This document shows, piece after piece, positions 1 to 64,000 of a stretch of 64,000 bases of DNA (positions within the stretch are counted from its first letter, which is position 1; each line of letters starts with the position of its first letter). The notes beneath the pieces were generated by a model. It worked only from the letters and a program-made list of their open reading frames with translations, was not told the origin of the DNA and searched no databases. The DNA is from Crambe crambe (Eukaryota; Porifera; Demospongiae; Poecilosclerida; Crambeidae): positions 2,046,001-2,110,000 of the forward strand of contig OZ004592.1 in the NCBI GenBank assembly GCA_963924555.1, in the 5' to 3' direction. Made by a program: the position numbers and the translations under genes.

Positions 1-2786
1 TTAGTGCTTCCGTTTCTTTAACTTGAATCTTATTCTGAAGATTTTTTGATCACATTGGGAAACAAGATCATGAGATTTAGCTAAATGACTACCTCATAAA
101 GAACTTTTGATTTTTTCTCTTCCCTGATCTGTGATTGCAGCTCCAATATTTTTCGATTCAAGGAGTACTCCACATCATCAATAGTGATCTTCAAACGCTT
201 GTACTCTTCAGTCAGTTTGATATGATCATCGTTAGTCTGTGTATGATTTCAGGGGCATGATTCTAGCTAACAGGAATAAACTAACTGGCTTGGAACTTGC
301 CTTTGCACAATCAAGTGTAGACCTATCAGCCTGTTTTTCTAATTTTACAAGCTCTTTATTTGCCCTTCCAATGCTCTTCTCATCACGAATTATCTTTTTT
401 TTCCTGCAATAATAATGCACCCCCATAAATTAATAGGAGTTATGGTTAACTATAGCTTACATTATATCAATGGCTTCATTAAGTTCATCAATTTCTTGCT
501 CCACGCTATCATATTCATCTTTAGCTTTCCTCAGTTTACGCTCCTCTCTTTTCATAATAGAAAGTACACTGGAGTACTCATTTTCCAATTTTTCATGCTA
601 GAAATCATAAAAAGTTTAGGTCTCTATAATATTTGTTACACACCGAGGGCTATAAGCCTGAGGCTATGTAAGACCATGAGTTGATAATGGACTTGTACCA
701 TACTAAACTACTTAAGCTGAGGAAAGAGCATCAGCAGGAATATAATCATAACTTTTCCTGCTGTCAGGAAGTGGAAGAATTATTCTAGAAGGGTGTAGAC
801 TTTTGAACTTGAGTGATACCTTAGTGTCCTTGGTTTCTTGGAGTTTCTGTGCTCTTGCTTCAATTACTTCCAGTGCTCTGTCCAATAACTTCTTTTTTTC
901 TTTCATCTTTTCCAGTATAGCTAGTAACTCATTATATTCTTCCTGGGTCTGCTTAGCTCTATCCTCTGCATGTATTAAGTATATCACTTTCTATGGATGG
1001 ATTAGTGTACAGTGTGGGCTAGCTATCTATCACTCACCCATCGATTTTCTTCTGCTGTGGATGGAAATCAATTTATCAGAACAATCCTGCACCATTTGAG
1101 ATACTTCCTCACATGCTCTTTCCATTATATTGAATTCAGTGCTATAAAATCGAAAGCAAAACTCAGTTATAGACTCAGTCCCACACAATGTACAGACAAA
1201 GTTAATCCTCGGGGGGGGGGGGGGGGGGGGGGGGGTAAAATGTACTGGTTATAAAATATTTCTCATTTACCCTGTGATGTAGGGCAATACACACATCGAT
1301 TTATCTACCCCTTACTTCATATCTTCCAATGTCATGACCAATTTCTCTTTTCTTCTTTCTAATGTCTTTTTGTCTGCCTCAGCTCGCAAGTGAACTTTGT
1401 GGCACCTTTCTTGCAGATCCAGATGGGCTTTTTTGGCCTGGTGCAGTTCATCAGAGGTCTCTCGCTGCTCCTGCACTATTCTTCTGATATTCTCATTCTC
1501 AATCATCAGTTTACTCTCCACTTCAGGACTGTGCATAATTATAAGAGGAAGGGAGGGAAAAAATTACTATAGCAGAAACCCTCAATGTGGATTTCCTGAA
1601 ATTTCTACAAGCAGGACACCTTTTTCAATAATAGTTGGATATGCACTAATTCAAGGGTATCTTCCTAGCTCTATTTCCTGGTCCTAAAAGTGCCTACATT
1701 GAGAGCTCGGTTCCACTGTATGCTTAACTTCTACACCAACTCACACAATGCCTGTGAGATGATCCACTACTTTCATCAGTTCACCATTCTTTTTTTCTTC
1801 AACACAAAAAGAATATGATCAAAGTACCTAGACAACAGTACCTAGACAACAGTAGTGAAACATACTTAGCATTCTCTCAGTTTCCAACAGTCGATCTAGC
1901 TTCCGTTGCTTGTGGTTAATGTGCCACTGAAGTTCTCGTATATCACGAGCGCATTGCTCATGCTCTGTCATTGAAAATCTTGGTAACAAAATTTTTTTCT
2001 ATAATGACTCACACACTCACCAGCTTGAACTAGTTTTGGGAGCATATCTAGCCTCCTCTCATGTTCTTGGTCCAGCTTCCCACGTAACCGCTTGACTTTT
2101 AATTTCTCCTCAGCAAGGAGTTTTAGTGTCTCTTGCCTGTCGTGTTCCAACCTGGCTACGAGGTAAAGTGCACTGGTAATAACTTCGCGACCATCCAACT
2201 CTACAACCTGTATAAACATGATTCAGCAAATAATTATGATATTCCTGCTCAATCAATCAGAAAAGGGATCTGGATTGATATGATTTCGTAGTACTGAATG
2301 TGGGGTATGAAACACCTGAAGTGGATTTAGATGTACCTTATTTCCTGATGGGAAACTCATATATTTCTCCACATATGTGCCAGTTTTAACTCCTTCCACC
2401 ATCATTGGTGAGGAACTCTCCCTACTGCCATGATCAGAAGCATCAGAAGCACCTCTAATCTCAGGAACTGCACTACTTCTTGGTACCGAGACAGACTTTG
2501 AGTGCTGCCTAGGTGTCAGTTTTATTTGTACTAATCCACGAATCTTCTCCCTCAGAAGAGCTTTCTTTAGTACTCCCAAATGAGCTGAAGCCTTGGAGAC
2601 ACACGGTTCAACTACACTCAAGTTAATGCAACTTCTTTCTTTCGGATTGAGGGATAAAATCCAGTTGGATTCATCACTCTCTATCATACTGGTGGAACTG
2701 ATTTCCGTCTGGTCGTCACATGGTGAAGAATTAAGTGACTCTTCCGTGATGACTTTTTGGCTGAGTAATGGCTCTGCTGTAGCCAT
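1..2786 (-). CDS. Coiled-coil protein, 5' part (3' end outside window)
   Basis: Multi-exon gene; I do not recognise the family. Coding exons read in phase: 2337-2786, 2021-2207, 1866-1964, about 1745-1790, about 1319-1526, 1038-1141, 820-965, 461-597, 301-403, 93-236 and 1-41 (continuing out). The first about 150 residues are Ser/Pro-rich and look disordered. The rest is almost unbroken heptad coiled coil rich in E, K, L and R (for example ELQWHINHKQRKLDRLLE). The ATG at 2784-2786 was chosen because the frame upstream runs into a likely acceptor, TTGCAG, which suggests a non-coding first exon. The intron after 301 uses AAG|GCAAGT, a GC-AG donor. Many ciliary or centrosomal proteins look like this, but that is a guess. 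Start lies 221 bp from the divergent TBC1D25 gene. Confidence 0.7.
1210..1236. repeat. Poly-G tract (about 27 nt)
   Basis: Uninterrupted G run inside an intron of the coiled-coil gene. Read on the coding strand it is poly-C, but it lies too far from the acceptor at 1142 to be its pyrimidine tract. Confidence 0.9.
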
Positions 2787-3007
2787 CCTTTCTGTCTGCT
2801 GCAATAAGTAAAAGGAAAATGATACGTTTGATTTTCTGATTAATGCCCAGGCCAGCTAGGTACTTTGTATCCGTTGCCATAGTGATCACGGGCTTAAGAT
2901 TATAAGGTGTGGTCAAAAATCACATGACGATTGCAAAGCTAAGCCAGTCCGAGGATCCGATTCCTAGCTATAGCAGCTTATCTTCTCTAAAGTAGTGCTC
3001 GGCTGCC
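2787..3007. promoter_or_regulatory. Divergent promoter region, coiled-coil gene / TBC1D25
   Basis: The two start codons face away from each other across 221 bp. No TATA box is evident. The coiled-coil side probably contains a short 5' UTR intron. Inferred from gene arrangement only. Confidence 0.45.
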
Positions 3008-6000
3008 ATGGCTGAAATCAACGGATATGTGCCCACCTCCGACCACCAGCAAGGCCTCATGGAAGGCATGTTAACTATCGTCTTTGACGTGCATATCAAC
3101 AAAAAGGTGAGGGCTTTTAATATTCAGCAACGATTAGCAGCTGCTTGAGCTGCCGTTAGCCTTCTATAATGGATCATGGATCATGGAACGTTCACCAGGC
3201 GGAGTCACCTGTTTTCATCAATTATCCTTTTTGTGTAGCCCATGTTTGATACTAAATTCCTTCTTTCTCTGTATGTAGTATGGACTGTTGAAACCAAACC
3301 TGCCTCACCTGCAAGTGGACAGAACTGCCCCACCCAGAGTGGCAGAACTGTTCAGACACTTGGAGACCGAGCTCCAGCTTACGTATGTAGATAGCATACA
3401 TTAAACAATAACATGGCCTATAATTACAAGGGAGTTCCTCTCCACATTATCAATTTCCCTTCAAAGAGTTGCACTCATGACAAATTACTTGCTGTATAAA
3501 TGATGTAAAATCACTTGTAGAACCAAGTGTACTTGCAGAACCAGGTTTTCAATCAATAAAAGTGATTGCATTACGCACAATGGAAAGAATCCTAATTTCA
3601 GGGGTGGAGCCACTAATCAGGGAATTGGGCTGTCCCTATTGAAGGACCTCTCACTTGACTAAACAGGGTTGATACTAAATTAATTGGGGGGGGGGGGTCC
3701 CTCAGAATGTGAATGCAATAACAACATCACAATGATATTTTTCAGGAACGGAAGCTCTAACCATCTGCTTCTCAAAGCCATGTGTGTCAAATCATCAAGA
3801 TCCCCACACCCGGCCTCAAAATTAAAGTTTCCTGGTGTCTTCCCACTGGTCAACAATCATATCTGGTCAGAAATCTTGACAAAATACCCACAAGGTGAAC
3901 TAGAGGTGCTGGTGGATCAAAACACTCCTGAAGTGAGGATGCAACACACGAAAGGTTGTATGTCAAGTAAGTTTGAATCCGTGCACTGCCCCTCAATGGT
4001 ACAGAAATAGTTGAAAGTGACACTGGTGTTTTCATAGTCAGCATCAGAAACATAGCTGCTGGTTTTTCGGTGGGTACATGTTACGATGGTTGCAAGTGGG
4101 TGCTGATAAGGGAAAAGTACATATAACACAAAACTGCTTCCTTGACACTTATGGAAGTTATGAGAAACAATTTGTCTTTCATTACCAAGAAATAATGAGG
4201 TACCTACAGGCAAAACAAGCAGCAGGATAATGTGACAGTGTAAAATAAGGAGTTTTACTATTGTTCATGGCCATATTAGAGATGTGGCTGTTCTAAGCAG
4301 TGTCAGTCTACTACTCTTAAGTAACAAACTTAGGTATTAAGCAATGTCAGCTCTTAAGTAACAAACTTAGGTATAATTCTTGATAGGCAAAGTAATCTTC
4401 AGTGTCCCTTTAAGGCAAACTGAGGAGGAATAAAATCACTTTCTATTCCAGATTTTCTTAAACGGGAGATGAAATATCTTGATGTTGCCAGTTTCCTTCC
4501 CACCAAGAAGCTGAAAGGCAATCACGTGATGAACCTTAGTCGTGGAATCTTTGAGAAAGGAGTCAGAATCAAGCCGGAGCTGCGTAAGGGTGTGTGGATG
4601 CATCTGGTGGGCGTGTTCCACCCAGATCTCCAGTCACGGGAGGAGAGGGAGCAGTACATTGCAAAATTGAGGATGGTCTACGATAATCTTAAAGGTACAG
4701 CAAACAAGCAAGTAGTATCTGATTGGTGATACAGTCGTTTTAGGCTATATCATGTAAGTAACAGGCAAGGAACCATATCATGATCCCATGTTAATTTTCA
4801 CGGATCACATGATTATGTAATCACACTGTACTCCTGGGATTACATGTATCAAGCATGAAAATTTGCATGTAACATCTATAGCCAGCAAGCCAGCCAGCCA
4901 GCCAGTAAGCCACTTAGATTTCAAGATGGGGTGGGGTGACACCTGCAGGTGACATCAGTGAATACACTTAAACACATACTTGAGTATAATTATTCATAGC
5001 AAATACCATATGGTAAAGGATCGTTACTTTCACAAACCACCTTTTTACATGATCCACCATGAAACTAGTGGGTCTCTCTCTCCCCTCCCCTTGCTATAGT
5101 TTTACCGTAATGAAATGCATGACAGAACTTCTGCATGCTTCCATGTTTGAGCTGTGTGATTGTGTACTTGACATGATGCAGGAAAGCTTGAAGGTGAGGA
5201 TGCTGACTATACTGAAAGAAGACAGCTCGTTGACGCTGTTTACAGAGACGCCATTCGCACAGACCCCACCAACCCCTTCTATGCCAGCCATCGGCCTGCT
5301 GAGGCAAGTTACATTAGCCAGCACTTTCACCAATCAGATGACGCCGAAGACAACATCCAGAAACTAATCAACATCGTAGTGATATATGTTTTGGAGCACA
5401 GCAATATATCGTACACTCAGGGCATGACAGATATTCTGAGTCCTATTCTCTACGTTATGAAACACGAAGCCGATGCCTACATTTGCTTTGCAGCAATGGT
5501 CGAACGGATCCAGAGCCACTTTAAGGAGTGGTGCACAGGTAGTCTTCTCAAACTGGAAAGACTCCGTCACCTCTGTGAAATCCTAGATCCTGAGCTGTAT
5601 CACTACCTCACTAGTCGCATTGAAGAAGACGTTTTTGTGCTGTTTTTTGGGATGGTTTTGATCGAGTGTCGGAGAGAATTCTCATTTGAAGATTCTTTTC
5701 ACTTGCTTGAAGCAATCTGGGCAGGCTCTGTTTGTATGAAGGGAGTTGAATCATCTCCTTCAACCTTCTCAGAATGGGCACGCTACATGACCTACCAGTC
5801 TCCCGAAGTTCTCCAGCAAGTATTTGAAGGGACGGGTGTCCCCTATACTGCCGTTCCCCTTCCTAATACAATGTCTGGCTCCTACTCTTACCAGTTTTCA
5901 AGAAACCCTTCACTTTTATCACAGTCCCCTCCCAATATGCCAAGAAGACAGAGCGAGATTGAGCCTTACAATACCATCCAAGAGCAGCCAACAAGTTCTT

Positions 6001-7721
6001 CTTCGTCTGGTCCTCCAACGCCTCGCTCCGTCAACCAGAGTATTAGCTCTCTGGAAATCCTTCGTTACAGACAAGTCGTAGCACACAACATTGAGGACGG
6101 CATTTTAACCCCAAGACAAGGAGACCAATCCGATTCAAGACTTCGATCTCAATCTGAGTCGAATCTACACAGCCTTTCCTCGCAAAGTGGTATACATTCT
6201 ATCAGAAGTCCGAATCACAGGAGGAGTGCTTCTCCACCTGTGCCTAGGAGTGTTGGAGAGGGTGCAACTGCTGCCACTCACTTTGCCGCCAATAAGCCAG
6301 GAAATTCTTTCTCGCACTCGGAGAGTGAGCTGTATGATAGTTTCAGCAACAGCAAGTTCTCAATCCGGCCAAGATTTGCCAAATACCCAACAGAAATGTC
6401 TGATATGAGCAGCATTTCCAGTGGGACTGCCAGTGGGAACTTAATCTCCAGTTTGAAGTCAGTCGATAGCCGGAGGAATGGAATGCGCAATATGACTCCT
6501 GAAACCGGTTCCAGTTCCAAATCCAATGGTAATCCTCCAAACGTTCCTCATAGTCATCAGAATGGAGCTCCTGGTGGAGGGAAAACATTAGAAGTTTCTA
6601 TTGAATTTGTCAACGATGACGTTGCTGGTGGTACTAGATCTTCTGCCGGTAACTCACCTCAGGTAGTTAGATCTAAACCTTCGGTTCACCCAGTGGGTAC
6701 CTCCCTTGTGTCAGGGAAAGATCCACCTGCAAGTGCTAGCAGTAAGAAACCTTCACAGACGAGCACTGCTATTGCCAATTCAGTCACAGAAGCTGCTTCA
6801 AGACATGAGAAATTCTCTCCTCCAAAAGCTGGTGCTAAAGTATCTGTCAACTATTCAGAAGAAGAAGACCCCTTATTGGATTTGAACGAACTTCAAGAAC
6901 CCACCATTGTAGAACACAGGGGTATGATCATGAATACTAATCGCAGGAGCCCTCTCCTCCCACATGCACACAACAGATCCTCTGATGATCCATCTCTCAC
7001 AATACGACCACGAGTGAAGCCAGAAAATACTTACCCCCATTCAGACGGGGCCATAGCTCAGCCCAGGAAGCTGGTCAGTACTCCAAAAATGATTCACGGG
7101 GGGAAGATGACACCTACAGGTAACTCCAGCAATGCCACACCAGTGCATTTTGATGAGACCCCCTCAAGTCATAGGGTCACCCCTGTGGCCTTTTTTGATG
7201 CCATGGAGAAGCTGGTCGAGTCGTTACCTGGGAGAGGTTCTTTATTTCCGTCTCAGTTTTCTTCCAAGCGACCCAGTCCAAAGGAGAAAGGCTCCAGCAA
7301 GCGTAATAGTGGGGATGAGGAGGAAACGAATATACCGACATATCGTCGAGTTAATCGACAGAGAACTGACTCTGATAGTGATATCGATCTAGCGATGTCC
7401 GCCATTATGTCGACTGAACAAGGAGCTCCGAGAGTCACACGAGACGAGTCCCTCTTGGTCCCCTTCTCAGAGTGCTACTCCCTCTTCATCTGCCTGTCCA
7501 TTTTAGTGCAGAACCGTAGCGAGATTATGCAGAATGGTGCCGATTTCTACCATCTCTCCATGATCCTGAACGCACAGGCAGGAGTACAGGACTTGGACAC
7601 CACCTTGAAGGTGGCACATCAGTTGTACACTCTCTACAGGAAATATCAGGAAATGTGTTTCGGAGAAAGTGGACAGTGTGAGATTTGGTTGGACGATGAT
7701 CGTGTAAGAACAGGTGTCTAA
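3008..7721 (+). CDS. TBC1D25: TBC1D25-like Rab GTPase-activating protein
   Basis: Five exons (3008-3106, 3279-3382, 3746-3966, 4452-4694, 5182-7721) join in frame to 1068 aa. The N-terminal about 130 residues sit where TBC1D25 has its ubiquitin-like/PB1-like region. The TBC domain follows with both catalytic fingers visible: an arginine in YRDAIRTDP and a glutamine in SYTQGM. Matches to vertebrate TBC1D25 continue through CRREFSFEDSFHLLEAIW. A long Ser/Pro-rich linker of about 450 residues is longer than in mammals. The C-terminal helix LFICLSILVQNRSEIMQNG matches the TBC1D25 tail. The family acts on Rab GTPases in endosome/autophagosome traffic (RAB33B in mammals). The last exon holds most of the protein. 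TBC1D16 or TBC1D17 are weaker alternatives. Confidence 0.85.
3687..3697. repeat. Short poly-G run
   Basis: About 11 G in TBC1D25 intron 2. No function seen. Confidence 0.7.
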
Positions 7722-8080
7722 TAGAATTTTGCTTTGACACTTTTTTTTTGTTTGTACTTTTATTTTAATACCACTTTCTTGTATGATAAGCACCTTTATA
7801 TTATATTTATTCAATGATTGATGACTTATTATTATTGTTGAAAGCTTGATTCACTACATGTGGCTGCTGTTTGATGCTAGGGCCATTGGGAATTACAAAG
7901 GTGAGATTGTAAACAAGCTTGATTACAGCCTGTACATGCTTGCAGCATAAAATTGATTTTTATTACTTCATAATAATTATAATGAATAATACAGCACATA
8001 AATCTGCCATTTTCTGAAAATAATTGATATCAGCCACATAAAGACAATAATTACATAATAAATAAACATTTCAGATTTGA
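7722..8080. other. Convergent intergenic region
   Basis: 3' ends of TBC1D25 (+) and the ABHD6-like gene (-) face each other. The sequence is AT-rich with several TTTTATT/AATAAT stretches that could hold poly(A) signals for both. No other gene seen. Confidence 0.5.
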
Positions 8081-11000
8081 TCAATGTGCTGTGATGGTAT
8101 GCTGGTGAATGAAGTCTTGGATAAGTTTGGCACACTTCCTTGGGCGGTCCATGGTCATGGCATGACCACACTTCTCCAGCAACACCACCTGTGAGTTCTT
8201 GATCAGTTCTCCTGTGATGGCCGCTCCTGATGGATGGCAAATCTGTAGGGGCAAAAGTTGGTTTATAAACCAAAGATCCTTTACCATAATAATATGCGAA
8301 TTATGAAAATAAAGATCTCCTCCTTCCTATCATGACCATATTAACTGACCTTATCATCTTTTCCCCACAGAACTAAGGTTGGCACTTCAATCTTATCTGC
8401 CAACTCTTTAATGGCTTTTGGCTCTTCTGCTTTCTCATCATTGAGGAGGTCATTCATTACTACATACAGTGATCAGAAAAATAATAATGACAAGAAGTAT
8501 TTGTACTCTTGCACTTTCCTATCCCCTCTCCCTTAGTTCCTCTCCCTTATCCATCCACCCTCTCCTTCCTTTACACTCTCTCAGACTTTCAGATCTCTAT
8601 GTCTCTATGCATACAAAGTCAGAAGCTACTTCCAGAGCTCATACATCTCTCCCCATACTCTCAGACTTCAGATCTCTATGTCTCTACATCTCTCCCCACA
8701 TCTCTCTCCTCTTTCCATCTCTCAGACTTTCAGATCTCTATGTCTCTATGTCTATGCATACAAAGTCATAAAATACTTCACATCTCTCCCTATACCCTCA
8801 TCCCACACACCCTCTTTCTTTTCCTCCATTATTGTGTCCAGACAATCCCCTACACTTACTGCGTTCCAAATATTCATAGTTCGGCATCTGCAACTTGACC
8901 ATGGCCTCCCTGAAGCGATGGTGGAAGGTGTAGAAGGAGGGATCGTATAGCACCAGCTTCAACATCTCCTGCATCTCATCCGCATTTCGTGGCAAGATGA
9001 GACATCGACCATTCTCAAGCTCCTCAAAGAAATGAGTCTTGACTCCATTGGGGAGTTTATGAGTAACTGTAAGGATAGAAATAAGAGGATTGTGTGTAAT
9101 TGTAGCACTAAAACCTCTAAAATTTAATAATGGACACACTTGGGACCCATCTACTGTGTATAGAGTGCATAGACAACAATATTGTTGAGAGGTGTGTCCT
9201 CTTTTGGAATGTCCTTTATCGAAAGTTCCACTTTTATTCTCATTTTTAACAAAGATGACTAAACCTTCCTCAACATAAATGATAGGCCCCCTGATAATTA
9301 ATCAAGATTTTCTCAGAGTTGTTGGCAATTTGAGTGCTGTATGTTTGGAAACAGAGTGGACAAGTAACTAGTGACATTAATTAACACAGAGTCGAATTAC
9401 AACAGCTGAGGCAAATCAAACAATGGAGTGACAATAAATGAGGCAAGTTTGCATGCTCCAATCATGTGACCAATGGCATACTATGTAACCCAACAAGATC
9501 ATCTGATTCACCTTGGATGATCTGGCATGACTAAACTGAGGTCATCACTTTCAGGATGTTGTAATGATGTGGCAAGATGTACAATGACACAAGGTGAGTG
9601 ATGAAAGCTAGCTAGCTGTGGTTGGGTGAGGGGAATATTACAAGACATGTGAACTATATAGCTGCTGACCTGGTATACACATGAGGGAGATGCTCTGGAC
9701 TTTATGTTGGTACTTTGTGGCGTAGGTTGCAGAGATCAATGAACCCATGGATACGCCAACCAAGTGCACATTCTCCAGCTGTAAAGCATCGATAAACTGC
9801 ACAAGAAATCAAGGCAATAAAAAACAAGAATCAAGGCAATAAAAATAGCCAGGCAGAACACCTGATAGTAAAGTAATGCCACAAACATTTAAGAGATTTT
9901 TTGGGATGTTTTGAATCGGATCATTCCAGTGAAAATCAACATAATCATTGATGTTGTCTTATTGATACATTGGGGAGAGGAAAAGCATACGATATACTAT
10001 ACATGTCACATTGTATGTAGCCATATACTCAGACATTCATCTTTCAGTTTCAACAGAACCCGTTACAATGTATAAGTGTGTTCAGTACAAATAGATCCAG
10101 GTACATTCCTAAAAAATGTCACTATTATTATCATGTGAGGCTATGTGGGGGTACTTGATGTTGACAGACACCCTCAAAAACAGCTGACTGATGTATGACA
10201 GCATGTCACAGCTTATTTTAAGTGCATAAAAGTTTCAAAAAAATTTTTTTGATCATACTGGACCACTGCTTTGTGATCAGCTCAGAGTCACACCTCATCC
10301 AATTGACAACTCAAGTGTAAGTGATCTAGAAAGGGAACACATTTGCAGGAAGTTGGGCATCCTTACTAGTGTATGACCTCGTCCACTTTGAGGTCCTATC
10401 AGGAAAACTACAACACCTTTTATGGGAAATGATACTATTTATAGACTTGGCATGAGCATCATATGATGTCTTTCTAACCACTTCAAATTAGCTGTGGGTT
10501 TTAAGGTCATGAATACAGTTAGCATCCACATTCAAATGGCTATGAATATCATGAGTATAGTGATGAATATCATCACAACACACACACCCGCATATCCTCT
10601 TGAAGATCACATAGCTACCATGCATATTTGACAGAGAATTAACATTGGGTGGGGGAAGAGGCTATGGTAACAGAATGCCATTTATCGATTCCTAATAATA
10701 GCTGCTTTGATCTTGGTCTTCTAAATATAACATTCAACCTCTTTTAAATACAATGATGATCCTATGATTAGAATTCACCTCATTGAGTTTATCAGCCAAT
10801 CCATGAGAATTATATGTAGTGTTGGGATGAAAGCTTGATTCTCCATGTCCTGGCATGTCCAACATCACCAGGTGCCATTCCTTGGGCAAATACTTGGACA
10901 TCACCATCCACATTGTCTTGTTGGCAGAGAATCCATGCACAAAGATGACGCTAAGAGGCGGGGAAGCTGTGCTTTTTCCATTGTTTGATGAGGAGGGAGA

Positions 11001-11315
11001 GGGTAGGCGCTCGAAATAACTAAAGTTAATGTCACCAACTTGGATAAACTTGCGACTGAGGCCCGCATACAAGTAGCCACCGAATCTGTATTAATTAAAT
11101 GAAAATCTTGTGGTAAAATAATAGTTTACACAGTCGATCAAGTTACTGTACTCAGCTTATAGCTAGCTAATAAACGTAACGCTACCATTGCTAGCTGACT
11201 AATCTTACCTCTTGTATCCATGTAAGAGTGCGGTGGGATAAACCCAGTAAAGTGCAGCTACCACGGCTGCAAATGCAGCGGGAGAAAGCACCAGCGAGAT
11301 GAAGAAATCCACCAT
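8081..11315 (-). CDS. ABHD6: ABHD6-like monoacylglycerol lipase (alpha/beta hydrolase)
   Basis: Six exons (11209-11315, 10779-11085, 9670-9796, 8860-9066, 8350-8459, 8081-8242) join in frame to 339 aa, the length of human ABHD6 (337). The N-terminus is a hydrophobic membrane segment (LVLSPAAFAAVVAALYWVY). The oxyanion region reads FVHGFSANKTMW. The catalytic triad is visible: Ser in GVSMGS, Asp in LWGKDDK, His in EKCGHAMTMDRPRKCAKLI. The last motif is almost diagnostic for ABHD6, which hydrolyses 2-arachidonoylglycerol and other monoacylglycerols and lysolipids at membranes. Intron 4 holds pyrimidine-rich repeats (8500-8800) and intron 2 is about 1 kb with no gene seen. Confidence 0.9.
8509..8800. 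repeat. Pyrimidine-rich degenerate tandem repeat
   Basis: A unit like CTCAGACTTTCAGATCTC followed by TATGTCTCTA recurs three times (about 8578, 8657 and 8713) within an intron of the ABHD6-like gene. Open frames across it are low-complexity and not coding. Confidence 0.7.
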
Positions 11316-11707
11316 TATTGTTTCAAGCAGGCTACGATCTATCATACATGTAGTTCAGTTCAGGATAATTGTCTACCTTTATAGCTACTATTATCAAGGA
11401 AGTGGATCAGGCGATTTGGCCACAAATCAGCAGTACTGAATATGAGCTGATGATCTATGAATATCACTTCTGGCGCGCGTTCTTGGCGCAAGTCGTTGTC
11501 AGGCGATTGTGTAACGCGACACACCCACCCCATCTTCGGTTGCCAGGCGATACTTCTGACAAGTACAAACATGGATATAAGGTACAAAGGATCGAACATG
11601 CGTCGCTTCCGCATGCAAACACAGCATTCAATTAATTTTTTTTCTCCAAAAATAGAATTATAGTAACAGTGCACAGATAATAAATATGAAACCAACTAAT
11701 GTTGATC
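11316..11707. other. Intergenic, ABHD6 5' side to ATAD2 3' end
   Basis: Presumed ABHD6 promoter plus ATAD2 3' UTR. Short overlapping frames occur on both strands but none resembles a protein. Confidence 0.5.
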
Positions 11708-14700
11708 TTATTGTGCAGTATTGTGTTCATGTAGGAATATGTCAGTAGCCTGATGTAGGTCCTGGGGGGGGGGGGGGGGGGGGGGGGGGGGAATAAATAT
11801 AAATAAATGCCAGCATCAGCATCAGTGGAAACATGCAAGAATCATTAATTAGAAACTCTACTAGGCAGATAGTAAACTGTTAAGTAGTACAGGGGAACCC
11901 TCTGATTAAGTTTCAATTGGAAACCCAGCCTTTTGTCCTTTATAGAGAAAGCTATCCTCTTTTTGGAGGGTAGGTTTGTCCTCTTTCAGAGTTTCCTTTA
12001 TTGGAGGTTCACTGTACACCATTAGGTGCTATCTACCCACATATGGAAATCATTGGCAATTCATATCACACTCTCAGTAGCTACTTGATAATATCATAAC
12101 CAGTGGGAGATATAAATTTATAACAAAGGACTTACTTCCAGCAAACTTTCTCTCTCCCAGTTCATTCTGTGACGAAAGATGAGTTGTTCATACATAGAGA
12201 GAATACGTTCCATCTCCTCCATATTGCAACTCTTTGTCCCCTCAACGATCTTCTCAAATACATTCACCAACCCTTTCCTGTCAATAACTACCTTTGAGTC
12301 ACCTGGAGAAGAAATACTACACCTTTTCTGTCTGCTCCTGACAATAGAGTCCTTTTGATGGATCGATCCTTCATCCTCCTTATCACTCTTCGCTGGTGTT
12401 GCCATAGCAACAAGTGCTTCAGCAGCTGTCTTTACAGGAGTTGATGCTCGATACGCATGAATAGGTGTTAAAAGGCAGCTGTTGTCGTCCTTGTTGTACC
12501 TGAAATACACATCATTACCAAAGGAAGGAGTTCTATTCCGAGTTTGGCTCTTGCTCCTGCTACTGCTCCTACTCCAGTTTCTGTGCTTGCTCCTGCTTCT
12601 ACTCCTACTCCAGTTTCTGTGCTTGCTCCTGCTGCTGCTTCTACTCCACCTTCTGTGTTTGCTTCTGCTTCTGCTTCTACTCCGACTTTTACTCCTGCTC
12701 TTACTTCTGCTCTCACTCCTGCTCTTACTCCTGCTTTTACTTCTGCTTTTACTCCTGTGCTTTCTCATGGAATCGTCCCATGATCCGATTATCTGTCGAC
12801 GCACATGGGAGTTCACCCATTGGGTACCTGTAGCTGGATTATCATCTTCTTGATTAGAAGCCAAACCATTCTCACAACCATTCTCTGAACACTTATTTCC
12901 CGACGCCAAACCATTCTCACAACCATTCTCTGGACTTTTATTTCCCGATGCCACTTTTAGCTTGGAAGGACTGTAGTAAGGGAACCCCACCCCCTCGGGC
13001 CCCAGGCCTTGCTGACGTAAGCTCCTTCTTGGGGCATCATAGAGCTCAGCTCTAAGAGAGCCATCTCCATTATGTTGATTGTCAAGGGCCACTGAAGATT
13101 TGGACTCTTCCTTGATAAGGGAAGACTTTGAGCCTATGACAATACACAGTACCAGGGAAGGGGGAGTATTAATTATGGGTATACCCCTCAATTAGCTGAA
13201 AATAATGCACTCACACGTGTGCTTACCATTCATTCTGTTAAAACTTTTCTCAATATCTTCACATTGCTGTGGAAATGATAATTGCAAAGACATTAACTGC
13301 ATGCACTAATGAAGGGAAAAGAGTGTGACTCTCTCTTGAAGAAAGAAGAGTCGACCAAAGTTCTCTTCAGTTCTTTCTCCAAAACTGTCCTACTAGACAT
13401 CCCCTCCCCCCTCCTCGCACAAAACCAGTCTCCCTAAGGTAAGAACTATAGCACTTACTGCCTCAAAGTCCTCACTGAGTTGGTGGTCCAGGAAGGAGTG
13501 AGCCATGTCTTGGAGAGCCAGAGCTCTGTGTCTGAGGAGTCTGCTTTCAGAATCATGCTCTGGATTATACCTACACATAATATTGTACGAATGAACTATA
13601 GGAGAAGGTGCTCTAAGGAAAATTGATTTCTAATTCCTTATAAGAAACTCGTTATTCCTTATAAGGAAACTCAGTTTCATCAATTTCGTAATTCCTTATA
13701 AGGAAGCATTCTCCTGTTCCTTTTAAAATTCAAATATGTGATTCCTTATAAGGAAATATTTTATAAAGAAGCTCAATTCAGGACTCCTTTTAAGGAAACT
13801 CAAACTCTTCTTGCAGATTCCTTGTAAGGAAACTCAATTCCCCATAAGGAAACTTGATTCATAAGGAAATTTTATTTCCAGTACTAGGTATACTCCTGGA
13901 AATGAGACTCTGCCCTCTGTATTGAGAGGTTCTAAGACAGTGACTCACGCAAGGGCATTGATGGTAATCAGGTCCACATCAGCCACCCACTGCTTGGGGA
14001 GAGTGTAGTGGTGTTCGTCTATCTTCTTCATGATAGTGCTCAGGTCCATTGGCTCAGTGATAATGGAGTGATAGTCAGGGACCTGGTGGTGGCATACTGT
14101 TCAAACACTTAGCATAATAATAATAGGGAAATTTTTCTTTGCATTTGCTTGAATAACAACTGGTCAAAGGTCATTTCCAAATATTTTGAGGAAATGCTGA
14201 CCTTTTTCTTCCCTCCCTCCCTCCTTCCCCTCATCCCTGAAAATTGTAGCTATCCGCTGTGAGTACTTCACCTCATTAGGATCAACAGGTTTCACGAACT
14301 CCTTGAACTTTCTCTCAGCCAGCAGTTTGTTGGTGGCATCTCTGAGAAACACACGAAGCTCCCTTAAAACAGACTCCCTCTGCCGCACAATCTTGTCCAC
14401 CTCGTCTTGACTCAACTCTGGGGGGTTGGGAGGTGGGGCCACAGGCAGGTCCTCTAGGGGAACGTCTAGAAGAGAGAGAAAATAGAGTTCATACTTGTAT
14501 CTCTATTAATCTGAAATGAGAGACTTTTATGACCAACCCATTTACATATCTGGTCTTAGGTGTCATACTTTTGCATGGATAAATGCCCATGGGCCATTAC
14601 ATCCTTACCAGATATAAGCCTTGGTTTGCAAGGAGGATGCAAGAGAGGCTTATCCAGCAGCGTACTGCAAAAGAACTGTTTCCTCTGTTCCAGAGATGGA

Positions 14701-17700
14701 GGCACGACATTGAAACAACGAGAATCCGACTCTCGGAAGAAGTCCTTCAGATTGGAGGGGAGGTCCTCCCAGGAGCACTCTGCAGTGGCCAGCACTAGGA
14801 GGGGGGTGGACGGAAGAAATGAAGAGAAGGAAGTCAGGAGGATCATCTGGAAGGTCGAGGAGGTCACCTCCCACCATGTGTCCACTCTTGGAAGGAACAG
14901 GATAGATGGAGTTATACGTCGTGCCTCACGCAAAATCTAGGATGTAAAAAAAACAAAAACAAAACAGGTGAATTGCAACTGTTTTAAGTGGATGGGGTGA
15001 AAAAGACGATTGTTACTGGGGCAGAACTTGAAGAGAAAAGTGAGTGGGTGCTTCAAGCTGTCAAAATCTAAGGCTACTTTGTTAGTAGAAAAATTTCATG
15101 ACGGTTCATACAATACACTGTACTGACCTGCGTGCATGCTTCTTCGGGGGACTTTGTTGAAATACCAAACAAACTTGCAAGATCCATGGTCTGCACAGGA
15201 AGATCCTCCAGGGCACGTAGAACGGCCGGTCCTAAGTACAAACTCTGACCCATGCCTCTCGGACCACAGAGGATCAGACGTGGTTGGTGGACAGCAGGAG
15301 GGGCGTGGGGGTGGGAGGACACTGTCAAGTATTGAGTGGATACAGGAGCTGGAGACATTGAGTTTCTAGCTTCAAGGATGCTTGCATGGTGACAGCCTTC
15401 ATCACCAGATTGTGATTGATCATACGAGAGTTCCGTTAGGTCAAAGAAGATGTTTCTCAGATTGTCAGGGTGGTCGTGTTTTTCGAATAACTGGGCATAC
15501 GCTGAAGGAGAATGCTTGTCATTCCTCCCTCTTTTGGCTTTCTTGCTCGTTGCAGATCGACTTAAAAGGCGGTTGTTAACAATAGAGTGATTTTTGGTGA
15601 CGGAGGTGGCATCACCTGACCAGTTGCCAACAGTGGAGTACATATTACGAGCTTTGTCAAAGACAGAGATGTAGGAACTGGACCTACGAGTGGAAGCAAC
15701 CCTATTCCTCAAACGTGGGCCTTCCAATGGTGACTCGTCATCGTATTGAGACATGTGACCATTTCCCAACCTGCCGTTTTTAGCATCAACCGACTGAGAG
15801 CGTCTCTGTGAAGATGGCGATGCCTTCAATTCTTGTATCCTGTTCTCGATCATAGCAATGGTGTCCACCTCGTGATCCAGGAAGCACTTGAGCTCACACG
15901 CTGCCCTGCACACCAGATCCCAAGCTGGAGGGAAGATGAAGCTGATCAAGTTGAGGATAGATTGTAACGATTGGAGGAGAAGTGGTCGCACATGTTCAGG
16001 GAGACTCAGTGCTGAAGCGGTGTCTGATCTCTGAGCCGTGGGTATGATGGCTTTGAGAGCATTGTGGAAATCGGTGGCAGTCACGTTTATCTTGCTGACG
16101 TCCAGTAGCAACTTCTCTGTGGTGTTGTAGATCTGAGGATACCGACGCCTGAGGGCAAAGAGAGCTGCCTCGGCACAGAGGGAGCGGAGGTCGGCCCCGC
16201 AGTAACCCACCGTGTGGTTGGATAACTCTGAGATGAAGGTGTCCTTCAGCCTTGGGCTCCAATCTCGTGTGTGGATGGAGAGAATACTGTGACGATCCTA
16301 AGGGGGACAAGGGGAGAGAGGGAGGGGGAGTAGAAGAGTTGATCTTGGAGTACTAACACTAACAGATATGTAGCCATTATGAGAGCAAAGTAGGGACGAC
16401 TTAATGTGCCAAAAAGTAAGGAAAGAATGCATGACACTACATCAAGCCATTACTCATAATTATCTCCCTAATTGCTCCATACATACATACATACATACAT
16501 ACATACATACATACATACATACATACATACATACAAATAAACAACAAACAAATATACATACATACATACATACATACATACATACATACATACATACATA
16601 CATACCTTTCTAGATGGTAGTGGGAAAATGAACTCTCTGTCGAACCTCCCAGGTCTCCTGAGTGCAGGATCAATGGCATCGATTCTATTAGTGGCTCCGA
16701 TAACGACTATCTCCCCTCGACTGTCCAGTCCATCCATGAGGGCAAGTAGGGTAGACACTATTGAGGAGTGGATCTGGTCTTGACGACTAGAACGAACGGG
16801 GGCTAACCCATCTATCTCATCAAAAAAGATAATTGATGGTCGAACTTGAAATGCCTACAAAATCATACAATAGGTAAGGGGTCTATACAGCAACAAACTC
16901 AATTGTAAGATACCTGATCAAATAAGAGCCTTAGCTGCCTCTCTGACTCTCCTACCCACTTGCTCAGACAGTCAGCTCCTTTTCTCATGAAGAAGGCAAC
17001 CTTCTTGCCTCCCTTGGAACACTCATTGGCCAGCGCTCTCGCCACGAGGGTCTTGCCACACCCAGGGGGCCCATGAAACAGTACCCCACGTGGAGGGTTG
17101 ATCTGAAAACGCTCGAAAATCTCCGGATACAAAAGAGGGAATATAATCATCTCCTTGAGCGCCCTGATGTGCTTTGTGAGGCCACCAATCGAGTCAAAAG
17201 TGACTGAATGATCAACGCTCATTGGATTAATGTCAGCCAGGCTTGCTCCAATGCGGATGCGATCTCGCCGCACTCCCTGTGCAATGTCATCAGGGTCAAA
17301 GTTCATCGGGAGGCAATGTGACCTAGCCTTGGCCATGCTACGAGCCTTCCGTCGCCGAAATCTACCCTCATCAGAATCAGACTCTGAACAGAAAGAGAGG
17401 GAAAGAACAATAATATCTTGCTCTTTCTCTTTTCAAGAAAGTAGTTGCCCATAGGGCCATACTATTGTGCTCATCAATTACAGCATTGAGAACAGAGTAC
17501 AGTTTCTCCCCCTCTAGCTCTCCAGCTCACCTGATGTTGATGATGAAGAGGTGTCACAGTGAGCTTGTCTGATCCTTGAGTCTTTCCTGCTGCTGTGACT
17601 GGTCTGGCGGGCTAGGTAAGCCCTGGGAGCAGCCGACCGGGCCTTGGACCTGTAAGAGGTCCGACGCTTGCGACCACTCTTTTTTGGTGGAGTGTCACTT

Positions 17701-20149
17701 TCTACAACCTGAAGCAGTGCATAAAACACATTGTTTGAACTAATGGCTACAGAACTACAGCAAATTGGACAAGATTTACAATTTTGTAGCTTTTTTACAC
17801 TATTTTGTGTTATGATATCTTATTTGACCATAATGAAATAGGGTACCACTCCTTTCAGGCAGTCTAATAAGAAAAAAAGGAAAATTGCTCTCTGAACTGA
17901 AATGAAAACTCATACAGTCTTGATAACAGAGTTTAACATTTCCAAACACTTTTAAAAGGTGGTTCACTCACATGATGAACAGGCCGTACATGGTAGATGA
18001 CAGGCTGCCTTTTCCGGAGGTTGTAGTACCCTCCTTCCTCTGTCTCGTCGTCATCCTCTTCAAATTCAGTCTCCACCTCCTCCTCTTCTTCGTCGCCCCC
18101 TTGGTAAAACAAAATGATAACAGTAAACTTATAGTCAAGGCTAACAGAATACCATGCAAAACAATAACAACAACAACTAAACAAACAAAGATATTTGTGA
18201 AGTCTTGGGCTCCCTCAGTGTAGTCCAATATTGCCATCTACTGTCCGAAAGGAATATGGGATCCTTTATAATCATAAATAGAATACTAGGGGATATTCAC
18301 ATGCTAAGGGTATGTTACAACCCTTGAAACAAATGTCTTGATTAGAGCCAGGTGTCTTTATCTCAGGATAATTTATAAGTGTTTTGGATTTCAGGGTGTC
18401 CACATTGAAGGGCCCAGCAGCATTCAAAAAAGTCAAGGGGCATGACTGTTTAATTTCCTTTCCTTAATCTTTGCCACTACGATAGGAGGATTAACAGCCT
18501 AACCTTTTTTGTCTGCACTGCCTTCAGTCTGCTTCTTCTTGTCCGAGGGTTTGCTGGAGGAAGTGGCGGTGCTGGCACTGGCACTGGTAGTGGAAACAGA
18601 TGGAAGACTGTCACGTTTCATCCGGGGACTGCGACGACGGTTGACACGACTTGGGGACAGCAGCTTCTCATATGGCTCCATCTCATCCTGATAAATTGAC
18701 ACAAATTGATGTCTTAATTTATGTTTTCAAGGATAGTGCTGAAAGTTAGAGTTTCTACTGTGAAAATTTAAAAGAGCATTGGATATCTCACTGCATAAAC
18801 AGCCCACATGACAGATTCATTGTTGTACAGGGAGCCCATCAGTCTCACCTCTGATGTGAGAGGGTAGTTCTGGCGAATCTGCTTGTCCATCTCTGAGACA
18901 TTGAAGGTAGCAAAAAGGAGCCTCTTCTCTCGCTTGCTACGGCGGAGAGGAAATCTCTCAGAGTTCCCATAAGGATGGAGTATCATGTGACGACGCTTTA
19001 CTGAACCCGGAGATCTGGAGTGAGTGCACATAACCTTCAGCTCAAGACCCCAAAAAAATTTTTTTTGTCTAACCACAATGTTTATACCACATCCACTTAG
19101 TGAAATAAGGTTGGTTACCCAATGCATAAGTGGTGGCAGAAAACAAACAAAAAAAAAGTGGGTTGGCAAGCATTACCCTTTCAACTTCCTCTTTCTTCCT
19201 CTTCTCTTTGTCAGGGCTTCTTCTTCTGCTTCGTCTTTTGTATTTCCACCATCTTCTTCAACGTCCGTTTCATCTTTGACTTCCACACTTCTGCCAAAAT
19301 GTCTGTTAAATGAGATACACATATATAAGCGAGAGACAGGTAACCTCACACCCCAGCAATGAACAGTTTCGGTGTATGTGTGCCTGCAAGATATAACTAA
19401 CATACCATAGGGCAGGAGGTCAACTCCCAATTGGCTACACATCCACATGGATAAACTAGCCCTTATATTGGGTCTGTCGTCACGTGAAAAATGGTCCGAT
19501 GGACCATTTCTTGTAATAAAAGCAGTCCGCCCAGACAAAAACTTGCGATGAAATTGGTCCCCCAGTGCGAAGTTTGGTCCGGCCCACGTTAGAAGTCCAT
19601 GTTGTATCTAGAAGCGGTTTGCTGGATATACTGGAAGCGGTGTACTGGTAGCTAGCCCTTCCCCTAGCCCCTAGCCCTAGCCAAGCCCTTTGGCCATACA
19701 ACCCTAGCCTTGGAGTTACGAAATACACACCACACCAGTAACTCCATACACCTAGGTGTGGTCACAATACCGTGTGAAAACAACCTCCGTACCCCTAGGT
19801 GTGGTCACATGACCACTATAGCCCTAGCCCTAGCCCTAGCCAAGCCCTTTGGCCGTACAACACTAGCCTTGGAGTTACAAAATCCACACCACCAGTAGCT
19901 ACCATTGACGGACCACTTTTATCAGTGAAGGACCATTTTTATTGATAAAAATAGTCCGACCGGACTGAAAATAATAGTCCGGGTGGACCAATTTTGGCTG
20001 GATCAATTTGTAACAGGTCTCCCACACACACTAGTGGTGCACTTCAAACCCAGCTGAGCAGCTGGAGTGGGTATTATGGGTACACAGTATCCTGTCATCA
20101 CTTACCGACGAGATGAGCGCCTTCTACCAAGAGTTTTGTCTCTATCCAT
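11708..20149 (-). CDS. ATAD2: ATAD2-like AAA+ ATPase with bromodomain
   Basis: Sixteen exons join in frame to 1543 aa: 20106-20149, 19177-19302, 18792-19014, 18504-18687, 17972-18099, 17531-17708, 16914-17383, 16606-16854, 15128-16297, 14609-14936, 14272-14465, 13949-14082, 13459-13570, 13227-13266, 12136-13133, 11708-11761. Order: acidic/basic N-terminus with the family motif [11 protein letters not shown]1 with Walker A GPPGCGKT, Walker B IIFFDEID, sensor GATNR and RRPGRFDRE; degenerate AAA2 (GPRGMGQS); bromodomain with the acetyl-lysine-binding Asn in NALAYNPEHD. ATAD2 binds acetylated histone H4 and acts as a chromatin ATPase. A Ser-Arg repeat (12548-12774) follows the bromodomain and is absent from the vertebrate proteins I know. 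The last exon (17 codons) is inferred from a perfect GTAAGT donor at 12135. The third exon could instead end at 18849. Confidence 0.93.
11762..11791 (-). repeat. Poly-G tract forming a poly-C splice acceptor
   Basis: About 27 G on the + strand. On the coding strand this is poly-C ending directly in CAG before the proposed last ATAD2 exon, so it occupies the polypyrimidine-tract position. Confidence 0.6.
12548..12774 (-). repeat. RS-repeat coding tract in ATAD2
   Basis: Internal coding repeat giving [19 protein letters not shown] and [12 protein letters not shown] units, about 75 residues. Resembles the RS domains of SR splicing proteins. Long frames in the other phases are shadows. Confidence 0.85.
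13636..13870. promoter_or_regulatory. Cluster of palindromic CArG-like boxes in ATAD2 intron
   Basis: CCTTATAAGG occurs at 13657, 13694 and 13744, CCTTTTAAGG at 13786, and near matches at 13636 and 13820, each usually inside TTCCTTATAAGGAA. This is the SRF/MADS CArG consensus CC(A/T)6GG. It may equally be a decaying tandem repeat. Confidence 0.4.
16479..16604. repeat. (CATA)n / (TATG)n microsatellite
   Basis: Two long ATAC arrays separated by a short AACAAA-rich spacer in an ATAD2 intron. On the coding strand the array starts directly at the 5' splice site, so the donor GTATGTATG is itself part of the repeat. Confidence 0.95.
19486..19995. repeat. Repeat-rich intron 1 of ATAD2, possible inverted-repeat element
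   Basis: Contains AAAAATGGTCC near 19487 and its reverse complement GGACCATTTTT near 19929. In between is a direct duplication of a block of about 80 bp (CCCTAGCCCTAGCCAAGCCC..., near 19672 and 19828) and two copies of CCTAGGTGTGGTCAC. A short non-autonomous DNA element is plausible but not shown. Confidence 0.4.
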
Positions 20150-20477
20150 TTCACACTCTCACTGCAGACTCTCCTTCAGCTGTTGACTTCAATTAAAGCC
20201 CATCAACTCTAACAGACGCTAACTCTTCTTGGAGCGATAAAGATTAATTGTGAACTCAATTTGAGTTGGACCCAGTCTTCGACTTGTTCTGCTCTGGCTA
20301 AAACTCTTGCTGCCAAGCTGCAGCTAATCGGGCCGACATAAAAACCGGGCCCACCAAAATTAAAATTCGGCGGGAATTTCCTGTAAGGGAAGGATCGTCA
20401 TTAAAGTAAGGTTCGTAAGATGACGTCATGATATGACTCAAAGGTCAAAGTGCTATAAAATTATATCTATATTGAAA
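20150..20477. promoter_or_regulatory. Divergent promoter region ATAD2 / ACOT13
   Basis: The start codons are 328 bp apart and point away from each other. Contains TGACGTCATGATA (near 20421), a palindromic CRE-like TGACGTCA. Function inferred from arrangement. Confidence 0.5.
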
Positions 20478-21132
20478 ATGGCACAGTCAATGACATCAAT
20501 GTTGCAGAAACTTAATAGAAGTTTTGGAAGTAAAGGATTTGATAAATTTTTGACAGCTGTGAGGAGAAGAATCATCCAGAGTATGATTGTTAAATTTTAT
20601 TATACCACTCACAGATTAGAGTGGTCTCGGCTTCCAAAGGACAATGTGTGTGTGAAATGACTGTTGATGAATCCCACCTGAATCTTGGGGGGACTCTCCA
20701 TGGAGGGTGTACTGCGACCATAGTGGATAATGTCTCCACACTGGCTATTATGTCAACTGAAACCCATCCTGGGGTCAGCGTGGACATGAACATATCGTAA
20801 GAGATCACAGATACATATCAGACAGACTAAACGACAATAAGATCCTGAGAGCATTACAGTGGAACCCCTCTAGCATTTAAGCAGAGAGTATAATTATAGC
20901 AGTGGCATTTAGGATAGGCCTATTCCTATTGTAGCCCAGGGGAACACTGAATTACTGGATTGGCTTACTCTTCAGGTACTTGAGTGCTGCTAGAGCAGGA
21001 GATGTGTTGGAGATAAAATCGGAGTGTATAAAACCAGGTCAAAAACTTGCCACTGCTACTGTAGATGTGACAAGAAAGAGTGATGGGCGACTGATTGCCG
21101 TTGGGAGACAAACTAAATATGTTGACATATAA
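20478..21132 (+). CDS. ACOT13: ACOT13-like hotdog acyl-CoA thioesterase
   Basis: Three exons (20478-20558, 20615-20796, 20976-21132) join in frame to 139 aa; human ACOT13/THEM2 has 140. The hotdog signature is clear: NLGGTLHGGCTATIVDN, with Asn and Asp in the positions used for thioester hydrolysis, then HPGVSVDMNISYLSAARAGD and a final strand RLIAVGRQTKYVD. The family cleaves medium- and long-chain acyl-CoA as a tetramer, often at mitochondria. The ATG at 20478 gives the conserved MTSMLQKL-type N-terminus. Confidence 0.93.
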
Positions 21133-21194
21133 TGATTGTATACATACAAGCACACAAAATTTAATATCACGAGTCATTTTTTTTGTTTATTCTC

Positions 21195-21707
21195 CTAGTA
21201 TAGATATGGGCTCTGCATGAATTTGCTATAACTTATTGGTTTCTTGATTTCGTTTTCCCTTTCCTCCTTATGACCACTCCAAAACCACGACGATGTTATA
21301 GCTACCTCCTTTGTATCAAATGCTGGCAACACCAGCCTGAAGCTATTTCTTTCAGATTTGTTGTAACCAGGTCCACTATCGACTTTAGATGGAAGACTGA
21401 TGATGAAGGGTGATGGGCAGTGTCTTAAGTATATTGGTGTCCATGTATAGCCTTTTTGATTGGTGAATGCTCCCTCTTTGTAGTCATAAGTGTATCGACT
21501 TAGTGGAGCACTCAATGCCCTCTTACTGCTACTTAGGACTCTACAAGGTGTGGAAGATTCACTTGCCTGTGTCTTTAGTAATCGTAGATATGTTCCATTA
21601 GGGTGGGACTGGCTCTTAGCACTGCTTCTGTAGCAATATTTAATACCAGAATGAGTATTTCCAGAGGTTGCAGGTCTAACTTCCATCTTGAAGTCTCCAG
21701 CATGCAT
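21195..21707 (-). CDS. Unrecognised single-exon ORF, 170 aa
   Basis: Intact frame, 63 bp downstream of and convergent with ACOT13, and 202 bp upstream of the divergent phosphodiesterase gene. The composition is protein-like (Ser, Tyr, Pro, charged), with no membrane segment or known motif seen. It may be one exon of a larger gene. I cannot assign a function; its place in a gap of a dense region and its length support it being real. Confidence 0.5.
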   Translation of the reverse strand: MHAGDFKMEVRPATSGNTHSGIKYCYRSSAKSQSHPNGTYLRLLKTQASESSTPCRVLSSSKRALSAPLSRYTYDYKEGAFTNQKGYTWTPIYLRHCPSPFIISLPSKVDSGPGYNKSERNSFRLVLPAFDTKEVAITSSWFWSGHKEERENEIKKPISYSKFMQSPYLY

Positions 21708-21909
21708 GAGAGGTGTGATTTAAAAAGTTTTCATTTTGCAGCTAATTAGCACCGGACTTATTAACATTGACCAGCAGCTATAGATTGGCCCTTGCTACTT
21801 GCTGATGAAGAGTCATTATGCCTGAGGCTATGTTGCAGATGCTCAATGTTGTTTTTGTGCAGCTGCTGTTGGTTGGTTGGCAACGTCAACGAGATAACTC
21901 CAGCTGATA

Positions 21910-24900
21910 ATGTCATCACCACTTAGACTTTTGCGGAAGAAGCAGAGCGTTCCTCTTCCATCTCAGTATGTTACTCCTCCTCGTAATGAATCCAGTAGCG
22001 AATTTATCAAAAGAAAACAACAGAGCAGTAACACATACACTAGTCTCAATGCTAGGCCCATTGTGGTTAGACCAGCTGCTAATAGTGGTATGTTTACTGA
22101 CAGTTTATTTCTCACTAATTTTATAGCCAGTAATTTATAGTATATCCTGAGTCGGTCAAAGATTACTTGAGACGTCATAAAAGCTTTTTGGAAGATTTTT
22201 TGCTGTATGAAGTTCCTGCTTCAGTTTTAAGAAAAATCCTCATGAGAAAATCTACAAGAGAAAACTTTGGTTAGACTAGCTAACTGCATGCACTAATACC
22301 ACTCCAAAGCATTGTTTAGTATCTTAGCAATGACATAATGACTGGAACAACTTTAGTTTAAGGATTCTCTAAGTTAAGCGTCCTTCAGAATTGAACTTTT
22401 GACTAGCTAATACATTGAATGGAACAGCTGGTGGAAGAGATCTGATAAGATCATTGTATGAAGCAACCATGAAAAAACAACCTTATGGTAACCTAGATTG
22501 TTTGCCAGATTTTAATGCATAACACTAGTCACCTGGTCCATGTAGCTATTTTATCTATACTTGGACAGTCCAGTGGGGGTATATATATTTAAAAGTCATG
22601 CAAGCTTGTTCTTTCACAATATTCAGGCCATGGAATTGCTCCAACAATAAGTGATGTAATATCAAAATGGAAGGTAATTATTAATAATTTAATAATGACA
22701 CACTATCAATTTTTTTTTTTTTTTTTAGCTGGGGTCAGTAAATAGGATGAGAACAGATGAATTAATGGATCTCAGTGTAAAAATGCAGAAGGATGTTCCA
22801 TTCAAATCAGCCTTATTTCATTTATGCAAGTCTATTGCTCAAGGTACGATAGTACAATGCAAGAGAAGGAAAATATGTGTGGTATGGTGGTAAACTTATG
22901 CTTTATATTCTATAGCTGCACATGCAGATAGTTTTCAACTCTACATAACTACTACATCCTCAAATGTAAGCAGCTGGCTACACTCGTGAAAAGTAATCAC
23001 AGAGAGCATAAATTTATATAGTATAACAAAGCTCAGTTCCTGACTATAATTGAAGAGGAGGATCTAAACACTCCATCTACACAATTCCCTGTAGATCTTG
23101 GTGACACTTTACCAGGTTATGTAGCTGTTACGGGAAGCACAGTGGACATGAGTGTACTCAAACGGGTATAATTTTTGTACACTGAAAAATAACTGCCTGT
23201 TTTTATGCATTCAATATTTCTGCAGAATCCAAGAGATGACTTTAAATTTCCAAATGGTTCTATACTCGCCCAGCTTGGTTAGAAATTAATCTTTTTTCCT
23301 ACCTCCTTTCATTTATCATCATTTAATTTAAGATTCTACAGTGGCATTTGTTCTGTGTGCACCCATTGTGTCAAAGAATGGTGGTAACATAGGTGTGATA
23401 GAACTAGGGAGGAGAGCTGAGAGCCTCTTATTTGACCAGGAGGATATGGAAATAGTCCAAAACTATCTCCATTGGGCCGCAGTGACAATGCAGTGCTCTG
23501 AAATATTTCGTGAAGCTTTGCAATCTCAGCTACTGTGTAATACCTTCATGGAACTCACTAAGTATGTAAAGTACCCTTAAATTTATAGGGGTCTCTAGAT
23601 TGGCAGTGGAGTATTATAGGAAACATGTTCTCGGCCTCACATATGATTATAGCTATTTACCTATAGGTCAGTAACTGGCAGTGATTGGTGTTTTGAGTCT
23701 ATTTTTGATCAGATTCAAGTTAGTCTATTACAGGAATCTGGATTGTATCTAATCTTTTTTGATCCAGTCCACAGTGACCCATCTTGTGGGCTCTGAGAGT
23801 ACCAGCATATTCATGTTGAGCCAATCCAGAAATGAGTTGTGCTTACAAGTTCCAAGGATATTTATGCTGGACGATGATCCAATTTGGGTGACTAGCAGTG
23901 GCAGTCTATCTGCTAAAGATATCATCCAACAAGCCGAGTCAAAGGACACTATCAAACAATTCCCAAGGTGTACAGCAACTGTTATAGAGGGAATGGGATA
24001 ACTCCAAATATGGCAAAATTGTCAAGACTCAATAATTTGTAATTATTGCAAGTTTGAGTTCAATACACCCCAAACTTTTGTGCAACTATAAAGAGGCAGG
24101 AAGCTCATGCTGTAACTGTTAATTGATGCTTATATTTTATGTTTTGTGACTAGAGTATCTATCAGAGAAGGAGTGGTTGGTTTTGTCGCTAGAACTGGCA
24201 AGATGATTAATGTGAAGGATACCTCTCGGAATGAATTCTATTGTAAAGAGGTGGATAATGTGGCTGCAGAGAATTTAGCTGGCAAGATCTGCAAAACTCT
24301 CCTATGTATTCCTATAAGCATCAACAGAAGGTGTGTTATAGTAGAGTGGGGTTCCATTTTGAAGCTATAATTATATTAATGCAGGCATGGCTATAATATT
24401 ATAGCTAGCTGACTTGAAATGGTCAAATCCACAGTATGTGTGTATCTTTTAGGGTTTTAGGAGTAATTGAAGCCATCAATAAGAAAACAGCTGTTGAATT
24501 CTCATCCAGAGATGAAGAGCTGCTCAGGTATTTCTGCACGTTCTGTGGGTTGATTATCAACGAATGCAGACTACAAAAAGAAGAAGTCGGACTACGATGT
24601 GAACTTGCGGTAAAAATAGAATTCAGTAATCATTTCAATTATTGTTGATATTAATACATAGGTAACAAATGAAATGCTCGAATATCATCAAAGGTGTTCA
24701 GAAGAAGTATTTCAAGCAGTAAATGAAATGCCATCTCTTTCTATTGATAGCTTTCCCGTTAAAGAGTAAGGTTAAAGCTTACAAAGAGTTTATTATTATC
24801 AATTCATTTTCTTTTTTCAGCTATAACTTTGACAGTGGAAATCTAAGTGATAACATCAAGGTTCAATTAGTAGTCACATTATTCTCTGATTTAGTGGATA

Positions 24901-26247
24901 TCTCAAAATTCAACTCGGAGAAACTATTGAGATTTGTTTTGACAATATGCAAAAATCACAGACCACAGTCTTATCATAATTGGGACCATGCTTTCTCTGT
25001 AACCCACTTTATGTACCTACTCATCAAGGGAGCACCACATCTCTTCTCACAAATAGAGGTATGAGCAACCAATTTCGTCTAGGAACCTGAAAAGAGTGAA
25101 AAAGGACTACTAAGGGGTCTATCAGGTGTTTATGAGGAGTAGAATACCTATGACATAATTAACTGCTAATATCATTAATCCAAGTACCCAGGTGTTGTGC
25201 AAGGATAGTCACCAGTTCATGTATAATATTATTATTCAGAGAATAGGCTTGTTTCTTGCCTGCTTGTGCCATGATCTGGATCATCGTGGAACCAATAACT
25301 CCTTTCTGTCAAGGACCAACTCTCCAATGGCTAAACTTTATCATACCTCATTCCTTGAGAATCACCGTTTAAACCTGACCTTCACCTTGTTACAAACAGA
25401 AGAGATTGATATTCTTTCTGATTTCACTGACCAGGACTACCAACAGGTTGGTTTCACTTGTGGGGGGAAATTTTATGGCATGCCCACAAAATTTTTCCAT
25501 GTTACTGTTTTCTTTTCTATCTAGATTTCACATATAATTAGCGAGGGTATATTGGCTACTGATCTTGCACTATTTGGAACAATCAAAGAAACAATGTCTG
25601 CGGCACTAAAGGACAGAAAATTCTCCTGGGATAACCCACTGCACAAGTACTAATATATATTATTGCAATGATTGTTGAGTCTGATAAGCTTGCTACCAAT
25701 TCAGGAAGGCTGCACATGAATTAATGGTGGTTGCATGTGATATCAACAACAGTTTCAAGAGCTGGAAATTGCACAAAAAATGGGTGGATGGTCTCATGAA
25801 TGAATTCCTCTTTCAAGTAAGGACGACCGTTATACAGGATATGCACTCCTAACTGCAACTCACTATGTATTCATTTCACAGGGTGACTCTGAGAGAACAT
25901 TTAGACTGGAACCTCTACCGATAATGGACAGGAACCAACACGATATACCCATATTCCAAGTGATAACATCGGCATACATATAGATGTAAACCATGTTCCT
26001 ATTATTATTGTTGTACAGGTGGATTTTTTTAGAGATATCAGTTTACCAAGTAGCCAGCTACTGAAATCTATACTACCACACACCAAAATGTTGGAATATG
26101 GAGCAATGTAAGTCAAAGACATTGATATTGATTATAGTACATACTGATTTGTTCATCAGGATGAATATGGGGAAATGGAAGGAAATGATTACAAATGAAA
26201 TAATGAAGAGCAAAATATCGATGTCAAATTTAAGACATAGTATCTAA
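21910..26247 (+). CDS. GAF-GAF cyclic nucleotide phosphodiesterase (PDE5/PDE11 type)
   Basis: Twenty-one exons join in frame to 870 aa (human PDE5A has 875): 21910-22087, 22141-22269, 22428-22487, 22627-22673, 22729-22843, 22916-22965, 23037-23165, 23226-23277, 23333-23561, 23667-23718, 23768-23967, 24154-24330, 24453-24609, 24662-24765, 24821-25058, 25240-25446, 25525-25646, 25705-25816, 25882-25959, 26019-26107, 26160-26247. GAF-A (about 145-330) lacks a clear NKxnFx3DE motif; GAF-B has it (INKKTAVEFSSRDE). The catalytic domain has YHNWDHAF (general acid and metal His), CHDLDHRGTNNSF (metal His-Asp), the Asp in VVACD, and the purine-clamping Gln in IFQVDFF. It hydrolyses cGMP and/or cAMP. 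The exact subfamily needs a tree. Confidence 0.92.
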
Positions 26248-26334
26248 AAAAGCACTCTAACAGTCATACATAAGGCACTCTATCTATAACAGTCATACGT
26301 AATAAAGTTCACAAGTCTATAAATAAAATTAATC
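26248..26334. other. Convergent 3' overlap region
   Basis: Only 87 bp separate the phosphodiesterase and WASP-like stops. AATAAA occurs near 26301 on the + strand. The two 3' UTRs probably overlap. Confidence 0.5.
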
Positions 26335-27618
26335 TCATTCAGCAATAGAAAATATGCCATCGATATTATCTTCCCCATTACTATCAACTTTCCCAACATT
26401 AGTGATATCTAAAGAGCTTAGCTTTTCAGCCATGGAAGCAAAACCTCTTTTCATCACAGCCTCGATACTCTTCTCGTCAATACTACTAGTTGGTGATGTA
26501 TCTTTTTCTTTCTCGGGGATATGGCGAAGTTTCTTGTGTCGAAAAGTCTTGATCTCAAAAAGCAGTTGTGCACTTTGACTCCTCTTTGGGGGACGTGAAG
26601 GAAGGGTCATGCTGTAATTACTCTTGACGGTCTTTAAATACACACCACCCTTGAGTTCTTCCTGGAGGCTATTAAAGCTTTTTTGGCTGGTCTCACTGGT
26701 ATAGCTGAACTTATCACTATGTGTAGGACGCAGACGTACACCCTTTTTGAGTTCTTCGGCCAAGCTAGTCGCAAGGTCTTTGTTACTTGGGGTAGTTGTG
26801 GCTGCACTCTTCTTCTTCAGTTGGATTTTAGCTGGTGGTGGGACCACTGTAGGAGGGGGAGGGGCTGGTGGAGGGGGAGGACCAGGGGGTGGGACAACTT
26901 CCTCAGTATCCTTACTTATGACAGGGATATTAACAACATCATTACAAGAGCCAGTTTTCCTGCGCTTGAGCGTGTCTGTCCAACACATCGCTTGAGTGAG
27001 CAGACTAATTGAAGTATCTAATCCCACATGCGAGAGGTGCTGAAATTCTTTTGGTTCCGAGATTTCAGGTCGTTGCTTTACCTTTTTTCGGTGAAAGGGT
27101 CCATCCACCATGTCTCCTCCATCTTCTTCAACTTTTGCTTCTTTGGGAGATGGTTCCGTATCTTCTTCTGCATCAGTAGGAGTTACGCCAACGCAAGGAA
27201 CAACACGTTTCAGAAGTAAAAAGATTTTCTTTCCGACTGCATCATCTGCAAAACTAAAGCCAAAGCAGCCGCTGGGCTCAGTGAAGATATGGAAGTGATC
27301 ATCGATCTCCGTATACTGAGATGCTGTTGTTATTCTAAATTCGCAAAGCTTATCACCAGATTCGATATCGGCCAAGCAAAAACCCACACCATTTTGATTA
27401 GCAATGATTACAGGAATTCCATATTCAAGAATTTTCCACTGGAGACTTTCAGATGTCGTCTCTACTGTCTCACCAGAATCAGTCTGGTCTTCTTCTATCT
27501 CTTCGAGGAGCACACATTGATGCAAGGTTCCAATCGTTTCAAATGTCACCATGAGACCCCCATCACTACACAGTTTCTGGATGGTCTTTTTCTGCTCACT
27601 TGATCCAGAATCAGTCAT
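26335..27618 (-). CDS. WASP-like actin regulator (WH1-CRIB-PolyPro-WH2), single exon
   Basis: Uninterrupted 427-aa frame. An N-terminal WH1/EVH1-like domain (about 15-140) ends in GFSFADDAVGKKIFLLLK. A CRIB-like Cdc42/Rac-binding motif EISEPKEFQHLSHVGLD follows, then polyproline (PPPGPPPPPAPPPP, profilin/SH3 ligand). Actin-binding WH2 motifs come next: SLAEELKKGVRLRPT and SLQEELKGGVYLKTV, and a third, weaker QLLFEIKTFRHKKLRHI. The C-terminal stretch SIEAVMKRGFASMAEKL resembles the Arp2/3-binding central helix, but the acidic tail has no terminal Trp. Such proteins link Rho GTPases to Arp2/3 actin nucleation. The intronless structure among intron-rich neighbours hints at a retrocopy origin (inference). 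Confidence 0.85.
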   Translation of the reverse strand: MTDSGSSEQKKTIQKLCSDGGLMVTFETIGTLHQCVLLEEIEEDQTDSGETVETTSESLQWKILEYGIPVIIANQNGVGFCLADIESGDKLCEFRITTASQYTEIDDHFHIFTEPSGCFGFSFADDAVGKKIFLLLKRVVPCVGVTPTDAEEDTEPSPKEAKVEEDGGDMVDGPFHRKKVKQRPEISEPKEFQHLSHVGLDTSISLLTQAMCWTDTLKRRKTGSCNDVVNIPVISKDTEEVVPPPGPPPPPAPPPPTVVPPPAKIQLKKKSAATTTPSNKDLATSLAEELKKGVRLRPTHSDKFSYTSETSQKSFNSLQEELKGGVYLKTVKSNYSMTLPSRPPKRSQSAQLLFEIKTFRHKKLRHIPEKEKDTSPTSSIDEKSIEAVMKRGFASMAEKLSSLDITNVGKVDSNGEDNIDGIFSIAE

Positions 27619-27886
27619 TATCAGATTTCTATGATTATTATAAAGGTAAATGAATGTACTATATAGTGTACTGTTATTCTACAACACGGAACTTACCGAT
27701 AGATTGATGTTTGCACCGCTCGGTGGTTGACTTGTGGCAAGCCTAGAACATGCTTGCTATGTACAAAACTGTTTCTAGATCACGTGATATTTTAAAAGAT
27801 GTCATATGACAAAATCCATGCTGTCAGCTGAAGAATCTCGCTCTTATTTGTATGACCTCCCTGCTGTATATGTAGGATAGGAAGAG
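27619..27886. promoter_or_regulatory. Divergent promoter region WASP-like / EB1
   Basis: 268 bp between opposed start codons of an actin regulator and a microtubule plus-end protein. TCACGTGAT near 27780 is an E-box-like palindrome. Inferred from layout. Confidence 0.45.
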
Positions 27887-30649
27887 ATGGCAGTCAACGT
27901 TTTCACTACTTCGGCCACCACTGAGAACCTGAGTCGCCACGACATGCTCGAGTGGTTCAATCAGAGTTTAGCGTGCAAATACACAAAGATTGAACAACTA
28001 TGCTCAGGTAACTGAAATAGTAGCTGCTAAGTGCTTGAGTATGCATCATATAGATGTGTCACTGAATTAAGTTAGTGTCGTTTATATATTGCCTTTATGC
28101 CTTATAGGTGCTGCTTACTGTCAGCTGATGGATATGCTTTTTCCTGGTACGTGCAGTACAAGTGATTTTTTTTTTTTTTTACCACCTTTGCAATCTAGCT
28201 AGAGCCTGAAGCCCCAGTATACACAAGCCCTTTATTTCTGAACTTGAAAGAGATTGTGATCAAGGCTCTAATTTTACTGTTGCAAAGGTGGTGGAAGTGA
28301 TTGGTGAGGATGATGATGATGATAAACTTCCTTCCTCTCGTGCAGTAGTAGCTACATGGAATTACCGTATGTGGGGTTGCCCAAGATTAATGAGATGGCT
28401 ACCCATACCAGCAAATTACCAAATTGCTGTGCCATGAAAAGAATCTCATAACCTACAAGATGAGCACAAGGGTCATTGTCCACTTCTCAATCTATCATAG
28501 TGTAGTGAGCATAACATGGTTTGTAGTCATTTAGGCTACTGACCACTCTCGTTTACCTGACAATAATAGCAAAGAATACTTATAGTATGCTAGACTCTGT
28601 TGGACGTATGTGACATTTTTTTATGGCCTTAAAGGACAAAACACACTAGTCACTTGTTTTTGAGGAATTTATGATGTTTACATTCAGTATGATAATGATG
28701 ATAGAGTACCGGTCATTTTCAAAGGCATAGCTGTATCCTTTTATGATGTGTGTGTCACAATGTAATGATTATTACCAATTATCTAGTCAACTGTAACTAC
28801 ATGAAAGATGAGGTACTAATACTTTCCTTTTTTGGTATCTACTGTACGGACATATTCATGTAATGTGTGTCCTTTGTATTAGGCTGCTTGTCATTGAAAA
28901 AAGTCAAGTTCTCCACAAGACTAGAACACGAATACATCAGTAATTTCAAAGTACTGCAAAATGCTTTCAAGAAAGTGGGAGTGGATAAGGTAAAGTGGTG
29001 GATTGCACAGTGGAACCCCTCGATGTCGAAATTCAGTAGTGGCAATAGGATTGACAATTAAGACTCCATTGCTTCACTTTCAATGGTCCATCGACTGAAG
29101 CAGCTGAAACCATTATTGCCACCTCTGAAATAAAGACATCTCTCTAAATCAGTATACTTTTCTCTGGTCCCTAAGGTGTCCAGGAGGTTCCACTGTCTTC
29201 CCAGCTGTGTTTGCTCACTCTTGTGACTGCTTCATTTTCCTTATATGGATATTCCCACAAATGAAGTTTACATTCCAATACATTTTCTTACACACACCCC
29301 ACCCCTGTCTCCCAAAGACTGCCCCCATTGAGAAGTTGGTAAAAGGTCGCTTCCAAGATAACTTTGAGTTCTGTCAGTGGTTTAAGAAATTCTTTGATGC
29401 TAACTATGATGGAGGGGAGTATGACCCAGTGGAAGCAAGGGGTGGTGTTGAATTGCTGACAGGAGCTGCCGCAGTGGGTAATCTACCGAAAAAGACCACT
29501 ACTGCCTGTGAGTATGTGTGTTATTAGACCAGTGTTTATTATCCCATTCAAGTAGTATATACTGCTAAATGGTCTCCCTTTAATGAGACCACCACTCGTT
29601 AAAAGTCACTCCACCATGCACCTAACAGAACAAGTCATCTCGGGGGAGGTTGTGGTACATAGGTTCACTGATTCCTGTGCTGCTTGTATAAATTCAGTAG
29701 GAGAATTACTGGAATTTTCTCGTGTGTGTGTGTATTTGTTAAAGCCCCTCGTAGCAAGATTGGAGTGGCAAAACCTGTTGCTACATCTCGGATCCAGTCA
29801 AAACTGACACCTTCATCCAAAATACAGTCTAAACAGTCCACAACTAGGACCAATGCTTCAGCAGGTTCAAAGGGGGGATCGTCAAACAAAGTTTCATCAG
29901 CTGCTCTTGAAGCAAAAGATGAAGAAATCCAAAAATTGCTAGCGGAAGTGAGTTTGAAAGCTGGATAACTGGTTAAATAATTGGGGTAAGAGGAATGAGT
30001 CCCGGAGGATAATACGTATGCGTCATAGTGCATTTCAAATTGTATGATGAAGTTATCATTAATATTATCATTACCGTGCAATTGACTGCATCCATAATAT
30101 GTGTTATTGTTGTTGTTGTTGTTGTTGTTGTATTTGTGGTTGTCCAGAAAGGAGAGATCGAAGGATCTGTGGCTGATCTGGAGACAGAAAGGGACTTCTA
30201 CTTCTCCAAATTGCGAGATATTGAATTGATCTGTCAGGAAAACATGGACGTACCTGTGATCAATGAAATAATGGATATCATGTATGCTACTCAGGTAAAG
30301 TGAACTCTAATAGGGGGTCAGACTGCGACTCGCCATGCTTTTAAATTCATTTTTCACTACTGTAATACCTTTTAATTATTATAGGAGCAGGGTTATAATG
30401 CACCTCAGCTCCTGTGCTAGAGTATGCCGTACAATAATATGAGATCACCCAGTGCAAATGTGGTCCCTATGGCTATAGCTGATTTTCATAGCTGATTTCA
30501 CAACAAAGGCATTAAACTTATGTTCAGCCAAATTTTTTACTCTATAGGAGGGTTTCTCCAATCCTGACGATGAACCTGGAGAACCACTACCTCCCGAGGT
30601 TCCTCCAGAAGAGTACCTTTATGATGAGGACGAGCAGGAGGAGTACTAG
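27887..30649 (+). CDS. MAPRE1: EB1 family microtubule plus-end binding protein
   Basis: Seven exons (27887-28007, 28108-28146, 28883-28989, 29318-29507, 29745-29947, 30148-30294, 30548-30649) join in frame to 302 aa. N-terminal calponin-homology domain: [21 protein letters not shown] through [28 protein letters not shown], the EB1 signature. A Ser/Lys-rich linker follows, then the EB1 homology coiled coil ([18 protein letters not shown], containing the FYF hydrophobic pocket) and an acidic tail ending DEQEEY. The terminal EEY motif binds CAP-Gly proteins such as CLIP and p150. The symbol is for the family; MAPRE1/2/3 split in vertebrates. Confidence 0.95.
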
Positions 30650-31008
30650 AATTAGGCAAAATATGTATACTAGGAATGTTTATTATGTTTGTCATAACTT
30701 CACACTTCACACTGCCATGTTGCATTTTTTTTTTTTGAACATGCCTCTATTAAAAAAATAACATCACTGATTCCTGATCAATGTTTCAAAGAAAGAAACT
30801 ATTGCCAAATTAGGAGGGGGTACCATTCACAACTACTGCGCAAGTCAGTCATCAGTACAGTATTAGCTGCCCTTATTTTAAGTTAACGCGCACCACAAGT
30901 TTTAATTATGCGTTTACGGCCGGTAGTTTTCTGTTCCGGTCCGTATATTCAGCTACTGTATTTATAAGCATCGCCTGCAGCATACAAAGTTCAGTTGATT
31001 TTTGCAGG
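30650..31008. other. Intergenic, EB1 to selenoprotein gene
   Basis: 359 bp, EB1 3' UTR followed by the upstream region of the next gene on the same strand. No gene seen. Confidence 0.5.
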
Positions 31009-33227
31009 ATGTCAACAGAAGAGGTTAACCAGCAGGAGAGTACTGCGCCTGTAGGTCGGTATACTTTTAAAGTTGCTTTGCTAGAAGCAACGCTCACCTT
31101 TGCCTTTGTAAATGTATTTCAGAGACACCAGCAGCACCCGAGGGCTCTGCTGTTGTAGAAGGATCTGCATCTGGTGGTACCCCTGAGGACCTGATAGCCT
31201 GGTTCAACACCACTATCAAAGAGTATGATGCTGTCTTTATCGTTTACTACAGAGGGGTTTGGTGACCCTACTGCAAGGTAGTGTACAGGATACTGGTGTA
31301 TTAATTTTTTGCAGTAATAGTTTTGCAGCTGTTTATCATGTCGTGTCAAACTGTAGCTGTATTGTCTATTCAATTGTCTGATTAACATATGATAGGGCTA
31401 CCTCAAGGAATTCAATGAGTTCTACGAGGAGCTCCGGGAGAAGAAGGTGGGGATCTTTGGGGTGTGTGCAGAGCCACAGCCAAATGTGGACAAGGCTATG
31501 AAGGATTGGGAACTCAAATTCACTGTGAGTCAATGTTGGCTAGCTAGGCTAGTGTGGGAAAATGCAGGATTTGACATTAAAGAAGCTATCTTGTTTGTGG
31601 TTATGTCTTTCTAGCTGTACACTGCAATCTAATTGTATTTGCTAATGGCGTGGCTGTCTGTACATGTTCTAATTCATGCATACCTCCTAAATCAGATAGA
31701 CTACCTCTAACTTTGTGGAATCAAACTCTCTAATTCATCACCCAATCACCAGCATTAAATTGCTATACTGTTTATTGATCTGCAGTGTTTCTCAGATGTA
31801 ACTCATGTCCTGCGCAATTATCTTGATGAGCAAGGCTTGGTATCCATCCGAGTGACAATGAGCAATGTCCACCCAGCCATTAAGACTTACAATCAGGGAG
31901 TTGCCCAACCTGGTGTCCTCTGTGTTCGACCAGACAAGAGTGTCATCTATGCTTGGGCCATTGACCCTAGCCTTGTAAGTTAGTAAACAAATAACAGACA
32001 CATGATTAGAAGAAGGACTATGAAGCTGTAACACTGTAGGATAGTTTTGGAAAAGCACGCAGAATGTCTTTTTTTGAGCCTTCATGTTTAGGTGATAATC
32101 TTTTTAGTCTGGCTGAGTAAAAGTTATTATGTAATGAAAACCACAATACTCATGGACTACACTGAACAACCGGTCAAACCTGATACACTGACTATAATTA
32201 GGAAGTAGCTATTAATAGACACTAGCCACACTGCCGCAGGGACATGGAAGATGTAAACAAAGGCATCTTTGCTGAATGTATACACTAGCCACACTGCATG
32301 CCGCAGGGACATGGAACAAAGGCATCTTTGCTGAATGTATACACCATGTGAATTGTGGTTTAATGCATAATCAAAGAGAAGCCAAATGGTGTGTGTCCTA
32401 GTCTCCCTCTAATTAACAGGTGGAGAGAGAGAGAGAGAGATTCTCTCCTGGAATCACCTGAGGCCCTGAAATCATGTTTGTATATGTTACTTAGTGTAGC
32501 GGTGACCCTTTAACCAACCCAGGGGAAGACATTAGTATCTGTGTGCACCAAAGTTATAAAAATGGAAGCTATCACAGGGGATACTCTGTCTCAGCTATAA
32601 AGCCAGAAGCACTTTGGGAGAGGTTGGTAATCTGCTGCTCTCCAGCTTGAGGGGTCATGACATTAGAAAATTGTTAGTTCTTTCTTGACATACACATGGC
32701 TCATCTTTCAAGCAGACTGCATGGCTACATCATCTTGGCCCTTGTCTTTCCAGAACTTTTTCCTCCCAGAAAGAATCTCTTCTGGCACTACTCTTCTGCA
32801 TAAGCACACCACAGCCAATACAGTAGTTCTCTCTTCCATTTAAAGGCTGGCTAAATCTTCGCATATTTATTATCATACATCAAAAAAAATGAATATCCAT
32901 CAAGTGTTTAGATTGATGGTGACAGGAGACCTAAGTCGTTGATGCTAATATCCTCAGACCCTTCCCCTTAGTAAGGGTCACGGCTATGTATTACATATGT
33001 GGGTTTTTTGTCTTGATAAAGAAGTGCTGCACATTACCTAGTCCTTTGATCTATTCAATTGACAGATGAATCTCGGTGGAGCAAGTGATCGTCCCGTGCC
33101 GAGGGACATCTGGACTTATGCACAGACCAAGCTTGCCATTCCTGAGGAAGGTGAAGAACTGTCTGAACCTCCACCTCAGTTTCGACGTCGAGGCATCTGC
33201 TCTCTGTGCAATTGTAATCTCCTCTAA
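31009..33227 (+). CDS. Peroxiredoxin-like selenoprotein (predicted Sec63, UxxC)
   Basis: Five exons (31009-31054, 31123-31277, 31396-31524, 31786-31974, 33066-33227) join in frame to 226 aa if TGA at 31263-31265 is read as selenocysteine. The context is YYRGVW-U-PYCKGYLKEFNEF, exactly where AhpC/TSA-type thioredoxin-fold proteins have WCPYC or WCPFC. The frame continues through KKVGIFGVCAEPQPNVDKAM, FSDVTHVLRNYLDEQGL and GVLCVRPDKSVIYAWAID to the stop, all conserved-looking peroxiredoxin-like fold elements. A candidate SECIS lies about 100 nt after the stop. The C-terminus has a Cys cluster, GICSLCNC. Likely role: thiol/selenol redox enzyme or peroxidase. Related animal Prx-like selenoproteins SelU and SelL carry UxxC or UxxU, but this WUPYC branch is distinct. 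Reading the TGA as a plain stop would leave 62 residues and no active site. Confidence 0.85.
31263..31265 (+). other. Predicted selenocysteine codon (TGA)
   Basis: In-frame TGA between TGG (Trp) and CCC TAC TGC (Pro-Tyr-Cys), 12 nt before the splice donor. It replaces the N-terminal Cys of a CxxC redox motif. Confidence 0.82.
32218..32343. repeat. Tandem duplication of about 60 bp in intron 4
   Basis: The block CACTAGCCACACTGC ... GGCATCTTTGCTGAATGTATACAC occurs twice in a row with small differences. Confidence 0.75.
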
Positions 33228-33329
33228 ACAATAATGAACACTTAAAAGATAAACTGTTTTAGCTGTTGTTATGTTTGTTTGTTTGTTTGTTTGTTAGTTA
33301 TTTTTTTAATTTTTTTGTATTTTTGTGTC

Positions 33330-33378
33330 ATGAAGAGAAAGTTCTCAACCAGTCTTCAGCTGGAGTTCTTTCTCTGAT
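33330..33378 (+). promoter_or_regulatory. Candidate SECIS element (form 2)
   Basis: ATGA at 33330-33333 and TGAT at 33375-33378 can form the non-Watson-Crick quartet. Helix GAGAAAG/CTTTCTC plus CTC/GAG with a UU/UU internal mismatch gives 12 positions up to the unpaired AA at 33347-33348. CCAG/CTGG (33349-33352 and 33360-33363) then forms the extra apical mini-stem typical of form 2 SECIS. It lies in the 3' UTR of the gene with the in-frame TGA. Confidence 0.8.
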
Positions 33379-33894
33379 GTTAATTTTTGTCTCATGGCAA
33401 AAACTGCACACAAATACAAATCTTCATAATTACAAATTATTTTTGCTCTCTCCACAATTATTGGAATGCCAGACACGATTATCAGCTACTTGACCTTGGG
33501 TTAGGAATAGCACATATGGAATGTGTGGTGCAGAGAGTTTTTAATATCTGAGAAATTCATCTGCCCTTGATCGACCTAGTCTTCAACCCCTTGACCATCT
33601 AGTGAATGTTACATATGGTTCTCCTGGTGAGCGAAATAAGCATGGGCTACGATATCTGCAAGATACAACAGTTGCTAGTAGTACACTTATTACAGTGGAA
33701 CCTCACTTGATGACCCAGATTTTTTTGTCCTTTGTATAGAGGTTTTTAATATATATATATATTTTTAGTATATACTTTTAGATTGTAGTGTTGAGGTTTG
33801 TCCTCTTTTTAGAGCGTCCTTTATTAGAAGTTCTAGATTCTATTGGGTACGTAGCTATGAAGATAGCTAAACAAATTTGGTAGTACCCCTACAG

Positions 33895-34030
33895 TATACC
33901 ATCAAGTGATCATCCTGTGTAAAGGGACCTATTGGACTCTCAGAATAAGCTTCCCACTGCCGAGGGTATTGAAGAATCATCTGAACCTCCACCCAAGCTC
34001 TTATAACTGCAATCTCCTCTTTTACAATTG
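33895..34030 (+). pseudogene. Decayed copy of the selenoprotein last exon
   Basis: This stretch aligns with 33092-33235: shared blocks include AAGTGATC, CTTGCCATTCC-like, GAAG.ATCTGAACCTCCACC and TGCAATCTCCTCT. It carries gaps and stops and no splice or start context, so it is a tandem remnant of the final exon about 0.8 kb downstream. Confidence 0.75.
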
Positions 34031-34661
34031 TGCTTTTTTCTTCCAATGCCATGGTTTACCATTACAAATGCTATATTTAGGAATAGTCCTATACAGAAGA
34101 AGTCTGGAATTATTTATGGTTGATAAACGGCTCATTTAATCTGACAGTCACCAATAATTAGAAATGATTGAAATGATAAAACACACACACCCTACATGTT
34201 TCCTCCACAAGGAGGCAAGTTCTTCTCTATCCACGTGTTCACATCACCCATCTCCTATGAAGAATCAATCACCAATGTCCTTAACCATTATCATAATTAT
34301 TAGTGACTGCTTGCCTCAGGGCATGAAGAGTGTCCTAGGCCTGCATAGGATTTGAACTGGTAGTTGGATTTGTTAAAGGTCTTGATGGACTGTGATGATA
34401 GCTCTCCCCATTTAAACTGAACAGTAGGGTCTGCTTCACCTGTTATGGGTATAGTACGATATGCATGTAATTTGGCAAAGGGTCATAAAATTAGGTAAAG
34501 GGTTGAATAAAAAGAAAACTATATTAGGTAAAGGGTTATTCATAGAGAGCTTATACACTCACCATGGCATTGCAGGAAAGGAGTTTCTTTATTCACAGGA
34601 AGCATTATCTGTATAAGAAAACAAGTAACTACACACTGCCCAGCCTTTCCAGAGTTTATTA

Positions 34662-34832
<171 letters not shown>

Positions 34833-34906
34833 TCAAATCAAAGAGGAAATCACGATCTGTCTCTCTCCTTTCCTCATCCCTTCCTCTTCATTTCCACTGA
34901 TGGAAA

Positions 34907-34911
<5 letters not shown>

Positions 34912-34959
<48 letters not shown>
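34912..34959. repeat. (CT)n microsatellite
   Basis: About 24 CT units in an intron of the LYPLA copy 1; absent from copy 2 at the matching place. Confidence 0.95.
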
Positions 34960-34960
<1 letters not shown>

Positions 34961-35358
34961 AAAAATTTGGCAAAATTTAGATGCATACAGGCAAAGCTAT
35001 TAATGTTCCAACTGCTGCTGACTAGTTTGTATACATAATAACCTTAATTAATCTACAGATTTCAGTAAATTGTGGGTGCATAATTTCGAGCATAATAGTG
35101 GGAACTGCTCAAACATATATTATATAGGCAAAAAAAAAAAATCTAGCCCATTACCACTTACCAAGAATAATCCTATCAGATGAAATTCCAGTGCTAGATT
35201 GCTCATAGTCCAACAGTTCATGGACTGCAATGATAAATGTACCACAAAGTAGCTATTGTTGCTATTTTTTATGACCCTTTACCTTTTACGGCTGCATTTT
35301 TGATTCCTTGTTCATCCTGCTTTGCAGACTTGTCAAGGTTATAAATATCAAACCTGTT

Positions 35359-35497
<139 letters not shown>

Positions 35498-36177
35498 AAT
35501 ACAAATGCACACTTCCTAAAAGATAATGTTGTTGTAAAGAAGGTTTCAGTACAGCTGAAATGGTGCACACTGTCACATAACACTCCCCCCTCTATATCTC
35601 ACCAGGAAGGCATTTTGTATCCTCCATTGACACTCACTGGCATAATTGGCCTGCAGAATATTGATGCATAATTAGTCATGTCTAAGATTGAGATTTGATG
35701 AAAAATGGGTATAAGGGTGATTACGATACAAAGGAACATTAATTTTAACTCACGCTGTTGGACAAATGAGTTTTACGTAAGACTGCTGCATCTGACTGAG
35801 CATGAAGCACCATCCATCACTATAATAAAGATCCTAATTACACCAGACAAATGTGCTGTATCAGCATATCCTATATTTGATGAAATCTGTGGCTGTATAG
35901 AGCTAGTCTGCCAGTACTCTAGATACTCAAAAAGGAGAAATGAGGGGAGCCTGATATGCATGATCCCATTTCAGTTCAGTACTTGAAAGTAGCTAGCAAT
36001 TAAAAGAACCACAGAACTAACCCTGTGTCCCCAAGACCGTGTAAGAAGATGACCTGCAGTGACAAAAATATGCAGCCATTTACTTTGATCTGCAGCTGGA
36101 CTTACCGTTGCCGTATGTTTAGCTTTGGGATTGGAAATGACAGCATTCTTAAGCAACTCTGCAGACTTGGCAGCCAT

Positions 36178-36262
36178 TCTAGGAAAAGGTCGAAGGTCAG
36201 GTCAAAAGTCAAAAAAGTAAAAAGTGGCAAGTGGGCGTAGCTATTCTAGCCAGCTAAAAAAA
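36178..36262. promoter_or_regulatory. Divergent promoter region LYPLA / ROCO copy 1
   Basis: 85 bp between opposed ATGs; the equivalent in copy 2 (54999-55051) is 53 bp. The AAGGTCGAAGGTCA(G/A) motif is shared by both, with a direct repeat of AGGTC half sites, a nuclear-receptor-like arrangement. Confidence 0.45.
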
Positions 36263-37028
36263 ATGTCGGGTGAAGAGCAGCTGAAGAAAGAGCTTCGGAC
36301 AGTATTAGTCCAGGCCGTCTTAAATGGACACTTGGAAGCGGTGGAGATGGCCGGGAACGCGCTAGTGGAACACTTTAAGAGAAGGAAAAGTGTAGGACCT
36401 CAGGCTTTGGATTTCCATGGCAATGATAATAACATAGACAGCAGTCAGGTAAGTTACACAGCCTGATTTTAGTAGCTAGATTCATTGAGATGTTGGATGT
36501 CTAGGTTCCTAAGAAGTATCATGCATACACACCTCTCATGATGGCCTTAGAGGAGGGGAAGACGGACATTGCAAAGAAGCTTATGGAGCTGGGAGCTTCA
36601 GTGGCACTCAGGAGTAAGGTAATGGTGCCTAGTGCTGTGAAAATTTAATGTGGTGAAACTACCAATGATAATGTTCAATCTTTAAGAATCGCCTTGGGCC
36701 TCTACACATTGCCTCCAATAAAGGACAGAGCGACTTGATGGACATGATCTTAGCAAAGGCTCAGAAGCAGAAGGTGTTGGCCACTGGAAAGGGCGATCAG
36801 CATGACCTTGATTACATCATAAACGCCAGAACACACTTTGAGGTGAAAATTCTAGTAATAAAATTCTGAGATTGCAGCTAGTCAGTTTTGCTATAGGGTT
36901 GGACACCTCTGATGTATGCCGCTAAGAGTGGCCATCTAGCAGCAGTCAAAAGCTTGATGAAATGTGACAAATTGAAGTGTTCTGTTGCCAATAAGGTGTG
37001 TACTGTGCATAAAGTTAATGTGATCAGT

Positions 37029-37376
37029 ATACCGTAAGGCTGGAAATATTGGTGGACAATTTAATTGGGCGGTTTGGTGGTTGAAGACTCAATTTCCAAA
37101 ATATTATTAATTCCATAAGTAAAGACTTTTTACATAGGTAGGGTAAAGGTCGTCAGCATTACAAATCCGATAAAGTCGATTGATCTGGTTAGATGTCACG
37201 ACATGATGAAGCAACAGTTGGATCGCATATCGTCCTAACAGAGAATTCAGACGCATCGATCGATTGAGAGTGCTTATGTACATATGCATGCTTGATATAG
37301 CATATGCATTCCGCCAATATTAAATCCGCCAAGCTCTGAATGAGAGCAATCTGCCAATATTTCCAGCCATACGGTA
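37029..37376. mobile_element. MITE-like element with TACCGTA termini, copy 1
   Basis: Imperfect terminal inverted repeats: TACCGTAAGGCTGGAAATAT at the left and, reversed, TACCGTATGGCTGGAAATAT at the right. Flanked by TA on both sides. No coding capacity; inside ROCO copy A intron 4. A homologous copy sits at the same place in copy C, so insertion predates the duplication. Confidence 0.8.
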
Positions 37377-38326
37377 TGTAGTAGATACTTGCATTCCAAC
37401 CAACTGCTTTTGGTGTAGAAAGACTGAACTATCATTCACATTTGTATCCGCATTGTATGTGTGTTGTCCATTGGTGCATGTATCCATTGATGGGGACTAA
37501 CAGAAGGGGCACACTGCTGTGCACATAGCTGGGAAGGAGGGACAACTAGATGTACTGCAAGAGCTCCACAGAACATCAATTTCTGACGATGAAGACAAAT
37601 ATGATGCAGAGACACTATTTATGGCTAGAGACGATGTAATTTTTTCCAAGTTTGAAATTGGAACTATGATGATGACATATGTTTCTGTGATTTAGAAAGG
37701 CTGGAATATTCTCCACCATGTCTGTGCCAGAGGGCATGTTGGTGTATTAGATTGGCTACTGGCTACCATCCCAGAGCTAAAAACAAGAGAATGTTTAAAC
37801 CAAAAGTCTAAGGTAATAAATTATGTGTGTGGTCTTATATGATGATGGTAATTTAAATTATTCACATGGTTATAATAGAGTGGTTACACTCCATTGCTGG
37901 TGGCTTGTGAATACGATAATGAGGAAATAATAAAGTTCCTGTTGGAGCTGGAGGATCCTGAGCACGAGCCAATAGTGGAGGTGGATGCCTGTACTGAAGT
38001 GAATGACGAGGGCACTGGTGTTAACACTGGTCTCCACTTGGCAGCTATCCACGACACAGATGCAGTGGCTAAAATCCTGATCAAAAAAGGCTGCCCCATT
38101 GATGCTAAAGATGCCAAGGTGGGTACACGGTTACATTCAATGGCTCTTTGGATGCACATTATCTTTATTCTGTTTTTCATATATGCAGGGTAACACAGCT
38201 TTGCACATAGCTGTCAAAAAATTGAGCAACTCTGTTGCCAGTGTTATAAGGTCTGAAGGAGGGACTGAATTGGACCTGATCAAAAATGATGTAAATTCTT
38301 TTCATTGCTGCATCTCACAATTGGAT

Positions 38327-38330
<4 letters not shown>

Positions 38331-38395
<65 letters not shown>

Positions 38396-38416
38396 CCTCC
38401 CTCCCTCTCTCTCTCA
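38331..38416. repeat. (CT)n microsatellite at ROCO exon 9 acceptor
   Basis: About 40 CT units with CCCT variants, ending in CTCAAG|GCTAGAG, so it serves as the pyrimidine tract of exon 9. Confidence 0.95.
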
Positions 38417-41400
38417 AGGCTAGAGAAATTCCAAACGATCTAGCACCTAAAGAAGAAGGTAGTTTAACTACAGCCACATGCAGTATTATGTTTGATAAGC
38501 TATTACTTATTTTGTGTACTTTAGTTTTCATTATTCCTGTGGAGATTGAGAAGAGAGGTTCTAAGGCCATGAAGATTTACATAGAAACCTTGCAGAAAGG
38601 CAAACGCAAGATCCCTTACTGCAATTTGCTGATTCTCGGGCAAGAGAGAACAGGCAAAACGAGTCTGTACCACCAGCTGGTCGGCAAACCCTTCCAGGAG
38701 GACCTGGATCCCACTTGAGGAATTGATAATAAGATAGTGGACACTGTAGTCGACACGAGGCAGTTAAGTATCGAGGAGTGGCAGGAGAAAGATGCTCCCG
38801 AGAGTGGTAATCGTTTCTCTGAGGAACTTGCAAGTTTACTGGAGGAAGCCTTGCCCCCTAATACAAAAAGTAAGGAAGAAGTGCAATTGAAAGAGGTTTC
38901 ATGTAAATTGCTGAAACAAAGGATCCAAAGAATCGTATCAAAGATCAAAGAGTTAAAATTAATATCGGAGTCTGAGCAACCAGATGCTGCTAGACTTCCA
39001 CCCTCCCGTAACTTCCGAAGTATTCCCCTGCATCCTTCAGAGTCACAAGCACCAACTCATGGATATTTTCCACAAGCATCCCCCCAGACTATGACTGCTC
39101 CTTCCCCATTACCCCGCATTGATTCTCGTTTCTCTGCTCCTCGCCGTCACATCAGGGGCGAACCTCTGCAACGACCTGAGGAGCCTCCTCCCAGCAGCAA
39201 TAAACCAGCAACTGTGAAGAGTGAAAAGAGAGAAAAACCAAGAAAGCTTCCAATTGCTAGCAAACCTCCATCACTACCAGCCAGCCGAACACCTACCAGC
39301 CCTCTCGTGACTTCTCCTACTACCCCGACATCACCTTCTCAACCTCGACCAACTCTAGGTCGTAAACAGAATTCAAAACTCAATCAGTTATTAAAGAAGA
39401 GAGGTGACATGAAGTATAAGGATCCTTCTCTGGTGCTAAATACTCTGGATTTTGCAGGACAGAAGGAATATCGACCGATGCACCACTGCTTCATCTCAAG
39501 ACGAGGATTGTACCTTGTAGTCTTTAAAATCCCAGATATGATAAAATATATCAGAAGCAAAGCTGATAGTCCTGCTCTGAATCCATTCGAAGAGCTTCGT
39601 TATTGGCTCCACTCAATCCACGCTCACATAATAAGCCCCACAGAGGACTCTGATGAGCAGAATCTGGAGAGGATCTTTCTGGTTGGCACACACAAAGAGA
39701 GTTGTGCTCGTGCTGATATAGACAAGATTATTGCGTTCTTCAGCGAGGACAATTCATCAAGATACATTAATCACATTCACAGGTCAACAAAATCTTATTT
39801 TTTTGCTGTGGAGAATTCCATTGATAAGAAATCCAGTGGTGATGAGTACCTTACTAAGAGTGGAACAAAAGAGCTACAAGATGATCTCAAGCACACTGCC
39901 AATGACCTCCCTTTCCTGAACGAGGATCACCCTGTCATGTACCTCTATTTGGAAGATTGCATTGAGAACCTTCGCATTTCCAGCAGGCCTACACCTATCG
40001 TGGATCTAGGCAAGATGAGAGAAGTGGCCAAACAGTGTGGCCTTGGCAAGGAGAAGGAGCAAAATGTGGCATTCCAATTCTTCCATGATACTGGCAAGAT
40101 TCTCTGGCTAAGTAAGTTATTATAAATGGTGTGTAATTATGTTGCAAATTGTCTCTTTTTTTTTTCTTTTTTTTTTCTTTCAGAAAATTTGCCACGTCTC
40201 TTTTTAGCCGAGAAGGATCGTAAGGAACTTGAGAACCTTGTAATCCTCCATCGACCGTGGATATTTGACGTCATGAAAGTCATTATGGAGCTGAGTAAGA
40301 GCAAGAGTAAGAGCAAGAAGTTGGCAAATACTCAGATTGATACCCTTAACACCAGAGGTGTGGCTGATCTCAACGTTCTCAAAGAGTGCTGGGAGGATTT
40401 CACCAATCAGAGCATCGAAATACATCACATGTGCCTCATACTGCAAGCTTACTGTCTCATCTACCCCATATTTCTCACCGAGGAATATGCTATGATAAAT
40501 TCTTCTACATCTGCTTCTCATTCTCAAGAAAACTTGGATTCTTCGAATTGCGTAGAAAAGTATCTCATTCCTTGCAAGCTTCCTGAGCTATCAGAGGAAG
40601 TAGAGCAAAATCTTCGTCCTGATCTTCCCTGGTTCTCTATGTATTTTGACTTCAGTAGTTTTCTTCCTGCTGAGATCTACCATCGACTGGTCTGCTTGCT
40701 CCTTGCTTCTGAAACTGACTCCCAGGGTCCACGACGACCACCACTGACTAATGTCTTCACCAGCACCATGTGTGTCCTTTATAAGGTCAAAGATCTCCAC
40801 TGGAAAGTCGAGTACAAGAGAAATTGCCACAAACTCATAATTTCTGTTGTGTAAGTTGAAATAGTATGAGGGTGTGAGGTATTCTTTTAGGAGTGAACTG
40901 AAGGACTTATAATGCCACATAGAGTATACACTGTATTCCTTATACAGGTCTACAAGTGAGGAAAAGATTGAGCATATTGATGACATCCACAAAAATTATC
41001 TTGCCAAGATCTGTGATGACAGCGATCTTAAAGGACTCAGTTACTATGGAGGACCTTTGGATGTCAAGTGTTGTTACACAAAGTGCTCAGCTGATCTTCA
41101 TTATGTGAGCTATCACAATGGAAAAACAGAAATAGCCGAAAGAGATGGTGTCATCTGTGAATTGTGCATGAGAAAGACAAATATACATGAAGAACTGAAG
41201 AAGAAGGTAAGGTAGATGTACCGTTATCCATAGCTGCAGTAACTTATTATTGTTGGTATATTATGTATAGCTCATGATTGCTGCTGGAAAAGTTGAATCT
41301 GGTAAGTTTTCAGTGAGGCAAATTACTCACATTGAGACATGCAGCTATTCCATATGCAGTAACTACTGTTAATTTATAGCATTCTTTCTTCTGGGAAGTA

Positions 41401-41782
41401 ATAGCTAATTACTATTAATTTGTTTCTTATTATAAAGTTATAAAGTTAGTTTTCCATCTCAGGACTTTCCATGTCCAAACCCCCCAAAATGATGGATATC
41501 ATCTGTTTCCCTCTGAAAGATTCCAAAGTGAACTTAGCTCAAGAAATTGGAATCAAATATTTCGAATTTGGAACATTTCTGTTAGAAGATGATACTGGAG
41601 TTCGAATTACTGCCCTGGAAAAAGAGCTATGTAGAAACGCACAAGACATCAATCGCCGCATCTTCCAAGAATGGTTAAGTGGGGGAGGGAGAAAGCCTGT
41701 TTCGTGGGGAACACTAATTGCTGTACTGAAAGATATTGGATTGAGTGAACTAGCACAATCAATAGCAGATGTCAAACAATAG

Positions 41783-42747
41783 CTTATCAATAGCAAGGCC
41801 TTAATGAGTTTTATATAGCTAGCAATCATTATTACAACTCTCTGCATACAGCTATTAGTGATTTTTTAAAATTGTGCTTCGTGATTATAATACTCATACA
41901 AAATTTAGCATTTCTATTATTTTTGCAGCTTTATTATTAAATTATTACATAATTATTATTATATTAATATGGGTCTTTAGGGATAGCTAAATACATTCTT
42001 GCTAACGTCAACTCTTATAAGCTTCTTGTGGATCACAGCATTGGCTGCATACTCCTAACGCACTCTCTGATCGACAGCCAGCTGACTTTTTTTTCAACTC
42101 TGCCAAATTCCAGAGGACAACTGTTTAAAAAATTAATTTAAAAAATTCCGTCCATTTGATTTGGTCTCAAAAGAAACTCTCAATGGTGTACTTTTTACCT
42201 ACTCTACACCCGTATGAGACAAGACCTAACTGGTTAAAAAGATTCCTAACAGACTTCGATACTAGGGGGCATGGTTTCGAAATTATGAGGTTCACGTAAG
42301 ATATGTTGAAAATGCTTATCATGAATTTTCAGAGTGCACTGCCAATTCTACCCAAATATGAGTCAGCTTAAGTCAGTGGTTGGCAATGAAACAGGAATTT
42401 GCCAACCAAAATCTCTAACTGTTCCCCCAAGAAGTAGCTAAAAGCTCAATCTACTATATATATTTTGGAAATGGCCAACCAAATTTCAATATTACAGGAT
42501 ACTGAATGTCTGACCAAAATTTTTCAAATTGAGTGTCTTATTGCTCTGGCACATTGCAAACGGTGCTATGCCATCAAATGTCAGGTCAAATGTGATTTGT
42601 TAGCTATAATATTAAATTGGTCCTTCTGAAGGAGAATGCAAAAACAACTGTTACTTTAATGTAGCTATGAGAAGTCATAATTGAGCATTATTGATTCCAG
42701 TAAGAAATCGAATATCATATAGAGTCCTCTATAGATTCTAGTTACTG
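41783..42747. other. Intergenic, ROCO A to tandem-DED gene
   Basis: AT-rich; the 3' ends of both flanking genes face it. No gene, RNA or repeat recognised. Confidence 0.5.
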
Positions 42748-44577
42748 TCATTGTGATGATACAATGTAGTCTATGACGGGAGCACACGAAGCGTTCAGTT
42801 CCATAGCCTTCTCCCTGAATACGTCCACTTGTGCCTCGTATGCACTCATCACATTTCGGACCACTCTTATCAAACATGTCACTGACAACTTATCAGACAC
42901 TGTAATCAAATGAAGTTCTCTTAGTCTTGGGAAGATCTCACTGAGTTTTAAATTACAGCTACCAAAATAAGAGAAGTGAAGTAAAAGCAGAAGATAGGTA
43001 TAAATCGGTACACTTAATCTCTTGACATATGCATTGGAATCATTACCACTTGGCCACAGAACGGATCCAGGTCCAATGTCGTTATTGATACTGATACCCT
43101 CACAGTGTAACTTTACAGATAGTCTTTCAGCCACTTCTTTTCCAATGATATTTGAGACCTTGATGTAAATGCTACTGATCTCATCCTGGTATTTTGATAC
43201 TATCTTCAGCAATACTTCCTGCAATAGAAGAGGGTTGTAATTCGTACCCCTCAACGAATCTTCTTTATCAACCAGCAAGCATAAGATACTCTCTAGCCAT
43301 TGTGTCATGAGCCTTCTACAACACCAGGAATAATGGCTATATTCCAATACATAGAGTTTATTATCCATGTCTTTCATAGCTTCCTCAATGTCACTACCAC
43401 CATAGAGTTCATTGCAGACTTCATAAATGCATTTGATAGCTTTCAGGGCAGGGGTTCCAAGAGGCGTTCGTCTTTGAGTGAATTCTTTTTCGACATCTTT
43501 TCGTAATGTCATGTTCCATGGAACTGAGCTTATTTCTTCATCAAATCTTTTGTAGCAACCATGACATACACTGAGGAAAGACTGAAGTTTGCTCACCTCG
43601 ACACAATCACGACTTACATAGTGATACATAGCTTTGAAATAAGTCTCATTAAAGTCGTAAACATCAGGGAGAGTGGATTGAAGGAGCTGATCTAATTTCC
43701 CAGATTCTCTCATGAAGGCATAGAGATCTGTGGAGTGACACCGTATAGTGTGGTCGTCATAAAAAATGATACCATTTTTCATCAAAGGAGCTACAAAGTA
43801 GTTTTCATAGGTAGATCTATCACACTTTGCGACTGTAGCAATGAAGTTTCGTTGAAATGTATAGCATCCTCGCTTATTCTTGAGCATTGAGATTTTAATG
43901 CCTAAGAGTTGATGGGGATGATCCAGACTTGACAATAAGGATTGAGGAGTGAGGAGTGAGACAAGCAAACCAGCCACGTCCTTCCTGCCTATCTCATGCA
44001 GAGAACTGACCAGTGATGTTGGTTTTCTTGGATTAATGGCACCAACCTTTTCAAGCTGCTGCAGCAACACTATGGCATCATTCGCCTTTGGCTTGTCTAG
44101 TGACAGCTGATCATTAAACAGGTATGCTAATCTGGACACATCGTCTGAAGTCAACTCCTTGGCAACTTTCAGTAATAGGGCTCTAAATGAGAAAGATTCT
44201 ACTTCCATGGGAGGATGATCAGTTGATGTTGCACTTCTTGAAGGATCATTATGATCTGCTTGATCCGATCCTTCTGCAAAGATTAATGATCTTTCATGTG
44301 AGGGGACTTGATAGATCATGGTTTCAATTGGACTGGGTAGTTTCTTGGCCAAGTCCATCCTTCCGATTGCCCTCAGACACTCTCTCAAGTATTCATAACG
44401 ACCTGGTTCCAGTTTATTGTGGTGCTTCAAAGTTCTGAATAAGTCAATTCCACTTTCAATTTTCTCAGCTGCAGCCTCAAACAAAACATCTCCACAGCAG
44501 AATATCAGATTCTTGAGGTCCCATTGCGAGAGAGCACTTGAAATCTGCGTCAGAAGCAAGAAATGTTCGGTAGCCAT
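42748..44577 (-). CDS. Tandem death-effector-domain protein, single exon
   Basis: Uninterrupted 609-aa frame. DED1 (about 3-80): LLTQISSALSQWDLKNLIFCC ... IDLFRTLKHHNKLEPG ... LRAIGRMDLAKKL. DED2 (about 128-207): RALLLKVAKELTSDDVSRLAYLF ... IVLLQQLEKVGAINPRKPT ... LHEIGRKDVAGLL. Both follow the caspase-8/FLIP/FADD pattern of an acidic-hydrophobic helix 2 face and the RxDL motif in helix 6. The about 400-residue C-terminal part is helical-looking with scattered Cys, without a caspase domain (no QACxG or HG pair) or any domain I know. Likely a scaffold or regulator of DED-mediated death or immune signalling. Its ATG is about 40 bp from the open frame of ROCO copy B. Confidence 0.85.
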   Translation of the reverse strand: MATEHFLLLTQISSALSQWDLKNLIFCCGDVLFEAAAEKIESGIDLFRTLKHHNKLEPGRYEYLRECLRAIGRMDLAKKLPSPIETMIYQVPSHERSLIFAEGSDQADHNDPSRSATSTDHPPMEVESFSFRALLLKVAKELTSDDVSRLAYLFNDQLSLDKPKANDAIVLLQQLEKVGAINPRKPTSLVSSLHEIGRKDVAGLLVSLLTPQSLLSSLDHPHQLLGIKISMLKNKRGCYTFQRNFIATVAKCDRSTYENYFVAPLMKNGIIFYDDHTIRCHSTDLYAFMRESGKLDQLLQSTLPDVYDFNETYFKAMYHYVSRDCVEVSKLQSFLSVCHGCYKRFDEEISSVPWNMTLRKDVEKEFTQRRTPLGTPALKAIKCIYEVCNELYGGSDIEEAMKDMDNKLYVLEYSHYSWCCRRLMTQWLESILCLLVDKEDSLRGTNYNPLLLQEVLLKIVSKYQDEISSIYIKVSNIIGKEVAERLSVKLHCEGISINNDIGPGSVLWPSGNDSNAYVKRLSVPIYTYLLLLLHFSYFGSCNLKLSEIFPRLRELHLITVSDKLSVTCLIRVVRNVMSAYEAQVDVFREKAMELNASCAPVIDYIVSSQ

Positions 44578-44614
44578 TCTATTTCCAGTGACTAGCTAGC
44601 TAATTAGCCTTTAG
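44578..44614. promoter_or_regulatory. Very short gap between DED gene and ROCO copy B
   Basis: Contains a TAGCTAGCTAATTAGC palindrome-like string. If ROCO B truly starts here, both genes would share this minimal promoter. Confidence 0.3.
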
Positions 44615-47600
44615 CTGATAATACTAAGCTATTGCAAATTGCTGATTCTCGGGCAAGAAAGAACGGGGAAATCAAGTCTGTACCGCCAGCTGGCTGGAAA
44701 ATCATTTGATGAGAACCTGATTTCCACTCGAGGGATTGACAATAATGTGTTGGATGGTGTAGTCGACATGAGGCAGTTAAGTATCGAGTGGAAAGAGAAG
44801 GATACTGGTACATGTAGTTGTTTCATAGAGAAATTTGCAAGTTTACTGAAGAAAGAGTTGCACACTGTTAAAGAGAGGGAGGTGGAAAAGGTTTCTTATG
44901 AGGAGCTAAAAGAGAAAACCCTAGGGATTATTTCAGAAATAGAGTCCATATTGAAACAAACCTTGGATTGTATACCTTCACAACTATACACCCCAACTCC
45001 TTCGACTTCAGCACACCCCTCCAAAGTTCTGCCTTCCCGCAGCAGTGTATCCTCCACTGAGAGTGAACCCTCTTCTAAGAGTGAATCCACTTCTAAAAGT
45101 AAGAATGAACCCTCTACGACAACTGCTCCAGCACAACTTCATCCACCTGAATTACCAACTCAGGGTATTGGTCGTAAACAGCAGTCAAAGCTTGATTTTC
45201 GATTAAGGAGAGGTGACACGAATGATCTTTCTCTGGTATTAAATGCTTTGGATTTTGCAGGACAGAAGGAGTATCGATCGATGCACCACTGCTTCATCTC
45301 AAGACAAGCCCTCTATGCAGTTGTCTTCAAGATTCCAGATATGATAAAACATATCAGAAAAACAGCTGATCGTCCTACCGTGGATCCATTTGAAGAGCTT
45401 CGCTACTGGCTCCACTCGATCCATGCTCACCTTGACCCCAAAGAAGAAGACAAGCAGAATCTGAGAAGAGTCTTTCTGGTTGGCACACACAGAAAAGGTT
45501 ATGGCAGTGCTGATCTTGATGAAATTAATGAACTCTTTCAAAGTGATTCAGCTTCAAGATACCAGAATCATATTCACAGGCATAAAGATCGTCATTTTTT
45601 CGCTGTAGAGAATTCCATTGATTATGAATCCAGCAGTAATTACCTCACAGAGAGTGGAATAAAGGATCTGCAAGATGAGCTCAAAAAGACCTCAGAAGAG
45701 CTTCCTTTCCTTAAAGAAGATCACCCTATCAGTTACCTCTATTTGGAAGAGTGCATTGAACATCTTTGCATCTCCATCAAGCCTACACCTGTCACAGATC
45801 TGAGTAAGATGAGAGAAGTGGCCAAACAGTGTGACATTAGGGGAGGGAAAAAGCAGAATGAAGCATTTCAGTTCCTCCATGATATTGGCAAGATTCTTTG
45901 GCTAAGTAAGTTGTAGCCAAAGCTCTTGATGTTATTATCATGCAAATTTGTTTTGTTCCAGAAAATTTACCAGGCCTTTTTTTAGCTAAACATGAGCGTG
46001 AAGAATTAAAGAATCTTGTGGTTCTCCATCGACCATGGATATTTGATGTGATGACTGTCATTATGGAGTTGAAGAGTGAGACTATTGAAGAGCTGTCAAA
46101 TATTGAAAGGGATACCATAAAAAAGGGTGTGGCTGATCATGATGCTCTTCAGAAGTGCTGGAAGAAATTCACCTGTCAGAATGACAATGCAGCTGCAAGC
46201 TTTAGGCACCTGTGCCTGATACTTCAAGCTTATTGCCTCATCTACCCCATTCTAATTCCCATTGAGGAAATTCCTTCTTGTCATGAGGCAGTACCGAAAA
46301 AGTCAAGATCTTCAGATTGCGCAAGAGAGTATCTTATTCCTTGCAAGCTTCCTGAGCTATCAGAGGAATTAAAGAATTCAAATAAACTTTGTCCTGATCT
46401 TCCCTGGTTCTCCATGCATTTCAACTTTCGTGGTTTTCTTCCTGCTGAGATCTACCACCAGCTGGTCTGCTTGCTCCTTGCTTCTACTGAAACCGATTCC
46501 TCAGAACCCAATTTCTTCACCAGCACTGTGTGTGTCCTCTATGACATCAAAGATAGCAACTGGAAAATAGAATATGAGAGAGATTTCCATAGACTCATAG
46601 TTGGCATTTTGTAAGTTCGTTAGCTATAATATAGCTAATGCATGCTTGCATGCATGTCCATGGTGTTATGCTGGGAACATACACTTCAGCTATACCAATA
46701 GCTACTTTCACATATGATTTATTCATTGCACAGATCATCTTGTGGTGATAAACTTAAGCATATTGAGGATATCCATAAAAATTATCTTTCTAAGATATGT
46801 AAGGATAGCACTCTTGAAGGGCTGAGGTACTATGGAGGGCCCCTTGAGGTGAAGTGTTCTTACCAGTGCTCAAAATCTCGTCTACCTTATGTGAGCTATG
46901 GGGGAAAAAGAGAAATGATAATAAGTGATGTTGTCATATGTGAGAACTGTAAGAAAGAGACTAATATACGTGATGAACTGGCTAAGGTGAGGAAACTTGT
47001 ATTTCTGTAGGTAATCCTCCACTGACATTATCATGTTACTCATTGTACTACTGTAGTCCATGACTGGAGGTGGAAGTGGTGTGAAGGGACTAGACCCAGT
47101 TCTCCTCTCAGGTTAGTGTGAGTCCCATTGTCCTCCATGGATCCACTCTACACTGCCACAGGACCAGATTACCAATCTTACCTCTCACGTCTCCCAGTGG
47201 ATGCACACCTCCACTTGGAGCAGCAGTTGGACTGGGGCCATGGGGGAGTGGACAGGGACCTGAATGAGATAGCGGACCACTTACTGGACTGGGAGGAAAA
47301 GCTCTCTGCTCCTCTGGGACTGACTGCCACTGACATTAGTGATATCGAAGCTATAAATAGCCGTCCACTGCAGAGGTGAGATTTGAGCACTTGGTGTTCC
47401 CAATACCTTTAATCTCTCTCCCCTCCGGGCTCCCTAATCTCCCCCTGTAACTGAGAGTCCAGTGTGAATCATTGATCTGTTTAACCAATAGACGAGAAGC
47501 ACTGAAGAGGTGGAAGGAGAGGTGTGGCCTATGCCTTACAGCCACCTATGGGAACTTGCTGGAGGTGTGTGTGAATGCTGGACACACTCGGTCTGCTGAG

Positions 47601-47681
47601 GCCATCTGTGAAGTGCTGAGGAAGAAATGTGAGGAATTAGTATCTACAGGGTGGCCTGCTATACTGGGGAGGGTTTCATAG
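44615..47681 (+). CDS. Roc-COR-Death gene (ROCO copy B), 5' end unclear
   Basis: Six exons in phase: 44615/44629-45905, 45962-46610, 46734-46986, 47057-47111, 47162-47375, 47492-47681. The frame enters just before the P-loop (LLILGQERTGKSSLYRQL) without an ATG and without the ankyrin exons found in copies A and C. Switch motif TRGIDN, then a Ser-rich insert of about 120 aa, G3 LDFAGQKEYR, G4-like VGTHRK, COR (DLPWFSMHFNFRGFLPAEIY), Cys module (CSYQCS ... ICENCKKET), and a Death domain (DLNEIADHLLDWEEKLSAPL ... REALKRWKERC). The first ATG after the P-loop would remove the GTPase core, so either a remote first exon or a 5'-truncated copy is implied. More diverged from A and C than they are from each other. 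Confidence 0.75.
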
Positions 47682-48081
47682 AAGGGGATTTCCCACCCAA
47701 GAAACCCCCCCCCCCCCCGAGATTGTAGTTGTACACACAAAATTATGTAAGCAAGAACAATAATTTAACTGAAGTACAATTGTTGCTTAAAAATACATTC
47801 ATCCCTAGCCTAGACCCAAGGTGGGTGGCTTTAATGCAGTACACAACATTGCTGATACTTATGAAAATGGGCCAACAATGAGTCCTCCTAAATTTTCTTC
47901 ATGCTCCGTGTGGCACACACCCTCCCCCCTTGCCGTGGCCTAACAGCCACATGGTGGTCTATATATGTGCAGATCCACTCCCCCCCCCCCCCCCCCCCCC
48001 AAATTATATACCAAGTAGAAAAAAACAAAAACAAAAACCTACAGAAACATAAATACACGATGGTTTCTCATCCTAGACATG

Positions 48082-48188
48082 TTTAAAGATGTTATCATGT
48101 AATGAGATGGTGGTTTGCGGGGTCACTTGGGGTGCCAGTTTTTCTTCAATCCTCCTTCACCATCTCATTACATGATAACATCTTTAAA
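48082..48188. mobile_element. Foldback element with 31-bp perfect inverted repeats
   Basis: Arm 48082-48112 (TTTAAAGATGTTATCATG...) is perfectly inverted at 48158-48188, with a 45-nt loop. Too long and perfect for chance; typical of a small MITE, or a hairpin RNA source. Confidence 0.8.
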
Positions 48189-48304
48189 AAAACATAAATA
48201 AATAAATAATCAAAGCGTGTTTCTTCCCTGCGTAACACAGAGCTTCGCTGCCATCACAGATCGCTAAAGTACCTTCGTCCTTCTCTGTGCTATTAAGGGA
48301 GTTA

Positions 48305-48871
48305 GTACCCACATTTTTGGTGGTTTTCGAAAATATTTCGTCGAACTTCTAGGCTTCATACCGCCTTCATACATGCCCCTAGAACCTTTTTTTACCACAT
48401 TCTTTCCAATGGTCTATTCAAAAAACCCCTAAGTCCAACCATGACCGAGATAGCAAAAATATTTTGGAAAATTGTTCACCTGATATCTCAAATATGTAAC
48501 CCTTCATATGTGTTTAGCACATGCCACAAGGAAATCAGCTATTTACATACCACTAAGTGGCACACTTGAGTAGCTTCCAACCACATGTTGATACAGTTGA
48601 TTTTCCTCATACATTGTGTAGTGTTTGGCATGTGTTAGGGTTATAAATGTATATATTTGGCAAACAATTTTCCAAAACATTTTTGCTATCTCGGTCATGG
48701 TTGTTGGACTTAGGGGGGTTTTTAAATAGACCATTGGAAAGCTCTTTAAAAAAGCTGCATTTTGGTGGTTAAAAAAGAAAAAAGAAGAAATGTTCTAGGG
48801 GCATATGAAGGCAGTATGAAGCCTAGAAGTTCGACGAAATATTTTTGAAAACACTGCTAACCAGTGTGTAC
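48305..48871. mobile_element. Long inverted-repeat (foldback) MITE, 567 bp
   Basis: The left arm (48305 to about 48500) and right arm (about 48625-48871) are imperfect inverted copies over about 200 bp: for example ATATTTCGTCGAACTTCTAG against its reverse complement near 48830, and CATGACCGAGATAGC against GCTATCTCGGTCATG. Ends are GTAC...GTAC. No coding capacity. Confidence 0.8.
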
Positions 48872-50756
48872 AGGCATTATGTGGTTCAGGTGAGTATCTA
48901 GTCAGCTTTAACTACCATCAGTATTAATAGCTAACATGACACTCAAAAAGCAGCTAGGTCATAATCAGCTGCTGTCTTTTATCAGGTTATGGCCTTCCAG
49001 GTTCAATAATCTGTGACTTGGGACACTAGTGAGAGAGAAGAGTCGTGCTTCCTGACCTTTGGAATACCTCAGCACGACTTAAGTGTAACCTTTATTATTA
49101 AACTTTCTATACTGAGAAACATGGCTTATTGTAGTAAGGTTGGTATTTACACATAGCTAGTATTCTTGCTGTTCAATGCTTTCAAACTGCCGTCTTGAAT
49201 GGTTATTCTCACGCATAGCTTAGTTGAAGTATATAGGTGTACTGGATTCTCGGAAGCCTCAAAGTCTTAGTTCTGAGATTCTCCTTCACCATGGCTCTCT
49301 CTTTGGCACTTCAAACGATCATTAGTTCATGTACACTGTAATCTCTGTTTTTGTCCATTGCTGTCTTTTAGTCAGTTTTCTACATGGTTTGAAAAGATGG
49401 CCAGCACTCTTCACGGTGTAGAGTTACTGCGAGCCTGAGCCTGTCTGTTTGTCCTTAGTACTGTAGTAGAGCTTGTGTAGGCTAGCTAGCTAGCTAGGCC
49501 CATAGGCCCGAGGGTGCTGGTTCCAGTGAGGGTTACTCCGTAGGCTGTTCTGGAGGGCACTGGGATCTCTGAGGGTAATAAATCGTTACTGTGATAAACC
49601 AGTTTTACCTTTTCTTGCAGGCCATCCACCCGAGTAGCATCATCATAATAAATTTTGTGCAGGTCGAATCATGCCATACCACTTGACTTCCCCTTACACG
49701 TTATCAACACATTATCATCCCTATCGCATCTCCACCATTGCCCCCTCCACCAGCACCACAAGACCTACCCTATAACTATTATTATCATAACGAATAATGA
49801 CATGCGCTGCATGCTGCTCTACTTGGTATGTCCGTCAGGCTTGAAAAAAAAATCCTGTACTTTATATAGCTACTTCGTCTCTCATGGGTTGCAATGATTT
49901 CTATACCTTTTTCATGGGGAGCAGCTATCAAAAATTGAAGTGTTAGATTGTTGCCTAGGGTTGAAAATTCGCCATATCAGGTGTGTCACACACAAAGTGA
50001 CACAATAGTATTAGCCAATTAAAAAAAAAGACTACTGTTACCTTCTTGTGCATGTACATAATTAGGATTTGGTGTGCTGAAAACAGCTTGTACACACTTG
50101 GGCTGCATGTGACTGATTTTTGGAATTTCCCAACAAGTCAGTTCATGTAGTGAGGAATCTTTTATGATTTCATCTTTGCAGTCTAGAGCTAGAGGTCCAT
50201 CAACTACAGTTTGTTCTTAGGTAGTGTCGACATGTCCATATGGTTCCCCTTGTAAATTTCCCACTGTATAATTGGCGAGGGAGGGAGACACACATTTGTC
50301 ATGTCAATTGAGATTCGTGATATATATATTTGGTACGTCAATAGGTCAATAGCTAGCGGGCATAGTTAATAATACACATGCCACGTTTGTTTGACCTTTG
50401 ACCCCACAAATGAAACATGCCCATAGCACTTAGCAGCTGCCACAACCACTGCAATATCTTAGCCCAATAAGTCAAAGTACAAATGACTGCTGGGAAACCA
50501 TAGTGTATTATTCAATTTAGATTTAACTGAGCTAGCTAAATCCAATATTATAGCCAGGACAGCTACATGGTAGGAGTTAGCTAACTTTCTGTGCATTTAT
50601 ACAATGATATTAACATTGCAAAAGTAATTATAAATGAGCTGGAAAAAAAATTAAACAATTAGAAGGATAAAAAGGACAACAAAAATAGAAAAGGAATTCA
50701 ATTGCTGAATACGCTCGCTCACCCAACAATGCTACACAAGCATTTACTAGTAATAT

Positions 50757-50800
50757 TATGTATGGTATGTATGTATTTATGTATGTATGTATGTATGTGG
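50757..50800. repeat. (TATG)n microsatellite
   Basis: Imperfect ATGT array directly upstream of the tRNA-like sequence; a shorter one follows at about 51149. Confidence 0.8.
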
Positions 50801-50801
50801 A

Positions 50802-50877
50802 GTCACTGGCAGTGAGTGGTTTGCACTTTGGGCTTAGCTATAAGCAGGAGACCATGAGTTTGAGTCCCACTAGTGAC
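50802..50877 (+). repeat. tRNA-like sequence, probably tRNA-derived SINE head
   Basis: 76 nt. A 7-bp acceptor stem forms (GTCACTG/TAGTGAC, one GT pair). A D-arm AGTG/CACT encloses the A-box-like AGTGGTT. A B-box-like GAGTTTGAGTCC lies at the T-arm position, but the T stem has mismatches and the anticodon arm is poor. Flanked by (TATG)n arrays. A decayed tRNA gene is the alternative. Confidence 0.5.
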
Positions 50878-51562
50878 ATATTGCATTTATTTTCACAGCT
50901 TGCTAGTGAATATCCATCTAACACTATGCCATCAGTCCACCCAGCTGAAAATGGTTCCAGGGTGCAAATCAAACTGGTGGTGGTCCAGGTGGGACTTCGG
51001 GTGCCCACGCCACTTGCTGAGAAGAGATAGTCAGTCCTGCAAGTTCCTAGCCCGGGCTCCAGGAGATTTCCAGCACTGGCTCATAGTGCATAGGCATCGT
51101 GGCTTGGCCAGCATGTGCGCATGACTGCTTAGTGGCAGCTATATGATTGCATGTATGTATGTACACATGCTGTGTTGTATATGCTTCCTGTTTATTTCCA
51201 AATGTTACTTTTTAACTTCATTCTTCATTTCTATTTATGGAGTTGGCATTTCATTTAGTGGAACTGAAATGTTGACATTTCACCCATAGCCGGAAACATG
51301 TTAGCGATCCTGAAAACCAGAGTAATATCTTGTAGCATCATGTGAAGAAATGTAGCAAAAACAGTTGTTTGTTGCTTTTAAACTTTTGTTGTGCACACAT
51401 CCTAGGAGAGTTAGTCCACTCTTTCGTATGCATATTTACCACTTACCTACATAATAGTTATACCACCTGAAATTGAGTTACTGATGTAGCTATATAGTCA
51501 ATCCAGTATTCCATTCCACTGAATAAATGTGTCATCTTAACCAACACCTACTTAATCCATAG

Positions 51563-52080
51563 GTGAAAGAAAAAGAAAGAAATCTCCTATAAGGAGGAAG
51601 GAGAAGAGAATAAGAAAAGACTGTTCCCCTAGCACTGATAGTGGAGGGCATATGAGAGGACCTCAATCCAGTGAGTCTCCAAGTGGTCATGTCAGAAACT
51701 TGAATCTCAACTACATAAATTCACACCATGCATCCAGAGAGCCTAACATGATGTAGCTATAGCTATGTTGTAACTTGTTGCAGGTCCCAAAAAGATAAAT
51801 TGTGAAGATTTGGCAAGGTGGTTAAGAGAAGAGGGGATCCATGAAGATGACATTGCACTGCTAAAAGGTGGATAGCTAATATACAAAATATCATTCTGTA
51901 CGTAATTTTGTGAAAGAGAGCTACCCTGTTTCTCTATTAGATGCAGGAATCAATGGTAGGGCATTCATGAAGCTTAGAAGTGGGCAATCTCTCTTTGATA
52001 AATTAAAAGAGGGAACTAGAATGTTGATTGATGAGTTGCAGAAAGACCTTTCCCAAAACCAGTCCTCGCAGGATAATTAA
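51563..52080 (+). pseudogene. Orphan 3' end of a ROCO gene encoding SAM (copy D)
   Basis: Three exons in phase: 51563-51685 (basic, KRKKSPIRRKEKRIRK, NLS-like), 51784-51867 and 51941-52080. The last two encode the same SAM-like domain as the end of ROCO copy C (NCEDLARWL ... IALLKDAGINGRAFMKL). No Roc-COR or Death exons precede it within reach, although it could in principle be distal exons of copy B. A 1-nt difference near the end gives a different last few residues from copy C. Confidence 0.6.
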
Positions 52081-52359
52081 CTATAATATAACTGTATAAA
52101 TTAACTTGCACATGTGGACTAAACTAAAAATAGTGACAATCATGAATGATGTGATCCAATGTATACTGTACTAACAGCTGACCATTAAAAAATGACACCC
52201 CAGCAATATTCTGAATGAAACCCTCCAGCTGCTGTGAGCTGGAAATTTACTAGCTATGGTTTTGAGAGTGATCCATAGTTAGCTATTTACCTGTCTAGAC
52301 CCTGACATACTCAATCCTCACCATAGCTAGGTTCAAGCTTCTGCATGTAAGCAACAGGG

Positions 52360-52480
52360 AGGAGCTCAAGGTACAAGAAGAAAAGCATGTCATTATAACA
52401 TGTCATCATAAAAGGGATTTAGCTAAATCCTGCATGTTTGGTATGGGTCATACAATTGTGAACATGAAAAGGTGATAGGT
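52360..52480. repeat. Shared 3' flank of SAM-encoding ends
   Basis: GTAAGCAACAGGGAGGAG ... AAGAAAAGCATGTCATT ... AAAAGGGATTTAGCT ... TTGTGAACATGAAAA recurs at 61300-61420 downstream of copy C, showing that the SAM exons and their flank were duplicated together. Confidence 0.8.
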
Positions 52481-53058
52481 GATATTACCTTAAGGTTACG
52501 GTGCAATGTTTGCTCATGAATATTCATAAGATTTTTAAAAAATTGTTTTTGTGACTATAGCAACACTTAAGAAACTGTAATTCACAACAATGAAAGTTTA
52601 TTACAACTGCTAAATACTTAACAAATTATAGATCTTAGCTGTTACTGGTTCTCCTGATAAGTGACCGTGGAGAATTACAGGTAGGCATAAAGTCCAGTTG
52701 GCAAATTGTGCCTATATTAATCACTCCAGCTCAGCTTTCTTGCCAAATCCTTGTAGACTTTCTCTTTCTTGAGGGCGGCTCGAAGACATTATAGTTCTGT
52801 GGGCTAAAAGTGTAAAGAAATCTAGCTAGGTAAGCTTGTCGAGACTCGTCTCTCCATGATTCAGGCCTTTAACTTCTGAAACGCTGAGCCCAATACATTG
52901 TCATGAATATTATTAAAATTCCTGTGGGTATATAACAGTAGGGTCTGCTCACCTGTTATGGGTATATATATAATTTGGTAAAGGGATGAATAAAAGAAAA
53001 GTATATTAGGTAAAGGGTTATTTATAGAGGGCCTATAATAATAATACACTAGTCTCAC

Positions 53059-54998
<1,940 letters not shown>

Positions 54999-55051
54999 TC
55001 TAGGAAAAGGTCGAAGGTCAAAACTCAGAAAGTGGGCGTAGCTAAGAAAAA

Positions 55052-57132
55052 ATGTCGGGTCAAGAGCAGCTGAACAAAAGGGAGCTTCGGACAATATTAG
55101 TCCAGGCCGTCTTAAATGGACACTTGGAAGCGGTGGAGATGGCCGGGAACGCACTAGTGGAACACTTCAAGAGAAGGAGAAGTGTAGGACCTCAGGCTTT
55201 GGATTTCCATGGCAAAAATAACATAGACAGCAGTCAGGTAAAATAAGTTATATAGCCTGATTTTAGTAGCTAGATTCATTGAGATGTTGGATGTCTAGGT
55301 TCCTAAGAAGTATCACGCATACACACCTCTCATGATGGCCTTAGAGGAGGGGAAAACAGACATTGCAAAGAAGCTTATGGAGCTGGGAGCTTCAGTGGCA
55401 CTCAGGAGTAAGGTAAATGGTGCCTAGTGCTGTGAAAATTTAATGTGGTGAAACTGCCAATGATAATGTTCAATCATTGTATATATATAGAAGAATCGCC
55501 TTGGGCCTCTACACATTGCCTCCAATAAAGGACAGGGCGACTTGATGGACATGATCTTAGCAAAGGCTCAGAAGCAGAAGGTATTGGGCACTGGAGATGG
55601 TGATCAGCATGACCTTGATTACATCATAAATGGCAGAACAAGCTCTGAGGTGAAAATGCTAGTAATAAAATTCTGAGATTGCAGCTAGTCAAGTTTTAAA
55701 TCTCTATGCTATAGGGTTGGACACCTCTGATGTATGCTGCTAAGAGTGGCCATCTAGCAGCAGTCAAAAGCTTGATGAAATGTGACAAATTGAAGTGCTC
55801 TGTTGCCAATAAGGTGTGTGCTGTGCATAAAGTTAATGTGTGACCAGTATACCGTATGGCCGGAAATATTGGCAGAGAATTTAATTTGGCGGTTTGTACT
55901 CAATCACCAAAATTAATTCCACAAATTTTACATAGGTAAGGTAAAGGTCGTAAACATTACAAATCCCAAGGTTGATCGATCTAGCTAGATGTCACGACGT
56001 GGTGAAGCAACAGTTGGATTGCATATCGTCCTAGAGCCAGATCTTTTTGGTCCCCTAACACAATGTCAACAGAGAATTCGATTGAGAGTGCTTACGATGT
56101 ACATGTGCATGCTTGATATAGCATACACGTTCCGCCAATATTAAATCCGCCAAGCTCTGAATGAGCCAATATTTCCCATACGGTATGTAGTAGATACTTG
56201 CATTCCAACCAACTGCTTTTGGTGCAGAAAGACTGAACTATCATTCACATTTGTATCCACATTGTATGTGTTTGTCCATTGGTGCATGTATCCATTGATG
56301 GGGACTAACAGAAGGGGCACACTGCTGTGCACATAGCTGGGAAGGAGGGACAACTAGATGTACTGCAAGAGCTCCACAGAACATCAATTTCTGACGATGA
56401 AGACAAACATGATGCAGAGACACTATTTATGGCTAGAGACGATGTAATTTTTTCCAAGTTTGAAATTGGAATCATGATGATGACATATGTTTCTGTGATT
56501 TAGAAAGGCTGGAATATTCTCCACCATGTCTGTGCCAGAGGGCATGTTGGTGTATTAGATTGGCTACTGGCTACCATCCCAGAGCTAAAAACAAGAGAAT
56601 GTTTAAACCAAAAGTCTAAGGTAATAAATTATGTGTGTGGTCTTATATGATGATGGTAATTTAAATTATTCACATGGTTATATAGAGTGGTTACACTCCA
56701 TTGCTGGTGGCTTGTGAATACGATAATGAGGAAATAATAAAGTTCCTGCTGGAGCTGGAGGATCCTGAGCATGAGCCACTGGTGGAGGTGGATGCCTGTA
56801 CTGAAGTGAATGACGAGGGCACTGGTATTAACACTGGTCTCCACTTGGCAGCTATCCACGACACAGATGCAGTGGCTAAAGTGCTGATCAAAAAAGGCTG
56901 TCCCATTGATGCTAAAGATGCCAAGGTGGGAAGTTACATCCATGTAGAGCTAATGGCTCTTCGGATGCTCTTTATTCTGTTTTTCATGTATGCAGGGTAA
57001 CACAGCTTTGCACATAGCTGTCGAAAAATTGAGCAACTCTGTTGCCAGTGTTATAAGGTCTGAAGGAGGGACTGAATTGGACCTGATCAAAAATGATGTA
57101 ATCCTTTTTATTACTGCATCTCACAATTGGAT

Positions 57133-57202
<70 letters not shown>

Positions 57203-60200
57203 GCTGGAGAAATTCCAAATGATCTAGCACCTAAAGAAGGTAGTTTAACTATAGCCACATGCAGCATTATGTTTGATAAGCTATCACTTATTTTTGTGTA
57301 CTTTAGTTTTCATTATTCCTGTGGAGATTGAGAAGCGAGGTTCTAAGGCCATGACGATTTACATAGAAACCTTGCAGAAAGGCAAACGCAGGATCCCTTA
57401 CTGCAATTTGCTGATTCTCGGGCAAGAGAGGACAGGCAAAACGAGTCTGTACCACCAGCTGGTCGGCAATCCCTTCCAGGAGGACCTGGATCCCACTCGA
57501 GGAATTGATAATAAGATAGTGGACACTGTAGTCGACACGAGGCAGTTAAGTATCGAGGAGTGGCAGGAGAAAGATGCTCCCGAGAGTGGTAATCGTTTCT
57601 CTGAGGAACTTGCAAGTTTACTGGAGGAAGTCTTGCCCCCTAATACAAAAAGTAAGGAAGAAGTGCAATTGAAAGAGGTTTCATGTAAATTGCTGAAACA
57701 AAGGATCCAAAGAATCGTATCAAAGATCAAAGAGTTAAAATTAATATCGGAGTCTGAGCAACCAGATGCTGCTAGACTTCCACCCTCCTGTAACTTCCGA
57801 AGTATTCCCCTGCATCCTTCAGAGTCACGTGCACCAACTCATGGATATTTTCCACAAGCATCCCCCCAGACTATGACTGCTCCTTCCCCATTACCCCTCA
57901 TTGATTCTCGTTTCTCTGCTCGCCGTCACATCAGGGGCGAACCTCTGCAACGACCTGAGGAGCCTCCTCCCAGCAGCAATAAACCAGCAACTGTGAAGAG
58001 TGAAAAGAGAGAAAAACCAAGAAAGCTTCCAATTGCTAGCAAACCTCCATCACTACCAGCCAGCCGAACACCTACCAGCCCTCTCGTGACTTCTCCTACT
58101 ACCCCGACATCACCTTCTCAACCTCGACCAACTCTAGGTCGCAAACAGAGTTTAAAACTCAATCAGTTATTAAAGAAGAGAGGTGACATGAAGTATAAGG
58201 ATCCTTCTCTGGTGCTAAATACTCTGGATTTTGCAGGACAGAAGGAATATCGACCGATGCACCACTGCTTCATCTCAAGACGAGGATTGTACCTTGTAGT
58301 CTTTAAAATCCCAGATATGATAAAATATATCAGAAGCAAAGCTGATAGTCCTGCTCTGAATCCATTCGAAGAGCTTCGTTATTGGCTCCACTCAATCCAC
58401 GCTCACATAATAAGCCCCACAGAGGACTCTGATGAGCAGAATCTGGAGAGGATCTTTCTGGTTGGCACACACAAAGAGAGTTGTGCTCGTGCTGATATAG
58501 ACAAGATTTTTGCGTTCTTCAGCGAGGACAATTCATCAAGATACATTAATCACATTCACAGGTCAACAAAATATTTTTTTGCTGTGGAGAATTCCATTGA
58601 TAAGAAATCCAGTGGTGATGAGTACCTTACTAAGAGTGGAACAAAAGAGCTACAAGATGATCTCAAGCAGACTGCCAATGACCTCCCTTTCCTGAACGAG
58701 GATCACCCTGTCATGTACCTCTATTTGGAAGATTGCATTGAGAACCTTCGCATTTCCAGCAGGCCTACACCTATCGTGGATCTAAGCAAGATGAGAGAAG
58801 TGGCCGAACAGTGTGGCCTTGGCAAGGAGAAGGAGCAAAATGTGGCATTCCAATTCTTCCATGATACTGGCAAGATTCTCTGGCTAAGTAAGTTATTATA
58901 AATGGTGTGTAATTATGTTGCAAATTGTCTCTTTTTTTCTTTTCTTTTTTTTTTTTCTTTCAGAAAATTTGCCACGTCTCTTTTTAGCCGAGAAGGATCG
59001 TAAGGAACTTGAGAACCTTGTAATCCTCCATCGACCGTGGATATTTGACGTCATGAAAGTCATTATGGAGCTGAGTAAGAGCAAGAGTAAGAGCAAGAAG
59101 TTGGCAAATACTCAGATTGATACCCTTAACACCAGAGGTGTGGCTGATCTCAACGTTCTCAAAGAGTGCTGGGAGGATTTCACCAATCAGAGCATCGAAA
59201 TACATCACATGTGCCTCATACTGCAAGCTTACTGTCTCATCTACCCCATATTTCTCACCGAGGAATATGCTATGATAAATTCTTCTACATCTGCTTCTCA
59301 TTCTCAAGAAAACTTGGATTCTTCGAATTGCGTAGAAAAGTATCTCATTCCTTGCAAGCTTCCTGAGCTATCAGAGGAAGTAGAGCAAAATCTTCGTCCT
59401 GATCTTCCCTGGTTCTCTATGTATTTTGACTTCAGTAGTTTTCTTCCTGCTGAGATCTACCATCGACTGGTCTGCTTGCTCCTTGCTTCTGAAACTGACT
59501 CCCAGGGTCCACGACGACCACCACTGACTAATGTCTTCACTAGCACCATGTGTGTCCTTTATAAGGTCAAAGATCTCCACTGGAAAGTCGAGTACAAGAG
59601 AAATTGCCACAAACTCATAATTTCTGTTGTGTAAGTTGAAATAGTATGAGGGTGTGAGGTATTCTTTTAGGAGTGAACTGAAGGACTTATAATGCCACAT
59701 AGAGTATACACTGTATTCCTTATACAGGTCTACAAGTGAGGAAAAGATTGAGCATATTGATGACATCCACAAAAATTATCTTGTCAAGATCTGTGATGAC
59801 AGCGATCTCCAAGGACTCAGTTACTATGGAGGACCGTTGGATGTCCAGTGTTGCACAGAGTGCTCGGCTGATCTTCATTATGTGAGCTATCACAATGGAA
59901 AAACAAAAATAGCCGAAAGAGATGGTGTCATCTGTGAATTGTGCATGAGAAAGACAAATATACATGAAGAACTGAAGAAGAAGGTAAGGTAGATGTACCG
60001 TTATCCATAGCTGCAGTAACTTATTATTGTTGGTATATTATGTATAGCTCATGATTGCTGCTGGAAAAGTTGAATCTGGTAAGTTTTCAGTGAGGCAAAT
60101 TACACCTCTCATGCACTGACTTTTTTGCAGCTTCTGGTCCTTCTATTAACAATATTCATCTTCAATTGATCCGATGGATTGACAGGGATGGTGCACATAA

Positions 60201-61077
60201 AAGTTTGCGTATTTATAGGGAGTTAGCTTCTTGCTGGAAGAACGTATCTAACTTAATTGGTCTTAGTGATGCTGATAAGAAGTCTATTCAAAATCCGGGT
60301 GCTGGGAAGGAAACGACAGACTGTATTCCAGAAGTGCTTGGAAAATGGATGGAGAATGCTTCTGGACTGCCTGCAAAGGAACGATACCCACTCAACTGGC
60401 AGGGAATGTGCAACTTATTGGAGGATTGTGAAAAATCGAGTCTTTGTACCCAGCTAAAGGAGGCACTTGCAGCTAAAGTCAGTACCCTGAAAGGAAACTA
60501 TCAAGGTAGCTGTGTATTCACATGACTGGGTTAGAATGCTACTGTGTTCTGCTGCTGCATAGGTGGAGCTTCTGAAGCAGCAACTACCTCTTCAACATCA
60601 TCTGCCTCTCCTATCATTCAGGGAAAATGTGCACCAGGTATGAGCAGCCATTAGATGTCTATACAGCTATATACTTCATATAATTTTTTTTTTTTCAGAG
60701 AATGAGTCTGCTACACCACCTAGAAGGGCCACATCATTGGGTATAGACTAGCTACACATGAGAGCCTAACATATGATATGTTGTTGCAGGTCCAAAAAAG
60801 ATGAATTGTGAAGATTTAGCAAGGTGGTTAGAAGAAGAGGGCATACACAAGGATGACATTGCACTGCTAAAAGGTGGATAGCTGATATGTCATTCTCTGT
60901 ACATAATTATATAGCTATTCTGTTTCTCTATTAGATGCAGGAATCAATGGTAGGGCATTCATGAAGCTTACAAGTGGGCAATCTCTCTTTGATAAATTAA
61001 AAGAGGGAACTCGAATGTTGATAGACGAGTTGCAGGAAGACCTTCCCAAAACCAGTCCTCACGGGATAATTAACTAG
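55052..61077 (+). CDS. ANK-Roc-COR-Death-SAM protein (ROCO copy C), intact
   Basis: Eighteen exons join in frame to about 1478 aa: 55052-55237, 55299-55412, 55494-55649, 55715-55813, 56312-56443, 56504-56620, 56686-56925, 56996-57097, 57203-57239, 57307-58887, 58964-59630, 59728-59983, 60048-60078, 60131-60505, 60563-60637, 60699-60740, 60790-60873, 60935-61077. About seven ankyrin-type repeats (1-380); Roc with P-loop GQERTGKTS, switch TRGIDN, a Pro/Ser/Lys-rich insert of about 205 aa, G3 LDFAGQKEYR, G4-like VGTHKE; COR; Cys module (CCTECS ... ICELCMRKT); Death domain (60131-60505); Ser/Thr linker; SAM-like domain (NCEDLARWLEEEGIHKDD). Likely a GTP-controlled scaffold in death or immune signalling. 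Exon 3 may begin at 55491 (tandem AG). Confidence 0.9.
55850..56185. mobile_element. MITE-like element with TACCGTA termini, copy 2
   Basis: Orthologous position to 37029-37376 in ROCO intron 4; the left end reads TACCGTATGGCCGGAAATAT. Differs by small indels from copy 1. Confidence 0.8.
57135..57200. repeat. (CT)n microsatellite at ROCO C exon 9 acceptor
   Basis: About 32 CT units ending in CTCAAG|GCTGGAG; equivalent to 38331-38416. Confidence 0.95.
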
Positions 61078-61676
61078 TTACTTGAATAATATTATGTGCA
61101 CAAGCTAAAAAATTGTGACAATCATGTGTTCCAGTGTGTACTGTACTAACAGGATTTGGGCTAGCTATGGTGAGGGTCCAGGATGTCTGGGTCTAGACAT
61201 AGACAGCTAACTAGATCATGTCTCAGCAATGTTCAAAACTATAGTAAATTTGGTTTCATATTGCTGGGGTGTCTTTTTTTTTCTTTTTTTTTTAAATGGT
61301 CAGCTGTAAGCAACAGGGAGGAGGGTACAAGAAGAAAAGCATGTCATTGTAAAAGGGATTTAGCTCAATCTGGCATGCATGGGTGTTAGGTTAAATTGTG
61401 AACATGAAAAAGTGATATCACAGATGGTATAGAGGCATTATATTACTTTTGTTGTCAGTATTTGAAGGGCCTCTGAAGGAGAAGTCACAAATGAGCTTGT
61501 ATTATATAATACTACGTGCAGTGACCTTTGAACTATTGGAAAATTTATTTACAATCAAAAATAATTATGTTGCAATCACAGGAGAAGAAAATAGTGATGA
61601 TGATGATGATTGAACCTGAATCAAATGATTGACTGATTAAATACACATGTATATCCTGGATGGATAGATAAGTTGA
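61078..61676. other. Intergenic, ROCO C to POP1
   Basis: Convergent 3' ends. Contains the duplicated flank (61300-61420) and a short GATGAT run at 61595. No gene seen. Confidence 0.55.
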
Positions 61677-64000
61677 TTAGCCAATTAAATTGAGCTTGAC
61701 AAAGTAATACTTGGATCGAGTCCCTCTGGCCAAGCACAGAAGGTTCGGAACGCCTGAAGAGTGACAGTTTAGAACAGTCTGTACAAGTCCACCAAACGTG
61801 ACGAAACCTAATCCACAACTGGTTGAAGAGGTGAGACGATAACCAGCCGAGGTGACACGACCGATTGTCAAGCGAGAAGGTCGCAGAGGGTGGAGTTGGA
61901 AGTCCTTGATCAGCATCTCGGGGTCAAAAGTACCTGAAATCAATGGCATGGCCTCATAACTAGTATTACTGCAATATGAGTCTGTACTAGAGGTGGTACC
62001 TGACCATGGAAAATTGGATTTTGTGATTCGAAAACAAAATACATAATTATATAGAGGGTCAATGTACCCCACAAAAATTTCCCACTTGATGATTACAGAG
62101 CATCTCTTCAAAAGCCAATGGCTTCTTCCTAACCTAGATTCGTACTCACCTTTCTTTCTTTTTTTGACCTCTTTCATTCCCTTTCTAGACAGAGATGATA
62201 TCCCACTGAACACCAACTTCTTTCCCACAAAGGTAAGTCCTCGCTGATTGATCTCTTCTTCAGGTCCAGAAAAGGAACGAGGGAAACTAGAACTCAGAAA
62301 GCATCGTAGGTCAGTTGGAGAAGGCAAAGAAAGGCTGTCTAAGCAGGATATAGTGCCAGACCTGACTACTTCAACTCGTACTGCCACCAAAGAAGTTAAA
62401 TGTTTCGAATCGATATCGTATTTCTGAATAGCAGATTGCAAAATGTCATTGGCCGTCAAAGACTTAAGTGAAGAAAACGGGTTCCGAGAAGGAAAGATGG
62501 AGGTGATCAACTGATTTAGAGAACTCAACACTTCCCGTGATCTCAATACATAAAACCTGTGGCTTGCTGAAATATCAGTAGACTCTGTGTTAATCATGGT
62601 TTCAAGAGAATCATCTGAACTAGAACTTGACTTGTGTTCGTATATCTCACCATTGACTTCCAGCTTGGATTTTTTATGGGGCACATCCACTTCAAACGAT
62701 TCTAATGGTCGTTTCTTGCCTCCCAAATCAAATCCAATTCGATGCCTCTTGGACCAGTAACGCACCAACTCCTCCCAAGGGAAGTGGAACGGGGCTGAAA
62801 CAAGAAGCTTGCCGTAATTCAGCCGTTTATCCGGAGGCTTCAGCATGTACTGTCTCTCCAACTCTTTCTTTTGCTCAGAATTGTATTGCTCGCCAGCATC
62901 TGTGTCTGGAAAATCGCAAGGAAAGTCAAGCACTTGAGACTCAAAGCCACACTTTTGCAGCTCTTCCATTCCACAGGCCCGTGCACCCCTGTAGATGAGG
63001 GAAACCCAGAAAGCCATGGCCCAGTTTTGGGGGAGAATGAGATCCCAACCAACACCCAGTGATCCATTGGTTGGCTGTGAAAGTTTGGAAGCTTTCAGGG
63101 TCTGCTGAATCAGCAGTACTGGAATACGTGGGGCAGAATCACCAAGATTGAGAACAGGTGATTTGATGAGTTTCTCTGATCGCTTGCGATTCAACAAATG
63201 GTCTGGAATTTTAGACTTGGACAGAGAGTCGCATAATGATACGTCCCACAGAGATGAAAAAGAAATTTCTACAGGAAGGTCATTGAGCATGCTAAACGAC
63301 AGGGACGTACCCACAGAACTTGAAGTGCCTGACCCTACAACTCCATTACTCTGATGATAATTGTTGACATCTCTTTCATCGTCATCTTGACTTGATGGAA
63401 CTTCTTCCTCCTCCTCCTCTTCTTCCTCTACACTCAAAGAATTGCTAAAAGCATGCACTCCTCGAGGTTTACGAGGGTAATGACTGGAAACCATGTCTGT
63501 TTTCTTCGAGGGCATGTAAAGACGAGGGTCCTGAACACAGAGACCTATTACAGCTCCCCTTGAGAAATGAGCAGGCCCAGGGGCAGATCTGATAGCTTGA
63601 TAATTTGCAGCCAAGGCATTGAAATGCACATCGAGTGCTGGCTCTAGCTCTCCTGACCACCACTTCACGGCTGGCGGCAGCGAGATCCCCTCATTAATCA
63701 TAAAAGAATCATCCTCACTATCGAAATCATAATCAGACGAGCTTGTTCGACAAATTTCTGAGTCACTCACATTCTCATGTTCCGTACCTGCCTCAGGTGG
63801 TATGTGACCATCGTTCCATGCAGGCTTAAGTGTCTCCATAAGAAGGGCATGAGAACGAGGACCAATCAGACGAAAACGAATGAGGTTACGTGAAGCTATA
63901 CTGACTCTGCTTTGTGAAGAAAATAGGTCATTTTCACTTGCCACTTCGTTTGTTTGGTTGTATAAGTCAATAGCATTCATTAGCTCCGAAAGAACCTGCT
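61677..64000 (-). CDS. POP1: POP1-like RNase P/MRP subunit, 3' part
   Basis: Two exons seen: 62150-64000 (continues beyond the right edge) and 61677-61933. The intron between them (61934-62149, donor AAG|GTGAGT, acceptor TTTCAG) happens to lack stops, so the frame reads through it. POP1 signatures: RIPVLLIQQ, GVGWDLILPQNWAMAFWVSL, IYRGARACGMEEL, FPCDFPDTDAGEQY, KPPDKRLNYGKLLVSAPFHF followed by PWEELVRYW, and the C-terminal strand series SRLTIGRVTSAGYRLTSS, CGLGFVTFGGLVQTVL. POP1 is the largest protein of RNase P and RNase MRP (tRNA 5' and rRNA processing). A poly-Glu stretch (VEEEEEEEEE) interrupts the middle. Confidence 0.93.
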   Translation of the reverse strand, partial: QVLSELMNAIDLYNQTNEVASENDLFSSQSRVSIASRNLIRFRLIGPRSHALLMETLKPAWNDGHIPPEAGTEHENVSDSEICRTSSSDYDFDSEDDSFMINEGISLPPAVKWWSGELEPALDVHFNALAANYQAIRSAPGPAHFSRGAVIGLCVQDPRLYMPSKKTDMVSSHYPRKPRGVHAFSNSLSVEEEEEEEEEVPSSQDDDERDVNNYHQSNGVVGSGTSSSVGTSLSFSMLNDLPVEISFSSLWDVSLCDSLSKSKIPDHLLNRKRSEKLIKSPVLNLGDSAPRIPVLLIQQTLKASKLSQPTNGSLGVGWDLILPQNWAMAFWVSLIYRGARACGMEELQKCGFESQVLDFPCDFPDTDAGEQYNSEQKKELERQYMLKPPDKRLNYGKLLVSAPFHFPWEELVRYWSKRHRIGFDLGGKKRPLESFEVDVPHKKSKLEVNGEIYEHKSSSSSDDSLETMINTESTDISASHRFYVLRSREVLSSLNQLITSIFPSRNPFSSLKSLTANDILQSAIQKYDIDSKHLTSLVAVRVEVVRSGTISCLDSLSLPSPTDLRCFLSSSFPRSFSGPEEEINQRGLTFVGKKLVFSGISSLSRKGMKEVKKRKKGEYESRLGRSHWLLKRCSVIIKWEIFVGYIDPLYNYVFCFRITKSNFPWSGTTSSTDSYCSNTSYEAMPLISGTFDPEMLIKDFQLHPLRPSRLTIGRVTSAGYRLTSSTSCGLGFVTFGGLVQTVLNCHSSGVPNLLCLARGTRSKYYFVKLNLIG

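Follow-up and report, generated by a model that had tools for sequence, protein, structure and literature searches.

The genome of the sponge Crambe crambe contains, within a 64,000-nucleotide stretch of contig OZ004592.1 (hereafter the window), a gene that with good confidence can be read as encoding a eukaryotic selenoprotein and as functional. It belongs most likely to the sponge AphC.like group, and the UGA at its codon 63 would be read as selenocysteine (Sec) through a SECIS in the 3' UTR. The original prediction had been of an undescribed selenoprotein of the AhpC/TSA type. A selenoprotein gene of this type is supported as very probable by the PF00578 domain, the position of the TGA at a Cys site and the SECIS-like element downstream. 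That it is undescribed was not borne out, as a 2012 paper already presents the sponge AphC.like family (PMC3473315). The main value of the analysis is corrective, in that the selenoprotein is probably real and its kind already known.

The gene model was obtained by joining five exons on the plus strand between positions 31009 and 33227 (Table 1). Spliced translation gave a frame of 226 aa plus a TAA stop (681 nt), reproducing the coding coordinates first proposed and confirming that a TGA at the first Cys of a CxxC motif (WUPYC) is the sole break in this five-exon frame. The splice sites had been described as clean, which holds for the GT-AG borders found at all four introns; it needs qualifying for the region 5' of the TGA, where in-phase donors are present. 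The exon 1/2 junction is not unique: a donor after 31050 combined with an acceptor before 31125 also leaves the frame intact, giving 224 aa with the TGA as codon 61. Pairing that donor with the exon 2 acceptor of the model (before 31123) disrupts the frame.

Table 1. Positions of the features of the predicted selenoprotein gene in the window and of the SelL-like genes of the same genome.
Feature	Position	Strand	Description or basis
Coding exon 1	31009..31054	+	Encodes MSTEEVNQQESTAPV plus base 1 of the codon that follows; donor GTAG/gtcggt
Coding exon 2	31123..31277	+	Contains the active site FIVYYRGVWUPYCK
In-frame TGA, predicted selenocysteine residue 63	31263..31265	+	Sole internal in-frame stop; aligns with Cys of relatives
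Coding exon 3	31396..31524	+	Spliced frame
Coding exon 4	31786..31974	+	Spliced frame
Coding exon 5	33066..33227	+	Ends in TAA stop; last 14 residues RRRGICSLCNCNLL at 33183-33224
SECIS-like element, 3' UTR	33330..33377	+	AUGA, 8-bp helix, unpaired AA (33347-33348), GA (33376-33377); fold and consensus scan
Three SelL-like genes	L105:1075-2007, L107:1078-1998, L110:1015-1950	n/a	SelL-related model and UxxU

The nearest of the in-phase donors upstream of the TGA lies after 31256 (GGG/GTTTGG). Splicing from this site would take out VWUPYCK with no frameshift, leaving a protein without an active site. Such splicing around the TGA is unlikely, because the upstream donor is weak (consensus fit at 4/9 bases vs 6/9 for the donor after 31277, AAG/GTAGTG) and because its use deletes VWUPYCK, the home of the invariant CxxC; it would also leave the SECIS purposeless. 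Although the donor is in phase with exon 3, removal of the TGA by alternative splicing is an extremely improbable account of the locus.

The TGA at codon 63 takes the first position of the CxxC motif in the context VYYRGVWUPYCKGYL, and Cys66 is the second Cys. Homologues with Cys aligned to the TGA had been proposed as supporting evidence, and they were found: Cys occupies the positions of both residue 63 and residue 66 in 8/8 prokaryotic relatives examined, of 28 matched, these eight (seven bacteria and one archaeon) being hand-picked, mostly among the best, with the other 20/28 outside the count. The best 80 of 495 relatives from a genome-contig scan were not counted for Cys at residue 63, because the pattern used there required CP[YV]C. 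Selenocysteine insertion at the predicted residue 63 is very likely, judged from sequence. Alternatively, the TGA might be a genuine nonsense mutation in a pseudogene, or an assembly error in which TGC/TGT was misread, and a degenerate copy of exon 5 nearby (33902-33997) could be taken in that sense; however, the frame is otherwise undamaged, as are its splice sites and its stop, a SECIS-like element lies downstream, and the genome has Sec machinery as well as further redox genes that contain a TGA, which leaves this explanation very unlikely.

The SECIS-like hairpin expected in the 3' UTR was recovered both by folding and by a consensus scan. Folding of 33310-33400 gave z = -3.1, with 0/200 shuffles equally stable, and the element folded alone reached -15.8 kcal/mol with its AA unpaired. 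The scan used a SECIS-core rule ([AG]TGA, helix pairs, an apical AA and a 3'-side GA) that was set after the element had been seen; with 8/8 helix pairs demanded, it matched the 64-kb window at one place on the plus strand, the element itself (33330-33377), and nowhere on the minus strand. The chance level for the 8/8-pair rule, taken from 40 first-order simulated strands, was a mean of 0.4 per 64 kb, which amounts to about 0.0125 in 2 kb. When the rule was relaxed, match counts were at or above chance, with no specificity: with 8/9 pairs there were two places, one of them at 59796, against 1.6 expected on each strand, and with 7/8 pairs there were five on each strand (3.2 expected per strand). 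An Rfam search of 29000-36000 returned no SECIS family, its single match being a chance-level snoRNA on a CT repeat. Neither AATAAA nor ATTAAA occurs in 33228-34200, and a search of the genome for a second copy of 33290-33400 matched its own place alone.

Absence of selenocysteine machinery from the genome had been named as an argument against a selenoprotein, and this is not the case, given that tRNA-Sec, SepSecS and an SPS2-like exon are present. The tRNA-Sec model had five matches in the 143-Mb genome, one of them above the cut-off (71.6 bits, anticodon TCA) and the other four tRNA-Ser. SepSecS was found as five segments, each above the cut-off. Three SelD-type segments, each under the whole-protein cut-off, lie near an exon reading LKGUGCKVPQKE, which we take by its GUGC motif to be the Sec form of SPS2. 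PSTK was represented by one segment below the cut-off (31.4 bits), and matches to the SelB-type GTPase (SelB/eEFSec) were ambiguous and below the curated cut-off.

In addition, other genes of the genome carry in-frame TGAs. Three SelL-like genes have two TGAs each, in the UxxU motifs GUGTU, GUSPU and VURPU; their scores with the SelL-related model, 98-116 bits, fall short of the cut-off of 120, and they have about 140-160 residues ahead of the matched domain. At a further locus (L116, minus strand) a SelU-like frame has an in-frame TGA in FGUQLC, presumably a SelU-like motif, just upstream of the matched segment. SECIS-like candidates were identified downstream of L105, L110 and L116, including an AUGA/AA element behind one SelL-like gene; none was found downstream of the SelL-like gene at L107. 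Together with the tRNA-Sec, SepSecS and the SPS2-like exon, the SelL-like and SelU-like TGA genes point to an organism that very probably uses selenocysteine. The SelL count reported for Amphimedon is one (PMC3473315).

A profile search of the spliced protein matched PF00578 AhpC-TSA (49.3 bits, residues 51-163) and PF08534 Redoxin (37.6 bits). The protein had been placed apart from SelL and SelU, and the profile scores bear this out. SelL has in common with it an AhpC/TSA-type domain and Sec in the active-site loop, but carries UxxU in place of UxxC; with the SelL-related model the present protein reaches 12.2 bits, far under the cut-off of 120 and under the scores of the three SelL-like proteins of the genome, and SelL was rejected on both motif and score. 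SelU / PRXL2 likewise has a peroxiredoxin-like Trx fold with Sec, but was rejected, as PF13911 (AhpC-TSA_2) gave no match at E up to 1.

A canonical peroxiredoxin (PxxxTxxC) was also rejected. In a MAFFT alignment at 13% identity with L104, a fragment of a peroxiredoxin from this genome (FTPVC), Cys66 was paired with the peroxidatic Cys and Sec63 with the conserved Thr, such that Sec63 takes the place of the Thr which in TxxC precedes that Cys by three residues; BLASTP of the protein core against L104 gave no alignment. The presence of Sec at the Thr position of true peroxiredoxins suggests that the enzyme is probably an oxidoreductase or peroxidase with a Trx-type UxxC site. Prokaryotic selenoproteins have been split along similar motifs (PMC13188914), with TxxU in Prx, UxxC or UxxU in Prx-like thiol:disulfide oxidoreductases, and UxxS in a peroxiredoxin-like family protein.

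The prokaryotic relatives are CxxC peroxiredoxin-like proteins (e.g., WP_041231821.1 and WP_060851041.1), which share the YRGxxCPxC site and, in some, a later PG...YA segment, but have Cys in place of Sec. Overall identity to five aligned prokaryotic relatives is 17-24%, and similarity is seen before as well as after the TGA. Plasmids searched by tblastn gave 28 records, all below 60% identity and none spanning 80% of the query, and no close relatives were confirmed in genome-contig and viral-contig scans with the protein as query.

Selenoproteins of this type have been described from sponges. Jiang, Ni and Liu (2012; PMC3473315) introduced an 'AphC.like' selenoprotein family in three sponge species and called it sponge-specific. 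According to that paper, Amphimedon queenslandica has three AphC.like genes (two coding exons each in a and b, five in c), Oscarella carmela has two, and Suberites domuncula has one partial sequence with no SECIS information. An AphC-like selenoprotein in sponge is mentioned again in PMC3828610; in the light of these two sources, the view that metazoans were not known to have a selenoprotein of this AhpC/TSA-type group is not supported. No mention of an AhpC-like selenoprotein was found in the accessible part of PMC9925728.

The features that mark the AphC.like family, AhpC-like sequence around Sec and a Trx-like domain, are both found in the present protein, as seen in the PF00578 match. Compared by published text (PMC3473315), it resembles the proteins of Amphimedon, Oscarella and Suberites in having a (here predicted) Sec in an AhpC-like Trx-fold protein, those of Amphimedon and Oscarella in having a SECIS in the 3' UTR, and Aq.AphC.like_c in having five coding exons. 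The protein most likely extends the sponge AphC.like selenoproteins already published by one new member, a likeness drawn from their description. With a complete exon structure and a SECIS-like element, the gene would enlarge a type known from three sponge species in PMC3473315.

Some differences would fit a separate WUPYC selenoprotein family that is not orthologous to AphC.like, for example one acquired independently from a prokaryotic CxxC peroxiredoxin-like protein. All three Amphimedon AphC.like genes are reported with a GUGA_AA SECIS vs AUGA_AA here (PMC3473315). Amphimedon has three genes vs one locus here, a protein search of the Crambe crambe genome having matched this locus alone, in four exon pieces (exon-by-exon, and so a lower bound). 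The likeness to AphC.like was drawn from published text, and the similarity to the five aligned prokaryotic relatives is distant. However, Amphimedon itself has elements of both the AUGA and the GUGA kind, with 12 GUGA among the 21 SECIS detected (PMC3473315), and the domain, the five coding exons of Aq.AphC.like_c and the SECIS are held in common, which makes a separate family a rather unlikely reading. Membership of AphC.like is preferred here. An algal selenoprotein, AhpC_b of Thalassiosira oceanica, is also alike by description, with an AhpC_TSA domain, UxxC and Cys homologues in prokaryotes, but is a diatom protein (PMC7539508).

For a gene of the AphC.like type, the proposed mechanism is as follows. 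The UGA at codon 63 would be decoded as selenocysteine, directed by the SECIS in the 3' UTR. Sec63 would then be the nucleophile in a thioredoxin-fold protein that reduces peroxide or disulfide, and Cys66 may resolve it by forming a selenenylsulfide; this could in turn be reduced by a system of the thioredoxin or glutathione type. The C-terminus would probably anchor the enzyme in a membrane.

This last step is based on the C-terminal 14 residues, RRRGICSLCNCNLL, which are basic and Cys-rich and end in CNLL. CNLL fits the pattern of a geranylgeranyl-type CaaX box, with further Cys and basic residues close by, and the tail presumably resembles the prenylated, palmitoylated tail of a small GTPase. 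Under a rule set after the tail had been seen, CaaX-like ends occur in 2/1191 stop-to-stop frames of at least 30 aa in the six frames of the window, this protein's among them, and both frames have at least two further Cys within the ten preceding residues. The tail is absent in the five bacterial relatives aligned, which is a further difference from the prokaryotic CxxC proteins.

Its composition suggests that the tail attaches the enzyme to a membrane. With a polybasic, Cys-rich tail whose CNLL fits a CaaX box, a Sec-based peroxidase would be placed on the cytosolic membrane face, where it might act on lipid hydroperoxides or in redox signalling. A lipid-anchored selenoprotein at this site, which may also represent a WUPYC family apart from AphC.like, is put forward tentatively, as one possible reading. 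Searched by exact phrase, the open-licence PMC literature yielded no prenylated or lipidated selenoprotein. The tail offers a testable idea on the location of the enzyme, namely prenylated membrane attachment.

Several further observations were made in the window. Intron 4 contains a short tandem repeat (32216-32344) with a unit of about 65-70 bases and a self-match of 82.4%. The degenerate exon 5 copy, 3' of the gene, has 51.5% protein identity over 33 residues and includes a stop; at the DNA level it matches at 72.6% over 95 columns (E 1.5e-7). Two very similar copies of a gene with the P-loop-like sequence GQERTGKTSLYHQL lie about 19 kb apart (38290-40854 and 57255-59634, with ORFs compared by eye), and a third, more diverged copy, also identified by eye, is located at 44615-46614. 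At about 53850-54300, a long CT/GA simple repeat gives rise to artificial SLSLSL/RERERE frames on both strands.
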